From Sphingobacteriaceae bacterium (GTDB lineage: Bacteria; Bacteroidota; Bacteroidia; B-17B0; Aurantibacillaceae): a DNA stretch of 64,000 nt. The notes beneath the pieces were generated by a model, which was not told the origin of the DNA, did not search any database, and was given only the letters and a program-made list of their open reading frames with translations. The stretch's first letter is position 1; each line of letters opens with the position of its first letter. Position numbers and translations under genes: made by a program. This document shows, in pieces, positions 1 to 64,000 of this stretch. The stretch lies in assembly GCA_947453445.1 (NCBI GenBank), contig CANGGP010000012.1, positions 1 to 64,000 of the forward strand. Reading direction: 5' to 3'.

Positions 1-1
1 A

Positions 2-337
2 CAGGCATTGTTATTGAAGAAAAAAGACTGGTTGTATACCTGTTTGGATTTATACTATCGCCATGTGAAATCACATGGTACATTTACATGTGGATTTCGC
101 GGGGCAAACGAAACTTACCAAAGTACCGCAAATGGCTTCGACTGTTTTACGGGCTTAGGTTTCAAAATTAAAATCATTAGTCAACTGTATTTGAGTCCAG
201 AATTAGGTTTCCTGCTGATGAACAAAGCAGTTCAAAAAACAACTGTACCCAATACATTTGGAATTACCACTCAAGTGCATTATACAGAAACATCCTTATT
301 TCCACAGTTGAAGTGTCATCTAAGCGTAATGTTCTAA
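2..337 (+). CDS. C-terminal part of an outer-membrane beta-barrel protein (5' end outside window)
   Basis: The frame is open from the first bases of the window, so the true start lies upstream. About 111 residues are visible. They alternate aromatic and polar residues in strand-like blocks (LYTCLDLYYRH, GLGFKIKIISQLYLSPELGF) and end in phenylalanine (LKCHLSVMF), the usual terminal strand of Bacteroidota outer-membrane barrels. It converges with the SPFH/Arc pair on the other strand. The family cannot be named from this fragment; a porin-like or DUF3575/DUF6588-like barrel is possible. Confidence 0.6.
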   Translation, partial: QALLLKKKDWLYTCLDLYYRHVKSHGTFTCGFRGANETYQSTANGFDCFTGLGFKIKIISQLYLSPELGFLLMNKAVQKTTVPNTFGITTQVHYTETSLFPQLKCHLSVMF

Positions 338-355
338 TTAGTGCCAATTATGAAA

Positions 356-527
356 TTATTTTTTCTGCGGTGCTTTCGGTTTTATTCTTTTGTTTTCTTT
401 TAAACTTTGGTTCAGCATCCACTCTATTTGTCCGTTTACACTGCGAAATTCGTCAGCAGCCCATTTCTCAATGGCCTTCATGGTCTCTGCATCGATGCGC
501 AAGGCAAATGGTTTTTTTTTCTGACAT
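356..527 (-). pseudogene. Arc/CopG-type ribbon-helix-helix protein, frameshifted at a 9-A tract
   Basis: Reading leftward from 511 the frame gives PFALRIDAETMKAIEKW, then ADEFRSVNGQIEWMLNQ, the typical ribbon-helix-helix of the small Arc-family proteins that accompany SPFH genes in Bacteroidota. The natural start ATG-TCA-GAA (MSEKK) at 527 is in a different frame, because the poly-A run at 512-520 has nine A where eight would join the two parts. With eight A the product would be a 56-residue protein that matches the family from its first residue. The start lies 6 bases after the SPFH stop, so the pair is an operon. Possible explanations are a sequencing or assembly homopolymer error, a genuine frameshift, or transcriptional slippage on the A tract. 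Family recognition is firm; gene integrity is not. Confidence 0.75.
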
Positions 528-533
528 GCTTTT

Positions 534-1388
534 TTATTGACTTAAGGTTCCGGTATTGATTACAGGTTTGGTTTCACTATCACCACAAAGCACCACCATT
601 AAATTACTTACCATCACTGCTTTTCTGTCTTCATCAAATTCAATTATTTCTTTATCGGCCAATAATTTTAATGCGCTCTCAACCATACCAACTGCGCCTT
701 CCACAATTTTATGTCTTGCTGCTACAACAGCCGAAGCTTGCTGACGACGCAACATCGAGTGCGCAATTTCAGGGGCATAGGCCAAATAACCAATGCGTGA
801 TTCAACCACATCTATGCCGGCAATTTCTAAACGCTCGCTTACTTCACGCTCAAGGGCTTTGTTTACATCATCAAAATTGGTACTCAAGGTCACGGTTGCT
901 TTTTCATCTTCAAAATGATCGTATGGAAAAGAACCGGCCAATTTACGCACTGCCGAATCGGTTTGAATGCGGATAAAATCTTCATAATTATCCACTTCAA
1001 AAGTCGATTTAAAAGTGTCCTGCACTTTCCAAACCAAAATCACGGAGATTAAAATAGGATTTCCCATTTTATCATTCACTTTAATTTTTTCACTTTCAAA
1101 ATTTCTGGCACGTAAAGATAAACTGGTGCGGGTGTACAATGGATTAATCCAAAACAATCCATTGTCTTTTACACTGCCTTTGTACTTTCCAAAAAGCAAT
1201 AATACTTTGGCACTGTTCGGACTCACCACCATGAGGCCTTTTGCCAAAATCACAAAAATTGGCAGGAAAGAAATGATAAGGGCCGGCATTTTATTGGCAA
1301 GGCCAAATACCATCATGGCAATGCTAAGCAACAACAACACGATGGCAAAGTAACCATTAAACGGGCTGGTAATTTTTTCTGTTTTCAT
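534..1388 (-). CDS. SPFH/band 7 domain membrane protein
   Basis: This 284-residue protein has two hydrophobic segments near the N terminus (about 14-30 and 35-55), then the prohibitin/stomatin (SPFH) core: VVSPNSAKVLLLFGKYKGSV, a strand-rich region, and the amphipathic helix with Ala/Glu-rich repeats (QQASAVVAARHKIVEGAVG). The ending IEFDEDRKAVMVSNLMVVL is characteristic of the Bacteroidota version. SPFH proteins oligomerise into membrane microdomain scaffolds; the substrate of this subfamily is not known. It is transcribed with the Arc-type gene just downstream. A 19-bp palindrome 15 bases upstream of the start could be the operator for that regulator. Confidence 0.9.
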   Translation of the reverse strand: MKTEKITSPFNGYFAIVLLLLSIAMMVFGLANKMPALIISFLPIFVILAKGLMVVSPNSAKVLLLFGKYKGSVKDNGLFWINPLYTRTSLSLRARNFESEKIKVNDKMGNPILISVILVWKVQDTFKSTFEVDNYEDFIRIQTDSAVRKLAGSFPYDHFEDEKATVTLSTNFDDVNKALEREVSERLEIAGIDVVESRIGYLAYAPEIAHSMLRRQQASAVVAARHKIVEGAVGMVESALKLLADKEIIEFDEDRKAVMVSNLMVVLCGDSETKPVINTGTLSQ

Positions 1389-1402
1389 AACTAATATTTA
1401 AA

Positions 1403-1421
1403 TGATATCAAATTGATATCA
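1403..1421 (-). promoter_or_regulatory. 19-bp palindrome, candidate operator of the SPFH-Arc operon
   Basis: The sequence TGATATCAAATTGATATCA is a perfect inverted repeat around 1412. It is also two direct copies of the 8-bp palindrome TGATATCA spaced 11 bp centre to centre, about one helical turn. It lies 15-33 bp before the SPFH start codon. Arc-type ribbon-helix-helix dimers typically bind such paired half sites, and the operon encodes one, so autoregulation is a reasonable inference that the sequence alone does not prove. Confidence 0.55.
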
Positions 1422-1586
1422 CAAAAGTAAACAAAAAAACAGTCCCCGCGACAGAAAAATACAGCAAGGCCAATAAATTACATGAGCGGTTGCGGGTAAT
1501 GATGAATAGAATGACTTGAGGATTTAAATGAATTTAACGTTTAAAAAAGGATTTAATATTTACCTTAAACATAGAATTGCCTGCAC

Positions 1587-2192
1587 ATGAAAAAAGCGAA
1601 ACTATATTATTACGGATGGCTTATCTCCCTATTATCTGCCATCCCCGTGGCATTTAATGCCCAACAAAGCGGCAATGCCTCGCCCTACTTAAAAGCAAAC
1701 AAATTGTTTTTATCGGGTGAAACACCAAAAGTGGATGAATATTGCAAGGAAGAATTTATTGAAGATGGTTATTATGGCGCCCTTTATCTCACCAAAAAAG
1801 GCCATGTGATTTTTAATTTGAACAACGAAAAACAGGACACCATGCGATACTTCTGGGGCGACTATCAATTGCAGGGTTCCCAAATTAAAATACAATTGCA
1901 CCACGAATTTTATTATCCCGGCAAATGGGATGCCAGTTGGATAGCAGACGATCCGGATTATAAAAAAGGAAAAGTGCGATCAGTGAATTTGCCCGGCATC
2001 ACCCTGCTTAAAACCCATTGCGATTCATTGTCATATTACAACGTATACAGCAAACAAGAACAAATGTCGGCCGCCAAAAGAACGGATAAACTAAAACCAA
2101 AAGGCTTGTACTTTTTTCCCTATTATGAAACCAAGGAGATGAAATTTTATACCTGGTTTTATAAGCAGGTGCCGGTATTGGCAAATTTGTAA
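1587..2192 (+). CDS. Hypothetical secreted protein
   Basis: The product is 201 residues, with a likely Sec signal peptide (KKAKLYYYGWLISLLSAIPVAFNAQ, cleavage after about residue 25). The mature part contains short aromatic strands (GYYGALYLTKKGHVIFNL, YFWGDYQLQGSQIKIQLHH) like a small beta-sandwich or lipocalin-like fold. It has three Cys and no lipobox or T9SS sorting tail. I do not recognise the family. It stands alone upstream of two DUF1801 genes. Confidence 0.6.
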   Translation: MKKAKLYYYGWLISLLSAIPVAFNAQQSGNASPYLKANKLFLSGETPKVDEYCKEEFIEDGYYGALYLTKKGHVIFNLNNEKQDTMRYFWGDYQLQGSQIKIQLHHEFYYPGKWDASWIADDPDYKKGKVRSVNLPGITLLKTHCDSLSYYNVYSKQEQMSAAKRTDKLKPKGLYFFPYYETKEMKFYTWFYKQVPVLANL

Positions 2193-2226
2193 TCAGCAAA
2201 ATGATAGTTATTTTTAATCATTCATT

Positions 2227-2631
2227 ATGGCAAAGGCAGAATTAAAAACCAAAAAAACAGCGCTAAGTGTTGAGGATTTTATAAAAAAAATACCCGAGGC
2301 ACAAAAACAAAAAGACGCCAAAACAATTATGGGCATGATGGAAAAGGCCACCAAGGCCAAAGCCAAAATGTGGGGCACAGCCATTATTGGTTTTGGTGAT
2401 CAGCATTTGGTTTACGATAGCGGTCGCGAACTCGATTGGTTTTTAATGGGCTTTTCGCCGCGCAAACAAAACCTTACTTTGTATATACCGGGCACAGTGC
2501 AAAACCAACAAAGCTTATTGGCTAAATTGGGCAAACACAAAACAGGTAAGGGTTGTTTGTACATCAATTCCCTGGCCGATATCGACCAAAAAGTTTTGGA
2601 AGACATCATCAAAAAATCGCTTAAAAAATAA
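2227..2631 (+). CDS. DUF1801 (YdhG-like) domain protein
   Basis: This 134-residue cytoplasmic protein has a Lys-rich N terminus, then the DUF1801 fold: SVEDFIKKIPEAQKQKDAK, WGTAIIGFGDQHLVYDSGRE, WFLMGFSPRKQNLTLYIPG, and a C-terminal helix (DIDQKVLEDIIKKSLKK). Length and motif order fit the family, whose biochemical role is not established. The neighbour at 2707 carries a second DUF1801 domain of a different subtype. Confidence 0.8.
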   Translation: MAKAELKTKKTALSVEDFIKKIPEAQKQKDAKTIMGMMEKATKAKAKMWGTAIIGFGDQHLVYDSGRELDWFLMGFSPRKQNLTLYIPGTVQNQQSLLAKLGKHKTGKGCLYINSLADIDQKVLEDIIKKSLKK

Positions 2632-2706
2632 ATGCAGATTTTTCGGCCGAATGATTTCATTCATTAGAAAGGTTTTTTTTGTACTTTCATTTCAGCAAAA
2701 AAGCCT

Positions 2707-3381
2707 ATGACACAGCAACGTTCTATAGCAGTGGATGCCTACATCGCAAAATTTCCACCTGCCACACAAGCCAAATTACAAGCACTCCGCGAATTGATTT
2801 TAAAAACAGTGCCCGAAGCAGAGGAAGTAATCAGTTATGGCATGCCTGCTTATAAAGTAAACACCATTCTGGTATTTTTTGCCGGCTACGCAAACCACAT
2901 TGGTTTTTATCCCACCGGTGCCGGCATTGCGGCTTTTCAAAAAGAAATCAGTGGCTATAAAAATTCAAAAGGTGCCGTGCAATTTGAAATTGATAAAAAA
3001 TTGCCACTGACGCTGATTAAAAAAATGGTAAAATACCGACAAGCCCAGGATGCCGCAAAAGCGAGCAAAAAGAAAATTTTAAAAACCTGTCGCAAAGGCC
3101 ATCAATTTTATAAAAGCAGCGATTGTTTATCATGTCCTGAATGTGAAAAAACAAACAAAGCCAAGGCAAAAATGTTTGCCTCATTCAGCGCCCCTGCGCG
3201 CAGGGCCCTAAAAACTGCAGGCATCCAAAACATCAAGCAGTTATCGACTTTCAGCCAAGAAGATATTCTAAACTTACATGGCATTGGCAAAACCAGCCTT
3301 CCGAAACTACGCCTATTGCTCAAACAAGAAGATCTAGCTTTTAAGAAGGTTTCGGTTTCAAAATCTAAATCCAATAAATAG
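2707..3381 (+). CDS. DUF1801 domain fused to a zinc-ribbon-like motif and a helix-hairpin-helix domain
   Basis: The protein has 224 residues. Residues about 5-115 form a DUF1801/YdhG domain (YIAKFPPATQAKLQALRELI, EEVISYGMPAYKV, GFYPTGAGI). A Cys/His cluster follows at about 127-146 (CRKGHQFYKSSDCLSCPECE), which looks able to bind a metal. Residues about 155-210 resemble the RNA polymerase alpha C-terminal helix-hairpin-helix (SAPARRALKTAGI, LSTFSQEDILNLHGIGKTSL). This domain order suggests nucleic-acid contact. The stop overlaps the next gene's GTG start by one base (TAGTG), implying translational coupling. Confidence 0.8.
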   Translation: MTQQRSIAVDAYIAKFPPATQAKLQALRELILKTVPEAEEVISYGMPAYKVNTILVFFAGYANHIGFYPTGAGIAAFQKEISGYKNSKGAVQFEIDKKLPLTLIKKMVKYRQAQDAAKASKKKILKTCRKGHQFYKSSDCLSCPECEKTNKAKAKMFASFSAPARRALKTAGIQNIKQLSTFSQEDILNLHGIGKTSLPKLRLLLKQEDLAFKKVSVSKSKSNK

Positions 3382-4502
3382 TGTTGACAGCCTCAGCTTG
3401 GCATAAGGGCCATAAGGACCGGGTATTTGGTCTGGATGTACTGCGCGCCGCAGCAATTATTTTTGTGATGTGGTCGCATGGCCATATTTACAGCAAGCAA
3501 TTGTTGGATGTGCAGTATTACCGTTGGCTAATGTGGGATGGCGTGGGTTTGTTTTTTGTATTGAGCGGCTTTTTAATCGGACAGATACTCATCAACATTG
3601 TTTTACAAAACGAATTTAATTTTAAAACACTCATGCATTTTTGGTGGCGCAGGTGGTTTCGTACTTTGCCACTTTATTACTTGGTACTAACGGTTTTAGT
3701 ATTGTTGTATTTTGTCGCCCACAAATGTTTACCGCCAAATGTGATTGCATTTTATACATTTACCCAATGCTTTGCATGGCCACACCCCTTATTTTTTGGG
3801 GAAGCCTGGAGTCTGGCTGTTGAAGAATGGTTTTACATTTTGTTACCGGTGGCTTTGTTTTTGGTTTTTCGATTTCGTGGAGACAAAAAAAAGCAATTGG
3901 CCTTGGTGATTTTTGCACTTTGTTTGCTGGGTACAATTATCAGAACATACAAAGCGGCCGGAAAAGATTATTTAGCGGACAATACCTTTGGTGTAGAAAT
4001 CATGAAGCAGGTCATCACGCGATTAGACAGCATTATGTATGGGGTCATTGCCGCCTGGTTTTTGATCTTTAAAAAAGAACAGTTCTTTCAATTTAAAAAT
4101 ACATTTTTTGTTTTCGGTTTAATGCTCATGTTTGTTTCGGTGGCCATGATACACTACTCCCATTTTTTTCACAACTACTTGTATTATAGTTTTACCGCCA
4201 TAGCGGTGATGTGCTTATTGCCCAAACTCAGCAGCCTGCAAACAGCTTCAGGCAAAGTGTCACAAGGCATACAATTTATTAGTGTAATATCTTACAGCAT
4301 GTACTTAAGTAATTTTATGCTGGTGCAAAGGGGCTTAATGCCGGTGGTGATAAAATACGGGCATTTAAATCCGGAGCAACACAAAATGCACAGTGCCCTT
4401 TGTTTGATCTTGTTTTGGCTTTTCACCTTGATGCTATCTTATTTGTTTTACCGCTTTTGGGAAAAACCATTTTTAAACTGGCGACTTCGATTGCTCAAAT
4501 AA
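3381..4502 (+). CDS. Acyltransferase 3 family (OafA/YrhL-type) membrane protein
   Basis: This 373-residue polytopic protein has about ten transmembrane helices. The acyltransferase-3 signature is clear: GLDVLRAAAIIFVMWSHGH near residue 17 with the conserved His, the Arg-rich loop WWRRWFRTLPLYY, and GEAWSLAVEEWFYILLPVAL. Such enzymes O-acylate surface glycans or lipids with acetyl or similar groups. The start is GTG at 3381, overlapping the preceding stop; a TTG follows directly. No glycan cluster lies beside it, so its acceptor is unknown. Confidence 0.88.
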   Translation: MLTASAWHKGHKDRVFGLDVLRAAAIIFVMWSHGHIYSKQLLDVQYYRWLMWDGVGLFFVLSGFLIGQILINIVLQNEFNFKTLMHFWWRRWFRTLPLYYLVLTVLVLLYFVAHKCLPPNVIAFYTFTQCFAWPHPLFFGEAWSLAVEEWFYILLPVALFLVFRFRGDKKKQLALVIFALCLLGTIIRTYKAAGKDYLADNTFGVEIMKQVITRLDSIMYGVIAAWFLIFKKEQFFQFKNTFFVFGLMLMFVSVAMIHYSHFFHNYLYYSFTAIAVMCLLPKLSSLQTASGKVSQGIQFISVISYSMYLSNFMLVQRGLMPVVIKYGHLNPEQHKMHSALCLILFWLFTLMLSYLFYRFWEKPFLNWRLRLLK

Positions 4503-4622
4503 ACAAGTGATAAAGTGTAATTATTCGTGTTTAAGACGCTTCAAGACCAAAGTTAAAATTCTCTGAAGCGATGGTGTTTTGTGAAGAATGCCTTATCTTT
4601 AAAGACAGCAAAAAAAATCGAC

Positions 4623-5279
4623 ATGAACATAGGCATTTTAGGAACAGGCAATGTGGGTGATACCATTGGCAGCAGGTTAATTGAATTAGGTCACAGCGTG
4701 ATGATGGGCTCACGCACTGCAGACAATGCCAAGGCTGCGGCTTTTGTGGCAAAACATGAAGGCAAAGCAAGCGCGGGCACATTTGCGCAAGCAGCCGCAT
4801 TTGGCGACATACTTTTTAATTGTACGCGCGGCGAACATGCTGTAACAATCATAGAAAGCATAGCAGATATCTGCAGCAATAAAATTTTAATAGATCTTAC
4901 CAATCCCCTCGATTTTACCAAGGGCTCACCGCCTTGTTTAATCCCGAGTTTAAGCAACACGTATTCATTGGGTGAAGCCATTCAAAAAGCGGCTCCGCAA
5001 GCCCATGTGGTGAAAACCTTTAATACAATGTGGTGCGGCATCATGGTGAATCCAATGCTGATTGGTGGTGGTGACCACATTAATTATGTGTGTGGAAACG
5101 ATCATACCGCCAAGCAAAAAGTAAAAGAATTGCTTATTACTTTTGGTTGGAAAAAAGAAAATTTGATGGACCTAGGCGACATTAGCAATGCCCGCGCAAC
5201 AGAAGCCATTTTGCCCATTTGGATCAGGGTTTGGGCAGGTACAAAAAACAATGCCTTCAATTACCGCATCGTGAGTTAA
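4623..5279 (+). CDS. NADP-dependent oxidoreductase, F420H2:NADP-reductase-like fold
   Basis: This 218-residue protein opens with a Rossmann dinucleotide motif right at the start (MNIGILGTGNVGDTIGSRL), followed by GHSVMMGSRTADNAK, whose Arg suits binding the NADP 2'-phosphate. Next come DILFNCTRGEHAV, LIDLTNPLDFT, and HVVKTFNTMWCGIMVNP, all features of the NpdG/F420-dependent NADP reductase family, often annotated simply as NAD(P)-binding. An in-frame ATG 42 bases upstream would add a non-conserved tail, so the internal ATG at the Rossmann motif is chosen. TATCTTTA about 28 bases upstream is one base off the TAnnTTTG promoter box. Confidence 0.85.
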   Translation: MNIGILGTGNVGDTIGSRLIELGHSVMMGSRTADNAKAAAFVAKHEGKASAGTFAQAAAFGDILFNCTRGEHAVTIIESIADICSNKILIDLTNPLDFTKGSPPCLIPSLSNTYSLGEAIQKAAPQAHVVKTFNTMWCGIMVNPMLIGGGDHINYVCGNDHTAKQKVKELLITFGWKKENLMDLGDISNARATEAILPIWIRVWAGTKNNAFNYRIVS

Positions 5280-5294
5280 TACCACTAAATAATT

Positions 5295-6044
5295 TTGAAA
5301 ACTACCTGTCATAAATTTTTCATTTTCTGTGTCGGATTATTATTCGTGCAATCCTTATCAGCTCAAGTGTTCAAGGTTCAAACCCGTGAATTTTCACCTT
5401 ACTTGGTGCAAAACAATGCCACTTTTAATCAAACACCTTTAACCGGCACAAAAGTTCAAAAGGATTTTGACATCATTAATTTAACAGCGCTCAATCAGGA
5501 TGTCATTGTGCGTAAAATTGAAATTTTATTAAATGTGGTTTCCAACATCGACAAAGCATTGGCCTCCTATTGTTTTGGTGTGAATTGCCACGGCGCAGAA
5601 GTATTTGCCGACACTGTTACTTTTTTACCCAACCAAAGTGTGGCACTCGAAATTGATTTTATTGAAGCCAGTGCCCCAGGAAATAGTTTAATTCGTTACC
5701 AGGTCATCAATAAAAATAATCTAAGCGAACAGTTGAATATATACATGAATTACGCAGGTGTATTGGCCATTCAAAATTACGAATCAAACAAACGCTCCTT
5801 TTTACTGTATCCAAATCCCGCGAAAGGCGCATTGTTTTTATTAAATACAGGTGAACTTAAAAATGAAGCATTACAATTACAAATTAAAGATGTGCTGGGA
5901 AAAGTGCTGGTAAATCAGGCGGCGAATTTCAGTGCTTCAGATCTTTTAAACTTACCCATTGCTAATTTACCGGCCGGACTTTATTCGCTTGAATTAAAGG
6001 CATCAGAAAACACCATTTTTACTCAGAAATTAATCATTGACTAA
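5295..6044 (+). CDS. T9SS-exported protein with CFGxNC motif
   Basis: The protein has 249 residues and starts at TTG, followed at once by a signal peptide (KTTCHKFFIFCVGLLFVQSLSAQ). The middle is an Ig-like beta-sandwich containing the Cys pair CFGVNCHG near residue 94. The last 75 residues form a type A T9SS sorting domain (LYPNPAKGALFLL, LPAGLYSLEL, TQKLIID). It is paralogous to the next gene and, with it, precedes an Omp28-like gene. A role at the cell surface is inferred; the binding partner is unknown. Confidence 0.82.
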   Translation: MKTTCHKFFIFCVGLLFVQSLSAQVFKVQTREFSPYLVQNNATFNQTPLTGTKVQKDFDIINLTALNQDVIVRKIEILLNVVSNIDKALASYCFGVNCHGAEVFADTVTFLPNQSVALEIDFIEASAPGNSLIRYQVINKNNLSEQLNIYMNYAGVLAIQNYESNKRSFLLYPNPAKGALFLLNTGELKNEALQLQIKDVLGKVLVNQAANFSASDLLNLPIANLPAGLYSLELKASENTIFTQKLIID

Positions 6045-6136
6045 CCGCAAAATTTGACCGATTCGCCGCAATCGTATTTGCCAAGAAGGTCAAACATTAG
6101 ACCAAATTTATTTTGTACCTTGTTAAACTAATCGTC

Positions 6137-6886
6137 ATGAAAAATAAACTCATTGCATTGCTGTTTTTAGGGCCGCTATTTTTTTCAGCCCAAACATCTA
6201 CTTTTCAAATAAAAGACAATAACAATAACGGCGCACAGGTTAACGACGGCGCTATTTTTTATCATCCCACACAAAATTTTGGACCAACCATTAACCATGA
6301 ATTTGAAATAAAAAATGTGAGTGCAAGCACACTTAGTTTATCACTGCGTAAATATGAAGATTTGCTAAATACCGTGAACATGAACAACAACGATGTGGCA
6401 CAAGCCTATTTTTGTTTTGGCACCAATTGTTTACCGGCTTCTGTGTTAAGTTATTCAATTGAATTGGCACCCGGCGAAAGCACTTTGTTAGAAGCCAAAT
6501 TCGACGAGGCCAGTATTGCCGGTCATTCGCAGGTACGCTTTAAATTCAATAACAAAGTCAACACAAGCGATGCTTTAACCCTTACTTTAAAATACGATAG
6601 CAATGTGGGTATCATTGAAGCAGCAAAAAACACCGATGCACATTTTTTTATTTATCCAAATCCTGCAACAAACGCAGTTAACATTGTAAACGCTTACGAA
6701 AACGACGCCATACAACAAATTCAAGTAATAGATGCCTCAGGCAAAACAATCATGCTGTTGAACCAATCAACTGTGTCAAGCACAAACCAAATCACATTGC
6801 CTTTAGATCAATTGAGCATGGGCATTTATTTCCTAAACATCCAAACACAAACCCAAAGTTTCCATAAAAAAATAATTATAAATTAA
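6137..6886 (+). CDS. T9SS-exported protein with CFGxNC motif, paralogue of the preceding gene
   Basis: The product has 249 residues. I chose the ATG at 6137 because it gives a clean signal peptide (KNKLIALLFLGPLFFSAQ); a TTG 24 bases upstream is in frame but less likely. Residues about 20-165 align with the previous protein, sharing EFEIKNVSASTLSLSLRK, YFCFGTNCLPAS and the EASIAGHSQVRFKF segment. The C-terminal sorting domain runs IYPNPATNAVNIV to SFHKKIIIN. The downstream Omp28-like gene starts 5 bases after the stop, so the two are probably one transcript. Confidence 0.84.
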   Translation: MKNKLIALLFLGPLFFSAQTSTFQIKDNNNNGAQVNDGAIFYHPTQNFGPTINHEFEIKNVSASTLSLSLRKYEDLLNTVNMNNNDVAQAYFCFGTNCLPASVLSYSIELAPGESTLLEAKFDEASIAGHSQVRFKFNNKVNTSDALTLTLKYDSNVGIIEAAKNTDAHFFIYPNPATNAVNIVNAYENDAIQQIQVIDASGKTIMLLNQSTVSSTNQITLPLDQLSMGIYFLNIQTQTQSFHKKIIIN

Positions 6887-6891
6887 TAAAA

Positions 6892-8865
6892 ATGAAAAAA
6901 CAATTACTTGCTATTGCCTTGTGTACAGTAGCATTAACACAGGCTCAAACCTGGTCAGAAAACTTTAACGCCACTTCGGCACCGGGCTTGCCTGCAGGTT
7001 GGATGCAAAACAATGTTGATGGTTTAACCGTAAACTCTTCCTTATCGGCATACAACTTTGGCACCAATGCTTGGGTAACCCGCAATTTTACTGCTACTGA
7101 TCCGCAACATGCTAGCTCGGCTGTTAGTACATCATGGTACAGCAGCGCCGGTATTTCAAACGATTGGTTAATCACACCAAGTTTTACTGTGCCTGCCAAT
7201 GCCTTTTTAGATTTTGAAGCCATTGCACTTGATGCCTCTTATCCTGATGGTTATTTGGTGAAAGTATCTACAACTGGTACTGCCGTAGCAAATTTTACAA
7301 CCATTTTAACTGTGGCAGCTGAAAATGATACTTGGACCCCCCACGGATTGAGTTTAAATGCTTATGCCGGACAAACCGTAAACATTGCCTTTGTCAATAA
7401 CTCAAACGACATGTATATTTTGTTGTTAGACAATGTGCGTGTATCGGTACCGCCAAGCAACGACGGTAAAGTTTTAAGCACCAACACCAATAACCGTTAT
7501 ATGGTTGGTGCAGGCACACAATTAATTAGTGGTGATTTTGTGTCGGGTGGATACTCACCTGCATTAAATACTGTTTTAAATTATAACATCAATGGCGGGG
7601 CCGTTAATTCACAAACCTTCAACTTTAGTTCTCCCGGATTAAACTATGGTCAAACTTATGCTTATGCTTTTACGGCAGCCGGCAATTTTTCGCTTGGCAC
7701 AAATAGAGTTAAAACATGGGTGAGTAAAGTAAATGGCATAAACGAAGTGGTTACCAATAACGACACAGCTTATAGCTACGTATACGTGGCATCTACCAGC
7801 ACACAACGCAATGCTTTGGTAGAAGAGTGGACTTCATCTACTTGCAATCCTTGCGCAAGCTTAAACCAAAGTTTTGATCCTTTGTTGAGCAACAACAATC
7901 CTAACACTGGCGGTACTTTAAACGTCATTAAATACCAGGTAAATTGGCCGGCACCGGGCAACGACCCTAGTTACAATGCCCACGCTTTGGCCCGAGTAAA
8001 ACATTATAACATCAATTTCGCGCCCGATGGTTATGCCAATGGTACTTACGAAATGAATAATTTTGACCAAGCTGAATTAGATGCTGCTAAAAATGATCCC
8101 GCTTATGCCGATATCACCGCCACACTTTCTGCATTTGGTTCAACCAATGCTGCTGTAGGTACTACGGTAATTGCCAGTTCAACCATTATTCCTTATGTAA
8201 GCATCCCTGCTAATTCACCTTTGCGTGTTCACCAAGTGCTATTACAAAACAGTTACCATTATGCCGCAAGTACAACCTCACAAGACGATTACCACCATGT
8301 GATGCGTAAAATGACCGGTAACGGTTGGGGCACACCGGTAAATGTAACGGATGGTGTTGCTTTTACAGCTACTTTCAGCAACGTGTTTAGCGCAGGTGCT
8401 GTTGATCCAAGCACACCGGCACAAATGAGTTTTAATGTATGGACCAATACTTTAAATCCATTGGCACCAAAAGACATCGTTTATGAATATGTAGTGTTTG
8501 TACAAGATACCATCAGCAATGATGTTTTACAAAGTGCTTCATGGTTTGCTACTGTATCAGTGCCTGCAGCCACTGTAAGCACTGTTGGTTTAAAAGAAAG
8601 CAGCAACGCCAATGCTTTAATTGTTTCGCCAAATCCTGCACAAGCTTTTGTGCAAGTGTCGGTTCAACTAAACAACAGCAGCGATGTAAAATTGAGTGTA
8701 TACGACATGAATGGTAAATTGGTATATGAAAACAAAGCGGGCCAATTACCTGCCGGTTTTAACAGCATACAAATTAACACTGCCGATTTTGCAGCGGGTG
8801 TTTACACCATCGAGAGTGAAACGCCGCAAGGTCAATCACGACAAAAATTAGTCATTCAAAAATAA
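6892..8865 (+). CDS. Omp28-like T9SS protein with choice-of-anchor J domain
   Basis: The protein has 657 residues. After a signal peptide (KKQLLAIALCTVALTQAQ) comes a choice-of-anchor J/cleaved-adhesin beta-sandwich (about 20-185: WSENFNATSAPGLPAGWMQ, DWLITPSFTVP). An Omp28-related region follows from about 300 (NALVEEWTSSTCNPCASLN). The CxxC at 318/321 sits where thioredoxin-like Omp28 proteins carry theirs. The last 80 residues are a T9SS sorting domain (VSPNPAQAFVQVSV, SRQKLVIQK). Omp28 of Porphyromonas is a surface adhesin and immunogen; a redox role for CNPC is inferred. A strong terminator follows. Confidence 0.88.
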   Translation: MKKQLLAIALCTVALTQAQTWSENFNATSAPGLPAGWMQNNVDGLTVNSSLSAYNFGTNAWVTRNFTATDPQHASSAVSTSWYSSAGISNDWLITPSFTVPANAFLDFEAIALDASYPDGYLVKVSTTGTAVANFTTILTVAAENDTWTPHGLSLNAYAGQTVNIAFVNNSNDMYILLLDNVRVSVPPSNDGKVLSTNTNNRYMVGAGTQLISGDFVSGGYSPALNTVLNYNINGGAVNSQTFNFSSPGLNYGQTYAYAFTAAGNFSLGTNRVKTWVSKVNGINEVVTNNDTAYSYVYVASTSTQRNALVEEWTSSTCNPCASLNQSFDPLLSNNNPNTGGTLNVIKYQVNWPAPGNDPSYNAHALARVKHYNINFAPDGYANGTYEMNNFDQAELDAAKNDPAYADITATLSAFGSTNAAVGTTVIASSTIIPYVSIPANSPLRVHQVLLQNSYHYAASTTSQDDYHHVMRKMTGNGWGTPVNVTDGVAFTATFSNVFSAGAVDPSTPAQMSFNVWTNTLNPLAPKDIVYEYVVFVQDTISNDVLQSASWFATVSVPAATVSTVGLKESSNANALIVSPNPAQAFVQVSVQLNNSSDVKLSVYDMNGKLVYENKAGQLPAGFNSIQINTADFAAGVYTIESETPQGQSRQKLVIQK

Positions 8866-8871
8866 ATAAAG

Positions 8872-8903
8872 AAGCCGGTTCAAAAAGAGCCGGCTTTTTT
8901 TTT
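8872..8903 (+). terminator. Rho-independent terminator of the Omp28-like operon
   Basis: AAGCCGG (8872-8878) pairs with CCGGCTT (8890-8896) around an A-rich loop and runs into nine T. It begins six bases after the stop codon. Confidence 0.9.
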
Positions 8904-8957
8904 GATGCTTTAAGAGTATGTGCACTTGTAATTTAAAAACGGGGTGCTCAGTTCTCG

Positions 8958-9062
8958 ATACAATGCTCAGCCATCAAGCTATGCTGCATTACTCGAACTG
9001 ACTGTGCCTTGTTAGCACTCAATACAATGCTCCGCGCTCAATTTAGGCTGCATTACTCGAAC
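8958..9062. repeat. Two imperfect direct copies of a ~41-bp intergenic repeat
   Basis: Copy one (8958-8998) and copy two (9022-9062) both begin ATACAATGCTC and both end CTGCATTACTCGAAC, 64 bp apart. A third, shorter echo (ATCAAGCCTAAGGCTTCATTAC) follows up to the end of the TPR gene. No coding potential is seen. Confidence 0.6.
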
Positions 9063-9081
9063 CATCAAGCCTAAGGCTTCA

Positions 9082-10299
9082 TTACTTCGCCTTGATTGGC
9101 TTTTCTTGGTTTCTAATTTCTTCTAATGGACGAGAATTTAATCCCAGTGTTGCCGACTTATCATTTTCTGCTTGTGCCAACACCTTGTTAAACATGCTGC
9201 GCGAAGCTGATGTATTGCCCAACTGGTAATGCGTCCAGCCCATCATTAACAACGAAGAATAATCAAATGGATACAAATTTAAAATTCTATCAAATTGGGT
9301 GGCCGCATTTTGATAATCCTTTTGTTCAAAATAAATTTTACCCAAATTATATAAGGCCATGGTATTATTGGGGTCTAAACTTAAAATGCCTTTGTGTAAT
9401 TCTGCCTCCTCACTTTTATTCCCCATGGCACTCAAAGCCAAAGCACAGCCTTGTTTTGCTTCAATGGATTTAGGCTCCAAGCCACAAGCCAATTTATAGT
9501 AGTTCATCGCTTCCATTTGTTGACCCATCAAATAACTCAACCAACCCAAACGCAAATTAATCGAATACTCATTTTTATCGTACACCGCTTTTAATACTTC
9601 AATGGCCGATTTATAATCGTTCTTACTCGAAGCTTCGTAACTTTTCTGGAATGCCAGTTCTAACTGTTCATTCACTGCCGTATTTGTGGCAATGGCTGTT
9701 AATCCTTCCAAGGCAGAAGGATCAAAAGGCGAATACATCAATACAACCTTAAAATATTTTTCAGCCTCTACTTTCTTTTCTAATCGCAAATAGGTCCATG
9801 CCAAATAAATACCATTGTCGTAATCAAAGGGATAAAATTCCTCCATCTTTAAAAAATATGGCAAAGCCTTGCTGTATTCTTTGTTGTAATAATACACCAA
9901 AGCCAAATTGTAATTGGCCGATTTATTATTGGGATCTAATTCTATAATTTTTAAATAATTATTTTTTAAATCATCATAAGCCTCCAACAAATAAGCCGGA
10001 AACGACAGCCCCAATCGTGGTTCCACGGCTTTTGGTTTTAATGCAATGGCGCGGTTATAATATGAAAGCGATTTTTTCTTAAATCCCGCTTTGTAATTTA
10101 ACCACCCATAACGCAATATGGCTTCGTAACAAGTGCTGTCTTTCAACTCTTTCATACTGCGCAAAGCACCGATATAATCGTTGTTTTTTTCAAACGCGAT
10201 GCTCTTGTTAAAGGTAGCCACCATGTTATCTACTTGTGCATGCATGCTTGTTCCAATCAACATGAGAAGAAACAATTTGTACTGATTTGCTTTTAGCAT
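9082..10299 (-). CDS. Secreted TPR-repeat protein with duplicated halves
   Basis: This 405-residue protein has a signal peptide (KANQYKLFLLMLIGTSMHAQ) and then about ten tetratricopeptide repeats (for example AIEVLKAVYDKNEYSINLRL, ALYNLGKIYFEQKDYQNAA). The halves at about 45-205 and 235-390 align with each other, each with RLGWL or RYGWL, a LDPNN block and a YPFDY block, so the gene arose by internal duplication. TPR arrays scaffold protein assemblies; this one should act in the periplasm. It stands alone and its partners are unknown. Confidence 0.85.
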   Translation of the reverse strand: MLKANQYKLFLLMLIGTSMHAQVDNMVATFNKSIAFEKNNDYIGALRSMKELKDSTCYEAILRYGWLNYKAGFKKKSLSYYNRAIALKPKAVEPRLGLSFPAYLLEAYDDLKNNYLKIIELDPNNKSANYNLALVYYYNKEYSKALPYFLKMEEFYPFDYDNGIYLAWTYLRLEKKVEAEKYFKVVLMYSPFDPSALEGLTAIATNTAVNEQLELAFQKSYEASSKNDYKSAIEVLKAVYDKNEYSINLRLGWLSYLMGQQMEAMNYYKLACGLEPKSIEAKQGCALALSAMGNKSEEAELHKGILSLDPNNTMALYNLGKIYFEQKDYQNAATQFDRILNLYPFDYSSLLMMGWTHYQLGNTSASRSMFNKVLAQAENDKSATLGLNSRPLEEIRNQEKPIKAK

Positions 10300-10420
10300 T
10301 CTGTATTGTGGTATTAAATGATGTTGTAAGATAATAAATAGCCTTGAAAAATGAGAAAGTTTAGTTTGAAATCGGTCAGATTTTTGTTTTGTGCGGTCAA
10401 TTGGCTTTTATAAAAAAGTG

Positions 10421-11779
10421 TTATTCGCTACCGGGAATACAATTCACAATTTGCGGATCTGCCTCCAATCGTCGAATGGCCTTCAATTTTTTATGCTTTA
10501 AGCCCTTGTATTTCGCATCATAAAACATGGCTCTAAACACCCTGTTGGTTTCATTTATTTCTCCTTGCTTCAAGGTTCCTTTGGCATACATAGGATTTAC
10601 ATATTGCCAAACAATGTTCTTCTTTTCATCCAATTCGAAAAAACGTCCTGATGCCCCCTGACAAATAAACACATGCCCCTTATCAAGCATTTGTGCATTG
10701 GATACATTTTTCGAATAAAAAAATTGTTCGGTGGTATCACAATATCGCCACACGGGCTGTAAATCGGGCTCCATCAAATACGTATTGTCTTCCTTTTTTT
10801 TAGGTAACACAATGTCTACACTCGAATACAATTTGCCTGGGCGTGTATTACCATTGTTAAACACCATAATGTGTTGCGCGTGGGTTTTGCCATCTGAAAT
10901 CCAAACCGGACTGTGTTGCGAAAATAATTTTGGTTGAATAGGCGTGTTTGGTATATAAGCGATGGCATTGCCCCAACGGTACAAAATGCCGGTGTTTTCA
11001 GTAGCGGGTGATTTTGATTTTGTGCTATGTTTTACAATAAAAAACTCGCTAAAGTTTCGGTTGCTGATTAGTACTTCTTCGTTTTTTGCATTGTAGCTAA
11101 GGGCATTAAAATGCAACCAATCTTCGTTTTTACTCGCTGCAAAATTCAAATTAATTTTATCGGGATGTTCAATGATCTTGCCATAATTGGGTAAGGCCGC
11201 ATCAAAATCTTGCACCAAATTTTCCCACACATCCCAATACCAAACAATCTCGGCCCCGCTTTTACCCTTGGGTTTTATCTCAATAATTTTTTCATTCCAA
11301 ATATATTTGCCGAGTAATTCAGGATTACGTCCTTGTGCAACGGCCTCTGCCCTGCTCTTTTTCTCCCACAACAAAGCCAAAATGTTTCCGTTGGGCATTG
11401 GAAAAATATCATGGTGTAAACACTTCAGTGAATCAGATAACACAAACGACCACTTCAAATCATTGTTCCAATCATACCATTCAATTCTTCCGCCACCACT
11501 TACAAATGCCATATTTGAATCGTTGGCTGTACGCAGTAAATCACCGTTTGCAAGAAGGTAAGCCGATTGGCCCGGTTTGTAATGACTGTGCCATTGATGC
11601 ACCACTTCACCACATTTATTAATCAAATACGTTTCACGTGTTTCAAGCGGGGCGAACAAAACATAGCCTTTTAAATGTCCGAACGACTGTTCAACCAAGC
11701 CATACCTTTGTGCGCCTGCTTGAAAAACAAAGAGCAGAAAAAGAAATAAAAAGAGTTTATTTATAAGGTAGCAACGCAA
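10421..11779 (-). CDS. Arylsulfotransferase (ASST)-family beta-propeller protein
   Basis: This 452-residue secreted protein has a signal peptide (LFLFLFLLFVFQAGAQ) and ASST-like propeller motifs: YLINKCGEVVHQWHSHYKPG, YLLANGDLLRTAND, LHHDIFPMPNGNILAL, and HFNALSYNAKNEEVLISNRN. The histidines in LHHD and WLHFNAL fit the active-site histidines of aryl-sulfate sulfotransferases, which move sulfate between phenolic acceptors without PAPS. Members in this phylum are often of unknown activity. The gene starts 7 bases after the S46 peptidase stop, so the two are co-transcribed. Confidence 0.8.
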   Translation of the reverse strand: MRCYLINKLFLFLFLLFVFQAGAQRYGLVEQSFGHLKGYVLFAPLETRETYLINKCGEVVHQWHSHYKPGQSAYLLANGDLLRTANDSNMAFVSGGGRIEWYDWNNDLKWSFVLSDSLKCLHHDIFPMPNGNILALLWEKKSRAEAVAQGRNPELLGKYIWNEKIIEIKPKGKSGAEIVWYWDVWENLVQDFDAALPNYGKIIEHPDKINLNFAASKNEDWLHFNALSYNAKNEEVLISNRNFSEFFIVKHSTKSKSPATENTGILYRWGNAIAYIPNTPIQPKLFSQHSPVWISDGKTHAQHIMVFNNGNTRPGKLYSSVDIVLPKKKEDNTYLMEPDLQPVWRYCDTTEQFFYSKNVSNAQMLDKGHVFICQGASGRFFELDEKKNIVWQYVNPMYAKGTLKQGEINETNRVFRAMFYDAKYKGLKHKKLKAIRRLEADPQIVNCIPGSE

Positions 11780-11786
11780 TGGTCGA

Positions 11787-13952
11787 TTACATTTTCATCA
11801 ATTGCAATTCGTTGATGATGTTACTTGCCCCACCTAATTTATCAACCACAAACAACAAATAACGCACATCCAAACAAATAGTGCGGTTTAATTCACCATC
11901 GAATGCAATTTTATGACTCAATGCTTCGTAGTTACCGTCAAAAGCCAAACCTATTAACTCACCTTTTGCATTTAACACCGGTGAACCTGAGTTACCGCCG
12001 GTAATATCATTGGTTGTAATAAACGACACCACCACATCATTGGCTTTTTTATCAATGTACTGACCGTAATCTTTTTTGTTAATCAAATCCAATAATTTAG
12101 CAGGAATATCAAATTCATAATCGCCCGGTTTGTATTTTTCCATCACACCGTTGAGTGTACAAATTTCTTTGTACTTCACTGCATCACGCGGTACATATGA
12201 TTTTACATTGCCATAAGAAACACGCATGGTAAAATTGGCATCAGGATAAATGGCCTGACCTTTTTTCATTTCCAACACGCCTTTTAAATATTTGTTCGCC
12301 AAAGCAAAGCTGTTACCGGTATATTCTGTAAAGTATTTAGAGAAATTGTTGTTAAAGTTATCGGCAAATATTTTAGCGGTTTTAAAAGCCAAGTCTTTGT
12401 GCAAAGCAGCAGTATCAGGTTTAGAAAGCAAAGCCATAAAATTATCCTTGCTTAACAAAGCTGTTTTTTCAAATACTTCTTTGGCAAATTTTTGGAATGT
12501 TTCATCCTTATCCAATTCACCATAATTTGTTTTTAGCATGTTGTAAAAGGCCGAAGGTTGCTGTGTTGCATCAATATCTTTATTGAACATTTTTAATACA
12601 ATGGCCAAAATGTTTTTATCTGATGCAACATTTTCACCTTTTATAAAACGGTCGAAACTTGCACTGGCAGTGGCAACCGCTTTACTAAGATCTTCAGGTT
12701 TTGCATTCGCATTACTCCAAGCTGCATCCAAGGCTTTTAAACTTGAGGCAAACGACATCAATGGTGAACCCATAATGCCTTCATTTAAATACACGCGGCC
12801 TTTGGCATAAGGGCGCCATGCCGATACAACTTTGTCAACCTCAGTAAATAAATTATCATACTCCGCTTTTCCTTTGGCCCAAGTAACAAATGCAGCTTCT
12901 TCTTTTTCCTTTTGCGCAATTACATTGTGCTTTAATAATTGTTTTGTTTCACCATCAAAAAACTTCCAGTAGTTAGCAATACCTGCATAAGAACTGGCCA
13001 ATTGCAATTTAATGGCAGGGTCTTTCACCATTTCAGCCATCATGCATTTTAAACGTGCATCACGCAAATTCACCAAACTCGGATTCTCAATGTCAATTTT
13101 TAATTTTACGCCGTATGATGTTTCATAACGGTTAGTACCGCCGGGATAACCGTAAATCATGGCATAATCACCATCGTTTAACCCTTTAATAGAAACAGGT
13201 AAAAAATGTTTAGGTACATAAGGTACATTGTCGGCTTTGTAATCTGAAGCCTTACCATCGGCACCCATGTAAACACGGAAAATCGAAAAATCGCCGGTAT
13301 GACGCGGCCATTCCCAATTATCAGTATCGCCGCCAAATTTACCAATACTCTCAGGTGGTGCGCCCACCATACGGATGTCTTTAAAACGCTCGTATGTAAA
13401 TTTTAAAAATTGATTGCCTTTAAAAAAACTGGCCACACGGCTTTCCATGCTGGGTTCGCCGGCAACCGGTCCTGACATTTCATTTAAAATGCCCGGTAAT
13501 TTCGAAGTATAATCTGCCGGTTTAATGTCTTTTAATTTTGCATTTACAGCATCGGTTACATCTTCAATTTTTACCAAAAACTGTACGCTTAAACCCGGAC
13601 AAGGAATTTCTTCCTTTTTAGTTTTGGCCCAAAAGCCATCCTTTAAATAATTGTGATCTACAGAACTCGACGAGGCAATGGCATCGTAGCCACAGTGGTG
13701 ATTGGTAAAAATCAAACCTTCTTTACTCACGATTTCACCGGTGCAGCCGCCGCCAAAAATAACAATGGCATCCTTAATACTGCTTTTGTTCATGCTGTAC
13801 AATTGTTCTTTGCTAAGCTTCAAACCACGCTTCACCATATCGGCGTATGTTTTGTCACCAATTAATTGAACCAGCCACATGCCTTCATCGGCTTTAACCT
13901 TAACAGTGCCTAGGCTCAACACTATTATAAAAAGTGCAATAATTTTTTTCAT
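11787..13952 (-). CDS. S46-family dipeptidyl-peptidase, DPP7-like
   Basis: The protein has 721 residues, the family length, with a signal peptide (residues 1-21). The chymotrypsin-type fold shows TNHHC (catalytic His86), the aspartate loop WPRHTGDFSIFR, and GNSGSP with Ser655. Residue 673 is Gly (AFDGNYEALS). In characterised S46 enzymes Gly673 goes with DPP7 (hydrophobic P1) and Arg673 with DPP11 (Asp/Glu P1), so DPP7-type specificity is inferred. S46 enzymes take dipeptides from oligopeptides in the periplasm for amino-acid use. The ASST-family gene follows in the same operon. Confidence 0.93.
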   Translation of the reverse strand: MKKIIALFIIVLSLGTVKVKADEGMWLVQLIGDKTYADMVKRGLKLSKEQLYSMNKSSIKDAIVIFGGGCTGEIVSKEGLIFTNHHCGYDAIASSSSVDHNYLKDGFWAKTKKEEIPCPGLSVQFLVKIEDVTDAVNAKLKDIKPADYTSKLPGILNEMSGPVAGEPSMESRVASFFKGNQFLKFTYERFKDIRMVGAPPESIGKFGGDTDNWEWPRHTGDFSIFRVYMGADGKASDYKADNVPYVPKHFLPVSIKGLNDGDYAMIYGYPGGTNRYETSYGVKLKIDIENPSLVNLRDARLKCMMAEMVKDPAIKLQLASSYAGIANYWKFFDGETKQLLKHNVIAQKEKEEAAFVTWAKGKAEYDNLFTEVDKVVSAWRPYAKGRVYLNEGIMGSPLMSFASSLKALDAAWSNANAKPEDLSKAVATASASFDRFIKGENVASDKNILAIVLKMFNKDIDATQQPSAFYNMLKTNYGELDKDETFQKFAKEVFEKTALLSKDNFMALLSKPDTAALHKDLAFKTAKIFADNFNNNFSKYFTEYTGNSFALANKYLKGVLEMKKGQAIYPDANFTMRVSYGNVKSYVPRDAVKYKEICTLNGVMEKYKPGDYEFDIPAKLLDLINKKDYGQYIDKKANDVVVSFITTNDITGGNSGSPVLNAKGELIGLAFDGNYEALSHKIAFDGELNRTICLDVRYLLFVVDKLGGASNIINELQLMKM

Positions 13953-14156
13953 GATGTTTTATTTAGAACTGCAAAAATAACATTGAATTTGGTATAATCC
14001 GCACAATAATTCATTCGGGCAAAAAAATGTTTTTATCCTATTTTCCTTCCAATTTGGTCGCCCGAGCGCGCTTTCATTACAAGCCCTGTTTTCCATTGCC
14101 TTGTTTGTAAGGCTGCGGGGTTTTTTCAAGTAATCTATTTAGAAGTATAAATATTA

Positions 14157-14307
14157 GGGCGTGCCCCCCAATAAGCAAATAAATATTTTTGTGTGGTGTT
14201 GCTTATTGGGGGTCGGGTCACTGCGGGCTCCGCTGCGCTGCGGTTTTTTGAAGCGATAAAAGAGGCATCGCTTCAAAAGAACCAAGCCCTTCGTGCCCCT
14301 CACGCAG
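14157..14307. repeat. Hairpin element family 1, copy A
   Basis: In the 469-bp gap between the S46 peptidase start and the next gene lies a structured element: GGGCGTGCC, then a 14-bp stem (14165-14178 with 14199-14212), GGTCGGG, a second stem of 12 bp (14246-14257 with 14267-14278), and a CCCTCACGCAG end. The same frame of conserved blocks with different but paired stems recurs at 46129-46281 and, more divergently, at 35582. I see no gene in the rest of this gap. Confidence 0.7.
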
Positions 14308-14421
14308 ATGACTTTTCATGAAAACAGTAGAATGACATATAAACAAAATCTTTATGGTAAACCTTTAAGCTGGCGCAAAACACGGCCCTTAAAAACTTAA
14401 AACAATTAGAATTTTTAAAAT

Positions 14422-15777
14422 TTAAAACAAACCCGAACTTGGCAACTTTTCTGCCTCAGTCTGTACGTCCGACTTTTTAATTTCGTTCAGGTAAAACAAG
14501 AGCCCAACAAAAAAACTCACTTCATTCAAATAACTGAACCTAAAATCCAAATCAATTTGATACACCGGAAATTGTGCCAACTGATAAATGATGCAACTCA
14601 GCTGTAAGGCCAAATTCACTTTCATCAAGTATTTACGCCTTGCAATATATTTTCTGTAAAACAAAACCGCCAAAATACAATTTAGCAATAGCCAAAACCA
14701 AGCATCAAAAAAGAAAAATCGCTCCGTAAATTTCCAAAGCCGCAACAATTTTTGAGTGAGTGGCGTGTGATGGTCATCAATGGGAATGTAATTATTTCGA
14801 ATCACCGATACCGTTACATTCCAATACACCTCTTCAGGCAAACGGTTTTTAATTTTTAAATAATAGATATAACCAATGGCTCTACTTTTCAGGTAAATCC
14901 ATGGATGCGCCTTGATGGCTTTGATCCATGCCTCCTTCACACAAGCGTCTCTTTGTGCATTCGGACCGGGAATGAGTGTGTCGGCTGTAAAATAAATATT
15001 GTCGTTTGTTGCAGGGGTGTACATGCTCTCCACCTTTTTTTTGTCGTACTTCACAAATGAAGTCACACATTCAGGCATAAAATTCTCGCCACTCATCATG
15101 CTAATGCCAAGTACATCGGCCAAGCGGTATTTATAGGTGAAGTAAGCAGGTTGGGCATGCAATAAACTTAAGGTTAAATAATAAAAACCAAATATCAGAA
15201 TCCCAAGCACAAATCCTATGGCCAATTTCATTTTGCGTTTGTGTTGAATGTTTACAAAAGTATCGAGCCAAACAAATATTAATGGCCATGCGGCCGGCAA
15301 GGCATTGGGACGCAATAATAAACCATAGGCAATAAACACAAAAGCAAAAATTCGGTATACATTTTTCTTTTCAATTTCATAGCCCAATAACAAAATTAAG
15401 GCGCTGCACCAACTCAAAGTCATCAGTACATCTTTCATTAAATACTGCGGAATAAACACCAAAAAAATACTAATGCCAAAACTTAAAAAAACCAACCATC
15501 TTTTCGACAACAAATTGGTGAGCAAGTGAAAAAATAAAAAGTACCATGCCATTTGAAAAATGTACAAGGAGAAAAAGCGGTCGGAATAAACATACAGCGG
15601 CCGCCACAGCAAGGCCGTAAAAGGAGAATGCCAATCGGAATACTTCCATGAAATCATTTCGTAAAACTGGTTCCAGGTATCCACATTATATGAGCCCGGA
15701 AAAAAGTTGACAGTCAGCCACAGGAAAAGAACCAACAGGCTATAACTTTTCCAATTCTTAAATGATTGATCACGCAT
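14422..15777 (-). CDS. Polytopic membrane protein, GT-C glycosyltransferase-like
   Basis: This 451-residue protein has about ten transmembrane helices. The first outer loop holds an acidic motif (PGSYNVDTWNQF, Asp33) and DWHSPF soon after, the arrangement of GT-C-fold transferases that use polyprenyl-phosphate sugars. A large soluble loop (about 225-330) and a short polar tail follow. No exact family is recognised; DUF6020 or similar uncharacterised GT-C-like families are candidates. It has no glycan genes beside it. Confidence 0.6.
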   Translation of the reverse strand: MRDQSFKNWKSYSLLVLFLWLTVNFFPGSYNVDTWNQFYEMISWKYSDWHSPFTALLWRPLYVYSDRFFSLYIFQMAWYFLFFHLLTNLLSKRWLVFLSFGISIFLVFIPQYLMKDVLMTLSWCSALILLLGYEIEKKNVYRIFAFVFIAYGLLLRPNALPAAWPLIFVWLDTFVNIQHKRKMKLAIGFVLGILIFGFYYLTLSLLHAQPAYFTYKYRLADVLGISMMSGENFMPECVTSFVKYDKKKVESMYTPATNDNIYFTADTLIPGPNAQRDACVKEAWIKAIKAHPWIYLKSRAIGYIYYLKIKNRLPEEVYWNVTVSVIRNNYIPIDDHHTPLTQKLLRLWKFTERFFFFDAWFWLLLNCILAVLFYRKYIARRKYLMKVNLALQLSCIIYQLAQFPVYQIDLDFRFSYLNEVSFFVGLLFYLNEIKKSDVQTEAEKLPSSGLF

Positions 15778-16017
15778 GCAAGGCTAAAGTAGTTTTTTTT
15801 TGTTGTTCCTAAAAATTATTTGACTTACACGGCTTTTTTAAGTAAACAAACTCTTAAAACTTCTTGATTCAATTCGTGATTATTGAAATCACTTTGCATT
15901 TTTTAAAATGGCGAAATGAAGGTGAATCAGATTTCTAAACCCATGTTTTAATCTTACTGATCAAGTTAAACTAAAATCTATTTTTGAGAAGCTGCGAATA
16001 TGGGCATCCATGTTGAT

Positions 16018-16887
16018 TTATTTTTTTAAGGTCATTGTTCCAATTTTACTAAGTTGTAAATGGAAATATTTTTGCATTGAATCAATGGATTCTATATTTG
16101 CTTTCAAGGTAAAGGTGTAGCTATTATTTTCCTGCTTCAAAAGCCGCCCGAGTCCTGCCTTTATGAGGTTTTTTGAATCGATCGCAATGGGCAACTCTAT
16201 GTATGACATACCATTCGCTTGAATCAAAATCGCTTGAGTGTTTTCACCTTTTACAAGTTCATGACCTGAAACCTTTAACGAGTAACTGATACCTTTCATT
16301 GATAATCCAATGGCATTATAGTTGGTTATTTTTAATTTAGCGTTTGTATGAATAGATTTTAAATGCAATCCCTTGTATTGAAGTTCAACAATTTCTAAAT
16401 CCGGCGCTTGTGGTATTTTTATCACACCCACTTTGGTTATTGGCACTTCTGCTTTTCCAAAAATGCTTGAATAATGAAAGAATAAATGAATTGAATAAGC
16501 TGCGCTATCGCCTATTTTTCTACGCGCTTTTAAATCAGTTAAAATACTGAGGTAAGGTATTTTTACCGAAAAATCGAATGTGTCCACTCCACGCGCTAAG
16601 AGCGACAATCCGACAAATTTGCTACTTTTTAAATACACTTTATTGTGAAGTGAAATGGTGTATTTAATGGTGTCGATTTTAAGTTTAAACAGCGATTTAT
16701 TGCTTGCTTTTAATTTAGAAATGACATAGGCAGTATCGTTTTCAATTTTAATTTTTACTTCGCCAATTTGCTCGATTTTTGGAAAAAAGTATGCTTTTAT
16801 CTGATTGCGAAAAACAAAAAAAGTTCCGCTTACAATAATTAGTAAACAAACAACGATAATACTTACAAGTTTAATTCCATTTTTCAT
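16018..16887 (-). CDS. LEA type 2 (WHy domain) family protein
   Basis: The product has 289 residues, with one N-terminal membrane anchor or uncleaved signal (LVSIIVVCLLIIVSGTFFVF). Two successive beta-sandwich repeats follow (about 40-150 and 165-285). Each pairs a variable strand with the family's pattern of a conserved start (IKIENDTAYVISKLKASN; ELQYKGLHLKSIHTNAKLKI) followed by a SYSLKVSG-like strand. LEA_2/WHy domains occur in stress and envelope proteins; no substrate is known. It sits near the CsbD stress protein. Confidence 0.7.
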   Translation of the reverse strand: MKNGIKLVSIIVVCLLIIVSGTFFVFRNQIKAYFFPKIEQIGEVKIKIENDTAYVISKLKASNKSLFKLKIDTIKYTISLHNKVYLKSSKFVGLSLLARGVDTFDFSVKIPYLSILTDLKARRKIGDSAAYSIHLFFHYSSIFGKAEVPITKVGVIKIPQAPDLEIVELQYKGLHLKSIHTNAKLKITNYNAIGLSMKGISYSLKVSGHELVKGENTQAILIQANGMSYIELPIAIDSKNLIKAGLGRLLKQENNSYTFTLKANIESIDSMQKYFHLQLSKIGTMTLKK

Positions 16888-17062
16888 TGAATTTACATGT
16901 TATCAAGTTCTATAGCTTTTAGATGGATACAAATAAAAAAACCGATTAACGGGATACAGGCTCGTGTACCATTTCGTTGGTCATGAAAAGAAGCTTGGAA
17001 AATTTCCATATCCCTGATGCCGTTGCGCCAAGCTGACAAATCGGTGATGCCTAAGCTTTAAA

Positions 17063-17251
17063 TTAAAATTCAGAAATAATTTTGTTCAATTCTTCTTTTG
17101 TTCTGCCTAATTTAATTTGGAGTTTCCCTAACATTTCCTCCTTTTTACCTTCAGCAAATAGCAAATCGTTATCAGTTAAAATGCCAAATTTTTGTTTTAG
17201 CTTACCTGCTATCTCATTCCAGTTTCCGTTTAATTCAGTTGAATTTTTCAT
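17063..17251 (-). CDS. CsbD family stress-response protein
   Basis: The product has 62 residues when started at the ATG at 17251. The CsbD signature follows at once (ELNGNWNEIAGKLKQKFG, then LLFAEGKKEEMLGKLQIKLGR). A 31-residue upstream extension of the frame is not family-like and was left out. CsbD-like proteins are small, helical and induced by general stress; their mechanism is unknown. Confidence 0.9.
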   Translation of the reverse strand: MKNSTELNGNWNEIAGKLKQKFGILTDNDLLFAEGKKEEMLGKLQIKLGRTKEELNKIISEF

Positions 17252-17390
17252 AATCTTTTCTTTTAATTGTTGCCATACAAAGGTGATTGACTTAATGTTT
17301 AGATGCTTATACTTTATCCATGATTTATTATACAATTCACGCATTTAGAATTGGCTACATGATTTTTTCAGAGACAAGTTTGATTTACCG

Positions 17391-18056
17391 GTAGTCCCGG
17401 AGAGACCAAACAGTAATAAAAAACACTTAGCGCTTATGTTGCCCCGGAGGGGCAAAACAATTGGCTTATACTAATTCGAAAATCTTTGGTGGATTAGATA
17501 CGCTGATCATCTCTTCTCAGCGTTGCAAATGCCAAATGTCTTGCACGTTTAATTTACCAATGGTCCCGGAGGGACCAAACAGCTTTAAAAAAGACACTCA
17601 GCGTATTTGTTGCCCCGGAGGGGCAAAACAATTCGTCTATGTGCTAACCGAAAATCTTTAGTGGATTAGCTGCGCTGATCATCTCTTCTCAGAGTTGCAA
17701 ATGCCAAATGTCTTGCCTGTTTGATTTACAATGGTCCCGGAGGGACCAAACAATTTTAAAAAAGACACTCATCGTATTTGTTGCCCCGGAGGGGCAAAAC
17801 AATTCGTCTATGTGCTAACCGAAAATCTTTAATGGATTAGCTGCGCTGATCCCTTTTTTGCAGAGTTGTAAATGCCAAACATCATGTGCCTTTGATTTAC
17901 AATGGTCCCGGAGGGACCAAACAGTTTTAAAAAAGACACTCAGTGTATTTGTTGCCCCGGAGGGGCAAAACAATTCGTCTTTGTGCTAATCGAAAATCTT
18001 TAGTGGATTAGCTGCGCTGATCATCTCTTCTCAGAGTTGCAAATGCCAAATGTCTT
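17391..18056. repeat. 171-bp tandem repeat array with paired GGA-loop hairpins
   Basis: About four units repeat with an exact 171-bp period: GCCCCGGAGGGGC begins at 17441, 17612, 17783 and 17954. GGTCCCGGAGGGACC begins at 17562, 17733 and 17904, with a decayed first copy near 17393. Both are hairpins with the same CCC-GGA-GGG core and different outer pairs. Each unit also carries GGATTAG..GCGCTGATC and GCAAATGCCAAATGTCTTGC. The period is a multiple of three but every frame has stops, so it is non-coding. The last unit runs into the cloverleaf element. Confidence 0.9.
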
Positions 18057-18167
18057 GCGCTCAAGCGCAAGATTTTTGTTTTTGCAGCTACACTTTCAAA
18101 AGCAAGCTTTTGACGTTGCGCTGCAAAAACAAAAATGCCAGCCTTAAGGCTGGCACATTTGGCATTT
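18041..18167. repeat. 127-bp cloverleaf of nested inverted repeats
   Basis: A 13-bp outer stem (18041-18053 with 18155-18167) encloses three arms. One is TTGCGCTCAAGCGCAA (18055-18070). The second is a 17-bp stem (18072-18088 with 18120-18136) capped by TCAAAAGC/GCTTTTGA (18096-18113). The third is GCCAGCCTTAAGGCTGGC (18137-18154). Almost every base is paired. The left outer arm is also part of each 171-bp repeat unit. It lies 5 bp beyond the 3' end of the truncated tRNA-Arg. It could act as RNA or as DNA cruciform; function is unknown. Confidence 0.85.
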
Positions 18168-18172
18168 ACCCG

Positions 18173-18232
18173 TGACCCCGAGAGGATTCGAACCTCCAAC
18201 CAACAGAACCGGAATCTGCCATTCTATCCAGT
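18173..18232 (-). pseudogene. Truncated tRNA-Arg (CCG), 3' part only
   Basis: Reading leftward from 18232, the D-loop remainder ACTGGATAGAAT, the anticodon arm with CCG and the variable loop match the intact tRNA-Arg at 18637-18710. The T arm (GGAGG/CCTCT) and the 3' acceptor strand CGGGGTC-A differ but still pair. The matching 5' strand GACCCCG is missing; the D-loop instead runs into a CGGGAG/CTCCCG hairpin and GC-rich palindromes. It therefore looks like a second tRNA-Arg gene that lost its 5' end. Confidence 0.8.
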
Positions 18233-18291
18233 CGGGAGGTAAACTCCCGATGGCGAGCGCGCCTCGAACCTGTGGCGAGCACGCCTCGCCA
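18233..18291. repeat. Hairpins replacing the 5' part of the truncated tRNA
   Basis: CGGGAG-gtaaa-CTCCCG (18233-18249) is followed by a degenerate TGGCGAG-CGCGC-CTCG (18251-18266) and a full TGGCGAG-CACGC-CTCGCCA hairpin (18273-18291). The last type recurs at 18774-18792 and 18871-18889, next to fragments of the intact tRNA gene. Confidence 0.75.
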
Positions 18292-18332
18292 TTGAACTCT
18301 TCACGCTATGGCACAGTCAAGCTATTGGCTTT

Positions 18333-18602
18333 TTAATCTTCCTTAAAATACTTTCTAATAAACTTTCTTAAATCCTCAGTGTTAAGATTCTTGAGTTTTT
18401 TTTCAAGAAGCATTGCCTCGCCTCGAGTTTTCTTCTCTAGATATCCGATTAAAGTATAAGGCAAATGAGGCTTTGTGGATTTTACAAATCCTTGATTGTG
18501 TCGATCTATTCTGGTGTTTATATCGTTGGTTTGGCCAATATAAAATCTGTTTGATCTCTTTGAATAGAGGACATAGACAAAATATAAATCACTCTTTTCG
18601 AT
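18333..18602 (-). pseudogene. GIY-YIG nuclease domain protein lacking a normal start codon
   Basis: The frame encodes about 89 residues: YFVYVLYS, then RFYIGQTNDINTRIDRHN, KSTKPHLPYTLIGYLEKK, and EAMLLEKKLKNL. This is a full URI-type GIY-YIG domain with the YIG triad, the Arg/His of RIDRHN and the Glu of EAMLLEK. Upstream of DLYFVY the frame closes at a TAA (18603-18605) with no ATG, GTG or TTG. An ATG at 18628 is in another frame. The gene is thus frameshifted, or starts at ATC. It lies 34 bp past the 3' end of tRNA-Arg, between the intact and truncated tRNA copies. Confidence 0.82.
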
Positions 18603-18636
18603 TTAGTCGTCAAAAATAATTTAAACATAAAATTAG

Positions 18637-18710
18637 TGACTCCGGCGGGATTCGAACCCACAACCAACAGAACCGGAATCTGCCATTCTATCCAGTTGAA
18701 CTACGGAGCC
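18637..18710 (-). tRNA. tRNA-Arg, anticodon CCG
   Basis: The cloverleaf is complete: acceptor GGCTCCG/CGGAGTC, D stem GTTC/GAAT, anticodon stem GCAGA/TCTGT with loop TTCCGGT (anticodon CCG, codon CGG), T arm GTGGG-TTCGAAT-CCCGC, discriminator A. CCA is not encoded. It is preceded by a TATCTTTG promoter box. Its first 15 bases plus upstream flank are repeated twice more upstream. Confidence 0.95.
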
Positions 18711-18904
18711 TAGGGTGTCAAAGATATTTAATTTATTGTTGAAATATAAAACCAATTTTAATTGATTTTATTATGGCGAGCTAGCCTCGCCATTGAACTA
18801 CGGAGCCTAAGGTGTCAAAGATATTTAATTTATTGTTGAATTATAAAACCAATTTTAATTGATTTTATTATGGCGAGCTGGCCTCGTCATTGAACTACGG
18901 AGCC
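18696..18904 (-). repeat. 97-bp tandem repeat of tRNA-Arg 5' end plus promoter
   Basis: The 15-bp tRNA 5' piece (TTGAACTACGGAGCC on the plus strand) occurs at 18696, 18793 and 18890, exactly 97 bp apart. The first two copies are followed by near-identical 80-bp AT-rich flanks with the promoter box. In copies two and three the tRNA body is absent and its place is taken by the TGGCGAG-CNNGC-CTCG(C/T)CA hairpin. The third copy is only the 15-bp piece. Confidence 0.88.
18719..18726 (-). promoter_or_regulatory. -7 promoter box of tRNA-Arg
   Basis: TATCTTTG on the minus strand is an exact match to the Bacteroidota TAnnTTTG box, placed 9 bp before the tRNA 5' end. The same box recurs at 18816-18823 in the second copy of the 97-bp repeat. 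Confidence 0.7.
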
Positions 18905-18997
18905 TTATAATCGCAAATATAAGACGATATTTTGTGTCGAGACCATGTAATATTATACTTATTTTAGCGTTATAATTGCCGCAATGAGCCCCAATAC

Positions 18998-21340
18998 ATG
19001 AAGAAATTACTTGTTTTAATTTTCACTTGTTTTATTCTACTAAGTAGGTCCCAATCCGGTCCGCGCACCTGGGGCGACCACCTTGGCTTGAGCAATTGCA
19101 ATACCGTGGCCAAATTGGGCAGTACCATGTACGCCTCCAATGGCAATGCCTTGGTTTACTTCGATCAAAGCGAAATCAATCCCAAACTGCTCAGCAAAAT
19201 TAATGGCCTTAGCGATGTTGGCATTCGCCTACTTAGAGCCAACCGCAACAATAACAAATTATTGGTCATTTATGATAATTGCAATATCGATGTGATTGAC
19301 ATCAACGGCAATATTCGCAATTACGCCGATTTTAAGCTCAAAGTATTGAATGGCAAAAAACTCATCAACGAAGTCGCCTTTTACAAACAATACGCCTACT
19401 TGGCTTGCGGCTTCGGCATCGTGGTGTTCGATACCGATAAAATGGAAATCAAAGAAACCTATTATATTGGTGTAAATGGTGCCAATGTTGACATTACCCA
19501 AGTAGCCCTCAACGATTCCCTGATTTTTGCGGCCACCAAAAGCGGTATTTACAAAAGCAATTTCCTAAGTAAAAACCTACTCAACTTTAATTCTTGGCAA
19601 CTCGATACATTTCAATTACCAAAAGGACCTTATGCCGGCGTTATCAACGCTAACGGTTATTTACTTGCCGCATATTCGCCTTCATCCATCGATTTGAGTA
19701 AAAAAGGTAAAGACACCCTTTACGCTTTATACAACAACAAATGGTCAAAATACCTAGCCTTTGCCAATAAAACATCCACTTTCGGTCACCTTTATGCCTT
19801 CGACAGTTTGTTTGTGAATACAATTGATTTAGGCGTAGAAATATTTAAAGTAAAAACCGGCGAAGTTTTCAATGTTGTGAACTCATTTAACGGCGAAATC
19901 AATTACGGTTCGTTTAGAGATATTTTTATTACCAAAGACCATACTTCCAATATCTCATTGTGGATGGCAGATTCTAAAAATGGTTTGTACCAAACCTATG
20001 GTTATTTTCCTTACTTCAAACAAAATCCAGTAAAACGCAACGGCACCTCAACAGCCCGAACTTGCAACATTGATGTGCTAAACGGACAATTGGCTGTATC
20101 ACCCTCCAATGTTGGAAGTGCAGGGGCAGGGAATTACATTACCGACGGATTAAACTTTTTAAAAGATGCCGAATGGCGTTATAAAGCCGTAAATGATTTA
20201 AACGGTAAAGCCATCGTAGATTTAACCGGTGTTTTATTCGATCGCAAAAAAAGCAACCAATACTGGGCTTGTTCATGGAATTATGGTGTGATGCAATTTA
20301 GAAATGATTCGCTTATTAAGGCTTATACCAAAAGCAGCGTTGGCATGCCCGAAAAAATTACCGGTGAACCACGTTGCGCCGGATTAAGCATGGACAAAGA
20401 TGGCAATGTTTGGTTTGCGCAAAGCGATCAAACAGGATATTTAAGTGTGATTACCAAAACCGGTGCTTTTATTAATTTTAATTTTGGTGCCGAAAAAATT
20501 ACACATAAAACATATGTCGATAAAAACAATTTTGTGTGGGCTTTACACGATGGGGGCAATGGCATCACCGTTTATAAAAACAATAATTTTAGCACACCTG
20601 TAAAGGATGACAATTACAAAATATTATTAAAAGGAATTGGCAATGGTAATTTACAATCAAATGATGTGCGCGCCATTGCAGAAGATTTAGACGGTAAAAT
20701 TTGGATCGGTACCGCCGAGGGCATCAGTGTGTTTTACAATCCCTCTAATTTGTTTAGTTCTTCAAACATAGATGCCGAACCAATCAAAATTGTACAAGAT
20801 GGTAACGTTGAATTGTTATTGGCCAACGAAAGCATTAGTTCAATTGTTGTTGATGGAGCCAACAACAAATGGGTGGGTACTGCCTTTGGTGGCGTATACT
20901 GTTTTAGCGCCGATGGTCAGGTACAGTTATATCACTTCACAAAAGAAAACAGTCCTTTGTATTCAAATTCTATTATTGAATTGGCTTACAACAATCAAAC
21001 AGGTGATGTGTTTATTGCCTCCGAATTAGGCATTCAATCTTTCAGAAGCACCATCTTGGCAGGTGAGGCTGAATACAGCAATGTAATCGCTTATCCCAAT
21101 CCTGTAAAACCAAATTATTCCGGCACAGTACTAATCAAAGGTTTGGTAGATAATTCCATTGTAAAAATTACCGACATTGCAGGTAACATGGTATGGGAAG
21201 TAAAATCAAACGGCGGACAAATTGAGTGGCCTATTACCAACTTTACCGGCAACCGCGTTAGCTCAGGCGTGTATATTGTTTACAGCGCCACCACCACCGG
21301 TGAGCTAAAAGCCCTTACCAAAATATTGATTGTAAATTAA
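18998..21340 (+). CDS. porZ: PorZ-like T9SS accessory protein (double beta-propeller)
   Basis: This 780-residue protein, close to the length of P. gingivalis PorZ, has a signal peptide (KKLLVLIFTCFILLSRSQ) and WGDHLGLSNCNTVAKLGSTM at the start of the first propeller. Two-component-regulator-type propeller blades follow (DVRAIAEDLDGKIWIGTAEG, IVVDGANNKWVGTAFGGV). A T9SS sorting domain ends it (AYPNPVKPNYSGTV, ALTKILIVN). PorZ works at the cell surface with the PorU sortase, supplying anionic LPS for cargo attachment. Its stop overlaps the recO start by one base, a linkage I have seen in other Bacteroidota. Confidence 0.82.
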   Translation: MKKLLVLIFTCFILLSRSQSGPRTWGDHLGLSNCNTVAKLGSTMYASNGNALVYFDQSEINPKLLSKINGLSDVGIRLLRANRNNNKLLVIYDNCNIDVIDINGNIRNYADFKLKVLNGKKLINEVAFYKQYAYLACGFGIVVFDTDKMEIKETYYIGVNGANVDITQVALNDSLIFAATKSGIYKSNFLSKNLLNFNSWQLDTFQLPKGPYAGVINANGYLLAAYSPSSIDLSKKGKDTLYALYNNKWSKYLAFANKTSTFGHLYAFDSLFVNTIDLGVEIFKVKTGEVFNVVNSFNGEINYGSFRDIFITKDHTSNISLWMADSKNGLYQTYGYFPYFKQNPVKRNGTSTARTCNIDVLNGQLAVSPSNVGSAGAGNYITDGLNFLKDAEWRYKAVNDLNGKAIVDLTGVLFDRKKSNQYWACSWNYGVMQFRNDSLIKAYTKSSVGMPEKITGEPRCAGLSMDKDGNVWFAQSDQTGYLSVITKTGAFINFNFGAEKITHKTYVDKNNFVWALHDGGNGITVYKNNNFSTPVKDDNYKILLKGIGNGNLQSNDVRAIAEDLDGKIWIGTAEGISVFYNPSNLFSSSNIDAEPIKIVQDGNVELLLANESISSIVVDGANNKWVGTAFGGVYCFSADGQVQLYHFTKENSPLYSNSIIELAYNNQTGDVFIASELGIQSFRSTILAGEAEYSNVIAYPNPVKPNYSGTVLIKGLVDNSIVKITDIAGNMVWEVKSNGGQIEWPITNFTGNRVSSGVYIVYSATTTGELKALTKILIVN

Positions 21341-22056
21341 TGCGCATTTCCGACAAAGCCATCGTATTACAAAGCATTAAATTGGGTGATCGAAAATTCC
21401 TTGTAAAACTATATACCAAACAACACGGTCTGCTTACCTTGGCCTGCAGCGTTGGCAAATCCTCAGGTGCAAAAATTAAATTCTCTGCAATTCAAGCCCT
21501 CAACTTATTGCAGGTTGAAATGATTGTTAAACAAAACAAAGAGGTGCAGCAATTGCTTGAAGCTAGCTGTTATTATGTGTACGATAAAATTCCAAATTCA
21601 TTTACAAAGTTAAGTATTGCCCAATTCTTAAATGAGTTAATGCTTAAGTGTTTAAAAGAACAACAAGCCAACGAACACTTGTATGAATTCATTGAAACTT
21701 GCCTCTGTTATTTAAACGACGAAGAACAACATTTTGTGAATCTGCATTTGTATTTTTTAACCGAACTCACCAAATATTTGGGCATTGAACCGCAAAACAA
21801 TTACAGCGATCAAAATAAATTCTTCGATTGCCGCGAAGGTTGTTTTACAGCTTATAGTATTGCTTCACCACTTGGACTAACCGCCGAGGAGTCTGTTTTA
21901 TTTTCTGAATTCCTAAAAATCAATTGTCTGCAAGTGCAAGTAAGCCATGCCCAAAGGGTGGCATTAATTGATATTTTTTTGGCCTACTACAAACAACACT
22001 TGCCGGCCTTTAACGAGTTAAAAAGTTTAGAGGTTTTAAAAACAGTGTTGGCATAA
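21340..22056 (+). CDS. recO: DNA repair protein RecO
   Basis: The product has 238 residues. It begins with the RecO OB-fold (DKAIVLQSIKLGDRKFLVKLYTKQHGLLTL) and continues into the helical domain with FFDCREGCFTAYS, where only part of the zinc-type Cys set of some RecO proteins is present. RecO loads RecA onto SSB-coated DNA together with RecR. The ATG overlaps the porZ stop (TAATG), so the two are translationally coupled. A bidirectional terminator follows. Confidence 0.93.
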   Translation: MRISDKAIVLQSIKLGDRKFLVKLYTKQHGLLTLACSVGKSSGAKIKFSAIQALNLLQVEMIVKQNKEVQQLLEASCYYVYDKIPNSFTKLSIAQFLNELMLKCLKEQQANEHLYEFIETCLCYLNDEEQHFVNLHLYFLTELTKYLGIEPQNNYSDQNKFFDCREGCFTAYSIASPLGLTAEESVLFSEFLKINCLQVQVSHAQRVALIDIFLAYYKQHLPAFNELKSLEVLKTVLA

Positions 22057-22061
22057 ATAAA

Positions 22062-22085
22062 AAAAGTCGCCTCGCGACGACTTTT
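22062..22085. terminator. Bidirectional terminator between recO and the PKD gene
   Basis: AAAAGTCG (22062-22069) pairs with CGACTTTT (22078-22085). The longer T run lies on the minus-strand side, so it should mainly stop the PKD-protein transcript, and less strongly recO. Confidence 0.75.
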
Positions 22086-22107
22086 CTTAACACATAAAGA
22101 GAACAGG

Positions 22108-24051
22108 TTATTTTTGAACAGAAATTTTCTTGATAACGGTATTGCCATTGTTGCTAATTTTCAACATGTAAACACCTTCGTTCAAGGTTGGCAAGTTCAT
22201 GGCTTGTTCCATGTTTTTACCGGTGCTTTCAGCTTGTACCTCAGCAAGTAATTGACCGTATACATTGTAAACTTCAATGTTTACTGCACCTTCACTTAAT
22301 CCGTCCATTTTAACGGTGAACATACCATTGTTTGGATTTGGATACACCACAAAACTGTTGTTGTTTTTAGCATTGTTTTTTAATCCTACCGAACTGGCAT
22401 CGATCACATTCACTTCAATCATATCGTTACCGTCAGCCGAAGCCGATTTGTAAATGTAATATGATGAGCAATATGTTGCCGAAGCACCGCAAGAAATGGT
22501 CGTACTCAAACAAATGGTATAAGTAGCAGCCACTGAATACAAGTGCGAAGTAAACAAAGTGTTGCTGGTTGTACCATCGCCCCATGACCATTGTGCAGCA
22601 CTAATGTTGGCAGTGTTGGCAGGGATGGCATTCCAGAATTTAGGGGTGCCGGTTGGTGATAGTGTGAAGTTAGCATTGGCAACACAAGTATTGGTTACGT
22701 AAATAATATGCATGGCAGTATCCATACAAGTTGGGAAAGTAGAGAAATTGGTAGCCGTTAACATCACATTGTAAACACCGGTAGCATAAGTATGTGTTGG
22801 CGGATTCGCGTTGTTAAATGTTGTGTTGTCACCAAAATTCCATAAATAAGTTGTGTTCACTGCAGTATTGGTAGTTACGTTTGCAAAACTAACCTGACCA
22901 TTGTTACCAACAGTGTAATTAAAGTTTGCGGTTAAATTACAAATGTTGCTGATGTTAACCACCAATGTTTTGGTTGAGGTACAAGAAGGTGTTGTATTGT
23001 TATTTGCTACCAATGTAACAATGTACGAACCGTTAGCTGTGTAAGTGGTTGAAGGGGCATTGGCTGTAGAATTGTTTCCGTTACCAAAGGTCCAGGCATA
23101 AGTTGAGGTACTCGAAGTTCCGGTAGAGGTATTATTAAATGAAACTCCGCCGTTGCCGGTTTGAGAAGTCGTAAAATTCGCATTTAGGTTACAAGTACTT
23201 ACATTCGTAATGGTTACTACCGCAGAAGCCGAAGATGTACAAGCCGGGGTAAAGGTTTGTGCCATTAAAGTAATGGTGTATGTGCCATTGGCATTGTAGC
23301 TTAAGGCCGGATTACTTTGATTAGAAGAAGTGCTGTTGCCAAAATTCCACGTGTAAGTTACACCAACCGATGGTGTAGTTAAATTGCTTAATGCCACGCT
23401 GCCATTGTTACCCGGCACCGCAGAAAATGCAGCATTTAAGTTACAAAATGAATTTACAACAATGGCCAATGTTTTGGTGCTTGTGCAACTTGGTGTAAAA
23501 TTATTGTTGGCTGTTAAAGTAGCAATATAAGTGCCGTTCGCAGTGTATGTAGTAGCTGGCGAACTGGCTGTGCTGGTATTGCCGTTACCAAAATTCCAAG
23601 AATAAGTCGTGCCGGTAAAGGTACCGGTGGAGGTATTGTTGAAATTCACCAATCCATTGGCGCCTTGCGATGCCGAGAAATTAGCCACCAAATTACATGT
23701 GCCAGTATTGACAGTATTTACCGAAACAGTTTGACTAATTGATGTTGAACATGACGGCGAAATACTTAGTATAAACAAGGTAACCGTGTAAGTACCGTTA
23801 ATAGTGTAATTGGTATTGGGAAACATGCCTGTAGCGCCGGTGCCGGTAAATGTAGGGCTACCATTACCAAACGACCAGTAATAAACCGTGGTGACTGAGT
23901 TCGCTAAAGTTGAAGTGCTAGTAAAAGTCACGTTACCATTTGGATTCACCGAATAAATGAAATTGGCAGCGCATTGGGCTTGACCTAGCTTAGCACTGAG
24001 CAACAGAATAAGAACCGTGAGTGCTTTGATAGAATTTGTAAATTTTTTCAT
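22108..24051 (-). CDS. T9SS-exported adhesin with six PKD repeats
   Basis: This 647-residue protein has a signal peptide ending KLGQAQ and six modules of about 85 residues. Each starts with a Cys (CNLVANF, CNLNAAF), carries YxWNFGN and a NGTYxxTL strand, and has a second Cys (PSCTSTKT), typical PKD Ig-like folds. The C terminus is a sorting domain (VYPNPNNGMFTVKM, VIKKISVQK). It is Thr/Ser/Asn-rich, as surface adhesins are. The first module is almost the same as that of the next gene, showing recent duplication or conversion. Confidence 0.87.
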   Translation of the reverse strand: MKKFTNSIKALTVLILLLSAKLGQAQCAANFIYSVNPNGNVTFTSTSTLANSVTTVYYWSFGNGSPTFTGTGATGMFPNTNYTINGTYTVTLFILSISPSCSTSISQTVSVNTVNTGTCNLVANFSASQGANGLVNFNNTSTGTFTGTTYSWNFGNGNTSTASSPATTYTANGTYIATLTANNNFTPSCTSTKTLAIVVNSFCNLNAAFSAVPGNNGSVALSNLTTPSVGVTYTWNFGNSTSSNQSNPALSYNANGTYTITLMAQTFTPACTSSASAVVTITNVSTCNLNANFTTSQTGNGGVSFNNTSTGTSSTSTYAWTFGNGNNSTANAPSTTYTANGSYIVTLVANNNTTPSCTSTKTLVVNISNICNLTANFNYTVGNNGQVSFANVTTNTAVNTTYLWNFGDNTTFNNANPPTHTYATGVYNVMLTATNFSTFPTCMDTAMHIIYVTNTCVANANFTLSPTGTPKFWNAIPANTANISAAQWSWGDGTTSNTLFTSHLYSVAATYTICLSTTISCGASATYCSSYYIYKSASADGNDMIEVNVIDASSVGLKNNAKNNNSFVVYPNPNNGMFTVKMDGLSEGAVNIEVYNVYGQLLAEVQAESTGKNMEQAMNLPTLNEGVYMLKISNNGNTVIKKISVQK

Positions 24052-24156
24052 GTTTTTGTTTTTTGTTTTTTGGTCCTCACTTAAGGATTCAGACCTTATC
24101 CTTATTAAACTATACAGTTTTTATTGTTTTTGGTTGGGTGATTGCAAAGATATTCA

Positions 24157-27100
24157 TTAAGGTTGAACGATTAATTTACGCGTATAAGTATTTTCTCCCG
24201 CAAAAACCTTCAAAAAGTACATTCCTGTATGGATTTCCCCCATATTTAAGCGAATTGGCACTTCACTTTGGCCCGTACCTATATTTTCATCCAAAATAAT
24301 TTTGCCCATCAAATCCATTATTACCATTCTGTTGCCACGACCATTTAGAGCGCTTATATCCAACATAAACTCTCCTTTATTTGGATTGGGATAAACATTA
24401 AAGCTTTCAGTCTTGGTCATTTGTTCAATCCCGGTTTCTAATTGGGGCTGACCCGGCATTACATCAATGAAAATAATGTTCGAGGCGCCTTCGGTGCCTT
24501 TATAAATATTGTAAGTATAACAACTGGTAGCCGTTGAACCGCAGGATGCCGTCACACTTAAACAAATACTGTAATTGGCGGCAGCTGAATATTGATGTGA
24601 TGCGTACAAGGTGGTGTCGCTGTTACCATCACCCCAAGTCCATAAAGCCCCGGTAATATTATAAGGGTAAGCCAAATAGGCGTTCCAATATTGTGCGGTA
24701 TTGGTGGGCACCACACTAAAATTGGCATTGGCTTGGCAAGTGATGCCGGTGATATTTAATGCCATGGTTGCACTGCTCGTACAATAACCGTTACTGGTAT
24801 CAACAATCGATAAACTGACATAGTGCACACCACCATTCATATAGGTGTGGTTTGGATTCACGTTGTTTGTGAACCAACCATCGCCAAAATTCCAATAATA
24901 AATACTCGAAGTTGTTGTTCCAATTGAATTATCAGTAAAATTTACCAAACCATTGCTTGAAATTGTATGCGTAAAAGCAGCTGCCAATCCACAAGGATTA
25001 TCGGTAACGGTTAGCACTGTGTTGACTGTTTTTGTACAACCTGCTCCATAATCAACAATTAAAGTTGGCGTGTATACACCATTCGACAAGGTTCTTGTTA
25101 CAACAGTATTATAGGAGGTGTTATAGGTGCTATTAGGACTCATAAACTGCCAATAAGTTGTGAGATAATTCGCTCCCTGCGCATTGGTAGAGAAAGTTAC
25201 ATTACCATTAAAGCCTTGGGTAAAACTAATCGATGGCACAAAACTGCAAATTGTATCTACCCGCGAAAAAGAACTTGTGCACACGGTTCCATTGTTTACA
25301 CTTAAACTTGTGGTATACACACCATTCGCCGTATAACTTTGTGGGGGCGGATTAAATTGATTCGATGTGATGCCATTGTTAAAATTCCATGTATACGTTG
25401 AATTGGCATTATTGCCGCTCGTGACATTTGTAAAAGTCATTACATTATTCGTGTAACTGACCGGAATAAAACTCGCCGTTAATAAACAGGATGCAGAAGT
25501 GATTGATAAGGCCAAAGTTTTTGTTGAACTACAAAGAGGTTGCGTGTTTAAAACCGAAAGAGTAACCACATATACACCATTAGCAGAATAATTGGTGGAT
25601 GGGGAAAAAGAATTAGAGGTTTGGCCATTGCCAAAGTTCCAGGTATAGGTATTGAATACAGATAAGCTTCCTGAAATTACACTAACAGTTGGCGTTGTCG
25701 TATTAATAAATACCACGTTCCCATTCGAATTTAAATTATAATTAAAATTCGCAACTAAACTACAAACCGAATTCACAGTTATAATCTGAAATGCTGACAT
25801 TATACAAGCCGGCGTTGAATTATTGCTGGCCAATAGCGAAACTGTATAAACCCCATTCGCAGTGTATGTGTGAAGCGGATTAAATGAATTAGCAATAAAA
25901 CCATCCCCATAATTAATTGTATATGTTGTGTTGTTCCCCATCCCTACTGATGTGTTCACAAAAGTATAAGATCCATTCGTGCCTTGTGAACTATAAAAAG
26001 AAGGATTTAGAGCACAAGTTGGGGTATTTATCACAATAACAGTGTTGCTAACGCTAATACAATTTGAATTGCTTGGACTAGAAAGAGATAATGAAATCGA
26101 ATAAACCCCGGTTGAGAAGGAATTCAAGATGTTTCCTCCATTTCCGGTACCTGTATAAATTTGACCATTCCCTAAGTTCCATGTATATGAATTGCTGCTG
26201 ATAGTACCTGTAGAAGTGTTAAGAAATAAATACATGGATCCTGCTCCAGGGATGACCGTAAAACTTGAGGCCCAAGAACAGAATGAACTCACATTTACTT
26301 GAGTAGAAAAAGTTGAAACACAATTATTACTTGTTGATAATTGCGCAGACAACGACACTATGTACGCGCCATTTGCGGAATAAGTATGCGCAGGTGAGGT
26401 AGAATTTGATGTTGAATTGTCTCCAAAGTTCCATGTATAACTTGTACTAGATGTAGTGCCAGTTGTTATATTGCTGAAATTAACAACACCATTTGGAGCT
26501 TGGCTGTAACTAAAATTGGCTGATAAACCGCAGCCCACATTGTTGACCACAATCACATTCGAAAAACTAGAAGTGCATGCGGGTGTTGCTGTAGAAGAAG
26601 ACAAAATAACCGAATAAACACCATTGGCTGTGTAAGTTAAACTTGGATTAGTTGCTGTTGAAACAACCGAATTGCCAAAATTCCACGAATAAGAGGCAGC
26701 ACTAACACTGCTTGCATTTGTTGTGGTGTTTGAAAAAGTAACCAAACCATTGTTACCCAATGCATAGGTATACCCAGATATTAAATTACACACAGAATTC
26801 ACAAACACATTCGCTGTTTTAGTACTTATACAACTTGGAGTAAAGTTGTTGTTCGCTGTTAAAGTAGCGATATACACTCCGTTGGCTGAATAAGTTGTTG
26901 ATGGAGATATTACTGCCGAGTTATTACCATTGCCAAAATTCCAAGAATAACTAGTTCCAGTAAATGTACCACTTGATGTATTTACAAAATTTACCAAACC
27001 ATTTGAACCTTGCACAATGCTGAAATTTGCCTGCAAACTGCAAGTCACAGTATTAACCGATACCGTGTACACGATAGAAGTTGAGCAAGATGGGGTGGTG

Positions 27101-27393
27101 CTCAAAATAAATAAACTAACAGTGTAATTTCCGTTGGCTGTATAATTATACGTTGGAAACATACCCGCACTTCCGGTGGCAGTGTAGGTTGGGATGCCAT
27201 TACCAAAGGTCCAATAATACACTGTGGTCACTGAATTGGCCAATGTTGAGGTGCTTGTATAAGTCACGTTGCCATTTGAATTCACCGACCAGGTGAAGTT
27301 GGCAGCACACTGTGCTTTACTTTGTTTGGCAAACAAAACAAACAAGGCCAAAATCACAATTCGAATACTTAAAGTAATTGTTTTCATAAACAT
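24157..27393 (-). CDS. T9SS-exported adhesin with eleven PKD repeats
   Basis: This is a 1,078-residue relative of the 647-residue neighbour. A signal peptide ends SKAQ (an alternative start ATG lies 6 bases inside). I count eleven Cys-bounded PKD-type modules, some degenerate: the ninth lacks the WNFG core and the sixth has YTINYGDG. The sorting domain runs VYPNPNKGEFMLDI to YTRKLIVQP. Such arrays form stalks on the cell surface. The module number suggests expansion by unequal recombination between the neighbouring genes. Confidence 0.87.
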   Translation of the reverse strand: MFMKTITLSIRIVILALFVLFAKQSKAQCAANFTWSVNSNGNVTYTSTSTLANSVTTVYYWTFGNGIPTYTATGSAGMFPTYNYTANGNYTVSLFILSTTPSCSTSIVYTVSVNTVTCSLQANFSIVQGSNGLVNFVNTSSGTFTGTSYSWNFGNGNNSAVISPSTTYSANGVYIATLTANNNFTPSCISTKTANVFVNSVCNLISGYTYALGNNGLVTFSNTTTNASSVSAASYSWNFGNSVVSTATNPSLTYTANGVYSVILSSSTATPACTSSFSNVIVVNNVGCGLSANFSYSQAPNGVVNFSNITTGTTSSTSYTWNFGDNSTSNSTSPAHTYSANGAYIVSLSAQLSTSNNCVSTFSTQVNVSSFCSWASSFTVIPGAGSMYLFLNTSTGTISSNSYTWNLGNGQIYTGTGNGGNILNSFSTGVYSISLSLSSPSNSNCISVSNTVIVINTPTCALNPSFYSSQGTNGSYTFVNTSVGMGNNTTYTINYGDGFIANSFNPLHTYTANGVYTVSLLASNNSTPACIMSAFQIITVNSVCSLVANFNYNLNSNGNVVFINTTTPTVSVISGSLSVFNTYTWNFGNGQTSNSFSPSTNYSANGVYVVTLSVLNTQPLCSSTKTLALSITSASCLLTASFIPVSYTNNVMTFTNVTSGNNANSTYTWNFNNGITSNQFNPPPQSYTANGVYTTSLSVNNGTVCTSSFSRVDTICSFVPSISFTQGFNGNVTFSTNAQGANYLTTYWQFMSPNSTYNTSYNTVVTRTLSNGVYTPTLIVDYGAGCTKTVNTVLTVTDNPCGLAAAFTHTISSNGLVNFTDNSIGTTTSSIYYWNFGDGWFTNNVNPNHTYMNGGVHYVSLSIVDTSNGYCTSSATMALNITGITCQANANFSVVPTNTAQYWNAYLAYPYNITGALWTWGDGNSDTTLYASHQYSAAANYSICLSVTASCGSTATSCYTYNIYKGTEGASNIIFIDVMPGQPQLETGIEQMTKTESFNVYPNPNKGEFMLDISALNGRGNRMVIMDLMGKIILDENIGTGQSEVPIRLNMGEIHTGMYFLKVFAGENTYTRKLIVQP

Positions 27394-27460
27394 GGGTTTA
27401 ATTGTTATTGTTTCTACTTACCATACTATACATTCACTTTTATCAATTGGTTGGGTCAAA

Positions 27461-28576
27461 TTATTTATATGCCACCGCTATAACGGCTTCCGCATTGTTG
27501 ATTGTAATACTGCTGTTGCCGTGATAAACCACACAGTTAAATTTTATTTTTAAACGTTTGGTGCTTTGCTTGTTTTCATTGGCTTCATAATTGGCTACCT
27601 CCAACACTTCAAAACTGCTGCTACCCGGCTGATTCGGGTTCACACTCGAATACAACAAACCATTTTCATCAGTGTAAGTAATTAATATTTTCGAAGGCAT
27701 GGCTGCGTTTTTTTGTTGCTTCACAATTGCCATATTGTAATTCACCGCAAATGATGATTTGTCATTTTGCGTTACCACATTGTAATTTGTTTTTACTGTA
27801 TTACCATCCACATCTTTAATTTTTAAACTCACAGGATAACTGCCCGAAATTCTATACTTATGTGTTGGCGCTGTCGCATTGCTGTAAGTGCCGTCACCGA
27901 AATCCCAAGCATAGGTAAATGGTGTTTTACCGCCTACTCGCACTTGGTCAAAAGCCACAGTATCACCTTGTATTGTATTCACACGCACAAATGCATTCAA
28001 CTGCCCTTGTCGACCTAAGTTAATCGTTTGGCATACACTACTCACGTAACCATCTTTTGTTTGTACTTGTAAACACACTTGGTAACTGCCATCTTGTTTG
28101 TAAACATGGACCGGATTCGCCGCACTTGACATGGTACCATCACCAAAATCCCAATTATATACCTCGGCAGTTTTATTGCAGCTGCTGTTAAAGTTCACTT
28201 CATATTGCGAACCTGTTGTATTGCTCAAAAACTCATATGCACCAATACGAAGTGAGGAGTCAATCTTCATACTGGACCCTGCCGCACTTACTTTATAATC
28301 GTTCACTTGTATGCGAATACTGTTGGGGCAATTCACCGAACAATCAATTGGCTTTAAGTCCGCTACTAAATTGTAAACATTGTTCGTGTCTTGCTGATAT
28401 GATGAATACAATCGGTAATTGTTAATGCCGGCATTGTATTCAATAGCTTTTGAATTGATCATGGCTTTAAAATAAAAAACAGGCGCATTTTCAGAAAAAG
28501 ATTCAGGGTACTTTTTCTTCCCACAGCCCCAGCCTAGTATAATCAAGACAACAAGAAATGTTAAGATTCTTTTCAT
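27461..28576 (-). CDS. PKD-domain lipoprotein
   Basis: The product has 371 residues. The signal peptide ends in a lipobox-like LGWGC (Cys18), followed by KKKYPES. Two PKD modules show the full core: YNWDFGDGTMSSAANPVHVY at about 140 and YAWDFGDGTYSNATAPTHKY at about 220. There is no T9SS tail. The gene begins 4 bases after the anti-sigma-like gene and should be co-transcribed with it and the sigma factor, so it may be part of an envelope-sensing operon. Confidence 0.85.
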   Translation of the reverse strand: MKRILTFLVVLIILGWGCGKKKYPESFSENAPVFYFKAMINSKAIEYNAGINNYRLYSSYQQDTNNVYNLVADLKPIDCSVNCPNSIRIQVNDYKVSAAGSSMKIDSSLRIGAYEFLSNTTGSQYEVNFNSSCNKTAEVYNWDFGDGTMSSAANPVHVYKQDGSYQVCLQVQTKDGYVSSVCQTINLGRQGQLNAFVRVNTIQGDTVAFDQVRVGGKTPFTYAWDFGDGTYSNATAPTHKYRISGSYPVSLKIKDVDGNTVKTNYNVVTQNDKSSFAVNYNMAIVKQQKNAAMPSKILITYTDENGLLYSSVNPNQPGSSSFEVLEVANYEANENKQSTKRLKIKFNCVVYHGNSSITINNAEAVIAVAYK

Positions 28577-28580
28577 GGTC

Positions 28581-30185
28581 TTACTTTTTAAATAATTGAT
28601 ACATCAAACTAACTTTAATACCACTGTTTCGTTCAAAAACATTGGAACCAAAAAAGGTATTGTTCTTCATGTCGGTTAAACCAACATATAATTCAGAACG
28701 CAACCAAAAATTGCGGTACAACTTGCCTTGGTAAGCCAAAGCCAATTGTGTTTCAAACATGGCAAATCCTTCGGTATAACCGCCTGTAGAATAAGTTTTA
28801 TAATTGTCTACATAATTAAAATGTTCATTGTAGGTTTCCACCTTACTACTCACATTCATCAAATAACCAATATTACAGCCCAAAGAAAAAATATGCTTCT
28901 CCTTCATTTGATAATTTACGCGAAGCGGCAAATACAAATAATGCGCTGTACTTGGCGTAATAATCGTCACATAACTGTCTTCACCCAATCCATAGCGCGT
29001 TACCTTTGAAATGTGATGACTGTAATTTAAATGCCCTACCGATTGGTATTGCAAGCCAAATGAAAAAGAATAATTTTTGTTGATGACTGACATCAATTGT
29101 AAGCCAAACAATGGATTAAATCCTCTGCCATCAATACTGCCCAAATTTTGATAACCTAAATTATAAGCACTGCCCAATTCTAAAAACAAAAATAAAGAAG
29201 GAATTGGCAACACAGTTGCTGTGATGGGCTCAGTTGCCAAAACCAATTTTTTGCTTGTATCAGGTGATGCAGGTGCAAGCTTATTCTCAATCACCTTATT
29301 CGCCTCCGCTTTCACTTGCAGGCTTGCTGTATTTGTTGTTGGTATGATTTCTTTTACAATACTATTCGCATTGCTTTCTGTTTTATTGTTGCGAACATTC
29401 GTTGGCGCAGTCATCGGCTCCATGGCCTGAAGATCAGTAATCGGCATGTCGTTTTTACTCGTCACCGCAGTACTGAAAACAATCGCAGGAACAATCGATT
29501 CAGACTTGGTGTCTACCTTTTCAGGTATATGATTCGATTCTTGTTTTGTGTTGTTTACAGTTGGTGTGGTTACCCCTGTTGGTAGAATTTGTTCACGCAC
29601 AGTTGGCGCCACCGGCAATTCATTTTCCATTACCTGGGGTCCGTTAGAACTTGGAGGCAAAACATTGTCTTCGTTTTTTAAAGAGGCATCCGTTTGGTTA
29701 ATCACATTGTCAACCGCATTTTCCATCACCACTGTTTCCTGCTTTGGTTTCGAAACAACTTTAACCTGAATTGGCTTCACAATCGCCGGATTTTTCAAGA
29801 TAACAGAATTGGCAACAAGTTTTTGTACTTCAGGTATGGACGCCTTAGTGCCTTGTGCAGTTTTTATCATCTCTCCATTATTTTCTAAAGGAACATTGGC
29901 TTTGGCATTTTCACGCTCAGCCATCACTTCATTTAATGTTTGGCTCACATCCAATGGTTTTGCTTTTAGCAAATCTGCATTGCCTTGCGGCCACAACCAA
30001 TAGGTCGCAGCACCGCCCAATATGAGCAACACGGGAATCAAATAATAAATCCCCCTTCGCCCCTTTTTATCGGCATCCAGCAAAGCCTCTGCACCGGCCC
30101 AATTCAACTCATCGAAAGGAAAATTCTCCTCCCCGAGTTTGCTGTTTAGCGCTTGTTTAAATTTTTCTTCGTTACGCATACGCAT
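28581..30185 (-). CDS. Anti-sigma-like protein spanning both membranes (N-terminal helix, linker, C-terminal barrel)
   Basis: The protein has 534 residues. Residues 1-45 are a cytoplasmic segment (EEKFKQALNSKLGEENFPFD) and 46-65 one transmembrane helix. About 260 residues of Pro/Thr/Asn/Lys-rich linker follow, long enough to cross the periplasm. The last 205 residues are beta-barrel strands (LFLELGSAYNLGYQNLGSI to IKVSLMYQLF). The gene starts 7 bases after the ECF sigma stop. The layout is that of dual-membrane-spanning anti-sigma factors reported in gut Bacteroidota. Sequestering the adjacent sigma factor is inferred from position. Confidence 0.75.
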   Translation of the reverse strand: MRMRNEEKFKQALNSKLGEENFPFDELNWAGAEALLDADKKGRRGIYYLIPVLLILGGAATYWLWPQGNADLLKAKPLDVSQTLNEVMAERENAKANVPLENNGEMIKTAQGTKASIPEVQKLVANSVILKNPAIVKPIQVKVVSKPKQETVVMENAVDNVINQTDASLKNEDNVLPPSSNGPQVMENELPVAPTVREQILPTGVTTPTVNNTKQESNHIPEKVDTKSESIVPAIVFSTAVTSKNDMPITDLQAMEPMTAPTNVRNNKTESNANSIVKEIIPTTNTASLQVKAEANKVIENKLAPASPDTSKKLVLATEPITATVLPIPSLFLFLELGSAYNLGYQNLGSIDGRGFNPLFGLQLMSVINKNYSFSFGLQYQSVGHLNYSHHISKVTRYGLGEDSYVTIITPSTAHYLYLPLRVNYQMKEKHIFSLGCNIGYLMNVSSKVETYNEHFNYVDNYKTYSTGGYTEGFAMFETQLALAYQGKLYRNFWLRSELYVGLTDMKNNTFFGSNVFERNSGIKVSLMYQLFKK

Positions 30186-30192
30186 TCATTAA

Positions 30193-30744
30193 TCAATTAT
30201 TTTCTACTTTTAATTCCAATAACATACTTTTTAATAATTCCTTGGCATTGTTCAAATGCCATTTAGAAGTGCCCTCACTGATGTTCAACATTTCGGCTAT
30301 CTCACGGTGTTTGTAACCATCAATAAAATATAAATTAAATACCTGCTGACTGGCCGGCGGTAATTTGGCAATAAAATCATATATCTCCTTGGCATTCGAT
30401 TTGGTTATGGCCTCATTCATTTCTGAATACGTTTCATCATCAAAATAGGCTTCTACATATACCATGGTGCCATAATGAATTTTCTGTTTTTTGTATTCAT
30501 TAATCAAGGTATTAATCATCACCTTGCGTGCCCATGGTTTAAATGGTGCATCAAAATGATACTTGTCTAAGTTTTTTAAAATCTTGTAATAACCAATGTT
30601 TAACACTTCCTTCGCCCTGTCTTGCTGATGGGTATACCTTACACAAATGCTCATCAAGTAGCTGTATGTTTGCTTGTATAGCTCATACTCGGCCTTTCGG
30701 TCGCCCTTTAAACATTTATTTATTAAATCAGGATTAATTTCCAT
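30193..30744 (-). CDS. ECF-type RNA polymerase sigma factor
   Basis: This 183-residue protein has sigma region 2 at about 20-90 (YELYKQTYSYLMSICVRY, NIGYYKILKNLDKY, FKPWARKVMINTLINEY) and region 4 at about 127-175 (LPPASQQVFNLYFIDGYKH, REIAEMLNISEGTSKWHL). Both fit ECF sigma-70 factors. It heads an operon with the two-membrane anti-sigma-like gene and a PKD lipoprotein, so it probably answers to an outer-membrane signal. Its target promoters are not evident. Confidence 0.93.
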   Translation of the reverse strand: MEINPDLINKCLKGDRKAEYELYKQTYSYLMSICVRYTHQQDRAKEVLNIGYYKILKNLDKYHFDAPFKPWARKVMINTLINEYKKQKIHYGTMVYVEAYFDDETYSEMNEAITKSNAKEIYDFIAKLPPASQQVFNLYFIDGYKHREIAEMLNISEGTSKWHLNNAKELLKSMLLELKVENN

Positions 30745-30900
30745 GCAATAACGGGTTCAATATACAATACACCCAAATCCAATAAATGGTTGGGTATAAG
30801 GCCGAAAGCGCCTTTAATTCAATCAAAATTAAGGAATAATTGCTAAAATGGTTAAAGCACAGGTCTTTACCCGAATTAAGAAATGCCAATGATGGAAATT

Positions 30901-32166
30901 TTATTCCATTTCTTTCAAAATCACCTTGCGAAGCATGTTTATCGCCGCATTGGCAGTCATCACAATGTTTCGCTGCCTGTTATCGCCAAATTGAAATTTA
31001 ATGGCCCGCACATCTTTGCGTGTGGCCACCGCCACCCAAACCGTTCCCACCGGTTTTTCAGCTGTGCCACCATTCGGACCCGCGATGCCCGATATAGAAA
31101 TGGCATAATCACTGTCAAACTTTTTTAAAACATTTTGAGCCAATTGCTCAACACACTCCCTGCTCACCACACCCACCGTGTCAAACAAGGCTTTGTCAAC
31201 TTCCAACAAACTGTGTTTGATGATGTTGGCATAAGGAACCACAGAGCCTTTAAATACATCCGACGCCCCCGAAATGGCCGTAAACAATGAAGAAACATAA
31301 CCACCCGTACAACTTTCTGCAATCGACAAAGTAGCCTTGCGCGCGCGCAACAAATCACTTACTATTTTTTCTAAACTCGGACTCTCCTCTCCATATTCTT
31401 CATACCCAAAAATGTACTTTTGAATAATCACTTGTAATTTTTCAATCTCTTTAGCCACCGCCTTTTTTAATTGATCGAAATCACTGCCTTGTGTCGACAA
31501 GCGCAAACGCACCATGCCCGGTTGCGGCAAATAAGCGAGTTTGATGTTTGAATGCACCAAAGCATCCTCCCAGTCGGAAATGAGTTCACTCAAAGTGCTT
31601 TCAGCAATACCATTGGTTAAAACAGTTTTGTGGTAAATAAATGGTAAGGCATATTCTTCCTTTATTTTTGGTAAGATCGTCTTTAACATCATCTCCTTCA
31701 TTTCATATGGAACCCCCGGCATACTCACGTACACGGTTTTGCCTTTTTGCATCCACATACCCGGCGCCGTGCCTACACTGTTGCGTATCACCACACAGCC
31801 CTTCGGCACCAATGCTTGCATACGATTTAACCTGCCCATGTCACGCCCACGCGCAGTAAAAAAAGATTGTACATCATCCAATATTTGTTGGTTCTCCTCC
31901 AAGGGTGCATCAAAATAATTGGCGAAGGTTTTTTTAGTGATGTCGTCTTTGGTAGGACCCAATCCGCCTGTGATAAAAACAAAATCAGCACGCTTGGCAG
32001 CGGCATCAAAAGCATCTACGATGGCTGTTTCATCATCGGCCACACTGGCCATGTGACAAACCTGCACACCCATTTGATTCAACTGTTGCGCCATCCAAAC
32101 ACTGTTGGTGTTTACAATTTGTCCAATTAATATTTCATCACCAATGGTTAATAATTCTGCTTTCAT
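30901..32166 (-). CDS. cinA: CinA family nicotinamide-nucleotide amidohydrolase/competence-damage protein
   Basis: The protein has 421 residues in two domains. Residues 1-170 are the COG1058 domain (AELLTIGDEILIGQIVNTNS, FITGGLGPTKDDITKK, MPGVPYEM). Residues about 265-421 are the PncC amidase (LSIAESCTGGYVSSLFTAISG, ISISGIAGPNGGTAEKPVGT). PncC deamidates nicotinamide mononucleotide to nicotinate mononucleotide in NAD recycling; the first domain is an ADP-ribose or CoA pyrophosphatase in some bacteria. A GT-C-like gene lies 10 bases upstream on the same strand. Confidence 0.95.
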   Translation of the reverse strand: MKAELLTIGDEILIGQIVNTNSVWMAQQLNQMGVQVCHMASVADDETAIVDAFDAAAKRADFVFITGGLGPTKDDITKKTFANYFDAPLEENQQILDDVQSFFTARGRDMGRLNRMQALVPKGCVVIRNSVGTAPGMWMQKGKTVYVSMPGVPYEMKEMMLKTILPKIKEEYALPFIYHKTVLTNGIAESTLSELISDWEDALVHSNIKLAYLPQPGMVRLRLSTQGSDFDQLKKAVAKEIEKLQVIIQKYIFGYEEYGEESPSLEKIVSDLLRARKATLSIAESCTGGYVSSLFTAISGASDVFKGSVVPYANIIKHSLLEVDKALFDTVGVVSRECVEQLAQNVLKKFDSDYAISISGIAGPNGGTAEKPVGTVWVAVATRKDVRAIKFQFGDNRQRNIVMTANAAINMLRKVILKEME

Positions 32167-32176
32167 TTTCTTTTTT

Positions 32177-33733
32177 TTAGTTCAACTCAATTTTATTGGC
32201 CAAATCAATAAAGGCTTTACAACTTAAGTGGTTTTGTTCAATTAAATACAATCCGTAGTCATCCAATTTTTTAATCATAAAATCACCCTTCGCCTTGGTT
32301 TCAAAATCATAAATGGCCGAAATAAACACAAAGCGCTCAATCACTTTGTGATCCATCTTTTTCCGAACCCACTGCCTGCGTTCAGCCCGTGTTTCATAAG
32401 TTTGCGGGAAGTGTGCATCAATGGCCGGTCCGCCATAATCAATAAATGTATTCAACCAAAAACCGTTCGACACCAATAAAAAATCAACGTCCTGTTTAGC
32501 ACATACATCGCTGTATAAATGAATGGCATCTAAAGTTGTTGGCACCGAAACCAAATGCACACCATTCCATAATTTTTCATCGCTTAAACGTTTCAGATTT
32601 TCATCAAACTGTTGCCACTTAAAGCCTGCAAAAAAAACGCTCAGCAAAACCAATAACAGCGTAATCCTTATTCTCTGAAAATTAAAAATACCAATGAATA
32701 AATAAAACACAACAGGGGCCCCAATAAACAAACGGCTGTAAGCATACCAAGGCCATACCACACCATCGCGCGATTTGCCCGAAAAAAAACTCAGCAACAT
32801 CACCAACAAAAAAACAACAAAGGCCCAAAAGGCCCGCAAATTATGGCGCCATAAATAATAAAGCATCAAAACTAGCGTCAATAAAAAAACCACACTCTTT
32901 CCCTCACTTAAAAAGCCCACATAAGCCAAAGTTTGATCCAAGTGCTTGATGTTCTCTATAAAAAACTGCCATGAAAAACTGTGTGCATAGCCGTAAATCA
33001 CATATTCAGGATTCCTTTGGTAAAAACCATCGAACACATAATTCAACAACACAAAAAACACCAACATAAGGGCTGACAAATAATAAAAAAACTTTTGCCG
33101 AAAATGAAAGGCGTACACATACAATAAAAATGGCAAACTGATTAATACAGAATTTGGATTCACAAAATAACCAATCACCAGCAGGCTGTAATTAATAGCC
33201 AAATACAAACGATTGTTTGGTTGATGAAACGATAGAATAAAAAAACTACAGAAAAAAATACCGCCTACAAATCCCCTTGGCAAACTGCTCATGATATCAA
33301 AAGCCGTTGGCATACACAACAAAATACAAAGCACCCACAAAGCTGCCGGTTTTTTTCCCACCACAAATAAATACACTGCCGCAAACACAAATGGAAACAC
33401 AAACAAAATTTGTGTAGCCAATGGCAAAGCCCTGTATACGGGCATCCCCAACCAAATAAATGGAACCGCTACGAGTGCTTCAAAAAAAGTATTGTAATTC
33501 TGTCCATAAAATCTTGGCTCATAAAATAGCCCCGATGCATAATCCATGGCCCCTGCCCACATAAATGGTTGATCCGAATCCACATAACGCATACTCAATG
33601 CATTGAACACCTGATACCGAAGCACCAACACCATGCCCAGCAACAACAGCAACAATCCCGCCATCAACCACGTTTGTGGTTTAGCGCTTGCTTCTTTTAA
33701 TGGATTTAATTTTTGTAATTCGTTTATGCCCAT
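32177..33733 (-). CDS. Polytopic membrane protein, GT-C glycosyltransferase-like
   Basis: The product has 518 residues and about 11 transmembrane helices. An acidic motif in the first outer loop (RYVDSDQPFMWAGAMDY, Asp52/Asp54) and a roughly 120-residue soluble C-terminal domain suggest a GT-C-type transferase using a polyprenyl-phosphate sugar. The family is not recognised. The start codon lies inside the end of the ubiD gene (10-bp overlap), so they are coupled. Confidence 0.6.
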   Translation of the reverse strand: MGINELQKLNPLKEASAKPQTWLMAGLLLLLLGMVLVLRYQVFNALSMRYVDSDQPFMWAGAMDYASGLFYEPRFYGQNYNTFFEALVAVPFIWLGMPVYRALPLATQILFVFPFVFAAVYLFVVGKKPAALWVLCILLCMPTAFDIMSSLPRGFVGGIFFCSFFILSFHQPNNRLYLAINYSLLVIGYFVNPNSVLISLPFLLYVYAFHFRQKFFYYLSALMLVFFVLLNYVFDGFYQRNPEYVIYGYAHSFSWQFFIENIKHLDQTLAYVGFLSEGKSVVFLLTLVLMLYYLWRHNLRAFWAFVVFLLVMLLSFFSGKSRDGVVWPWYAYSRLFIGAPVVFYLFIGIFNFQRIRITLLLVLLSVFFAGFKWQQFDENLKRLSDEKLWNGVHLVSVPTTLDAIHLYSDVCAKQDVDFLLVSNGFWLNTFIDYGGPAIDAHFPQTYETRAERRQWVRKKMDHKVIERFVFISAIYDFETKAKGDFMIKKLDDYGLYLIEQNHLSCKAFIDLANKIELN

Positions 33734-35565
33734 GCTGCCAAAGCGCCACCTTTTTCAAAAAAGCGTTTTATGTTTTCTTCCGTGGTTTCTTTTACTTTTA
33801 ATTCCGGCGCATGATGTGGTTTTTTGCGCGCATCAATAATCATGGGTGCTTCACAAGCCCAGTGTTTATTCTCTGTACTTTCGTTCACACCGTATATATC
33901 ATGACTCGGATTACTGCGTGTATACGTCACCCACACATAATCATTTAATTTTTGTGCGCCATCGGCAAAAACAAAATCATCATACAGCACAATTTGTACC
34001 ACCCCTTCAAAATCACTCAAATTCTTTTTTATCCAAACAGCAAAATTGTGCACTTCTGTTTTGGCTTTTTCATACGTGCTAAAAGCTGCCATCTGCACTG
34101 CCATTACACCGGGCATAATGAGAACCGGATTGCTTACAAATTCACAAGTGGCCAATACCTCCGGTAAATTATTTTTTAACGTACGAATGGCTTCACCACA
34201 AGCAGCCACCACCAACTTACTGCCTTCATTAATGCGCTCACCGCTGTAATCAAGGGTATCCTGACTCGCCTTGGTGTAAAAATGCAAATCGCGTTTCAAA
34301 TCAATTCGCTCAAACACGTATTTAAAAAAGGCCGACACATCATGACAATTCAAATCATTGTTTTGATCAGCACCAATAAATAAATATTTCGCCAAACTCA
34401 ATTGGCCTGTACCCAAAATATGATTGGCTTGTGTGAGTAGTTCGGCAGGACGATCATTTTTTAAATAAGGCGTGTACCTTTCGGTGCCCACCGCCAATAA
34501 CAAAGGATGCACCCCGGCAGCATCTACCGCATGCACTTCTTTCACGCCGGGTATTTCATTCGGAATAGCCGAGCCACTGATCTCATGAATCAAAGCGCCA
34601 AAAGCCGTGTCCTCTTGTGGCGGTCGCCCTACCACCGTAAATGGCCAAATGGCATTTTCTTTGGCATAAACCTTATGTACACGCATCAATGGAAATTCAT
34701 GCTTCAAACTATAATAACCCAAATGGTCGCCAAATGGTCCTTCCGGCTTGTTCTCATTGGGATAAACTTCGCCCGTAATCACAAAATCAGCATCCAAGGC
34801 CACACAATAACCATCCTCATAAGCATACCGAAAGCGCCTTCCCGCCAGTGCTCCGGCAAAAGTTAATTCACTAATGCCTTCAGGCAATGGCATAACGGCC
34901 GCCAGTGTGTTGGCAGGCGGACCACCAACAAAAATGCTCACCTTTAAAGGAATATTTTTGGCATTCGTTTTTGATTGATGCACACCAATGCCACGGTGCA
35001 ACTGGTAATGCAAACCAATTTCTTGATTCAATACATAATCATTCCCCGTTAATTGAATGCGGTACATGCCCAAATTAGAAGCCATCACACCCGGCTTATC
35101 AATGTCTTCCGAATACACCTGCGGCAAGGTCACAAAAGCCCCGCCATCCATTGGCCAATGCTGAATCAAAGGCAAATCCGAAATTTGAATTTCTTTAAAT
35201 CCGGCGCTACTAAATGAAGCCTTTTTGGGCAAGGCACTCAAAGCGGCTACACCGGTACCAAGGTATTTAAATGGCTGCTTCAAGGCCGCCATGGGCGAAT
35301 TACGCAACTTCACCATCTCCTGCATCATGCCAAAACGGTCCCTAAAAATAAATTTCGAACGCGTTAAAGTGCCAAACAAATTACTCATGGCCCTGTACTT
35401 GCTGCCTTTTACTTTTTCGAATAACAAAGCCGGACCGCCCTTTTCAAACACCTTTAAATGAATGGCAGCCATTTCCAAATGCGGATCAACCTCCTCGTGA
35501 ATACGAATCAATTGCCCTTGTTTTTCTAAATCATCAATGCAATCCTCTAAACTTTTATATCCCAT
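33724..35565 (-). CDS. UbiD family prenylated-FMN decarboxylase
   Basis: This 613-residue protein starts at the ATG at 35565, giving GYKSLEDCIDDLEKQGQLIR, the usual UbiD beginning; an in-frame ATG 93 bases upstream would add a basic tail outside the family. The conserved core is clear: GPALLFEKVKGS, HRGIGVHQSK, EGPFGDHLGYYS with the catalytic acidic residues, and AAGVHPLLLAVGTERYTPY. UbiD enzymes use prenyl-FMN made by UbiX to decarboxylate aromatic or unsaturated acids. The longer C-terminal form here resembles proteins annotated as menaquinone-pathway decarboxylases. The substrate is not shown. Confidence 0.92.
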   Translation of the reverse strand: MGYKSLEDCIDDLEKQGQLIRIHEEVDPHLEMAAIHLKVFEKGGPALLFEKVKGSKYRAMSNLFGTLTRSKFIFRDRFGMMQEMVKLRNSPMAALKQPFKYLGTGVAALSALPKKASFSSAGFKEIQISDLPLIQHWPMDGGAFVTLPQVYSEDIDKPGVMASNLGMYRIQLTGNDYVLNQEIGLHYQLHRGIGVHQSKTNAKNIPLKVSIFVGGPPANTLAAVMPLPEGISELTFAGALAGRRFRYAYEDGYCVALDADFVITGEVYPNENKPEGPFGDHLGYYSLKHEFPLMRVHKVYAKENAIWPFTVVGRPPQEDTAFGALIHEISGSAIPNEIPGVKEVHAVDAAGVHPLLLAVGTERYTPYLKNDRPAELLTQANHILGTGQLSLAKYLFIGADQNNDLNCHDVSAFFKYVFERIDLKRDLHFYTKASQDTLDYSGERINEGSKLVVAACGEAIRTLKNNLPEVLATCEFVSNPVLIMPGVMAVQMAAFSTYEKAKTEVHNFAVWIKKNLSDFEGVVQIVLYDDFVFADGAQKLNDYVWVTYTRSNPSHDIYGVNESTENKHWACEAPMIIDARKKPHHAPELKVKETTEENIKRFFEKGGALAAWA

Positions 35566-35581
35566 ACATTTATTTTTTTTT

Positions 35582-35770
35582 GGGCGCCTGCTCTTTGCTA
35601 AAAACCTTTTATTTTTCACCGATGTTTTTAGCAAAAAGCACCGTGCTTTCCGCTGCAAGTCCTCGGCTTCGCAGCCTTTTTCGAAATGCCACGGTCGGGC
35701 TGCTCAGCCTCCGGGCTTTCCGCTTCTTCCGATAGCTATCGGAAACTGGCGCAAAATCCTCAATGCCTCA
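35582..35770. repeat. Hairpin element family 1, copy B (divergent)
   Basis: It lies in the 362-bp gap between the divergent ubiD and mscS starts. GGGCGCCTGC leads into a 17-bp stem (35589-35605 with 35624-35640, one mismatch). An ACCGTG/CACGGT pair encloses GC-rich hairpins, then GGTCGGGC, TTTCCGCTTC and the 18-bp palindrome TTCCGATAGCTATCGGAA, ending GCCTCACCC. It shares block order with copies A and C but is longer. The rest of the gap (35771-35880) is a C/T-rich stretch built from CTCA/CTTA-like words. Confidence 0.6.
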
Positions 35771-35897
35771 CCCGCATTCGTTCGCGCTCATTCTCATTCT
35801 CTCTCTTAGTCTCAGTCTAAACCTCATCCTTAGCCTCATCTCTTAACCTTAACCTCACGCTCCACAACAATTAGAGCGGTTAAAATATTAATTTTCT

Positions 35898-35905
35898 TAG
35901 CTTTG
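35898..35905 (+). promoter_or_regulatory. -7 promoter box of mscS
   Basis: TAGCTTTG matches TAnnTTTG exactly, 22 bp before the mscS ATG, in an AT-rich stretch. Confidence 0.6.
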
Positions 35906-35927
35906 TCAATGTATTAATTTTCAAAAG

Positions 35928-36824
35928 ATGTTACCTATTTTACAAAGCCAGGCCATTCAAAAAGTAATGCCGGCGGTTGAGAAAGTGAAGGAAAAAATTG
36001 TGAGCGACGAAATAAAATTCGATTCCTACCTCGACCGTTTAATGCGCTTGGTGGTGGATTACACGCCCAATGTGATTTCGGCACTTATTGTTTTGTTTGT
36101 TGGTTTGTGGCTGGTAAAACGCATTGCACGCTTGGCCGAAATTGCCATGACCAAAAGAGAATTAGACGTGAGTTTAAAATCTTTCTTAAAAAGTTTACTC
36201 AGCATTGGCTTAAAAATTATTTTAATTGTCACCGTGGCAGGCATGATTGGCATTGGCACCGCCAGCTTTGTCACCATTTTAGGTGCCGCCGGTTTGGCTG
36301 TTGGTTTGGCCTTGCAAGGCTCTCTTTCTAATTTTGCCGGTGGGGTGTTAATCCTCATTTTTAAACCTTTTAAAGTGGGCGATACCATTGAGGCAGGCGG
36401 ACAAGCAGGTGAAGTGCTCGAAATCCAAATCTTTAACACCATCTTATTAACGGCCGACCACAAAACAATCATTTTACCAAACGGCCCGCTTTCCAATGGC
36501 ACCATTGTGAATTATAGTCGTCACGGTAACTTGCGCATCGAATTACAATTATTGGTGAGCGCCGATTGTGACACCAAAGCCGTTAAAAAAATTATTGAAG
36601 ACACCCTCCATAAAAACGACTTGGTGATTAAAAACAACAAACCCACTATTTTTTTTGGTAAAATACTCGACGGCAGTTTGTCAATTGCCGTTAAACCATA
36701 CTGCCTGCCCGATGATACAGTGGCATTAAAAAGTGCCTTGTATCAAGAACTCAAAGAAAGCTTTGAAAAAAACAACATCAAACAACCCGTGCCGCAACGC
36801 ATGGTGCAAAATGTAAACGCATAA
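35928..36824 (+). CDS. mscS: Small-conductance mechanosensitive channel (MscS family)
   Basis: This 298-residue protein has three transmembrane segments, the third being the pore helix GAAGLAVGLALQGSLSNFAGGVL. The soluble beta-domain follows (FKVGDTIEAGGQAGEVLEIQ, ILPNGPLSNGTIVNYSR) and a C-terminal alpha/beta part. Length and glycine/alanine packing match MscS, which opens under membrane tension on osmotic downshock. An exact TAnnTTTG box lies just upstream. It is the only plus-strand gene of this block and is divergent from ubiD. Confidence 0.95.
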   Translation: MLPILQSQAIQKVMPAVEKVKEKIVSDEIKFDSYLDRLMRLVVDYTPNVISALIVLFVGLWLVKRIARLAEIAMTKRELDVSLKSFLKSLLSIGLKIILIVTVAGMIGIGTASFVTILGAAGLAVGLALQGSLSNFAGGVLILIFKPFKVGDTIEAGGQAGEVLEIQIFNTILLTADHKTIILPNGPLSNGTIVNYSRHGNLRIELQLLVSADCDTKAVKKIIEDTLHKNDLVIKNNKPTIFFGKILDGSLSIAVKPYCLPDDTVALKSALYQELKESFEKNNIKQPVPQRMVQNVNA

Positions 36825-37251
36825 TATTCAATGATGTTAGGGAAAACTTTAATTCATAAGTTACTAAAAAATTAGAAGTTATATTTCCACCTAAATTTTA
36901 ATCTCTTTGAAATAAAAAATCAAGGAAACAATTGAGTAAACAAAAACACAGGAATTTCCTGAAGTACCAATAGCTTGCAGAGAATTGGTGGTCAGAAGCA
37001 GCCATCGAGAAATTTCGTAATAAAACAAGGTACGGCAATTCCTCCCAACTTTATTGATTTAGAAAGGTATGCTAAACTTACACGGCCTCGATACACTGCG
37101 CCACGCACTGCACCTGCGCAGCAGCACTCGACCTGACACCCTATTTCGTACCGGAGAAATTCGAAACATTTTGTAGTTGAGAACTGTGTATGGCAAAAGC
37201 CTTAAAAATTAAAATATAAGATGATGCCAATTTTAAAGTTACGAGAAGTAC
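36825..37251. other. Intergenic stretch without recognisable gene
   Basis: Stops are frequent in all frames. Around 37080-37135 the text is GC-richer (CTCGATACACTGCGCC, GCACTCGACCTGACA) and resembles the small repeats near 8958 and 45241. No gene, tRNA or strong hairpin is seen. Confidence 0.5.
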
Positions 37252-37485
37252 GCGTGCGCTGGCTTTGGCAAGGCGGGGAGCGGCTCTGCGTGAATTGGAT
37301 TTTCGTTAGAAATTCAATGAAGGCGCCAAAGGCGGGCTGTGCGCAGGCGGCGTTTCATTTCTGTCCTTCCAGGTATTGCCCGGGGCAGAAATGTTTACTT
37401 CATTTGAATTTCTATGAAAATGCAAGAGCGGGGGGAAATCGCCTTGCCTTGATTTTTTGCTACTTTTTTATCAAGAAAAAAGTAG
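37252..37485. repeat. Structured element family 2, copy A
   Basis: GCGTGCG is followed by a long imperfect stem (37299-37322 with 37398-37421), an inner CATTTCTG/CAGAAATG hairpin (37356-37363 with 37386-37393), the conserved tail CAAGAGCGGGG..ATCGCC.TGCCTTGATTT, and a terminal hairpin CTACTTTTTT-ATCAAG-AAAAAAGTAG (37460-37485). The same blocks with different but paired stems recur at 47114-47361. It is non-coding. Confidence 0.75.
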
Positions 37486-37514
37486 ATAGATTTTATTGGA
37501 ACAACTTTATTTAT

Positions 37515-37535
37515 AATGTTCGTTGTCCGAACATT
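37515..37535. promoter_or_regulatory. Inverted repeat upstream of mazG, candidate operator
   Basis: AATGTTCG-TTGTC-CGAACATT is a perfect 8-bp inverted repeat with a 5-bp spacer, about 78 bp before the mazG promoter box. It has no T run, so it is not a terminator. The binding protein is unknown. Confidence 0.4.
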
Positions 37536-37612
37536 AAAACGAACCTTACCAGTTTGGTTGAAACGCTTATTTAGCAAAAGTAATTCCAGTTATGATGAAT
37601 TCTTATTTTGAG

Positions 37613-37620
37613 TATATTTG
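37613..37620 (+). promoter_or_regulatory. -7 promoter box of mazG
   Basis: TATATTTG is an exact TAnnTTTG match 22 bp before the ATG. Confidence 0.6.
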
Positions 37621-37642
37621 ATTTAAGAGTTAGAAAATTTTC

Positions 37643-37975
37643 ATGCGAATTAGCGAAGCACAAAAAAAAGTAGACACTTGGATAAAAAAATACGGCGTGC
37701 GTTATTTTAATGAACTCACCAACACCGCCATGCTCATGGAAGAAGTAGGCGAAGTAGCCCGCATCATGGCCCGCCGCTACGGCGAACAAAGCGAAAAAGA
37801 AAGTGATAAAAACAAAGACCTCGGCGACGAAATGGCCGATGTAATGTTTGTCCTCATTTGCCTCGCCAACCAAACAGGCATCGATTTAGAAAAAGCCCTC
37901 AAAGAAAATTTGAAGAAAAAAACAAAAAGAGATCACAAAAGACACAAAGAGAATAAGAAGTTACTAAAGAAATAG
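37643..37975 (+). CDS. MazG-like nucleotide pyrophosphohydrolase
   Basis: The protein has 110 residues. The all-alpha NTP pyrophosphatase motifs are present: LMEEVGEVARIMARRYG (ExxE) and DLGDEMADVMFVLICLANQTG (ExxD). These bind the metals that hydrolyse NTPs to NMP and pyrophosphate. It is the short single-domain form found in Bacteroidota, with a Lys-rich tail (LKKKTKRDHKRHKENKK). It has its own promoter and no operon partner. Confidence 0.92.
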   Translation: MRISEAQKKVDTWIKKYGVRYFNELTNTAMLMEEVGEVARIMARRYGEQSEKESDKNKDLGDEMADVMFVLICLANQTGIDLEKALKENLKKKTKRDHKRHKENKKLLKK

Positions 37976-38142
37976 ACATCTTTTTGTTGTCGGTTTTTTC
38001 TGAGCTTTTTAATAGGCTTGAAATAGTTTTTTAAATGATCATAAATTTTAATTGCTTTTAAGATCTTTCTTTTTTCAAAAAAAACCGCAAAATTATTACC
38101 TTTATTTAATCTAATTATCTATAATAATTTAATTACAAAAAA

Positions 38143-39504
38143 TTGAAAAAGGCATTCTTTTTTTCTTTGTTTGGTATCCTGGTTTTAACCAATTCGATTT
38201 TTAGTCAAATCCTTAATAATGATATTGAAGTAACTAAAATCAATTGCCTTGGCACCTGCTTGCTTCGCCATTCACAGAGCATAGAAGTAATCATAAAAAA
38301 CAATGGACTTGCAACGCAATCAAACATTGCTGTTAGTTTATCAGTGACAGGATCAAATTTATTTTCGAACACCCAAACAGTTGTTATTTTGCCATACAAT
38401 GCAACAACAGCAGTAGTTTTTAATTCATTTACACCTTTATCACTTGGCTCGAATAGTATTTATGCCTCCGTTCCTGCTGATCAGGATACCACAAACAATT
38501 ATTCAAAAACAAAACAGGATGTTGGCTGCTTTATTGTTAGCAAGACGACACAAATACAAGATACCTCTTTTAAAAGAAGTGCTTGCGGCAATTATTACTT
38601 TGCATTCAAATACACTGCACCAATTCAATCAACAAGTATTAGCGCTGTTGGTTGTGTAGTTCCTTCTATTTTAATTGCACACAACCTTGGCAAACAAATA
38701 TCCCCAATACTTTATAATGTAAATTCCCAACAATTTTTTATAGGTGATACAATCACCATTCAAAACAAACACTTAGATACACTCTCTTATTTTAATTTTA
38801 AACAACCAATTCAATTAATAAGCAACAACGATTATTTAATTGGGATTGCTCCACTCACGCAGAGTTTTTTTCCTGTAGGCCTTACAACCTCTCCTATTTA
38901 TACAAACATCACCAATTATTACTACAGTAGTTCCATTGGTTATCCGCTCGGGAGCCCATATACTTATTCAGTCAATGGCTATTTATCACTTAACGGTAAA
39001 TTTATAAATGCCAATAACTCATTAACCTTAACTTCACTTGGCTGGTATTGTCGAAGGTCAACAACACCAACATTAATTGTTGCCAATGGTTGCCAAACCT
39101 ATACTTGGAGCACGGGCTCAACCCACGACACTACTTATGTGGCTCCTTACAACACAAGCACATACTCAGTAGCAGGCACCACAAGTTTGGGCTGTATTGC
39201 AGAAAAAACCATTAGCATTAAAGTTTACATTGATTGTTTTCTAGATATTACTAAAAATTTAAATGAATCTCCAAATATTGAGATACACCCTAACCCATGC
39301 AAAGGATCAATTAATGTAATGAACCTTAATACACCAATGTGTAATTACTTCATTGAGGACATGAGCGGAAGAGTAATTAAAACAGGAATACTTCAGGTAA
39401 ATAATTCGATTGACGTTGGTGATTTAGATAAGTCGGTTTATCTAATTAAATTTTACAAAAATGAATTGTTCTTGGGTTCTTCGAAATTGATTAAAATTGA
39501 TTAA
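38143..39504 (+). CDS. T9SS-exported surface protein
   Basis: This 453-residue protein begins at TTG directly before a signal peptide (KKAFFFSLFGILVLTNSIFSQ). A CARDB-like Ig domain follows at about 25-110 (EVIIKNNGLATQSNIAVSLS) and later a TWSTGSTHDTTYVAPYNTST segment typical of Bacteroidota adhesins. It ends in a sorting domain (IHPNPCKGSINVMN, GSSKLIKID). There are many Asn/Ser/Thr residues. Function beyond surface exposure cannot be stated. Confidence 0.8.
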   Translation: MKKAFFFSLFGILVLTNSIFSQILNNDIEVTKINCLGTCLLRHSQSIEVIIKNNGLATQSNIAVSLSVTGSNLFSNTQTVVILPYNATTAVVFNSFTPLSLGSNSIYASVPADQDTTNNYSKTKQDVGCFIVSKTTQIQDTSFKRSACGNYYFAFKYTAPIQSTSISAVGCVVPSILIAHNLGKQISPILYNVNSQQFFIGDTITIQNKHLDTLSYFNFKQPIQLISNNDYLIGIAPLTQSFFPVGLTTSPIYTNITNYYYSSSIGYPLGSPYTYSVNGYLSLNGKFINANNSLTLTSLGWYCRRSTTPTLIVANGCQTYTWSTGSTHDTTYVAPYNTSTYSVAGTTSLGCIAEKTISIKVYIDCFLDITKNLNESPNIEIHPNPCKGSINVMNLNTPMCNYFIEDMSGRVIKTGILQVNNSIDVGDLDKSVYLIKFYKNELFLGSSKLIKID

Positions 39505-39548
39505 TCTTATTCAAAGCAAAAATAAATTGTTTAACTTAGGTTATCAAG

Positions 39549-41099
39549 ATGTTGAAGAAAAGCATTATCATATTCTTTTTGCTCTTAAGCAAATTAATTT
39601 CTGCTCAAGGCTTTAAAGTAAAGGAGTATATTTCCAATTCATTAAATAATACCTCTAAAACTATCTTTGAAATAGCCCCTCGCCAATATATTGGCGGGGG
39701 TTTTACAATTGACCCGTTACTTGGCACCAGACTATCGCTTACTGGAATTGATACTACTGGTCACATCAAATGGATTAAACATTATGGCGACACTTCTTTT
39801 CAGCATGTAGATAATTTTCTTATTACCCGTTATTTTATGAAACATGGTAATAACTTATATTATACAGGTGCATTGAGAGATAAAAACCCAAGAGCCTTTG
39901 GCATTTTAATGAAATTTAATTTTAACGGGGATACCCTTTGGCAAAAAATATTCCGATCAGCTGATACGCTAGAAGATTTAATTCCGCAGAGAGTTACGGC
40001 AAGCGTAGACGGAGGTTTTTTAATTACCGGATGGTTTCAATATTGGGGCAGCAACTCCTCACGAAAACTGCTTATTCTTAAAACCGACGCCAATGGCAAT
40101 GAATTATGGCGTAAACAAATTAATAAAGGTAATCCTAATGTTCAAGATGGAAAAGGTATTATTCAAGATAGTGCCACAAAAAAAATAGCCATTGTTGGTT
40201 ATCAGTATCTTGTTACCAACACAGGCTTTAACACCTATGATAATATAGTGATACTCGATAGTTTGGGAAATTACATTGCTTCAACCTCCCGAATATTTGG
40301 CTTAGGCGGCGCCTTGCTTGATTTAATTCAAACTAAGGATAAAAAACTAGTGGCCTGTGGTTATAAAATCGTTTCCACTGTTAATGGTGGATCTACTAAT
40401 TTGTATAAATCTTACGCCTTAAAATTCGATTTCAATAACCCATATTCACCTATTTGGACTATCGATGATTTTGATGTATTAAATCCCGGAAATGGCTTTT
40501 CCTCAGTTGATGAACTGCCCAATGGTGATTTGATTTTTGGTGGTGGCATTGATACAGGTGCTTATAGCATCAAAAACTCTTTTCAGCGTATTGCAAAATT
40601 TGATAAAGATGGAAGCTTGATTTACAAAAAATATTACAACTATAAAACGAATAGCAACACCATTGCTAATGCACAAGGAATGATGTCATTGCTTGCGTCC
40701 TCAGATGGCGGGATGCTCGCTGCCTTTCATCAAAGTAATTCAAATCCCAACCCCTTCTTTTTCGTAAAATATGATGCCAATGGCTGTGATACCACATTGG
40801 CTTACTGCAATACGTTATTGTTTGATAATGTTCTCCCAAAAGAAAATTCTCTGTTCACTGTTTTTCCTAATCCGGCCCATGATTTCATTTATTTACAATT
40901 TATTGGTCAACAAAGCAAACATCTATATAAAATTACAATAACCAATTGCATTGGCGAATTACAATTAAACCTGAATGTAAATCCCAGGTTGCAAAACAAT
41001 CAAATCGTCAATATTGGTCTTCTAAAAAGTGGTATCTATTTGCTACAACTTTGGGAAAATGACAAAATGATCTCAACCCAAAAATTGATTAAGAATTAA
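39549..41099 (+). CDS. T9SS-exported beta-propeller-like protein
   Basis: The product has 516 residues. After a signal peptide (IIFFLLLSKLISAQ) come repeated blades of the kind GGFLITGWFQYWG, LLILKTDANGNELWRKQI and LLASSDGGMLAAF, as in the SBBP/delta-60-like propellers of this phylum. The sorting domain is VFPNPAHDFIYLQF to STQKLIKN. It lies 44 bp after another cargo gene on the same strand, and may share its transcript. Confidence 0.82.
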   Translation: MLKKSIIIFFLLLSKLISAQGFKVKEYISNSLNNTSKTIFEIAPRQYIGGGFTIDPLLGTRLSLTGIDTTGHIKWIKHYGDTSFQHVDNFLITRYFMKHGNNLYYTGALRDKNPRAFGILMKFNFNGDTLWQKIFRSADTLEDLIPQRVTASVDGGFLITGWFQYWGSNSSRKLLILKTDANGNELWRKQINKGNPNVQDGKGIIQDSATKKIAIVGYQYLVTNTGFNTYDNIVILDSLGNYIASTSRIFGLGGALLDLIQTKDKKLVACGYKIVSTVNGGSTNLYKSYALKFDFNNPYSPIWTIDDFDVLNPGNGFSSVDELPNGDLIFGGGIDTGAYSIKNSFQRIAKFDKDGSLIYKKYYNYKTNSNTIANAQGMMSLLASSDGGMLAAFHQSNSNPNPFFFVKYDANGCDTTLAYCNTLLFDNVLPKENSLFTVFPNPAHDFIYLQFIGQQSKHLYKITITNCIGELQLNLNVNPRLQNNQIVNIGLLKSGIYLLQLWENDKMISTQKLIKN

Positions 41100-41105
41100 A
41101 TTGTC

Positions 41106-41957
41106 TTAAAAATTATACTGCATCCTCAATCCCGGATTAATCCAAACATTTTTTCCGTTTAATCCCTGCATATAACATTGGTAAGTATAATAATTGCGAG
41201 AAGGTCTATCTAAAGGTCCACAAAGACCCTTTGCAAAAAACACTTCCAAACATGGTCCCATTGACCAATTTTTGTTCAAATAAAAATTCGCCCCAACACT
41301 GCTGCTGTAATAGCCCATATACATGCCATGCCCGCGCATATAATGCGTGTTTCCCGAAAAAGTGTTTGTGTAATGATTGTTGCCGTCAACATGATTTTGT
41401 TTCATCCTGTATTGGTTATACAAACCAACATGATACAACAAGGACCCGTAAAATTGCACGGCTCTGTAATGGTAATTTAACGACAAGCCAAAACGCAAAT
41501 TGACCATATTGCTTTTTAAATCAAACGTGTTTTCGCTGCGGTAATTTTGTCCACCACCCTCATACCAATTGTACTTTGTATAACGGTCGGTTTCATTTAG
41601 CCATACCAATCCAAAAGGCAGCGTGATGTAAAAATTTCGTTTGGTATAAATACTTTTTTCGTAATTCAATTTAAGATAAAAGCCTGCCGTGTTATAAAAA
41701 CGGTAATCCTGCCCTGATTTTTGTACTTCATCACCCACCACTTCTTCCTTCTGATAATAAGGCATCACTGTATACATCACGCAACCACCTCCTGAATAAT
41801 CATAAACTCTGTTCTTTTGAATTTCTGCCACACTGGCCTTTTGACTCAGCATGGTATTAAAAACACCGCCGGCCTCAATCGATACCGAACGTTTGCTTTG
41901 CGAAAAAACAGTCCCGCTGATCACAACAAGAACCATAAAACTATTCAATGCTTTCAT
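41106..41957 (-). CDS. Outer-membrane beta-barrel protein
   Basis: The protein has 283 residues with a signal peptide (residues 1-19). It is rich in Tyr, Asn and Gly with alternating strands (GFYLKLNYEKSIYTKRNFYI, NLRFGLSLNYHYRAVQFYGS, GANFYLNKNWSMGP) and ends in Phe (WINPGLRMQYNF), the barrel terminus. No known family is recognised. It converges with the previous gene with a 6-bp gap. Confidence 0.75.
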   Translation of the reverse strand: MKALNSFMVLVVISGTVFSQSKRSVSIEAGGVFNTMLSQKASVAEIQKNRVYDYSGGGCVMYTVMPYYQKEEVVGDEVQKSGQDYRFYNTAGFYLKLNYEKSIYTKRNFYITLPFGLVWLNETDRYTKYNWYEGGGQNYRSENTFDLKSNMVNLRFGLSLNYHYRAVQFYGSLLYHVGLYNQYRMKQNHVDGNNHYTNTFSGNTHYMRGHGMYMGYYSSSVGANFYLNKNWSMGPCLEVFFAKGLCGPLDRPSRNYYTYQCYMQGLNGKNVWINPGLRMQYNF

Positions 41958-42021
41958 TTGATATCTATTTGCTTGTGAATAATAAAGATAATAAAATATT
42001 GGTTAATTTCCACACATATTC

Positions 42022-43773
42022 ATGGCAGAACAAAGTTTACTCGAAGTTAAAAATCTGGTCACCACGTTTAGAAGTGACGGCAAATTGTTTAATGCCGTTA
42101 ACAACATTTCGTTTACACTCCGCCAAGGTCAAACCCTTGGCATTGTTGGCGAAAGCGGCTCCGGCAAATCGGTTACTTCCCTTTCCATCATGCAACTCAT
42201 TCCTAATCCTCCGGGTAAAATAACGGGCGGAGAGATTATTTATTATACAAAAGAGAACAAAGCCATCGATTTAACAAAATTGTCGAACGAGCAAATGCGA
42301 CAATACCGCGGCAACGAAATCGCCATGATTTTTCAAGAACCCATGACCTCGCTCAACCCCGTGCTTAAATGCGGCGAACAAGTGATGGAGAGTTTAATGC
42401 TGCACCAACATTTATCAAAAAAAGAAGCCCGCCAAAAAACCAAAGAACTTTTTGAAGAAGTGCAATTGCCCACACCCGAAGCCATGCTCGACCGTTACCC
42501 GCATGAATTATCAGGTGGACAAAAACAAAGGGTGATGATTGCCATGGCCGTGAGTTGTAATCCCCGCGTGCTAATAGCCGACGAACCAACCACCGCCCTC
42601 GATGTTACCGTACAAAAAACCATTTTAGAATTGCTGAAAAAACTTCAGCAACGCTACAACATGGGAATTATATTTATCACCCACGATTTAGGTGTGATTG
42701 CTGAATTGGCCAATGAAGTGCTGGTGATGTACAAAGGCAATTTGGTAGAACAAGGTGCCGTGAAGGAAATTTTTGCATCACCCAAACACCCTTACACCAA
42801 AAGCTTGTTGGCCTGCCGCCCACCACTCGACAAACGCGTTGAAACATTGCCCACCGTAAAAGATTTTATGCAAGTGCGTGAGGATGGTCAAATCATTGAA
42901 ATATCAAATCAACACCGCGTTAAAGTTATTTCACACGAACAAAGGCATACACATCTCCAACAACTTTATGCCGGAAAAAAAATACTCGAACTAAAAGATG
43001 TCAGCACCTGGTACCCCGCAAAAAAAACGATTTTCGGAAAAATTAAAAGCTATTCAAAAGCCGTCGACGGCATCAGCTTAGATGTGTATGAAGGCGAAAC
43101 CCTTGGATTGGTGGGGGAAAGCGGCTGCGGTAAAACCACCCTCGGAAGAAGCATTTTAAAATTGGCCAAGGCCACACACGGACAAATTATTTACCAAAAC
43201 CAAGATTTGCTGCAACTGTCAGAAAAAGATTTTCGACCGCACCGCAAAAACATGCAAATTATTTTTCAAGATCCTTACTCTTCACTAAATCCACGCATGA
43301 CGGTTGGACAAGCCATTGCCGAGCCCATGCAAGTGCACGAATTATTTCCCAACGCGGCACAACGCAAAGAAAAAGTAATGGATTTACTCAAAAAAGTGGG
43401 TCTCGAAGAAAAACACTATCAGCGTTACCCACACGAGTTTAGCGGCGGTCAGCGCCAACGCATTTGCATTGCCCGCGCCTTGGCACTCAAGCCAAAATTT
43501 ATTATTTGCGACGAAAGCGTAAGCGCCTTGGATGTAAGTGTGCAAGCCCAAGTATTAAATTTATTAAACGACTTAAAAAAAGAATTCAACTTCACCTATA
43601 TTTTTATTTCACACGATTTGGGTGTTGTAAAATTCATGAGCGATCGCATGGTGGTGATGCAAAAAGGAAAAATTGAAGAAATGGGCGATACCGACGACAT
43701 CTACAACAATCCCAAAAGCGAATACACCAAAAAACTCATCGATTCGATTCCTAAAATAAAACAAACACATTAA
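42022..43773 (+). CDS. Double ABC ATPase, oligopeptide/nickel-type (DppD-DppF fusion)
   Basis: This 583-residue protein contains two complete nucleotide-binding domains. The first has GESGSGKS (Walker A), the signature LSGGQKQR and Walker [10 protein letters not shown]. The second has [16 protein letters not shown] and FIICDESVS. Each is followed by an oligopeptide-type C-terminal motif ([34 protein letters not shown]). It is thus one fused ATPase for a peptide importer such as Dpp/Opp or GsiA. No permease or binding-protein gene lies nearby. Confidence 0.94.
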
Positions 43774-43813
43774 ACTAAAGCGCCTGACACCGCTGTTTAT
43801 CATATTCACCAGC

Positions 43814-45091
43814 TTGTTCATCTCATTAATTTGGGTGTATTATTTTAAGCTGATCGATATTTTCGAAACCGAAAAAACACTGCACATTGTTTTTACCTTC
43901 ATTATTGGCAGCATCATTCCGTTTATTATTTATCCCATTCACGAATACATTTACAAACCCCTCGACATTTCAAACAGCGAAAATCCGATTCTCAGTTTCT
44001 TGTTTTTTTCAATCGGCGTTGGTTTGCTTGAAGAATTTGTAAAAGCTGCAAGCATTTTTTTGGTGATGCTTTTTTTTAAAAATGCCATTAACGAACCTAT
44101 CGACTACCTAAAATACATTTGCATTTCAGCTTTGGGATTTGCCTTTGGTGAAAATATCGAGTACGCCGTCAACTATGGTCACGCCGTACTTTTAACCCGC
44201 GCCATCATTTCTGTTCCGGCGCACATGATTTTTTCATCACTGTTCATTTATGGTTACATCTTGTATAAATACCAAAACAAACCCATCACCATCATTCCAA
44301 CTTTTGCGGCACTCGGCTTTATGGCACATGGTTTGTTCGATTTTTTTCTAGATGATAAAAACGCCCCTTTCGGTCACCTCACCAACATTCTTTTCTTCTT
44401 ATGCCTTATTGAAGTCTTCATTTTAATTTTAAACAACGGCATCAATAATTCACCTTTTTACAGTCCTAAAAAAGCCATCGACCAACAAAAAGTCAGGAAG
44501 TATTTATCACGCATGTATACAGTCGCCATAATCTCTATCATCATTTTTTGTGGCATCAGCCAAAATGCAGAAACGGCAATATCAGCAGCATTTGCTTTTA
44601 TTTTTTTCTACTTTTTATTGCTGTACATCATCATTGTTCGCCTAAGCCGCATCAGCATAGTGCCCGGACATTGGAAAACAATTTCACTGGCATTTCCATT
44701 TTATTACGATAGAGATACCGATAGAAACGACAGAACCCTTTTTGGTGTATTAAATATCAAAGGTGAATCGTACAACGATTATGAAATATCACGCTTGTAT
44801 GAAGAAAACATTAAGGTGATTCCCATGAGCAGCCGAAAAACTTATTTGCCAAAAACATTGGATGGCTGCATTGAGAAAAAAATGCACCTTGGCGAAGAAG
44901 CCGTTTACATGCTTAAATTAATCTTCGACGAATCACAGGAAAAATACAAATACTATCTGGTGAAAGCCAAAACCAATGGCATCACCCACAGCGACGACAA
45001 GCATCCCATTGTTTCTTTAAACACCCTAAGCGACACCCACAAAAACACCTTAATCTTCCACGAATGGGTTATCTTAAAAAAAGTAGATTAA
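43814..45091 (+). CDS. PrsW-family intramembrane metalloprotease
   Basis: The protein has 425 residues with at least eight transmembrane helices. PrsW motifs are present: EEFVK (Glu73/Glu74), FGENIEY (Glu113), PAHMIFS (His137) and AHGLFDF (His172, Asp176). PrsW of Bacillus cuts the anti-sigma factor RsiW. The TTG start at 43814 is the only standard start, but the frame is open upstream and codes for [13 protein letters not shown], completing the first helix. A true start at ATT 43769, overlapping the ABC stop, is likely. The C-terminal 130 residues are soluble and unassigned. Confidence 0.85.
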   Translation: MFISLIWVYYFKLIDIFETEKTLHIVFTFIIGSIIPFIIYPIHEYIYKPLDISNSENPILSFLFFSIGVGLLEEFVKAASIFLVMLFFKNAINEPIDYLKYICISALGFAFGENIEYAVNYGHAVLLTRAIISVPAHMIFSSLFIYGYILYKYQNKPITIIPTFAALGFMAHGLFDFFLDDKNAPFGHLTNILFFLCLIEVFILILNNGINNSPFYSPKKAIDQQKVRKYLSRMYTVAIISIIIFCGISQNAETAISAAFAFIFFYFLLLYIIIVRLSRISIVPGHWKTISLAFPFYYDRDTDRNDRTLFGVLNIKGESYNDYEISRLYEENIKVIPMSSRKTYLPKTLDGCIEKKMHLGEEAVYMLKLIFDESQEKYKYYLVKAKTNGITHSDDKHPIVSLNTLSDTHKNTLIFHEWVILKKVD

Positions 45092-45240
45092 GCAATTAAT
45101 CTCATTACACCCAAACACATTCAAGCCAAGCATCTCCATGTCAGGTCGAGCATCTCACCATGTCAGGTCGAGCGGATCCCGATTGTTATCGGGAGAGACC
45201 GTGTTATAAGTTTACATTAAAGATTATTTTCCCTGTCCAT

Positions 45241-45355
45241 CTCGACTACGCTCGATGTGACACCTCGACTACGCTCGATGTGACACCTCGACTACGCTCG
45301 ATGTGACACCTCGACCACGCTCGATGTGACACCTCGAAGCTGCTCGATGTGCCAG
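45241..45355. repeat. 23-bp tandem repeat, five copies
   Basis: Units starting CTCGACTACGCTCGATGTG begin at 45241, 45264, 45287, 45310 and 45333, the last two with substitutions. Each contains TCGAC..GCTCGA, able to fold on itself. The array lies in the 395-bp gap between the PrsW gene and dedA; related single pieces (GTCGAGCATCTC, GTCGAGCGGATC) occur at 45145-45180, as does a CCCGAT-TGTT-ATCGGG hairpin (45179-45194). Confidence 0.9.
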
Positions 45356-45468
45356 TAATTTCAAGTCGAGCAGCTGCCCTTATCCGCACTCGTTGCCCTC
45401 AGTGTCCATTAGCGATCGCACTCAGTGGTAAAACAAACCCATTCAACATTTAGCATTCAACATTTTCC

Positions 45469-45476
45469 TACCTTTG
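45469..45476 (+). promoter_or_regulatory. -7 promoter box of the DedA gene
   Basis: TACCTTTG is an exact TAnnTTTG match ending 10 bp before the ATG, giving a very short leader. Confidence 0.6.
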
Positions 45477-45486
45477 GCCCAAATAT

Positions 45487-46104
45487 ATGTTCGACTTCCT
45501 CAAACAACTCACCGATCCCAACAGCATCATTCAATACGGCGGTTTAGGATTGCTTTTGTTTGTAATTTTTGCCGAAACCGGTTTACTCGTTGGTTTTTTT
45601 CTTCCCGGCGATAATCTCATTTTATTGGCCGGCATATTATGCAAAGCCAAACCTGAACTCATGCATGTGAATTTTTTACTCTTGGTTACGCTAATGATAT
45701 CAGCCGCATTTACCGGAAATACTTTTGGCTATTGGTTTGGTTATCGCGCCGGCGAAAAATTATACAGCAAAAAAGACAGTCTTTTTTTTAAACAAAAACA
45801 CCTCGAACTCACCAAACATTATTACCAAAAATATGGCGGCAACAACACACTCATCCTCGCCCGTTTTTTACCCATTGTACGCACCTTCGCCCCCATTATT
45901 GCCGGCGTGATTAAAGTCGATTTTTTACGCTTCAGCTTTTTTAACCTCATCGGCGCATTTGCTTGGATCATCAGCCTTAGCGGCATCGGTTATTTTTTAG
46001 TTGGCATTTTTCCAAACATCACCAATTACATGGCTTATATTTTTATCACACTCATTATTCTCACTGCCATTCCGATTGTCCGAGTAGTCTTCAAAAAAAA
46101 CTAA
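45487..46104 (+). CDS. DedA family membrane protein
   Basis: This 205-residue protein shows the DedA/SNARE-associated core: FAETGLLVGFFLPGDNLILLAG, NTFGYWFGYRAGEKLY, and RFLPIVRTFAPIIAGVIKV with the paired Arg residues needed for function. DedA proteins are proposed lipid scramblases or flippases, including for undecaprenyl phosphate, and support envelope homeostasis. A hairpin element (family 1, copy C) follows directly. Confidence 0.95.
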   Translation: MFDFLKQLTDPNSIIQYGGLGLLLFVIFAETGLLVGFFLPGDNLILLAGILCKAKPELMHVNFLLLVTLMISAAFTGNTFGYWFGYRAGEKLYSKKDSLFFKQKHLELTKHYYQKYGGNNTLILARFLPIVRTFAPIIAGVIKVDFLRFSFFNLIGAFAWIISLSGIGYFLVGIFPNITNYMAYIFITLIILTAIPIVRVVFKKN

Positions 46105-46128
46105 CGGTTTTTTTCTTCCATTTGATTT

Positions 46129-46281
46129 GGGCCTGCCCTCTGAAGCAAAAATATCTTGCAAATTTTTATAGGCTTTTTGCTTCAGGGGTCGGGCTTTTCG
46201 CTTCAATCTTTTTGTCCCGCTGAAAAGCGGGAACAAAAAGGATTTCCGTTGCTTCCGATGGCAATCGGAACCCTCACGCAG
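46129..46281. repeat. Hairpin element family 1, copy C
   Basis: The order is GGGCCTGCC, stem TGAAGCAAAAA/TTTTTGCTTCA (46141-46151 with 46174-46184), GGTCGGGC, hairpin CTTTTTGTCCCGCT-gaaa-AGCGGGAACAAAAAG (46208-46240), hairpin TTCCGAT-GGCA-ATCGGAA (46253-46270), end CCCTCACGCAG. Compared with copy A, the conserved blocks are the same while the stems differ in sequence and keep their pairing. Confidence 0.75.
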
Positions 46282-46342
46282 AAACACGTCATTTAACAAC
46301 GAATAACTTCACCAATTTTTCTTACCTTTAATCAGCAAGAGG

Positions 46343-47008
46343 GTGAGAAAAATTATTTACATATTAATCTGTGTATCAATCATTTTATTGGCTTGTAAGA
46401 AATCTAATAGTACAAGCACTTCGATTTCAACTGATGATGTTCCTGATACTACACCACCGGTAATTACCATAAATGGTGCAAGCAGCTACAAATTGACCTT
46501 AGATGAGCTTTATGTGGATTTAGGCGCAACAGCCATTGACAATAAAGATGGTGAACTAACAAAAAAAATTGAAGTAACTGGTAGCGTTAACCATACCTTG
46601 ACTGGAAATTATTTAGTAGTATATAACGTTAAAGACAATGCCGGTAATAAAGCAGAAACCAAATCGAAAACAATTATAATTTATAATGCAGTTGATTCCT
46701 TGGCCGCAAATTATACTGTAACATGTACTTGTCAACAATACACAATTGGATCTCAAGCCGCCCCTGATCACCTAACCACCAATTCTTACACCACGTCTTT
46801 AGTTCCATCCAAAAACATCAATTTCAATTTTGCGTTATACCCTTTTGAATTCAGATATGAGAACAAAACACTTTTCTCTTCTCCCAATGTTCAGTTTTGT
46901 TCGATGACTGCTAATGGAAAAATCTTTCAAGTTTATAATTCAATTAGCACTGAAAATTACATTGGCTGGCCAATTACCAAATGCCAATACACATTCACTA
47001 AGCTTTAA
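46343..47008 (+). CDS. DUF5011-type Ig domain lipoprotein
   Basis: The product has 221 residues and starts at GTG, followed by a lipoprotein signal (KIIYILICVSIILLACKKS, Cys18). Residues about 37-112 form a bacterial Ig/DUF5011 domain (PPVITINGASSYKLTLDELY, GATAIDNKDGELTKKIEVTG, YNVKDNAGNKAE). The remaining 105 residues contain several Cys (CTCQQY, QFCSMTA, TKCQYTF) and no known domain. It is probably outer-membrane anchored. TTACCTTTA lies near the expected -7 position. Confidence 0.85.
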   Translation: MRKIIYILICVSIILLACKKSNSTSTSISTDDVPDTTPPVITINGASSYKLTLDELYVDLGATAIDNKDGELTKKIEVTGSVNHTLTGNYLVVYNVKDNAGNKAETKSKTIIIYNAVDSLAANYTVTCTCQQYTIGSQAAPDHLTTNSYTTSLVPSKNINFNFALYPFEFRYENKTLFSSPNVQFCSMTANGKIFQVYNSISTENYIGWPITKCQYTFTKL

Positions 47009-47113
47009 CTATTTCTATTCCTAAGGGAAAAAATTTGATGCAGGGTTTTATATTTTTTTCAATTGCACCCTGATTTTATAATTTGGACCCAACTTACAGG
47101 CTTCACGACTCCT

Positions 47114-47361
47114 GCGTGCGGTGGCCTTGGCACGGCGCGATGTCGGGGCGAGTGAATTGATTTTTATTTGAAAGACTTCAAAGGCCACGTTGGGTAAGCC
47201 TGCGCGCGAGCAGTGGTTTCAAGGGTGGCGTGAGTGTTGGCTTGTGTGCCTGCAGGCAGCCTTGTTTACTTTGCTAGTCTTTCAATAAAAATCAAGAGCG
47301 GGGAGGGATCGCCGTGCCTTGATTTCTTTTGTTTCTTTTCTTTATCAAGAAAGAAAAGAAA
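47114..47361. repeat. Structured element family 2, copy B
   Basis: GCGTGCG, then stem GATTTTTATTTGAAAGAC (47159-47176) with GTCTTTCAATAAAAATC (47277-47293), the conserved tail CAAGAGCGGGGAGGGATCGCC and TGCCTTGATTT, and terminal hairpin TTTCTTTTCTTT-ATCAAG-AAAGAAAAGAAA (47332-47361). The loop ATCAAG matches copy A (37470-37475) although the stem sequence is different. It lies in a 690-bp gap without a gene. Confidence 0.75.
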
Positions 47362-47432
47362 GCAAAAATTAATGTCATTTTAAATACTGTTCACACCTAA
47401 CATTGAAGGCCTGAATGCTATCACAGAACCCG

Positions 47433-47570
47433 CGCCAAGGACAGAACAAAAGCCCGCACGCAGCGGCTTAAATAGCATGTTTTGGTTGAGGAGGCGACCA
47501 AAGGAAGCCACCACAAACCTAAACATGCTTTAAGCTGCAAGTGAGGCTGCAGTGATGGCCTGTTCGGCGC
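47433..47570. repeat. 138-bp nested hairpin upstream of the transaldolase gene
   Basis: GCGCC (47433) and AACA/GCC pair with GGCC-TGTTC-GGCGC (47557-47570) at the outside. An inner long stem pairs GCAGCGGCTTAAATAGCATG with CATGCTTTAAGCTGC around a GTTTTGGTT/AAACCTAAAC extension. It follows family-2 copy B by 70 bp. Either an RNA structure or a mobile-repeat remnant; no open frame of interest. Confidence 0.65.
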
Positions 47571-47698
47571 CCTAATCCTAATTAATCCGTCTCCACATCC
47601 TAAATAACTATAGTGATAAATTATAAAAACAAACGGCAAAACAACAATTATTTATATCAAATTTTTTACGTTTCTTTACATTCAATAACGCAAATAAT

Positions 47699-48709
47699 AT
47701 GGAATTATACTTAGACTCAGCCAATTTAAAAGAAATTGAAGAAGGATTTAAATTGGGCTTTTTAAACGGACTTACCACCACCCCAACTTTTATGCAAAAA
47801 GAAGGCATTATGGATATTGATGCCATGATTGTGAAGTTGAGTAAAATAGTGCCGGTGCTTCAAATCGAAGCTTTGGGAAATACAGCCGAAGAAGTGTTGG
47901 CCGAAGCTGAACGCCAATTGGCTTTGGGTCTTGATCCTAAAAAAACAGTTTTTAAAATTCCGGTATCACTCGAAGGCGTTCGTGCCTGTAAAGTGTTGCG
48001 CGATAAAGGTTATTTAGTAAACGTGCATTTGGTGTACACCTTGCAACAGGCTTACATGGCCATGCAAGCCGGCGCTACTTATGTTTGTCCTTTGGTTGGA
48101 CGTTTGCAAGACCAAGGTCACGATGCCCTTGCCTTGGTTGAACAATGCATCGACGCCGTTGATTTATATGGCTACGATACCAAAATCATGTTCTCATCTG
48201 TTCGCCACGCCGAACACGTGCGCAACGCCATCAACCTTGGTGTGCACACCATCACCGTACCACTTAAAGTATTAAAACAATTAACCGAAAATAATTTCAC
48301 CACAGTCGGCACCGACCAATTTATCATGGATACCCGCCTTATGATGGTAAAAGTAAAAGAAGCCATCAATGGCGTGAACCCAATTGTGAGCGAAGACACA
48401 AACATTACCGATGCCATCATCAAATTAACCGAATACAATTTTGGTGCAATCACTGTATTGCGCAAAGATGGCTCAATTAAAGGTGTATTCACCGATGGTT
48501 CATTGCGTAAATTATTAATGGACAAGGGCCGCGATATTTTAAACAAAAAATTAAGTGACCTCGAATACCGTGAACCAATTACAATTGATGGCAACGTATT
48601 ATTAAATGATGCCAATTTATTATTTAAAAAAACCAACGTTGATACCATTGTGGTAACCGATGGCGGCAAACCGGTTGGCATGTTAGATATTCAAGATTTA
48701 AAATCATAA
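47699..48709 (+). CDS. Transaldolase/fructose-6-phosphate-aldolase domain fused to a CBS pair
   Basis: The protein has 336 residues. Residues 1-215 are a short TalC/FSA-type transaldolase: LYLDSANLKEI, LTTTPT, the Schiff-base Lys86 in VFKIPVS, VYTLQQAYMAMQAGA and VCPLVGRLQDQG. Residues about 230-336 are two CBS domains (ITDAIIKLTEYNFGAITVL, GVFTDGSLRKLL, DTIVVTDGGKPVGMLDIQDL) like those at the end of arabinose-5-phosphate isomerase KdsD. The next gene is a KdsC-like phosphatase. This suggests a sugar-phosphate step sensed by the CBS pair. The exact substrate is unknown. Confidence 0.88.
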   Translation: MELYLDSANLKEIEEGFKLGFLNGLTTTPTFMQKEGIMDIDAMIVKLSKIVPVLQIEALGNTAEEVLAEAERQLALGLDPKKTVFKIPVSLEGVRACKVLRDKGYLVNVHLVYTLQQAYMAMQAGATYVCPLVGRLQDQGHDALALVEQCIDAVDLYGYDTKIMFSSVRHAEHVRNAINLGVHTITVPLKVLKQLTENNFTTVGTDQFIMDTRLMMVKVKEAINGVNPIVSEDTNITDAIIKLTEYNFGAITVLRKDGSIKGVFTDGSLRKLLMDKGRDILNKKLSDLEYREPITIDGNVLLNDANLLFKKTNVDTIVVTDGGKPVGMLDIQDLKS

Positions 48710-48716
48710 ACCAATG

Positions 48717-48738
48717 AAAGCCCATCACGGGCTTTTTT
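48717..48738 (+). terminator. Terminator-like hairpin directly before the HAD gene
   Basis: AAAGCCC (48717-48723) pairs with GGGCTTT (48729-48735), followed by T to 48738. The next ATG begins at 48739. It can end the transaldolase transcript, or act as an attenuator for the phosphatase gene. Confidence 0.8.
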
Positions 48739-49464
48739 ATGCTGGATTTAAAAAACATATACATTGAATTGGGTGGCACATTTGTGACTCCCATTGAAAG
48801 AATGCAAGACCGTTTAAAACACGTCAAAGCATTTGTGTTTGACTGGGATGGTGTTTTTAATGATGGTCGTAAAGACGCCGGCGGCAGCAGTAATTTTTCG
48901 GAAGTCGACAGCATGGGCACAAATTTGTTGCGTTACGCTTATTTTTTAAGAAAAAAACAATTGCCCATTACCGCCATCATTAGTGGCGAAAAAAACGAAA
49001 CGGCCTTTTATTTTAGCGAACGTGAGTGTTTTAATTATTCATTCTATAAAATCGCAAACAAAAAACTAGCCTTCGAAAAAATTTGCGAAAAAGAAAATTT
49101 ACATCCACACGAAATCGCCTATTTTTTTGATGATGTACTCGATCTGCCCATTGCAGAAATATGCGGCTTGCGCGTAATGGTAAACCAAAAATCAAACCCT
49201 CTTTTTGCCGAATATTGTAAAGATGCACATTTGGTTGATTATTTAACAGCCTACAGTGGCAACCGTTTTGCCGTGCGCGAAGCCTGCGAATTACTCATGG
49301 CCCTTAACGGCAACTACGCCGAAGTTATGCACAGCCGTACCAAATACGATGAACATTATACCCAGTACATCACACAACGCCGCAACATCAAACCCGATTT
49401 TTATACACTTAAAGACAATGTGATTGAACAAACCAATAATTCAATTATCGGTTTCGGGAAATAA
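48739..49464 (+). CDS. KdsC-like HAD-family phosphatase
   Basis: This 241-residue protein has HAD motif I AFVFDWDGVFNDG (Asp35, Asp37; KdsC has DVDGVLTDG), motif II ITAIISGEKNE, a Lys in the KLAFEKICEKENL helix, and motif IV AYFFDDVLDLPIAEICGL. A roughly 30-residue N-terminal and a C-terminal extension (KYDEHYTQYITQRRNIKPD) make it longer than KdsC (about 180). KdsC removes phosphate from KDO 8-phosphate; here a related sugar acid is likely. A terminator-like hairpin abuts the ATG. An alternative start is the Met at residue 22. Confidence 0.82.
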   Translation: MLDLKNIYIELGGTFVTPIERMQDRLKHVKAFVFDWDGVFNDGRKDAGGSSNFSEVDSMGTNLLRYAYFLRKKQLPITAIISGEKNETAFYFSERECFNYSFYKIANKKLAFEKICEKENLHPHEIAYFFDDVLDLPIAEICGLRVMVNQKSNPLFAEYCKDAHLVDYLTAYSGNRFAVREACELLMALNGNYAEVMHSRTKYDEHYTQYITQRRNIKPDFYTLKDNVIEQTNNSIIGFGK

Positions 49465-49491
49465 TTTAACATCGCTCTAATCTAACCCGTC

Positions 49492-49512
49492 ATGCTGAAT
49501 TTGTTTCAGCAT
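49492..49512. repeat. Short palindromic repeat
   Basis: ATGCTGAA-tttgt-TTCAGCAT forms an 8-bp stem. The word GTCATGCTGAATTTGTTTCAGC resembles a dispersed intergenic repeat common in Bacteroidota. Confidence 0.6.
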
Positions 49513-49576
49513 CTCCTTAACAAATACTATATTCACCTCAGCTTCTGAAAACCTTTTTTCCTTCCCAATCTTCTGC

Positions 49577-49584
49577 TAAATTTG
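49577..49584 (+). promoter_or_regulatory. -7 promoter box of the hydroxylase gene
   Basis: TAAATTTG is an exact TAnnTTTG match ending 4 bp before ATGATG. The predicted start of transcription falls on or next to the start codon, suggesting a leaderless message. Confidence 0.6.
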
Positions 49585-49588
49585 CAGC

Positions 49589-50485
49589 ATGATGAACGAA
49601 TTCCGCGAACTGATACTCATTAAAATCAGCCTCCCCATTTATATTCTTGTAATAGGCATTGAGTTTTTTTACTCGCATTTTAAAAACAAAGGTCTATACT
49701 CTGCCAAAGGTGTGATTGCTAATACCTATCTCACATTGCTCAACATGGGTCTTGATGTTTTAATCCGCGGTATTTGTTTGTTCGTGCTTTATTATTTTTA
49801 TCAATTTCATTTTACCAGCCTATCCACGCATCCTATTTTATATTGGAGCGTTTTAATCATTGGCGAGGATTTTATGTTTTATTGGTTGCACCGCATCGAT
49901 CATTATTGCCGCTTCTTTTGGGCCGTGCATGTAACGCATCACAGCAGCGAAGAATTTAACCTTACTGTGGGTTTCCGCTCTTCCGTTTTTCAACCGCTTT
50001 ACCGCTTTATTTACTTCATCCCACTTGCCTTTTTAGGCTTCGATGCAATGGACATTATGTTCGCTTATAGCGCCACACAAATTTTTGGCATTTTAGTCCA
50101 TACACAAACCATCGACAAGTTGGGCTTCCTCGAGTACATCATCGTAACCCCTTCTCACCACCGCGTGCACCACGGCAGCAACATTCAATACCTCGATAAA
50201 AACATGGGCATGTTTTTAATTATTTGGGATAAACTCTTTGGCACCTTTCAGGCCGAAGATAAAAACGACCCGGTGAAATATGGCCTTACCAAAAACATTG
50301 ATACCTACAACCCCATCATCACCGTGTTTCACGAATGGGTAAATATTTTTAAAGATTTGCAAAAGCAAACTTCTTTTAAAAATAAATTGATGTACGTGTT
50401 CGGTCCCCCGGGCTGGAGCCACGATGGTAGCACCAAAACCAGTTCTCAGTTGCGCGCCGAACGTCTTTCAAAAACAAATCAATAA
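49589..50485 (+). CDS. Sterol desaturase/fatty acid hydroxylase family protein
   Basis: The product is a 298-residue membrane protein with four to five helices. The di-iron histidine clusters are HRIDH (101-105), HVTHH (114-118) and HHRVHH (190-195), in the order and spacing of the family. Such enzymes hydroxylate or desaturate lipids, carotenoids or sphingoid bases. The stop overlaps the helicase start by one base (TAATG). Two adjacent ATG codons are possible starts. Confidence 0.93.
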   Translation: MMNEFRELILIKISLPIYILVIGIEFFYSHFKNKGLYSAKGVIANTYLTLLNMGLDVLIRGICLFVLYYFYQFHFTSLSTHPILYWSVLIIGEDFMFYWLHRIDHYCRFFWAVHVTHHSSEEFNLTVGFRSSVFQPLYRFIYFIPLAFLGFDAMDIMFAYSATQIFGILVHTQTIDKLGFLEYIIVTPSHHRVHHGSNIQYLDKNMGMFLIIWDKLFGTFQAEDKNDPVKYGLTKNIDTYNPIITVFHEWVNIFKDLQKQTSFKNKLMYVFGPPGWSHDGSTKTSSQLRAERLSKTNQ

Positions 50486-52413
50486 TGGCAGATACAAAAG
50501 CCATTACGCGCTTAAAAAAAACAAAAGAACTGCTTAAAATTGAACGCGACGAAGATTTTCGTTTGTACAACGACATGTTCTTGCGCGTAAACATTGAACA
50601 GCGTCGCAAAAACGGCGTTACCTGGTATCCCATCAAAATAAACAACGAAGAATTGGGTTATGGAGAACTCATGCATCTTGAAATCGAACGTACCACCAAC
50701 ATCAACCAAGCACACCAATTTTCATCCGGCAAAAACGTGAGTTTGTTCAGTAACCGTCAAGATGAAGTATTAGAAATTACCGGCACCATCAAAGCCGTTT
50801 CTAAAAACACATTAAAATTAATACTGCACAGCGACGAAATGCCCGACTGGTGTTACGAAGGAAAACTTGGCATCAACATTCAATTCGACGATAACTCATA
50901 CACCGAAATGCAAAACGCCTTGGATGTGGTAATCAATGCAAAAAGCGGACGAATAGCCGAATTGCGCGAAATGATTGAAGGTGAAATGCCCATTGCATTC
51001 GAAAAAATAAACAACGAAGTTTTAATTCCACAATTAAATTTATCGCAAAATCGTGCCGTTCGCCATGTGCTTAGCACCAACGACATTGGCGTTATCCATG
51101 GGCCTCCGGGCACCGGCAAAACCACTTCATTGGCAAATGCCATACGCCTTACTTTACAAACCGAAAAACAAGTGATGGTGTGCGCACCCACCAATGCCGC
51201 TGTTGATGTATTGACCGAAAAATTACTTGAATTGGGTATCGATGTGCTCCGTCTTGGCCACCCGGCAAGGATTTCAGAAGACCTCATGCAAAGTTCGGTA
51301 GATGGTAAAGTAAGTGCTTCACCTTATTATAAAGACATCAAAAATTTACGACGCAATGCCGAAGAATATTTTCGCATGGCCGGTAAATACAAAAGGGTTT
51401 TCGGAAAAGAAGATGCCAAACAACGCGCCGCTTATTATCAAGAAGCCAGAAATTCAATCAAAGAGGCGCGCTTGTTAGAAGATTTTATTGTGGATGAATT
51501 ATTTAAAAATTCGCAAGTCATTTGCTGCACACCTGTAACTGCAACCCACCGCGCACTGCAACGCAAAAAATTCAACACCTTGTTTTTCGATGAAGCTTCA
51601 CAAGCTTTAGAAGCCATGGTGTGGATTCCCTTGCTAAAATGCAATCGCCTAATTTTAGCCGGCGACCATTTTCAATTACCGCCCGTGGTAAAAAGTCAGG
51701 AAGCAAAAAAAGGCGGATTAAACATTAGCATGCTCGACCGTTGCATTGAATTTGAAAATGCAGTGGTATTGCTCAAACGCCAATACCGCATGAACAATGC
51801 CATTATGGGTTACAGTAATGTGTATTTTTACAACAATGAATTAGAATCCGATGATTCAGTGGCCTCGCATGCCTTGCTTTACGACGACGACAGTTACTTA
51901 TCGAAAAGCCTTGAATTTATTGATACTGCAGGATGTAGTTTCGATGAAATTCAAAACCCCGAAACCCTCAGCCATTCCAATCCAAAAGAGGCAGATATTT
52001 TGTTCAAACATTTGGTGCAACTCAGCAACGATTATGCCGCGCATACCGATTTACCTGAAATCAATGTCGGCATTATTTCACCCTACCGCGAGCAGCGAGA
52101 GTATTTAATGGACAACCAATCACAATATGAATTCAATCGCAACAAAATTAGTTCCATTGCCATTAAAACCATCGACGGATTTCAGGGAGAAGAACGCGAT
52201 GTGATTTACATATCACTTGTGCGCAGCAACGAACAGCAAGAAATTGGTTTTTTGGCCGACTTGCGTCGAATGAACGTGGCCATCACTAGGGCAAAGAAAA
52301 AATTAGTGCTGATTGGTGACAGCGCTACGGTTGGCTCAAACCCTTTCTACAAGGGTTTTCTCGAACATTGCGAAAAGCATGGCCTGTATCGAACAGCTTG
52401 GGAGTGGTTATAA
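50485..52413 (+). CDS. SF1B (Upf1/IGHMBP2-like) DNA/RNA helicase
   Basis: This 642-residue protein has an N-terminal OB/1B-like part (about 1-180), then helicase motifs I GPPGTGKTTS (206-215), Ia CAPTNAAVDVL, II FFDEASQALE, III AGDHFQLPPVV, IV LKRQYRMN, V TIDGFQGEERDV and VI VAITRAKKKL. This is the Upf1-like SF1 family, which unwinds 5' to 3'. The bacterial member's role, in repair or RNA metabolism, is not fixed. It is translationally coupled to the hydroxylase gene. Confidence 0.94.
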   Translation: MADTKAITRLKKTKELLKIERDEDFRLYNDMFLRVNIEQRRKNGVTWYPIKINNEELGYGELMHLEIERTTNINQAHQFSSGKNVSLFSNRQDEVLEITGTIKAVSKNTLKLILHSDEMPDWCYEGKLGINIQFDDNSYTEMQNALDVVINAKSGRIAELREMIEGEMPIAFEKINNEVLIPQLNLSQNRAVRHVLSTNDIGVIHGPPGTGKTTSLANAIRLTLQTEKQVMVCAPTNAAVDVLTEKLLELGIDVLRLGHPARISEDLMQSSVDGKVSASPYYKDIKNLRRNAEEYFRMAGKYKRVFGKEDAKQRAAYYQEARNSIKEARLLEDFIVDELFKNSQVICCTPVTATHRALQRKKFNTLFFDEASQALEAMVWIPLLKCNRLILAGDHFQLPPVVKSQEAKKGGLNISMLDRCIEFENAVVLLKRQYRMNNAIMGYSNVYFYNNELESDDSVASHALLYDDDSYLSKSLEFIDTAGCSFDEIQNPETLSHSNPKEADILFKHLVQLSNDYAAHTDLPEINVGIISPYREQREYLMDNQSQYEFNRNKISSIAIKTIDGFQGEERDVIYISLVRSNEQQEIGFLADLRRMNVAITRAKKKLVLIGDSATVGSNPFYKGFLEHCEKHGLYRTAWEWL

Positions 52414-52506
52414 AATGAGAATGGCGACTGCATAAGTTTTTAAATAAGGTGTTCACTTTTTTTTGTCATAAATTTCACTATATTAGTGAAACCAAAATCC
52501 TTACAA

Positions 52507-53460
52507 ATGAAAAGCCAATCTCTAATCCAAAAACTCAAGTCATTATTACTTGTATTAATTTTAATTCTAGGACACACCAATTTACAAGCACAATGCAATC
52601 TTACTGCAGGTTATACTTATACCCTTGGTCCAAATGGTCAGGTATTTTTTACAAGTACATCAACAGGTACCAACAGCAATACAATTTATCGATGGAATTT
52701 AATGACATTCCCTAACGCGTATGGCATTTTCAGTGGTACTGCACTTTCTACATATTCGTTTACTTTCCCAAATAATACAACTTACAACATTTACCATGTA
52801 GTAGCAACCACAACACCAAGTTACTGCGCCGATTCAGTGTTACATAGCATTGCCGTTACAAACGCCACATGTTCAGCTACAACAAATTTTACTTTACAAC
52901 AAGTTCCCAATCAAAATTCAACTTGGAACGGCTTAGTGAATTATCCTTCAAATGTAACTGCAGCATCTTGGTATTGGGGCGATGGAAATACTTCTACTGG
53001 TCTTTACCCAAGTCATACCTACGCATCTCCTGGCTATTATAATGTTTGCTTGAGTTTGACTATTTCTTGTGGCAGTGTTTTTACTGCTTGTACTTATTCT
53101 AACCTTAATAAACCCAACGGAAACGCCCAACAAAACCAAATTGTTACTTTAAATATTATTCAGGGCGCGCCAACCGCAGTCAATCAGTTATTGAATCAAA
53201 ACGACAATTTAACTATTTTCCCTAATCCTAATAATTCGAATTTTTCAATCAGTTTGGGTGCTTATTCCCCTGGCAGTAATTTACAATTACGAATTACTAA
53301 TCTTTTAGGAAATGAAGTGTATTCGGATGAACTTCAAGTTCAAAACCATGATGAATCTAAATCGATAGATCTTCACTTTTTGTCTAGTGGAACTTATTTT
53401 GCCATTCTATTTGACGGAAAAACCTGTAAGACATCTAAAATATTTATCAATAAGGATTGA
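52507..53460 (+). CDS. T9SS-exported protein with two PKD-like modules
   Basis: The protein has 317 residues from the ATG at 52507, which gives a standard signal peptide (LKSLLLVLILILGHTNLQAQ); a GTG 21 bases upstream is also in frame. Two modules (CNLTAGYTYTLGPNGQVFF at about 24, and CSATTNFTLQQVPNQ with SWYWGDGNTS at about 125-175) are relatives of those in the large adhesins at 22-27 kb. The sorting domain runs IFPNPNNSNFSISL to TSKIFINKD. It stands alone. Confidence 0.85.
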   Translation: MKSQSLIQKLKSLLLVLILILGHTNLQAQCNLTAGYTYTLGPNGQVFFTSTSTGTNSNTIYRWNLMTFPNAYGIFSGTALSTYSFTFPNNTTYNIYHVVATTTPSYCADSVLHSIAVTNATCSATTNFTLQQVPNQNSTWNGLVNYPSNVTAASWYWGDGNTSTGLYPSHTYASPGYYNVCLSLTISCGSVFTACTYSNLNKPNGNAQQNQIVTLNIIQGAPTAVNQLLNQNDNLTIFPNPNNSNFSISLGAYSPGSNLQLRITNLLGNEVYSDELQVQNHDESKSIDLHFLSSGTYFAILFDGKTCKTSKIFINKD

Positions 53461-53500
53461 ACTATTTGATATTATTTTCGCAGGTTTACTTTAGTTGAAA

Positions 53501-54910
53501 CTACAAACTCAAAGGTTTGCCCAAGTAATAATCAATCACCTTTAATTTAAAAATGTAATCGTATTTGTCTTGCAACATATTACACTCTGCCGTAAACACC
53601 TTGGCTTTGGCCGAATTAAAATCATATGAACTGATGACCCCGGCATTAAATTTTTGTTGGGCATAAAAAAACGATTCATTCGCCGCTTTTACACTGGCTG
53701 AACTTGCTTTGTATTTATTTAATGCTGCCCTGGCATTTCCATAGGCTTGCGCAATACTCTTGTATAAATTCTGTTTCGCCAAATCCATACTAAAACGTGC
53801 ATTCAAAGAATTGATCTTTGCATTTTTAATGGCCGTTGACGTTTGAAAGCCATTGTACAATGGCATTGAGAAAGTAAAACCAATACTCTTGTTGGCATTG
53901 TTTTTAAATTGCTCCGCAAAAGGTGTGTTCGCCAACACTGGACTTTGCACTGTGTATGAAAAAGCACCCATATTGGTATACAGCATTTGTGTTTGATCTT
54001 GATACCCAATTACTTTTTTGGCCAAACCCGATGTACCGGTACCCATGCTCGCATTAAAACTTAAACTCGGACTCACCCGCCCTTTGCTGGCCATTAAATA
54101 TTTTTCAGCACTCAAAATCGAATACTCACTGCTCTTAATGCTAGGTTGGTTTTTAAGTGCGGTTTCGTATATGTTGGTTAAATTATTTTCCAACAACAAA
54201 CTCTCTTGCACGTTTAAATCAGGCCTTGCGATATTAAAAGTGGTCACCGAATCAAAATTCATCAATTGTTTTAAATTTAAAATCGACATGTTATACCCAT
54301 TCTCTGCTGCTGTAACATTAACCTCTTCTGAGGCCAATTGCGCCAAAATATTGTATTCCTCACTCTTGGCCAATGAACCGGCGCTCACCAATTTTTGAGT
54401 GCGTTCCAATTGCTCCTTGGTAATCTGATATTGATTGTGTGAAATCTTTAATATTTCTTCTGAAAAAATCACACCAATGTAAGCGTTTGCCACGCCCAAA
54501 GACAAGTCATTTTCTTGTTGCTTCAAACGTTCTACACCACTTAAATAATTGTATTCACTAGCTTTAATGCTATTGTATTGCGACATGCCGCTCCACAACA
54601 TCACACTGCTGCTTAAATAAAAGTTTTGAGACAGTACTGCTTGCGATTTTACAAATGAATTGGTATAACGGTCGATGGTTTGCCCGAAATTATACTGATG
54701 TGTAGCCGCTGCATTTAACGAAGGCAATAAACCCAACTTGCTTTGTTCGGCATTATTCAACATCGTTTGATTATTGAGATTAATCTGCTTTAAACCAATG
54801 TTGTGGTTTTTTGCATATACAATACATTGTTCCAAATCCCAAGACGATTGGCCTTGCACCGACAAACATGAAAGGAAAATAACAACGAAAACAATTTTAA
54901 GCTTTTCCAT
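53501..54910 (-). CDS. TolC-family outer-membrane efflux protein
   Basis: This 469-residue protein has a signal peptide (residues 1-20) and two OEP repeats with long coiled helices: WDLEQCIVYAKNHNIGLKQI, GLLPSLNAAATHQYNFGQTI, ERTQKLVSAGSLAKSEEYNI; second: AKNLYKSIAQ-type helices, QQKFNAGVISSYDFNSAK. TolC proteins are trimeric exit ducts for tripartite export. It follows the polysaccharide genes 100 bp downstream on the same strand. No inner-membrane pump or adaptor is next to it. Confidence 0.92.
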   Translation of the reverse strand: MEKLKIVFVVIFLSCLSVQGQSSWDLEQCIVYAKNHNIGLKQINLNNQTMLNNAEQSKLGLLPSLNAAATHQYNFGQTIDRYTNSFVKSQAVLSQNFYLSSSVMLWSGMSQYNSIKASEYNYLSGVERLKQQENDLSLGVANAYIGVIFSEEILKISHNQYQITKEQLERTQKLVSAGSLAKSEEYNILAQLASEEVNVTAAENGYNMSILNLKQLMNFDSVTTFNIARPDLNVQESLLLENNLTNIYETALKNQPSIKSSEYSILSAEKYLMASKGRVSPSLSFNASMGTGTSGLAKKVIGYQDQTQMLYTNMGAFSYTVQSPVLANTPFAEQFKNNANKSIGFTFSMPLYNGFQTSTAIKNAKINSLNARFSMDLAKQNLYKSIAQAYGNARAALNKYKASSASVKAANESFFYAQQKFNAGVISSYDFNSAKAKVFTAECNMLQDKYDYIFKLKVIDYYLGKPLSL

Positions 54911-55010
54911 AATTCGAATTAAAATTAGAGAATATTTGTGTTGGTTGTTAGCGGAAATGAAATTCTTACACTAACGGCAAATTTCACGTTTATGCGTTCA
55001 TCCCAAAGGA

Positions 55011-56120
55011 TTAATGATGGGTAGTGGATTTAAGCTTGTGTTGTTTAACAATTTTGGCATTCAAGCGAATCACACATCCTAAAAACAATAAGCCGCAAGC
55101 AACCAAGGTTAACAAACTAATGGTTGGATCTTTAAAATAATACGTCAACACCGATGCGGCAATGGTAATCACCGAAAAAGCATAAATAATAATCACCGTT
55201 TTTGAATGCGAAAATTTACAATCCAAAAGTTTATGGTGGATGTGATTTCTGTCGGCATTAAAAGGTGATTGACCCTTGATGGCACGAATAATAAAGATTC
55301 GGAGTGTGTCCATCAAAGGATAAACCAATGCCGAAATTACAAACACAGGCTTGCTGATGTGCACCCAAAATTTATCCAATTGCTCGGTGGGATACTCAAT
55401 GAGTTTAATGGCCAACACACAAACCAACATGCCGATCACCAAAGAGCCTGAATCACCCATAAATATTTTCGCAGGCGAATAATTAAAAATTAAAAAGCCC
55501 AGCAACGATCCAGCCAAAGCAAAAGCCAATGCAGCATAAGGATACTCATTTGCGAATATGAACCAAATGCCAAATGCCGTGCAAGTAATAAAGCCTACAC
55601 CACTCGCCAAACCATCAACCCCGTCAATTAAATTAAATGAATTCACCACCACCACATATGTAAATATCGAAAGAAATACACTGCCCCAATAAGGTATATC
55701 GTAAACGCCAAAAATACCATGCAATCCGGTAATGCGAATGTCGCCCATCAATACCAAAATCAATGCCACCAAAATATGGGCAAATAGCTTTTTTACCGGC
55801 GCAGTACCAATAATATCATCCTTCACCCCAACAAAAAATAAGATTAAACTGGTGGCAATAATTAATTTAAACTCAGTTACCGATTGCAAAATTTTATCGT
55901 AATAAATGCGATCTTCTATATTATACCACAAAGCATAAGCAAACAATGTTCCCGCGTAGATGATAATACCACCAATGGTGGGAATTGAGCGTTTGTGGAT
56001 TTTTCGTTCTTCACTTGGTGCATCTATCAAACGCTTTAACACAGCCACCTTTATTAAGGCAGGGGTGGAATACAACACCACAATAAAAGCCGTAAAAAAT
56101 ACCAGTATTAATGTAACCAT
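55011..56120 (-). CDS. MraY/WecA-family polyprenyl-phosphate sugar-phosphate transferase
   Basis: The product has 369 residues and about 11 transmembrane helices. Motifs: HKRSIPTIGGIIIY, VGVKDD (Mg-binding Asp pair), NSFNLIDGVDGLASG, IFMGDSGSLVIG, and the cytoplasmic HIHHKLL. This points to a WecA/TagO-type enzyme moving a HexNAc-1-phosphate or similar to undecaprenyl phosphate, the first step of a surface glycan, rather than MraY itself. The start follows the Wzi-like stop with no gap. Confidence 0.93.
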   Translation of the reverse strand: MVTLILVFFTAFIVVLYSTPALIKVAVLKRLIDAPSEERKIHKRSIPTIGGIIIYAGTLFAYALWYNIEDRIYYDKILQSVTEFKLIIATSLILFFVGVKDDIIGTAPVKKLFAHILVALILVLMGDIRITGLHGIFGVYDIPYWGSVFLSIFTYVVVVNSFNLIDGVDGLASGVGFITCTAFGIWFIFANEYPYAALAFALAGSLLGFLIFNYSPAKIFMGDSGSLVIGMLVCVLAIKLIEYPTEQLDKFWVHISKPVFVISALVYPLMDTLRIFIIRAIKGQSPFNADRNHIHHKLLDCKFSHSKTVIIIYAFSVITIAASVLTYYFKDPTISLLTLVACGLLFLGCVIRLNAKIVKQHKLKSTTHH

Positions 56121-57665
56121 TTAAAAATCGTAGTAATAATTGTATAAGTTGGTTTTTAAGCCAATAAATACATATGTTGTCTCATTGTTTAAGTTCTTAA
56201 AGTTAGTAAAATTTTGGCTTCTATACGTTATTCCCATGCTCACCATAAAGTTATAGGCCGTATTTAAGGTGTATCCAAACTTGGCAGTACACATCGAATT
56301 GTAATAATAGGGTTTATGCCCCTTTTGTACATCTTGATAATTGTATTTTATGTTCAAATCAAAGCGGCTAAATTTATAATCGGCCAGTAGAACCAATTCC
56401 TGGCCATGACCAATGGTAAAGGCCAGGTTTTGATTGTAGTGGTTGTATCCCTGATCGGTTAAAGAATTCGGTGTATTGCCATAACTGCCTTCACTCACAT
56501 AATTGTATTCACCTTGTAAAAACAAATGTTTTACGCCAAAAGCATCAAAGTAATTACAACCAAACTGCTGCCCGTAACCATTTCCTAAGGTATCGGTATT
56601 GCTCAAATCATCAACCATGGCCTGATAATAAACGTTCAAACGGTCACTCAGCTTTATTTTTACATCTGAACCAATCAATAAATTGTTTTTGTAATTTAAA
56701 CCATGAACAGGCACATCGGTAAAAATAACAGGATTAAAATAGGTCCAGTTTAAATAATGGCGGTTTCTGCCATCGCCCGCTTGCCATATCAATCCTTGAA
56801 AAAATGAGAACTGCACATTTTTGTGCGGCAAAAAACTGATGTGCTGAAAGGCAGCGGCTTTTTTCTGCAACAAAGGCTCAATACCATAGGTTTGCTTTTT
56901 AGCTGCAGCCGTAAAGTTGGTTAACACGGAATAGATAGATGTGTATTGAATTTTGCCTTTTAACCACGATTGTGTGATGCGGGCATAAGGATAGTTAAAC
57001 GAATTGTCACTCAACAATAACGAACGGTAACCGTGTCCAATCTTTTGTTTGCCGTGCCCTACTTGAATGTTTAAATTTTTGGCAGCTTGCACCGATACAA
57101 ATCCCGATGCAAAAGCATAATCATAGGCATAGGTTTTAAAATTTTTAAATCTGCCTTGTCCAGGCACCACACGCATGGCATTGCTGGCATTGTAAACATA
57201 ATTTGGCAACCATGCCTGGTTTTCGGTAAACATGGTTTCAAAATATACATTGTTGCCAACGCTGCCGCTAACCATCAATCCACGGGTGTTGGTGTAAAAT
57301 TTTTTATCAATGCTGTCCGAAAAATCTTTTCCCTTTTCAAAATTTAAAATTGGATCAATTCGCAAACGCACCTTTTCATCCTTTGGCGCAATGGTGATCA
57401 AAGGGTTATAAAAGAAAAAATCCACCCCCGCATCTTCATGAATGTACTTGTATACGTTATGGCTGTCGGCCACATGCAAATACTTGGGTGAAAAAAAATG
57501 AATGTAGGGCTTAACATCCGTGTGTAAAACGTTTTCTTTTTTCGCCAATTCGCGTTCCGTTAGTAAGGCAGTAAAATATTCGGAGGGTAAATTAAAAAAT
57601 TGTGCGCGGCCAATGAGCGTACAACAAAGAAAAACAAAAAAATAACTATGAAATCTAATTTTCAA
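56121..57665 (-). CDS. Wzi/RemB-like outer-membrane protein
   Basis: This 514-residue protein has a signal peptide (residues 1-21) and many Tyr/Phe-rich strands (NLNIQVGHGKQKIGHGYRSL, IYSVLTNFTAAAKKQTYG, LIGSDVKIKLSDRLNVYYQA), ending in aromatic YNYYYDF. The GHGYRSLLLSD block resembles capsule-assembly Wzi-type barrels and the gliding protein RemB of Flavobacterium. Its place between fcl and the WecA-like gene supports a role in exporting or holding a surface polysaccharide. Confidence 0.7.
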   Translation of the reverse strand: MKIRFHSYFFVFLCCTLIGRAQFFNLPSEYFTALLTERELAKKENVLHTDVKPYIHFFSPKYLHVADSHNVYKYIHEDAGVDFFFYNPLITIAPKDEKVRLRIDPILNFEKGKDFSDSIDKKFYTNTRGLMVSGSVGNNVYFETMFTENQAWLPNYVYNASNAMRVVPGQGRFKNFKTYAYDYAFASGFVSVQAAKNLNIQVGHGKQKIGHGYRSLLLSDNSFNYPYARITQSWLKGKIQYTSIYSVLTNFTAAAKKQTYGIEPLLQKKAAAFQHISFLPHKNVQFSFFQGLIWQAGDGRNRHYLNWTYFNPVIFTDVPVHGLNYKNNLLIGSDVKIKLSDRLNVYYQAMVDDLSNTDTLGNGYGQQFGCNYFDAFGVKHLFLQGEYNYVSEGSYGNTPNSLTDQGYNHYNQNLAFTIGHGQELVLLADYKFSRFDLNIKYNYQDVQKGHKPYYYNSMCTAKFGYTLNTAYNFMVSMGITYRSQNFTNFKNLNNETTYVFIGLKTNLYNYYYDF

Positions 57666-57689
57666 TCGATGGTATTAAAATGAAATGGC

Positions 57690-58631
57690 TTACCACACCT
57701 TTACATTTTCCTTTTTTACAAAATCATTGTAAACCATTTGAATGCCTTCCCTTAATTCAATCTTATGCTTCCAGCCCAATTGGTGCAAGCGACTCACATC
57801 CATTAATTTTCTTGGCGTTCCGTCGGGTTTGCTGATATCAAAAACAATATGACCTTTATGGCCCACCACGTCCTGAATTAACAAAGCCAATTCTTTAATC
57901 GATACATCGTTGCCAACCCCAATATTAATATGCTGACTGCCCGAATAATTTTGCATCAAAAACACACAAGCATCACCCAAATCATCGGCATGTAAAAATT
58001 CACGCAAAGGTGTGCCTGTTCCCCAAATTTCTACTTCTTCCTTTTGCGCCAATTTAGCTTCGTGAAACTTTCTGATTAAAGCAGGCAATACATGCGAGTT
58101 TTGTAAATTATAACTGTCGTTTGGGCCGTACAAATTTGTAGGCATCACCGATATAAAATCACAGTTGTATTGTCGACGGTAACTTTCGCACATCTTAATA
58201 CCGGTAATTTTTGCAATGGCATAAGGCTCGTTGGTGTCTTCCAATTTGCCACTCAATAAATAATCTTCCTTCAAGGGTTGTGGCGCCAATTTTGGATAAA
58301 TGCACGACGAGCCAAGAAACATTAATTTTTTTACTTGGTGCTGGTATGCCCCATGAATCACATTGTTTTGAATCATGAGGTTTTCATATAAAAAATCTGC
58401 GCGGTATGTGTTGTTGGCCATGATACCACCCACTTTAGCGGCTGCCAGAAAAATATACTCAGGTTTTTCTTGTTCTAAAAAAGCATTTACAGCCGTTTGA
58501 TTTCTTAAATCTAATTCAGCCGAGGTTCTAAAAATTAAATTTTTATAGCCTTTGTTTTTTAAATTACGCGTAATGGCTGAACCAACCATACCGCGGTGCC
58601 CGGCCACATATATTTTAGCGTCAATATTCAT
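57690..58631 (-). CDS. fcl: GDP-L-fucose synthase
   Basis: This 313-residue SDR enzyme has the cofactor motif [12 protein letters not shown], the family mark [12 protein letters not shown], the catalytic YAIAK (Tyr/Lys), NLYGPND and [12 protein letters not shown]. It epimerises and reduces GDP-4-keto-6-deoxymannose to GDP-fucose with NADPH. It is 23 bp downstream of gmd, the enzyme before it in the pathway. Confidence 0.96.
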
Positions 58632-58654
58632 GTCATTCGAAATATCGGTTCGTA

Positions 58655-59743
58655 TTATTCTTTTTGATCCAACACTTTGTGCCCGCCTTCCAAAAGATAT
58701 TTGTCTCTTTTAAAAAGTTCCAAATCCGATTGAACCATTTCCTTGCATAAATCTTGCACAGTGTATACAGGCGTCCATCCTAATTTATTCTTGGCTTTGG
58801 AAGCATCTCCCACCAACAAATCAACTTCAGCAGGTCGGTAATATTTAGGATCAATCTCCACCAATACCTTACCGGTTTTGGCATCAATGCCTTTTTCATT
58901 TTCATTTTTTCCTTGCCAATTCAATTGTATACCAACCTCTGCAAAGGCCATGTTGATAAACTCACGAACACTTATTTTTACACCGGTGGCCAAAACAAAA
59001 TCATCGGGCTCACTTTGTTGCAACATGCGCCACATGCCTTCTACGTAATCGCGGGCATGGCCCCAATCACGCTCCGAATCGATGTTACCCATAAATAATT
59101 TTTCCTGCATGCCCAAACTGATTTTTGCAGCTGCCCTGGTAATTTTACGTGTTACAAATGTTTCACCACGCACCGGACTCTCATGATTAAACAAGATGCC
59201 GTTACAGGCATACATGCCATAACTTTCGCGGTAGTTTTTGGTAATCCAAAATCCGTATAATTTTGCAACTCCATATGGACTGCGTGGATAAAACGGCGTG
59301 GTTTCTTTTTGCGGAATTTCTTGCACCAAGCCATACAACTCGCTGGTAGAGGCTTGATAAAATCTGGTTTTTTTCTCCAAACCCAAAATTCGGATGGCTT
59401 CTAAAATACGCAAAGTACCCAAAGCATCTGAATTGGCCGTGTATTCAGGCGTTTCAAAACTCACCTTCACGTGGCTTTGTGCCGCCAAATTATAAATTTC
59501 ATCCGGCTGCACTTCTTGCACAATGCGAATTAAATTGGTACTATCGGTTAAATCACCATAATGCAAAATAAAATTCACGTTCTTTTCATGCTGATCTTGA
59601 TACAAATGATCAATGCGAGCAGTATTCAACAAAGAACTGCGTCTTTTAATGCCGTGAACTATATAACCCTTTCCTAAAAGGAGCTCTGCAAGGTAGGCGC
59701 CATCCTGACCCGTTACCCCTGTAATTAATGCGACTTTGGACAT
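58655..59743 (-). CDS. gmd: GDP-mannose 4,6-dehydratase
   Basis: This 362-residue SDR enzyme opens with [19 protein letters not shown] and has [23 protein letters not shown], the STSE catalytic Thr/Glu segment ([10 protein letters not shown]), YGVAKLYG and the GDP-binding [14 protein letters not shown]. It makes GDP-4-keto-6-deoxy-D-mannose, the substrate of the next gene's product. It heads the gmd-fcl-wzi-wecA block, read leftward. Confidence 0.97.
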
Positions 59744-59800
59744 AATGATAAAAAAGCAATATTACGAAAAATTAACCTTCTATTTCCCTTTCCGGTCGAA

Positions 59801-59829
59801 TTGCAACTGAAATGATTTATTTATATTTG
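59801..59829 (+). promoter_or_regulatory. Promoter of the DUF3098-uppP operon
   Basis: TTG at 59801 and TATATTTG at 59822-59829 fit the Bacteroidota -33/-7 consensus with an 18-bp spacer. The preferred ATG lies 16 bp downstream. Confidence 0.7.
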
Positions 59830-59844
59830 ACTTTTCGAATCACT

Positions 59845-60084
59845 ATGAAAACTACCTTCTCTAAAAAGAATTATTTTGTGATGCTGGCCGGCTTGCTTTT
59901 AATTTGTTTGGGCTATTTGTTAATGGTTGGCGGAGGCAGTAACAACGATGCTGTTTTTAATCCTGAAATTTTTAGTTTCAGAAGAATTACACTGGCACCA
60001 ATGGTTTGTTTAGCCGGTTTTGTCACCATCATTTTTGCCATTATGTGGCAACCTAAAAGCAGCGAAAATACCAGCGAAAAATAA
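59845..60084 (+). CDS. DUF3098 small membrane protein
   Basis: The product has 79 residues when started at ATG 59845 (KTTFSKKNYFVMLAGLLLI), the usual family beginning; a start 33 bases upstream would overlap the promoter. Two transmembrane helices flank GGGSNNDAVFNPEIFSFRRI, the DUF3098 signature. In Bacteroidota it is regularly found with ftsX and uppP, as here, suggesting an envelope or division role. Its stop overlaps the next ATG. Confidence 0.92.
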   Translation: MKTTFSKKNYFVMLAGLLLICLGYLLMVGGGSNNDAVFNPEIFSFRRITLAPMVCLAGFVTIIFAIMWQPKSSENTSEK

Positions 60085-60488
60085 TGAACAACGATTCGGC
60101 AACCAAGTCGCCCGGCAGCAATAAACTTCCAAAGTTTCTAGCCATTTCGGCACTGATTGTGATCGTTGGTTTTTTGCTTTATTATTTTATTTGCGGTTTC
60201 ACATACAGCGAAGGAAGTCGATCCGGCATCCTTACAAAAATCAGCAAAAAAGGATATGTCTTTAAAACTTACGAAGGCGAAATCAATATTGGCGGCTTAT
60301 ACCAAAACAACAGTACCATTGTGCCAACCACCATTTTTTATTTTTCGGTGCAAGACAAAAAAATTTATTACGACCTTCAACAAGCCGAAGGCAAACGTGT
60401 AATTGTGTATTATAAGCAGGTGTTTAAGAATTTTTTCTGGCAAGGCGACACCGATTATTTTGTTTATCAAATTTCTATTCCAAAATAA
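60084..60488 (+). CDS. Hypothetical membrane-anchored protein
   Basis: The protein has 134 residues with one transmembrane helix (about 19-38) and then a small soluble domain (TYSEGSRSGILTKISKKGY, FKTYEGEINIGG, YYKQVFKNFFWQGDTDYFVY). Similar proteins are common in Bacteroidota and have no established function. It is coupled to DUF3098 (TAATG) and lies 3 bp before uppP, so it belongs to the same operon. Confidence 0.75.
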   Translation: MNNDSATKSPGSNKLPKFLAISALIVIVGFLLYYFICGFTYSEGSRSGILTKISKKGYVFKTYEGEINIGGLYQNNSTIVPTTIFYFSVQDKKIYYDLQQAEGKRVIVYYKQVFKNFFWQGDTDYFVYQISIPK

Positions 60489-60491
60489 AAC

Positions 60492-61286
60492 ATGACTTTT
60501 TTGCAAGCCTTTATTATTGCAGTGGTTGAAGGTTTAACCGAATTTTTACCCGTTTCTTCTACAGGGCACATGATGATTACAACTGCCTTGTTGGGCATGA
60601 AAATCACCCCATTCGTAAAATTATTTACTGTAGCCATTCAGTTGGGCGCCATTTTAAGCGTGGTGTTCTTGTACTTTAAACGCTTCTTTAAATCCATTCA
60701 TTTTTACATCAAACTTTTTGTGGCTTTTATCCCCAGTGCCATCATGGGTTTGTTGTTCGGCGATTGGATTGATGCACAACTCGAAAATGTTTTTGGTGTT
60801 GCCATTGCTTTATTTGTAGGTGGAATCATTTTGCTGTTTGTGGATAAATGGTTTCAATCGCCAAGCATCGAAACTGAAGAAAAAGTTGGATTTTTAAAAG
60901 CCTTTAAAATTGGTGCCTTTCAATGCTTGGCATTGTTTCCGGGTGTTAGTCGCAGTGCCTCCACCATCATTGGCGGCATGAGCCAAGGCTTAACACGACA
61001 AGTAGCCGCCGAATTTTCTTTCTTTTTAGCTGTACCAACAATGCTGGCGGCCACTTTAAAAAAATTACTCGATTTTTACAAAGAAGGTCTTAGCCTTAGC
61101 GGCCAAGAAATCAATCTTTTGTTATTCGGAAATTTAATTGCCTTTGTGGTGGCCATCATGGCAATTAAAAGTTTGTTGAACATCCTTAACAAGCATGGCT
61201 TTAAGGCATTTGGTGTCTACCGCATCATTGTTGGTGCCATCCTCATTCTGTTGTTTTTAGCCGGCATCAACATCGCCGTGGTTTAA
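60492..61286 (+). CDS. uppP: Undecaprenyl-diphosphatase UppP (BacA)
   Basis: This 264-residue polytopic protein has both signature loops: [14 protein letters not shown] at about 13-27 and [11 protein letters not shown] near 153. It dephosphorylates undecaprenyl pyrophosphate so the carrier can be reused in peptidoglycan and O-glycan synthesis, and confers bacitracin resistance. It is the third gene of the DUF3098 operon and complements the polysaccharide genes on the other strand. Confidence 0.97.
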
Positions 61287-61342
61287 CAGCGCCTTGTTAA
61301 TTTTATCCTGTTTTTCATTCAATGGGTATCAATTAAATAAAA

Positions 61343-61350
61343 TAGCTTTG
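61343..61350 (+). promoter_or_regulatory. -7 promoter box of ftsX
   Basis: TAGCTTTG is an exact TAnnTTTG match 15 bp before the GTG start of ftsX; the -33 element is weak. Confidence 0.55.
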
Positions 61351-61365
61351 TGAAAACACATTATA

Positions 61366-62235
61366 GTGAGCGATAAACTAACAAAAAAACGATTAAGAAC
61401 TTCCGGTGTTACCGTGATCATCAGTTTATCTTTGGTGCTTTTTATGTTAGGAACACTGGGCTTATTGGTTATCAACGCCAATAAACTATCTACACACTTT
61501 AAAGAAAATGTTGGTTTTCAAATTTATTTGAAAGATGTTGCCACCTCGGCCCAAACCGATATGTTGATGCAAGATTTGAATGAATCACTTTTTGCAAAAA
61601 GCGTAAACCTGATCAGCAAAGAAAAAGCAGCCGAAAAATTAAGAACCGATTTGGGTGAAGATTTTGTGGCTTTTTTGGGCAATAACCCATTGCTAAATTC
61701 GGTCGACATTAAGCTGAATGCCGAATACGCCAATACCGACACCTTGGCGCGCATTGAAAAAAATTTATTGCAAATGCCTTTTGTAAAAGAAGTTGTGTAT
61801 CAAAAAGTACTTATCGACAAACTCAATAAAAACACAAAGGCTGTTGCTATTTTTATTTTGATTTTTAGTGGTGCCCTTTTAATTGTTGCCATCGCCCTCA
61901 TCAACAACACCATTCGTTTATCCATTTATTCGCAACGTTTTTTAATTCGCACCATGTATTTGGTTGGCGCCACGCGGGCATTCATCAGTAAACCTTTTAT
62001 TTTTAAAGGCCTGCGCCAAGGTATTATTTCAGGCATCATCGCCGGATTTCTTTTGTCGGGTTTATTAATTTTATGCACCCGATTTATTCCTGATTTAATT
62101 GAAATTCAAGACGAAAATGTATTGATGATTTTATTCAGCGGCATTGTTTTAGTAGGCATTATCATCTCCTCGTTCAGCGCATTTTTATCCGTTTCACGCT
62201 ATCTGCGCCTTAAAACCAGCGATTTATACTTTTAA
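61366..62235 (+). CDS. ftsX: Cell division protein FtsX
   Basis: The protein has 289 residues and starts at GTG. It has a cytoplasmic tail, TM1 (VTVIISLSLVLFMLGTLGLL), the extracellular FtsX domain (about 50-160; FQIYLKDVATSAQTDMLM, FAKSVNLISKEKAAEKL), and three C-terminal helices (IRTMYLVGATRAFISKPFIF). With FtsE it controls peptidoglycan hydrolases at the septum. ftsE is not in the window. It has its own promoter after uppP. Confidence 0.96.
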   Translation: MSDKLTKKRLRTSGVTVIISLSLVLFMLGTLGLLVINANKLSTHFKENVGFQIYLKDVATSAQTDMLMQDLNESLFAKSVNLISKEKAAEKLRTDLGEDFVAFLGNNPLLNSVDIKLNAEYANTDTLARIEKNLLQMPFVKEVVYQKVLIDKLNKNTKAVAIFILIFSGALLIVAIALINNTIRLSIYSQRFLIRTMYLVGATRAFISKPFIFKGLRQGIISGIIAGFLLSGLLILCTRFIPDLIEIQDENVLMILFSGIVLVGIIISSFSAFLSVSRYLRLKTSDLYF

Positions 62236-62268
62236 TTTATCTTAACCTTTTTACAGTAAAAAGATTCT

Positions 62269-62276
62269 TAAATTTG
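62269..62276 (+). promoter_or_regulatory. -7 promoter box of the BI-1 family gene
   Basis: TAAATTTG is an exact TAnnTTTG match 22 bp before the ATG. A small AT-rich hairpin (CTTTTTA-CAG-TAAAAAG, 62247-62263) lies just upstream. Confidence 0.6.
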
Positions 62277-62298
62277 TATCCTTAATTTTATTTAAACC

Positions 62299-63030
62299 AT
62301 GGATAACACTTCTAGAAACACCGATCTTGAATCATTAGATTTTACCACCGTTGCCGGCGAAAATAAATTGTTACGCAATTCATTTTCTTGGATGGCTTTG
62401 GCCATGTTACTCACTTCCATTTCAGCCATTCTTTTCGCCTTCATGCCGGGCTTAACTTCTTTATTATTAACCGCAACAGAAACAGGCGTGAAGCTGAGCA
62501 TTTTTGCCTACGTGGTAATGTTTGCCCCACTACTTTTTGTATTGGGAATTAATTTCGGCTTAAACAAGCTGTCTTATCCGGCCTTAATCGGACTTTTTGT
62601 TGCCTATTCAATCGTAAACGGCATCAGCTTTAGCTTCATCTTTTTAATTTATAACATTGGCTCAATCATCAATGTATTTTTAAGCACTACCGCTTTATTC
62701 GCCGTGATGGCCATTGCTGGTTATACCACCAAAACCGATTTAACCAAAATGGGCAGCTTATTAATGATTGGTGTGGTAGGCATTGTGATTGCCTCTTTAA
62801 TCAATATGTTTATGCACAGTGCCGGATTTGATTATCTCATCAGCATTTTAGGCGTGATTATTTTCACCGGTTTAACCGCATACGATGTTCAAAAAATTAA
62901 AAATATTGGTTACGAAGCCAATGGCACGCAAACCGCAAAATTGGGCATTATTGGTGCTTTAACCCTTTACCTCGATTTTATCAATCTTTTCCTTTTCTTA
63001 CTACGTTTATTCGGCGGCAAAAGAGATTAA
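62299..63030 (+). CDS. Bax inhibitor-1/YccA family membrane protein
   Basis: This 243-residue protein has seven transmembrane helices. The BI-1 pattern is clear: LLRNSFSWMALAMLLTSISA, IVNGISFSFIFLIYN, TTALFAVMAIAGYTTKTDLT and the C-terminal TAYDVQKIKNIGYEANG with the conserved Asp. YccA/YetJ-type members leak calcium or inhibit FtsH. It is monocistronic, ended by a strong terminator. Confidence 0.95.
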   Translation: MDNTSRNTDLESLDFTTVAGENKLLRNSFSWMALAMLLTSISAILFAFMPGLTSLLLTATETGVKLSIFAYVVMFAPLLFVLGINFGLNKLSYPALIGLFVAYSIVNGISFSFIFLIYNIGSIINVFLSTTALFAVMAIAGYTTKTDLTKMGSLLMIGVVGIVIASLINMFMHSAGFDYLISILGVIIFTGLTAYDVQKIKNIGYEANGTQTAKLGIIGALTLYLDFINLFLFLLRLFGGKRD

Positions 63031-63050
63031 TATTTTTTTAACCAAAAATG

Positions 63051-63075
63051 AAGCCACAGCAATGTGGCTTTTTTT
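63051..63075 (+). terminator. Rho-independent terminator
   Basis: AAGCCACA (63051-63058), a GCAA tetraloop and TGTGGCTT (63063-63070) are followed by a T run, 20 bp after the BI-1 family stop. Confidence 0.92.
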
Positions 63076-63163
63076 ATTTCATTTAATGGGCATATCCCCA
63101 TTCTTGATGATTCAAACTATAAGTTCAGTTATTGAACAAACTGTTAATTAGGTGTTTAATTGA

Positions 63164-63171
63164 TATATTTG
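63164..63171 (+). promoter_or_regulatory. -7 promoter box of the last gene
   Basis: TATATTTG is an exact TAnnTTTG match about 65 bp before the ATG at 63236. Confidence 0.5.
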
Positions 63172-63235
63172 TAGATAATCATCTGGATTTTTAGTTTTAA
63201 ATGTTTTAAGTCCTAATTTGATTAGAACCAAGTAC

Positions 63236-64000
63236 ATGAAAAAATATTCGATCATATTTTTCCTTTTTTTGAGTTTCATCGGCTACGATGTTTTTTCACA
63301 AGCAACCAATACCAATTGTGCTTCGCCTACGCCTTTCTGCACAGGCCAAACCATGAACTTTCCCGCAGTTACCGGTAATGGCCAAGCACAAACTGGTCCT
63401 AATTACGGTTGTTTAGGTTCACAACCCAGACCAAGTTGGTTTTATTTTCAAGCGGCCACTTCTGGGCCAATGGTCATTACCATGGCTGCCAATAACGACA
63501 TTGATTTTATTTGTTGGGGCCCCTTTAACAATCTTAATAATTGTGGAAATCTTACTTCCTCAACGCAAGTTCCCGGTTCCGGTTATGGCAATTCTTCCTC
63601 AAATGGTTGCAGTTACTCAGGTAATGCCACTGAAACACTCACCATTGCCAATTGTGTACCCGGGCAATTTTACATCTTACTTATTACCAATTACAGCGGT
63701 GCTACTCAAAACATTACCTTTCAACAAGCCAATGCAAACAGCCCGGGCCATGCCACTACAAACTGTGGTTTTATTTGTATTGTTACCCCAACCAACTCAG
63801 GCTTAGTTTGCGCCGGAAGCACTGCTACTATTAGTTGCGCAACAAGTTCGGCAGTTACCAGCTATACTTGGTTCGGACCAAGTGGTTTTAACTCGAACAT
63901 GAACATTAACACTGTTGCTTTGCAAAATACAGCCACCTTCACGTTACAAGGCACTGTTAGTTCTACCATTTCTACTGCCCCTACCAGCACATGCGAAGCA
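63236..64000 (+). CDS. N-terminal part of a large secreted adhesin-type protein (3' end outside window)
   Basis: The frame is open from ATG 63236 to the window end (255 codons). A signal peptide (KKYSIIFFLFLSFIGYDVFSQ) precedes a domain widespread in flavobacterial surface proteins: CASPTPFCTGQTMNFPA, GCLGSQPRPSWFYFQ, DIDFICWGPF, GQFYILLITNYSGATQNITF. An Ig-like segment begins near residue 190 (SYTWFGPSGFNS). A T9SS tail is expected downstream but not seen. Proteins of this type are gliding or adhesion surface filaments; that role is inferred. Confidence 0.85.
   Translation, partial: MKKYSIIFFLFLSFIGYDVFSQATNTNCASPTPFCTGQTMNFPAVTGNGQAQTGPNYGCLGSQPRPSWFYFQAATSGPMVITMAANNDIDFICWGPFNNLNNCGNLTSSTQVPGSGYGNSSSNGCSYSGNATETLTIANCVPGQFYILLITNYSGATQNITFQQANANSPGHATTNCGFICIVTPTNSGLVCAGSTATISCATSSAVTSYTWFGPSGFNSNMNINTVALQNTATFTLQGTVSSTISTAPTSTCEA

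Follow-up and report, generated by a model that had tools for sequence, protein, structure and literature searches.

Structured gene-less mini-elements located directly behind tRNA and tmRNA genes in Bacteroidota

What is a 127-nt stretch of AT-rich bacterial DNA that folds almost completely upon itself, and why does it lie beside a tRNA gene? The question is raised by positions 18041-18167 of a 64,000-nt window, namely the whole stretch analyzed here, from a Sphingobacteriaceae bacterium of the phylum Bacteroidota (GCA_947453445.1, contig CANGGP010000012.1). The first-pass annotation had described this stretch as a fully paired cloverleaf that is neither a tRNA nor a terminator, and had proposed that it is either a DNA cruciform recognized by a nuclease or recombinase, or a small structured RNA co-transcribed after a truncated tRNA. 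The observation itself is confirmed. The stretch folds at -68.3 kcal/mol on the plus strand and -72.2 kcal/mol on the minus strand, against -33.5 +/- 3.1 and -35.6 +/- 3.3 for 200 dinucleotide shuffles each, none of which folds as well (z about -11 on both strands). The plus-strand fold comprises an outer stem of 13 bp (18041-18053 / 18155-18167), an arm of 7 bp (18054-18060 / 18065-18071), a central helix of 17 bp (18072-18088 / 18120-18136) with inner stems of 2 and 7 bp, and a further arm of 7 bp (18137-18143 / 18148-18154), for which the earlier count of 9 bp included two bases that the fold assigns to the outer stem. Searches with ARAGORN and with the Rfam tRNA model recovered only the intact tRNA-Arg (CCG) at 18636-18710 on the minus strand. 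The direct neighbor of the cloverleaf, four bases away, is a 61-nt tRNA-Arg copy (18172-18232, minus strand) that is 90% alike, such that, when read on the minus strand, the cloverleaf follows a tRNA 3' end. A search against 4227 Rfam families at gathering score returned no match on the element, either in the window or in 20 relatives, the only matches being to tRNA, tmRNA and, elsewhere in the window (16942-17048, minus strand), to Atu_At1 ("Rhizobiales sRNA"; 65.5 bits against a gathering score of 60), which might be another structured repeat in this Bacteroidota genome.

The cloverleaf is not unique, and its occurrence as a single copy without homologues had been named in advance as part of what would undo the observation. 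A DNA search of the window's own genome recovered a second full copy, 79% alike, directly behind tRNA-Lys on another contig, and in a sample of 100 genomes 10, including the own genome, had a match at E <= 0.001. Twelve copies read in the tRNA direction share the outer stem, arm 1, the central arm and, in most of their folds, arm 3, while arms 1 and 3 change in sequence and stay paired. In the alignment of these copies 95.4% of the counted cells are paired, against 83.9 +/- 1.0 for shuffles, and 19 of 39 pairs show double changes against 9.6 +/- 1.7; 0 of 500 shuffles were as high on any of five measures, and slid versions of the structure reached at most 55.1%. Arm 3 and part of arm 1 were left out of this count because the alignment does not line them up. 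A covariance model derived from the copies (R1) matched 30 of 40 genomes of the genus, with up to 27 matches in one genome when both strands of one place are counted, 68 of 295 sampled genomes of the class at E <= 0.01, and 12 of 296 sampled genomes of the phylum at E <= 1e-5, the own genome being counted throughout. Two of the last set lie outside the class; of these, one locus (L255; L-numbers denote retrieved loci) shows, by eye, a tRNA-Ser 3' end directly before the element, and the other (L258) a tRNA-like remnant. A sequence pattern of the central arm matched 56 stretches of species genomes, all with titles naming Bacteroidetes groups or genera of Bacteroidota, and one viral contig. Cultured hosts whose records match this pattern include Robertkochia marina, Zeaxanthinibacter sp. 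PT1, Altibacter lentus and Aestuariivivens marinum.

The element sits immediately 3' of tRNA or tmRNA genes. We examined 58 loci, which are the best matches retrieved from the genus and class searches rather than all matches, and 42 of them have an intact tRNA or tmRNA gene ending -3 to +6 nt before the element on the sense strand: Ser 10, tmRNA 7, Lys 5, Arg 4, Cys 4, His, Leu, Gln, Pro and Met 2 each, and Ala and Val 1 each, that is, tRNAs for 11 amino acids besides tmRNA. For 37 elements without an intact gene the upstream flank was compared with 170 tRNA 3' ends; 29 score 15 or more and 8 do not (L047, L052, L066, L078, L125, L192, L209, L210), with the break often lying in the T-arm, commonly at AATC. 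Of the 16 such loci among the 58, 12 reach 15, whereas none of 200 random positions does (maximum 10), although this control scored 40 nt with an early stop and was slightly simpler than the comparison itself. The pattern of the central arm, which contains no tRNA information, agrees: of 60 matches in 57 records, 40 have an intact tRNA or tmRNA ending 27-41 nt upstream, a narrow band set by arm 1, and three of the other 20 lie within 38 nt of a contig end. This set is independent in method but not in loci, as at least eight of its 57 records appear to be among those retrieved before, and it also overlaps the 37 elements above, which themselves appear to contain the same contig twice at least once (L021, L169). 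The own genome has 14 matches with both strands counted, of which seven places were inspected, at Lys, Cys, Phe and Arg(ACG) genes and at Ser, Arg(CCG) and tmRNA-like remnants. In one genome, G039, 14 elements were examined, of which 12 lie behind intact tRNAs (Ser x3, Asp x2, Lys, Met, Leu, Cys, Gln, Phe, His), one is a tandem second copy, and one lies behind a tmRNA remnant.

Behind the cloverleaf come about 20 nt and a hairpin of the form GGGATCA-nCGnnGn-TAATCCC, followed in a part of the loci by a second copy of the tRNA 3' end. Exact repeats of the tRNA end of 10-17 nt occur in 11 of the 42 intact loci, each found in 0 of 200 shuffled flanks, while the other 31 lack an exact repeat of 10 nt; at tmRNA, the 14-nt core occurs twice in 5 of 30 loci, 174-181 bp apart. 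For some tRNAs whose T loop reads AGTCC or ATTCC the element end still reads AATCC (Asp, Phe), so that identity there begins near nucleotide 60 and ends near 74. The left arm of the hairpin pairs with the T-stem of its own tRNA at 3.40 of 5 positions, against 2.49 +/- 0.12 when shuffled (0 of 2000 as high). This comparison parsed 42 distinct hairpins from 94 places with a tRNA, chose hairpins partly by stem pairing and misread the T-stem in a few cases (L037, L123, L217); hence, the effect size is uncertain. Two alternative parsing schemes selected wrong hairpins, and one of them gave a weaker result (33 hairpins, 76 of 5000 shuffles as high). The far hairpin has a longer loop than a T-arm, unlike a simple attachment site with identical overlap. 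Tandem arrays occur (L109, L118, L126, L277, L282), and the further copies away from the tRNA often lack the left half. In the window the terminal hairpin (GATCAGCGCAGCTAATC and flanks) lies at 18005-18023 (minus strand), where in relatives such a hairpin precedes the repeated tRNA 3' end, and 17378-18058 (minus strand) comprises four tandem units of about 171 bp that carry the right end of the element (TTTGGCATTTGCAAC, terminal hairpin) and two G+C-rich palindromes, GGTCCCGGAGGGACC and TTGCCCCGGAGGGGCAA.

Does the fold act as double-stranded DNA or as a single strand? In 72 elements folded on both strands, G-U pairs account for 136 of 3346 pairs on the tRNA-sense strand and 69 of 3222 on the other, with 43 elements leaning to sense, 9 the other way and 20 neither, and the sense fold has the lower energy in 70 of 72. 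The strand was taken from the best model match, which equals that of the tRNA in all 41 intact loci common to both data sets, and the elements are related, so that p values are too small. By part, the bias is seen in arm 1 (21/540 against 4/559) and in the central arm (78/1630 against 34/1525), is weaker in the outer stem (23/689 against 13/649, p 0.11), and is absent from arm 3 (14/469 against 16/455). Arm 1 loops are often GNRA-like, and arm 3 loops often C-GNA-G. Thus, folding seems to be selected on one single strand, as RNA or ssDNA, although arm 3 gives no support for RNA. The near-palindromic layout and the matching of many copies by the model on both strands might be taken to favor a double-stranded cruciform cut by a nuclease or recombinase, but this asymmetry of G-U pairs and folding energy makes that reading very unlikely. 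Arm 1 (18156-18135, minus strand) and arm 3 (18052-18073, plus strand) are each a G+C-containing hairpin followed by TTTTGTTTTT, and hence resemble intrinsic terminators in opposite directions, the former for transcription coming out of the tRNA; termination itself is inferred from this likeness alone. Arm 1 with its T-run is in the right place for a tRNA terminator, but it is only one of four helices, and the rest is not needed for termination.

The interpretation in the first-pass annotation is supported only in part. It is borne out in that the element is not a tRNA, the fold is under selection with covarying homologues, and there are copies at other tRNA genes, and a structured RNA co-transcribed with the tRNA fits the strand bias; its statement that the structure is no terminator fails in part, and its cruciform is disfavored.

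These same features raise the possibility of a host-serving structured 3' trailer of tRNA transcripts, that is, a terminator plus a folded RNA that is kept by selection, inherited with each tRNA gene, and spread only by recombination between tRNA loci. The strand bias of arm 1 and the central arm, the lower sense fold and the terminator likeness are in its favor, as is a tree of the elements in which tRNA types cluster (23 changes, against 30.5 shuffled and a least possible 13; 0 of 200 as low), albeit with only 2 of 48 inner branches well supported. The three closest cross-genome pairs likewise share a tRNA or remnant type, as expected of elements that carry their own tRNA end or are inherited with it, and much of the distribution could therefore be inheritance with the tRNA. 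However, pairs at different tRNAs of one genome reach 82-85%, and presence is patchy at orthologous genes: at tmRNA 12 of 30 retrieved loci carry the element by R1 and a 13th (L081) by eye, and at tRNA-Lys 7 of 26 readable ends of 30 loci, one of them cut by a contig edge. Moreover, 227 of the 295 class genomes show no match under strict filters, arm 3 lacks a strand bias, and neither the tRNA-end repeats nor the tandem arrays are explained by a trailer, which leaves it a doubtful alternative.

Larger elements use the same site. At tmRNA several members of the genus instead carry ORFs that look by eye like large serine recombinases or tyrosine integrases, and in six loci (L086, L088, L096, L099, L100, L104) recombinase-like ORFs, again by eye, run without a stop into the antisense strand of the tmRNA 3' end. 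In G039 a protein with the PF00589 integrase domain lies beside the tmRNA and, about 46 kb along the same contig, there is a tmRNA remnant plus cloverleaf, the stretches read being 46.5-66 and 75-94.5 kb and not the middle. The viral contig (L221) has phage-like ORFs, a tRNA-Ser 3' fragment, the cloverleaf, and then host-like ORFs. This would explain truncated tRNAs as displaced ends of inserts. No clean empty site was found among the loci examined: two tmRNA loci, L085 and L107, at first resembled insertion-free versions of L090, but GGAGTAAGG repeats shared with remnants elsewhere and an integrase-bearing element showed that they are better taken as ends of larger elements. A candidate for a larger version at tRNA-Lys of genome G009 (L144/L161) has only an arm-1-like left part, with no second att core in 19 kb. 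An all-against-all BLAST comparison of ORFs within 1.5 kb in 70 loci, some of them the same place retrieved twice, recovered no recurrent ORF, but only ORFs running over element and tRNA, tRNA-Lys and tmRNA neighborhoods, and a few groups of three genomes; it linked no enzyme to the element.

In the window the displaced end would belong to a smaller insert. Between the intact tRNA-Arg and its partial copy lies a GIY-YIG ORF (18336-18602, minus strand; PF01541, 51.1 bits) of 89 codons from stop to stop with no in-frame ATG seen, and beyond the partial copy, at about 18233-18300, palindromes interrupt the D-arm side; the truncated tRNA is inferred to be the displaced end of the GIY-YIG insert. 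The own genome repeats the order tRNA, GIY-YIG, partial tRNA, cloverleaf at tRNA-Ser (L111, on contig C10), where a truncated near-copy of the GIY-YIG gene also lies behind the cloverleaf and att repeat, as if re-inserted at the same tRNA-Ser. Of 30 retrieved GIY-YIG loci of the genus, a few of which are neighbors on one contig, 19 have a tRNA on the same strand within 91 nt, 13 upstream and 6 downstream, and tRNA copies beside such genes (L223, L226, L231, L236, L239, L248, as well as the window) are interrupted by G+C-rich palindromes inside loop regions, as if the spare tRNA were disabled or protected. Match counts of cloverleaf and GIY-YIG correlate over 40 genomes (Spearman 0.40, p 0.01; presence table 25/5/3/7, Fisher p 0.003), but these genomes are related and the p values too small, and cloverleaf count correlates equally with genome size (0.41, p 0.009). 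It is conceivable that these endonucleases cut tRNA genes and that the cloverleaf is a non-autonomous passenger of their repair. Yet the GIY-YIG unit repeats about 55-60 nt of the tRNA in the two own-genome loci and not 15-17, one genome (G016) has 21 R1 matches and no GIY-YIG hit at 1e-6, and the endonuclease gene lies beside rather than within the element in the window, L111 and L059, only the window and L059 having a related ORF in a comparison of 80 loci. Homing of this kind is thus unlikely, and the link is better seen as that of a second tRNA-linked insert; nothing here shows that the protein cuts the cloverleaf.

Taken together, we favor, with a probability of roughly 0.55, the view that the cloverleaf is the body of a small ORF-less insertion element, of about 160 unique bp plus a repeat of about 15-17 bp of tRNA end, that targets the 3' end of tRNA and tmRNA genes. 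In this view the tRNA would stay whole because its 3' end is duplicated, arm 1 with its T-run would replace the terminator, and the element, like a tRNA-integrated genomic island shrunk to its ends, is probably inserted and lost by site-specific recombination at the T loop, using an enzyme supplied in trans by resident elements that use the same site. The repeats, arrays, patchy presence and copies at many tRNA types point to insertion, and we prefer recombination in trans over free transposition at moderate confidence. What the analysis establishes directly is the family, its fold and covariation, the linkage to tRNAs, the tRNA-end repeats in a part of the loci, the likeness to a terminator, the strand bias and the T-stem matching, whereas insertion as the origin, termination in vivo, mobilization in trans, the identity of the enzyme and any role of the whole cloverleaf as RNA are inferences. 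Single-strand transposition by a Y1/HUH (RAYT-like) enzyme that recognizes the hairpins, as for REP/BIME repeats, could be suggested by the C-GNA-G triloops in arm 3 (30 loops among 72 elements), a loop type that is very stable in single-stranded DNA, and by the partial tandem copies that keep the right end. However, the number of Y1_Tnp matches does not follow copy number (Spearman 0.17, p 0.29), two genomes with 17 and 16 matches (G030, G012) have no Y1 match, and a repeat of the target is not expected of this mechanism, rendering it improbable. A more far-reaching possibility, to which we likewise attach little likelihood, is that the element colonizes many kinds of tRNA gene of a genome through RNA, with the tRNA-cloverleaf transcript as the moving form, a bacterial counterpart of a tRNA-linked SINE, and the end hairpin tuned to each tRNA's T-stem as the targeting device.

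Among described systems, the tRNA/tmRNA-integrated genomic islands collected by Islander (PMC4383910) also sit behind a restored tRNA or tmRNA gene with a displaced 3' fragment at the far end, which the present family shows in a part of the loci, and can occur in tandem. The present element differs in being about 175 bp long, with no gene and no room for an integrase, and would not be listed there, as that search rejects candidates under 2 kb and those without an integrase gene. The ssrA islands of Dehalococcoides (PMC3146451) are gene-carrying islands with the serine recombinase DsiB at one target, and hairpins are not mentioned in that account. REP/BIME palindromic repeats and MITEs are short, gene-less, palindromic, non-autonomous and present in several copies per genome; they differ from the present element in its fixed position at tRNA 3' ends with a repeat of the tRNA end, its conserved four-helix layout and the absence of a correlation with Y1 here. 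The literature search returned PMC3733652 and PMC12306157 in this connection. A study of human microbiomes (PMC8040213) reports 250 palindromic candidate RNAs, one of which (HMP_4078, 109 bp) occurs mainly in Bacteroidetes near phage integrase domains, and an overlap with the present family cannot be excluded. Otherwise, our literature search, which reached few subscription papers and no bioRxiv preprints, listed nothing that by title or opening of the abstract describes such an element. If our reading is correct, the element would be a widespread inhabitant of tRNA 3' ends in Bacteroidota, far below the size cut-off of an island search, and it makes testable how small a site-specifically integrated element can be and still move, and whether bacterial genomes carry tRNA-linked elements whose folded single strand matters. 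In practical terms, attachment sites of larger elements in these bacteria can lie between the tRNA and this element, and several matches lie at contig ends.

Two further repeats were noted in the window. Directly before the intact tRNA-Arg, at 18696-18905, lies a 97-bp repeat in 2.2 copies that is made of the first 15 nt of tRNA-Arg, upstream sequence and a TGGCGAGC-type palindrome. At 45241-45351 a 23-bp tandem repeat, CTCGACTACGCTCGATGTGACAC, is present in 4.8 copies.
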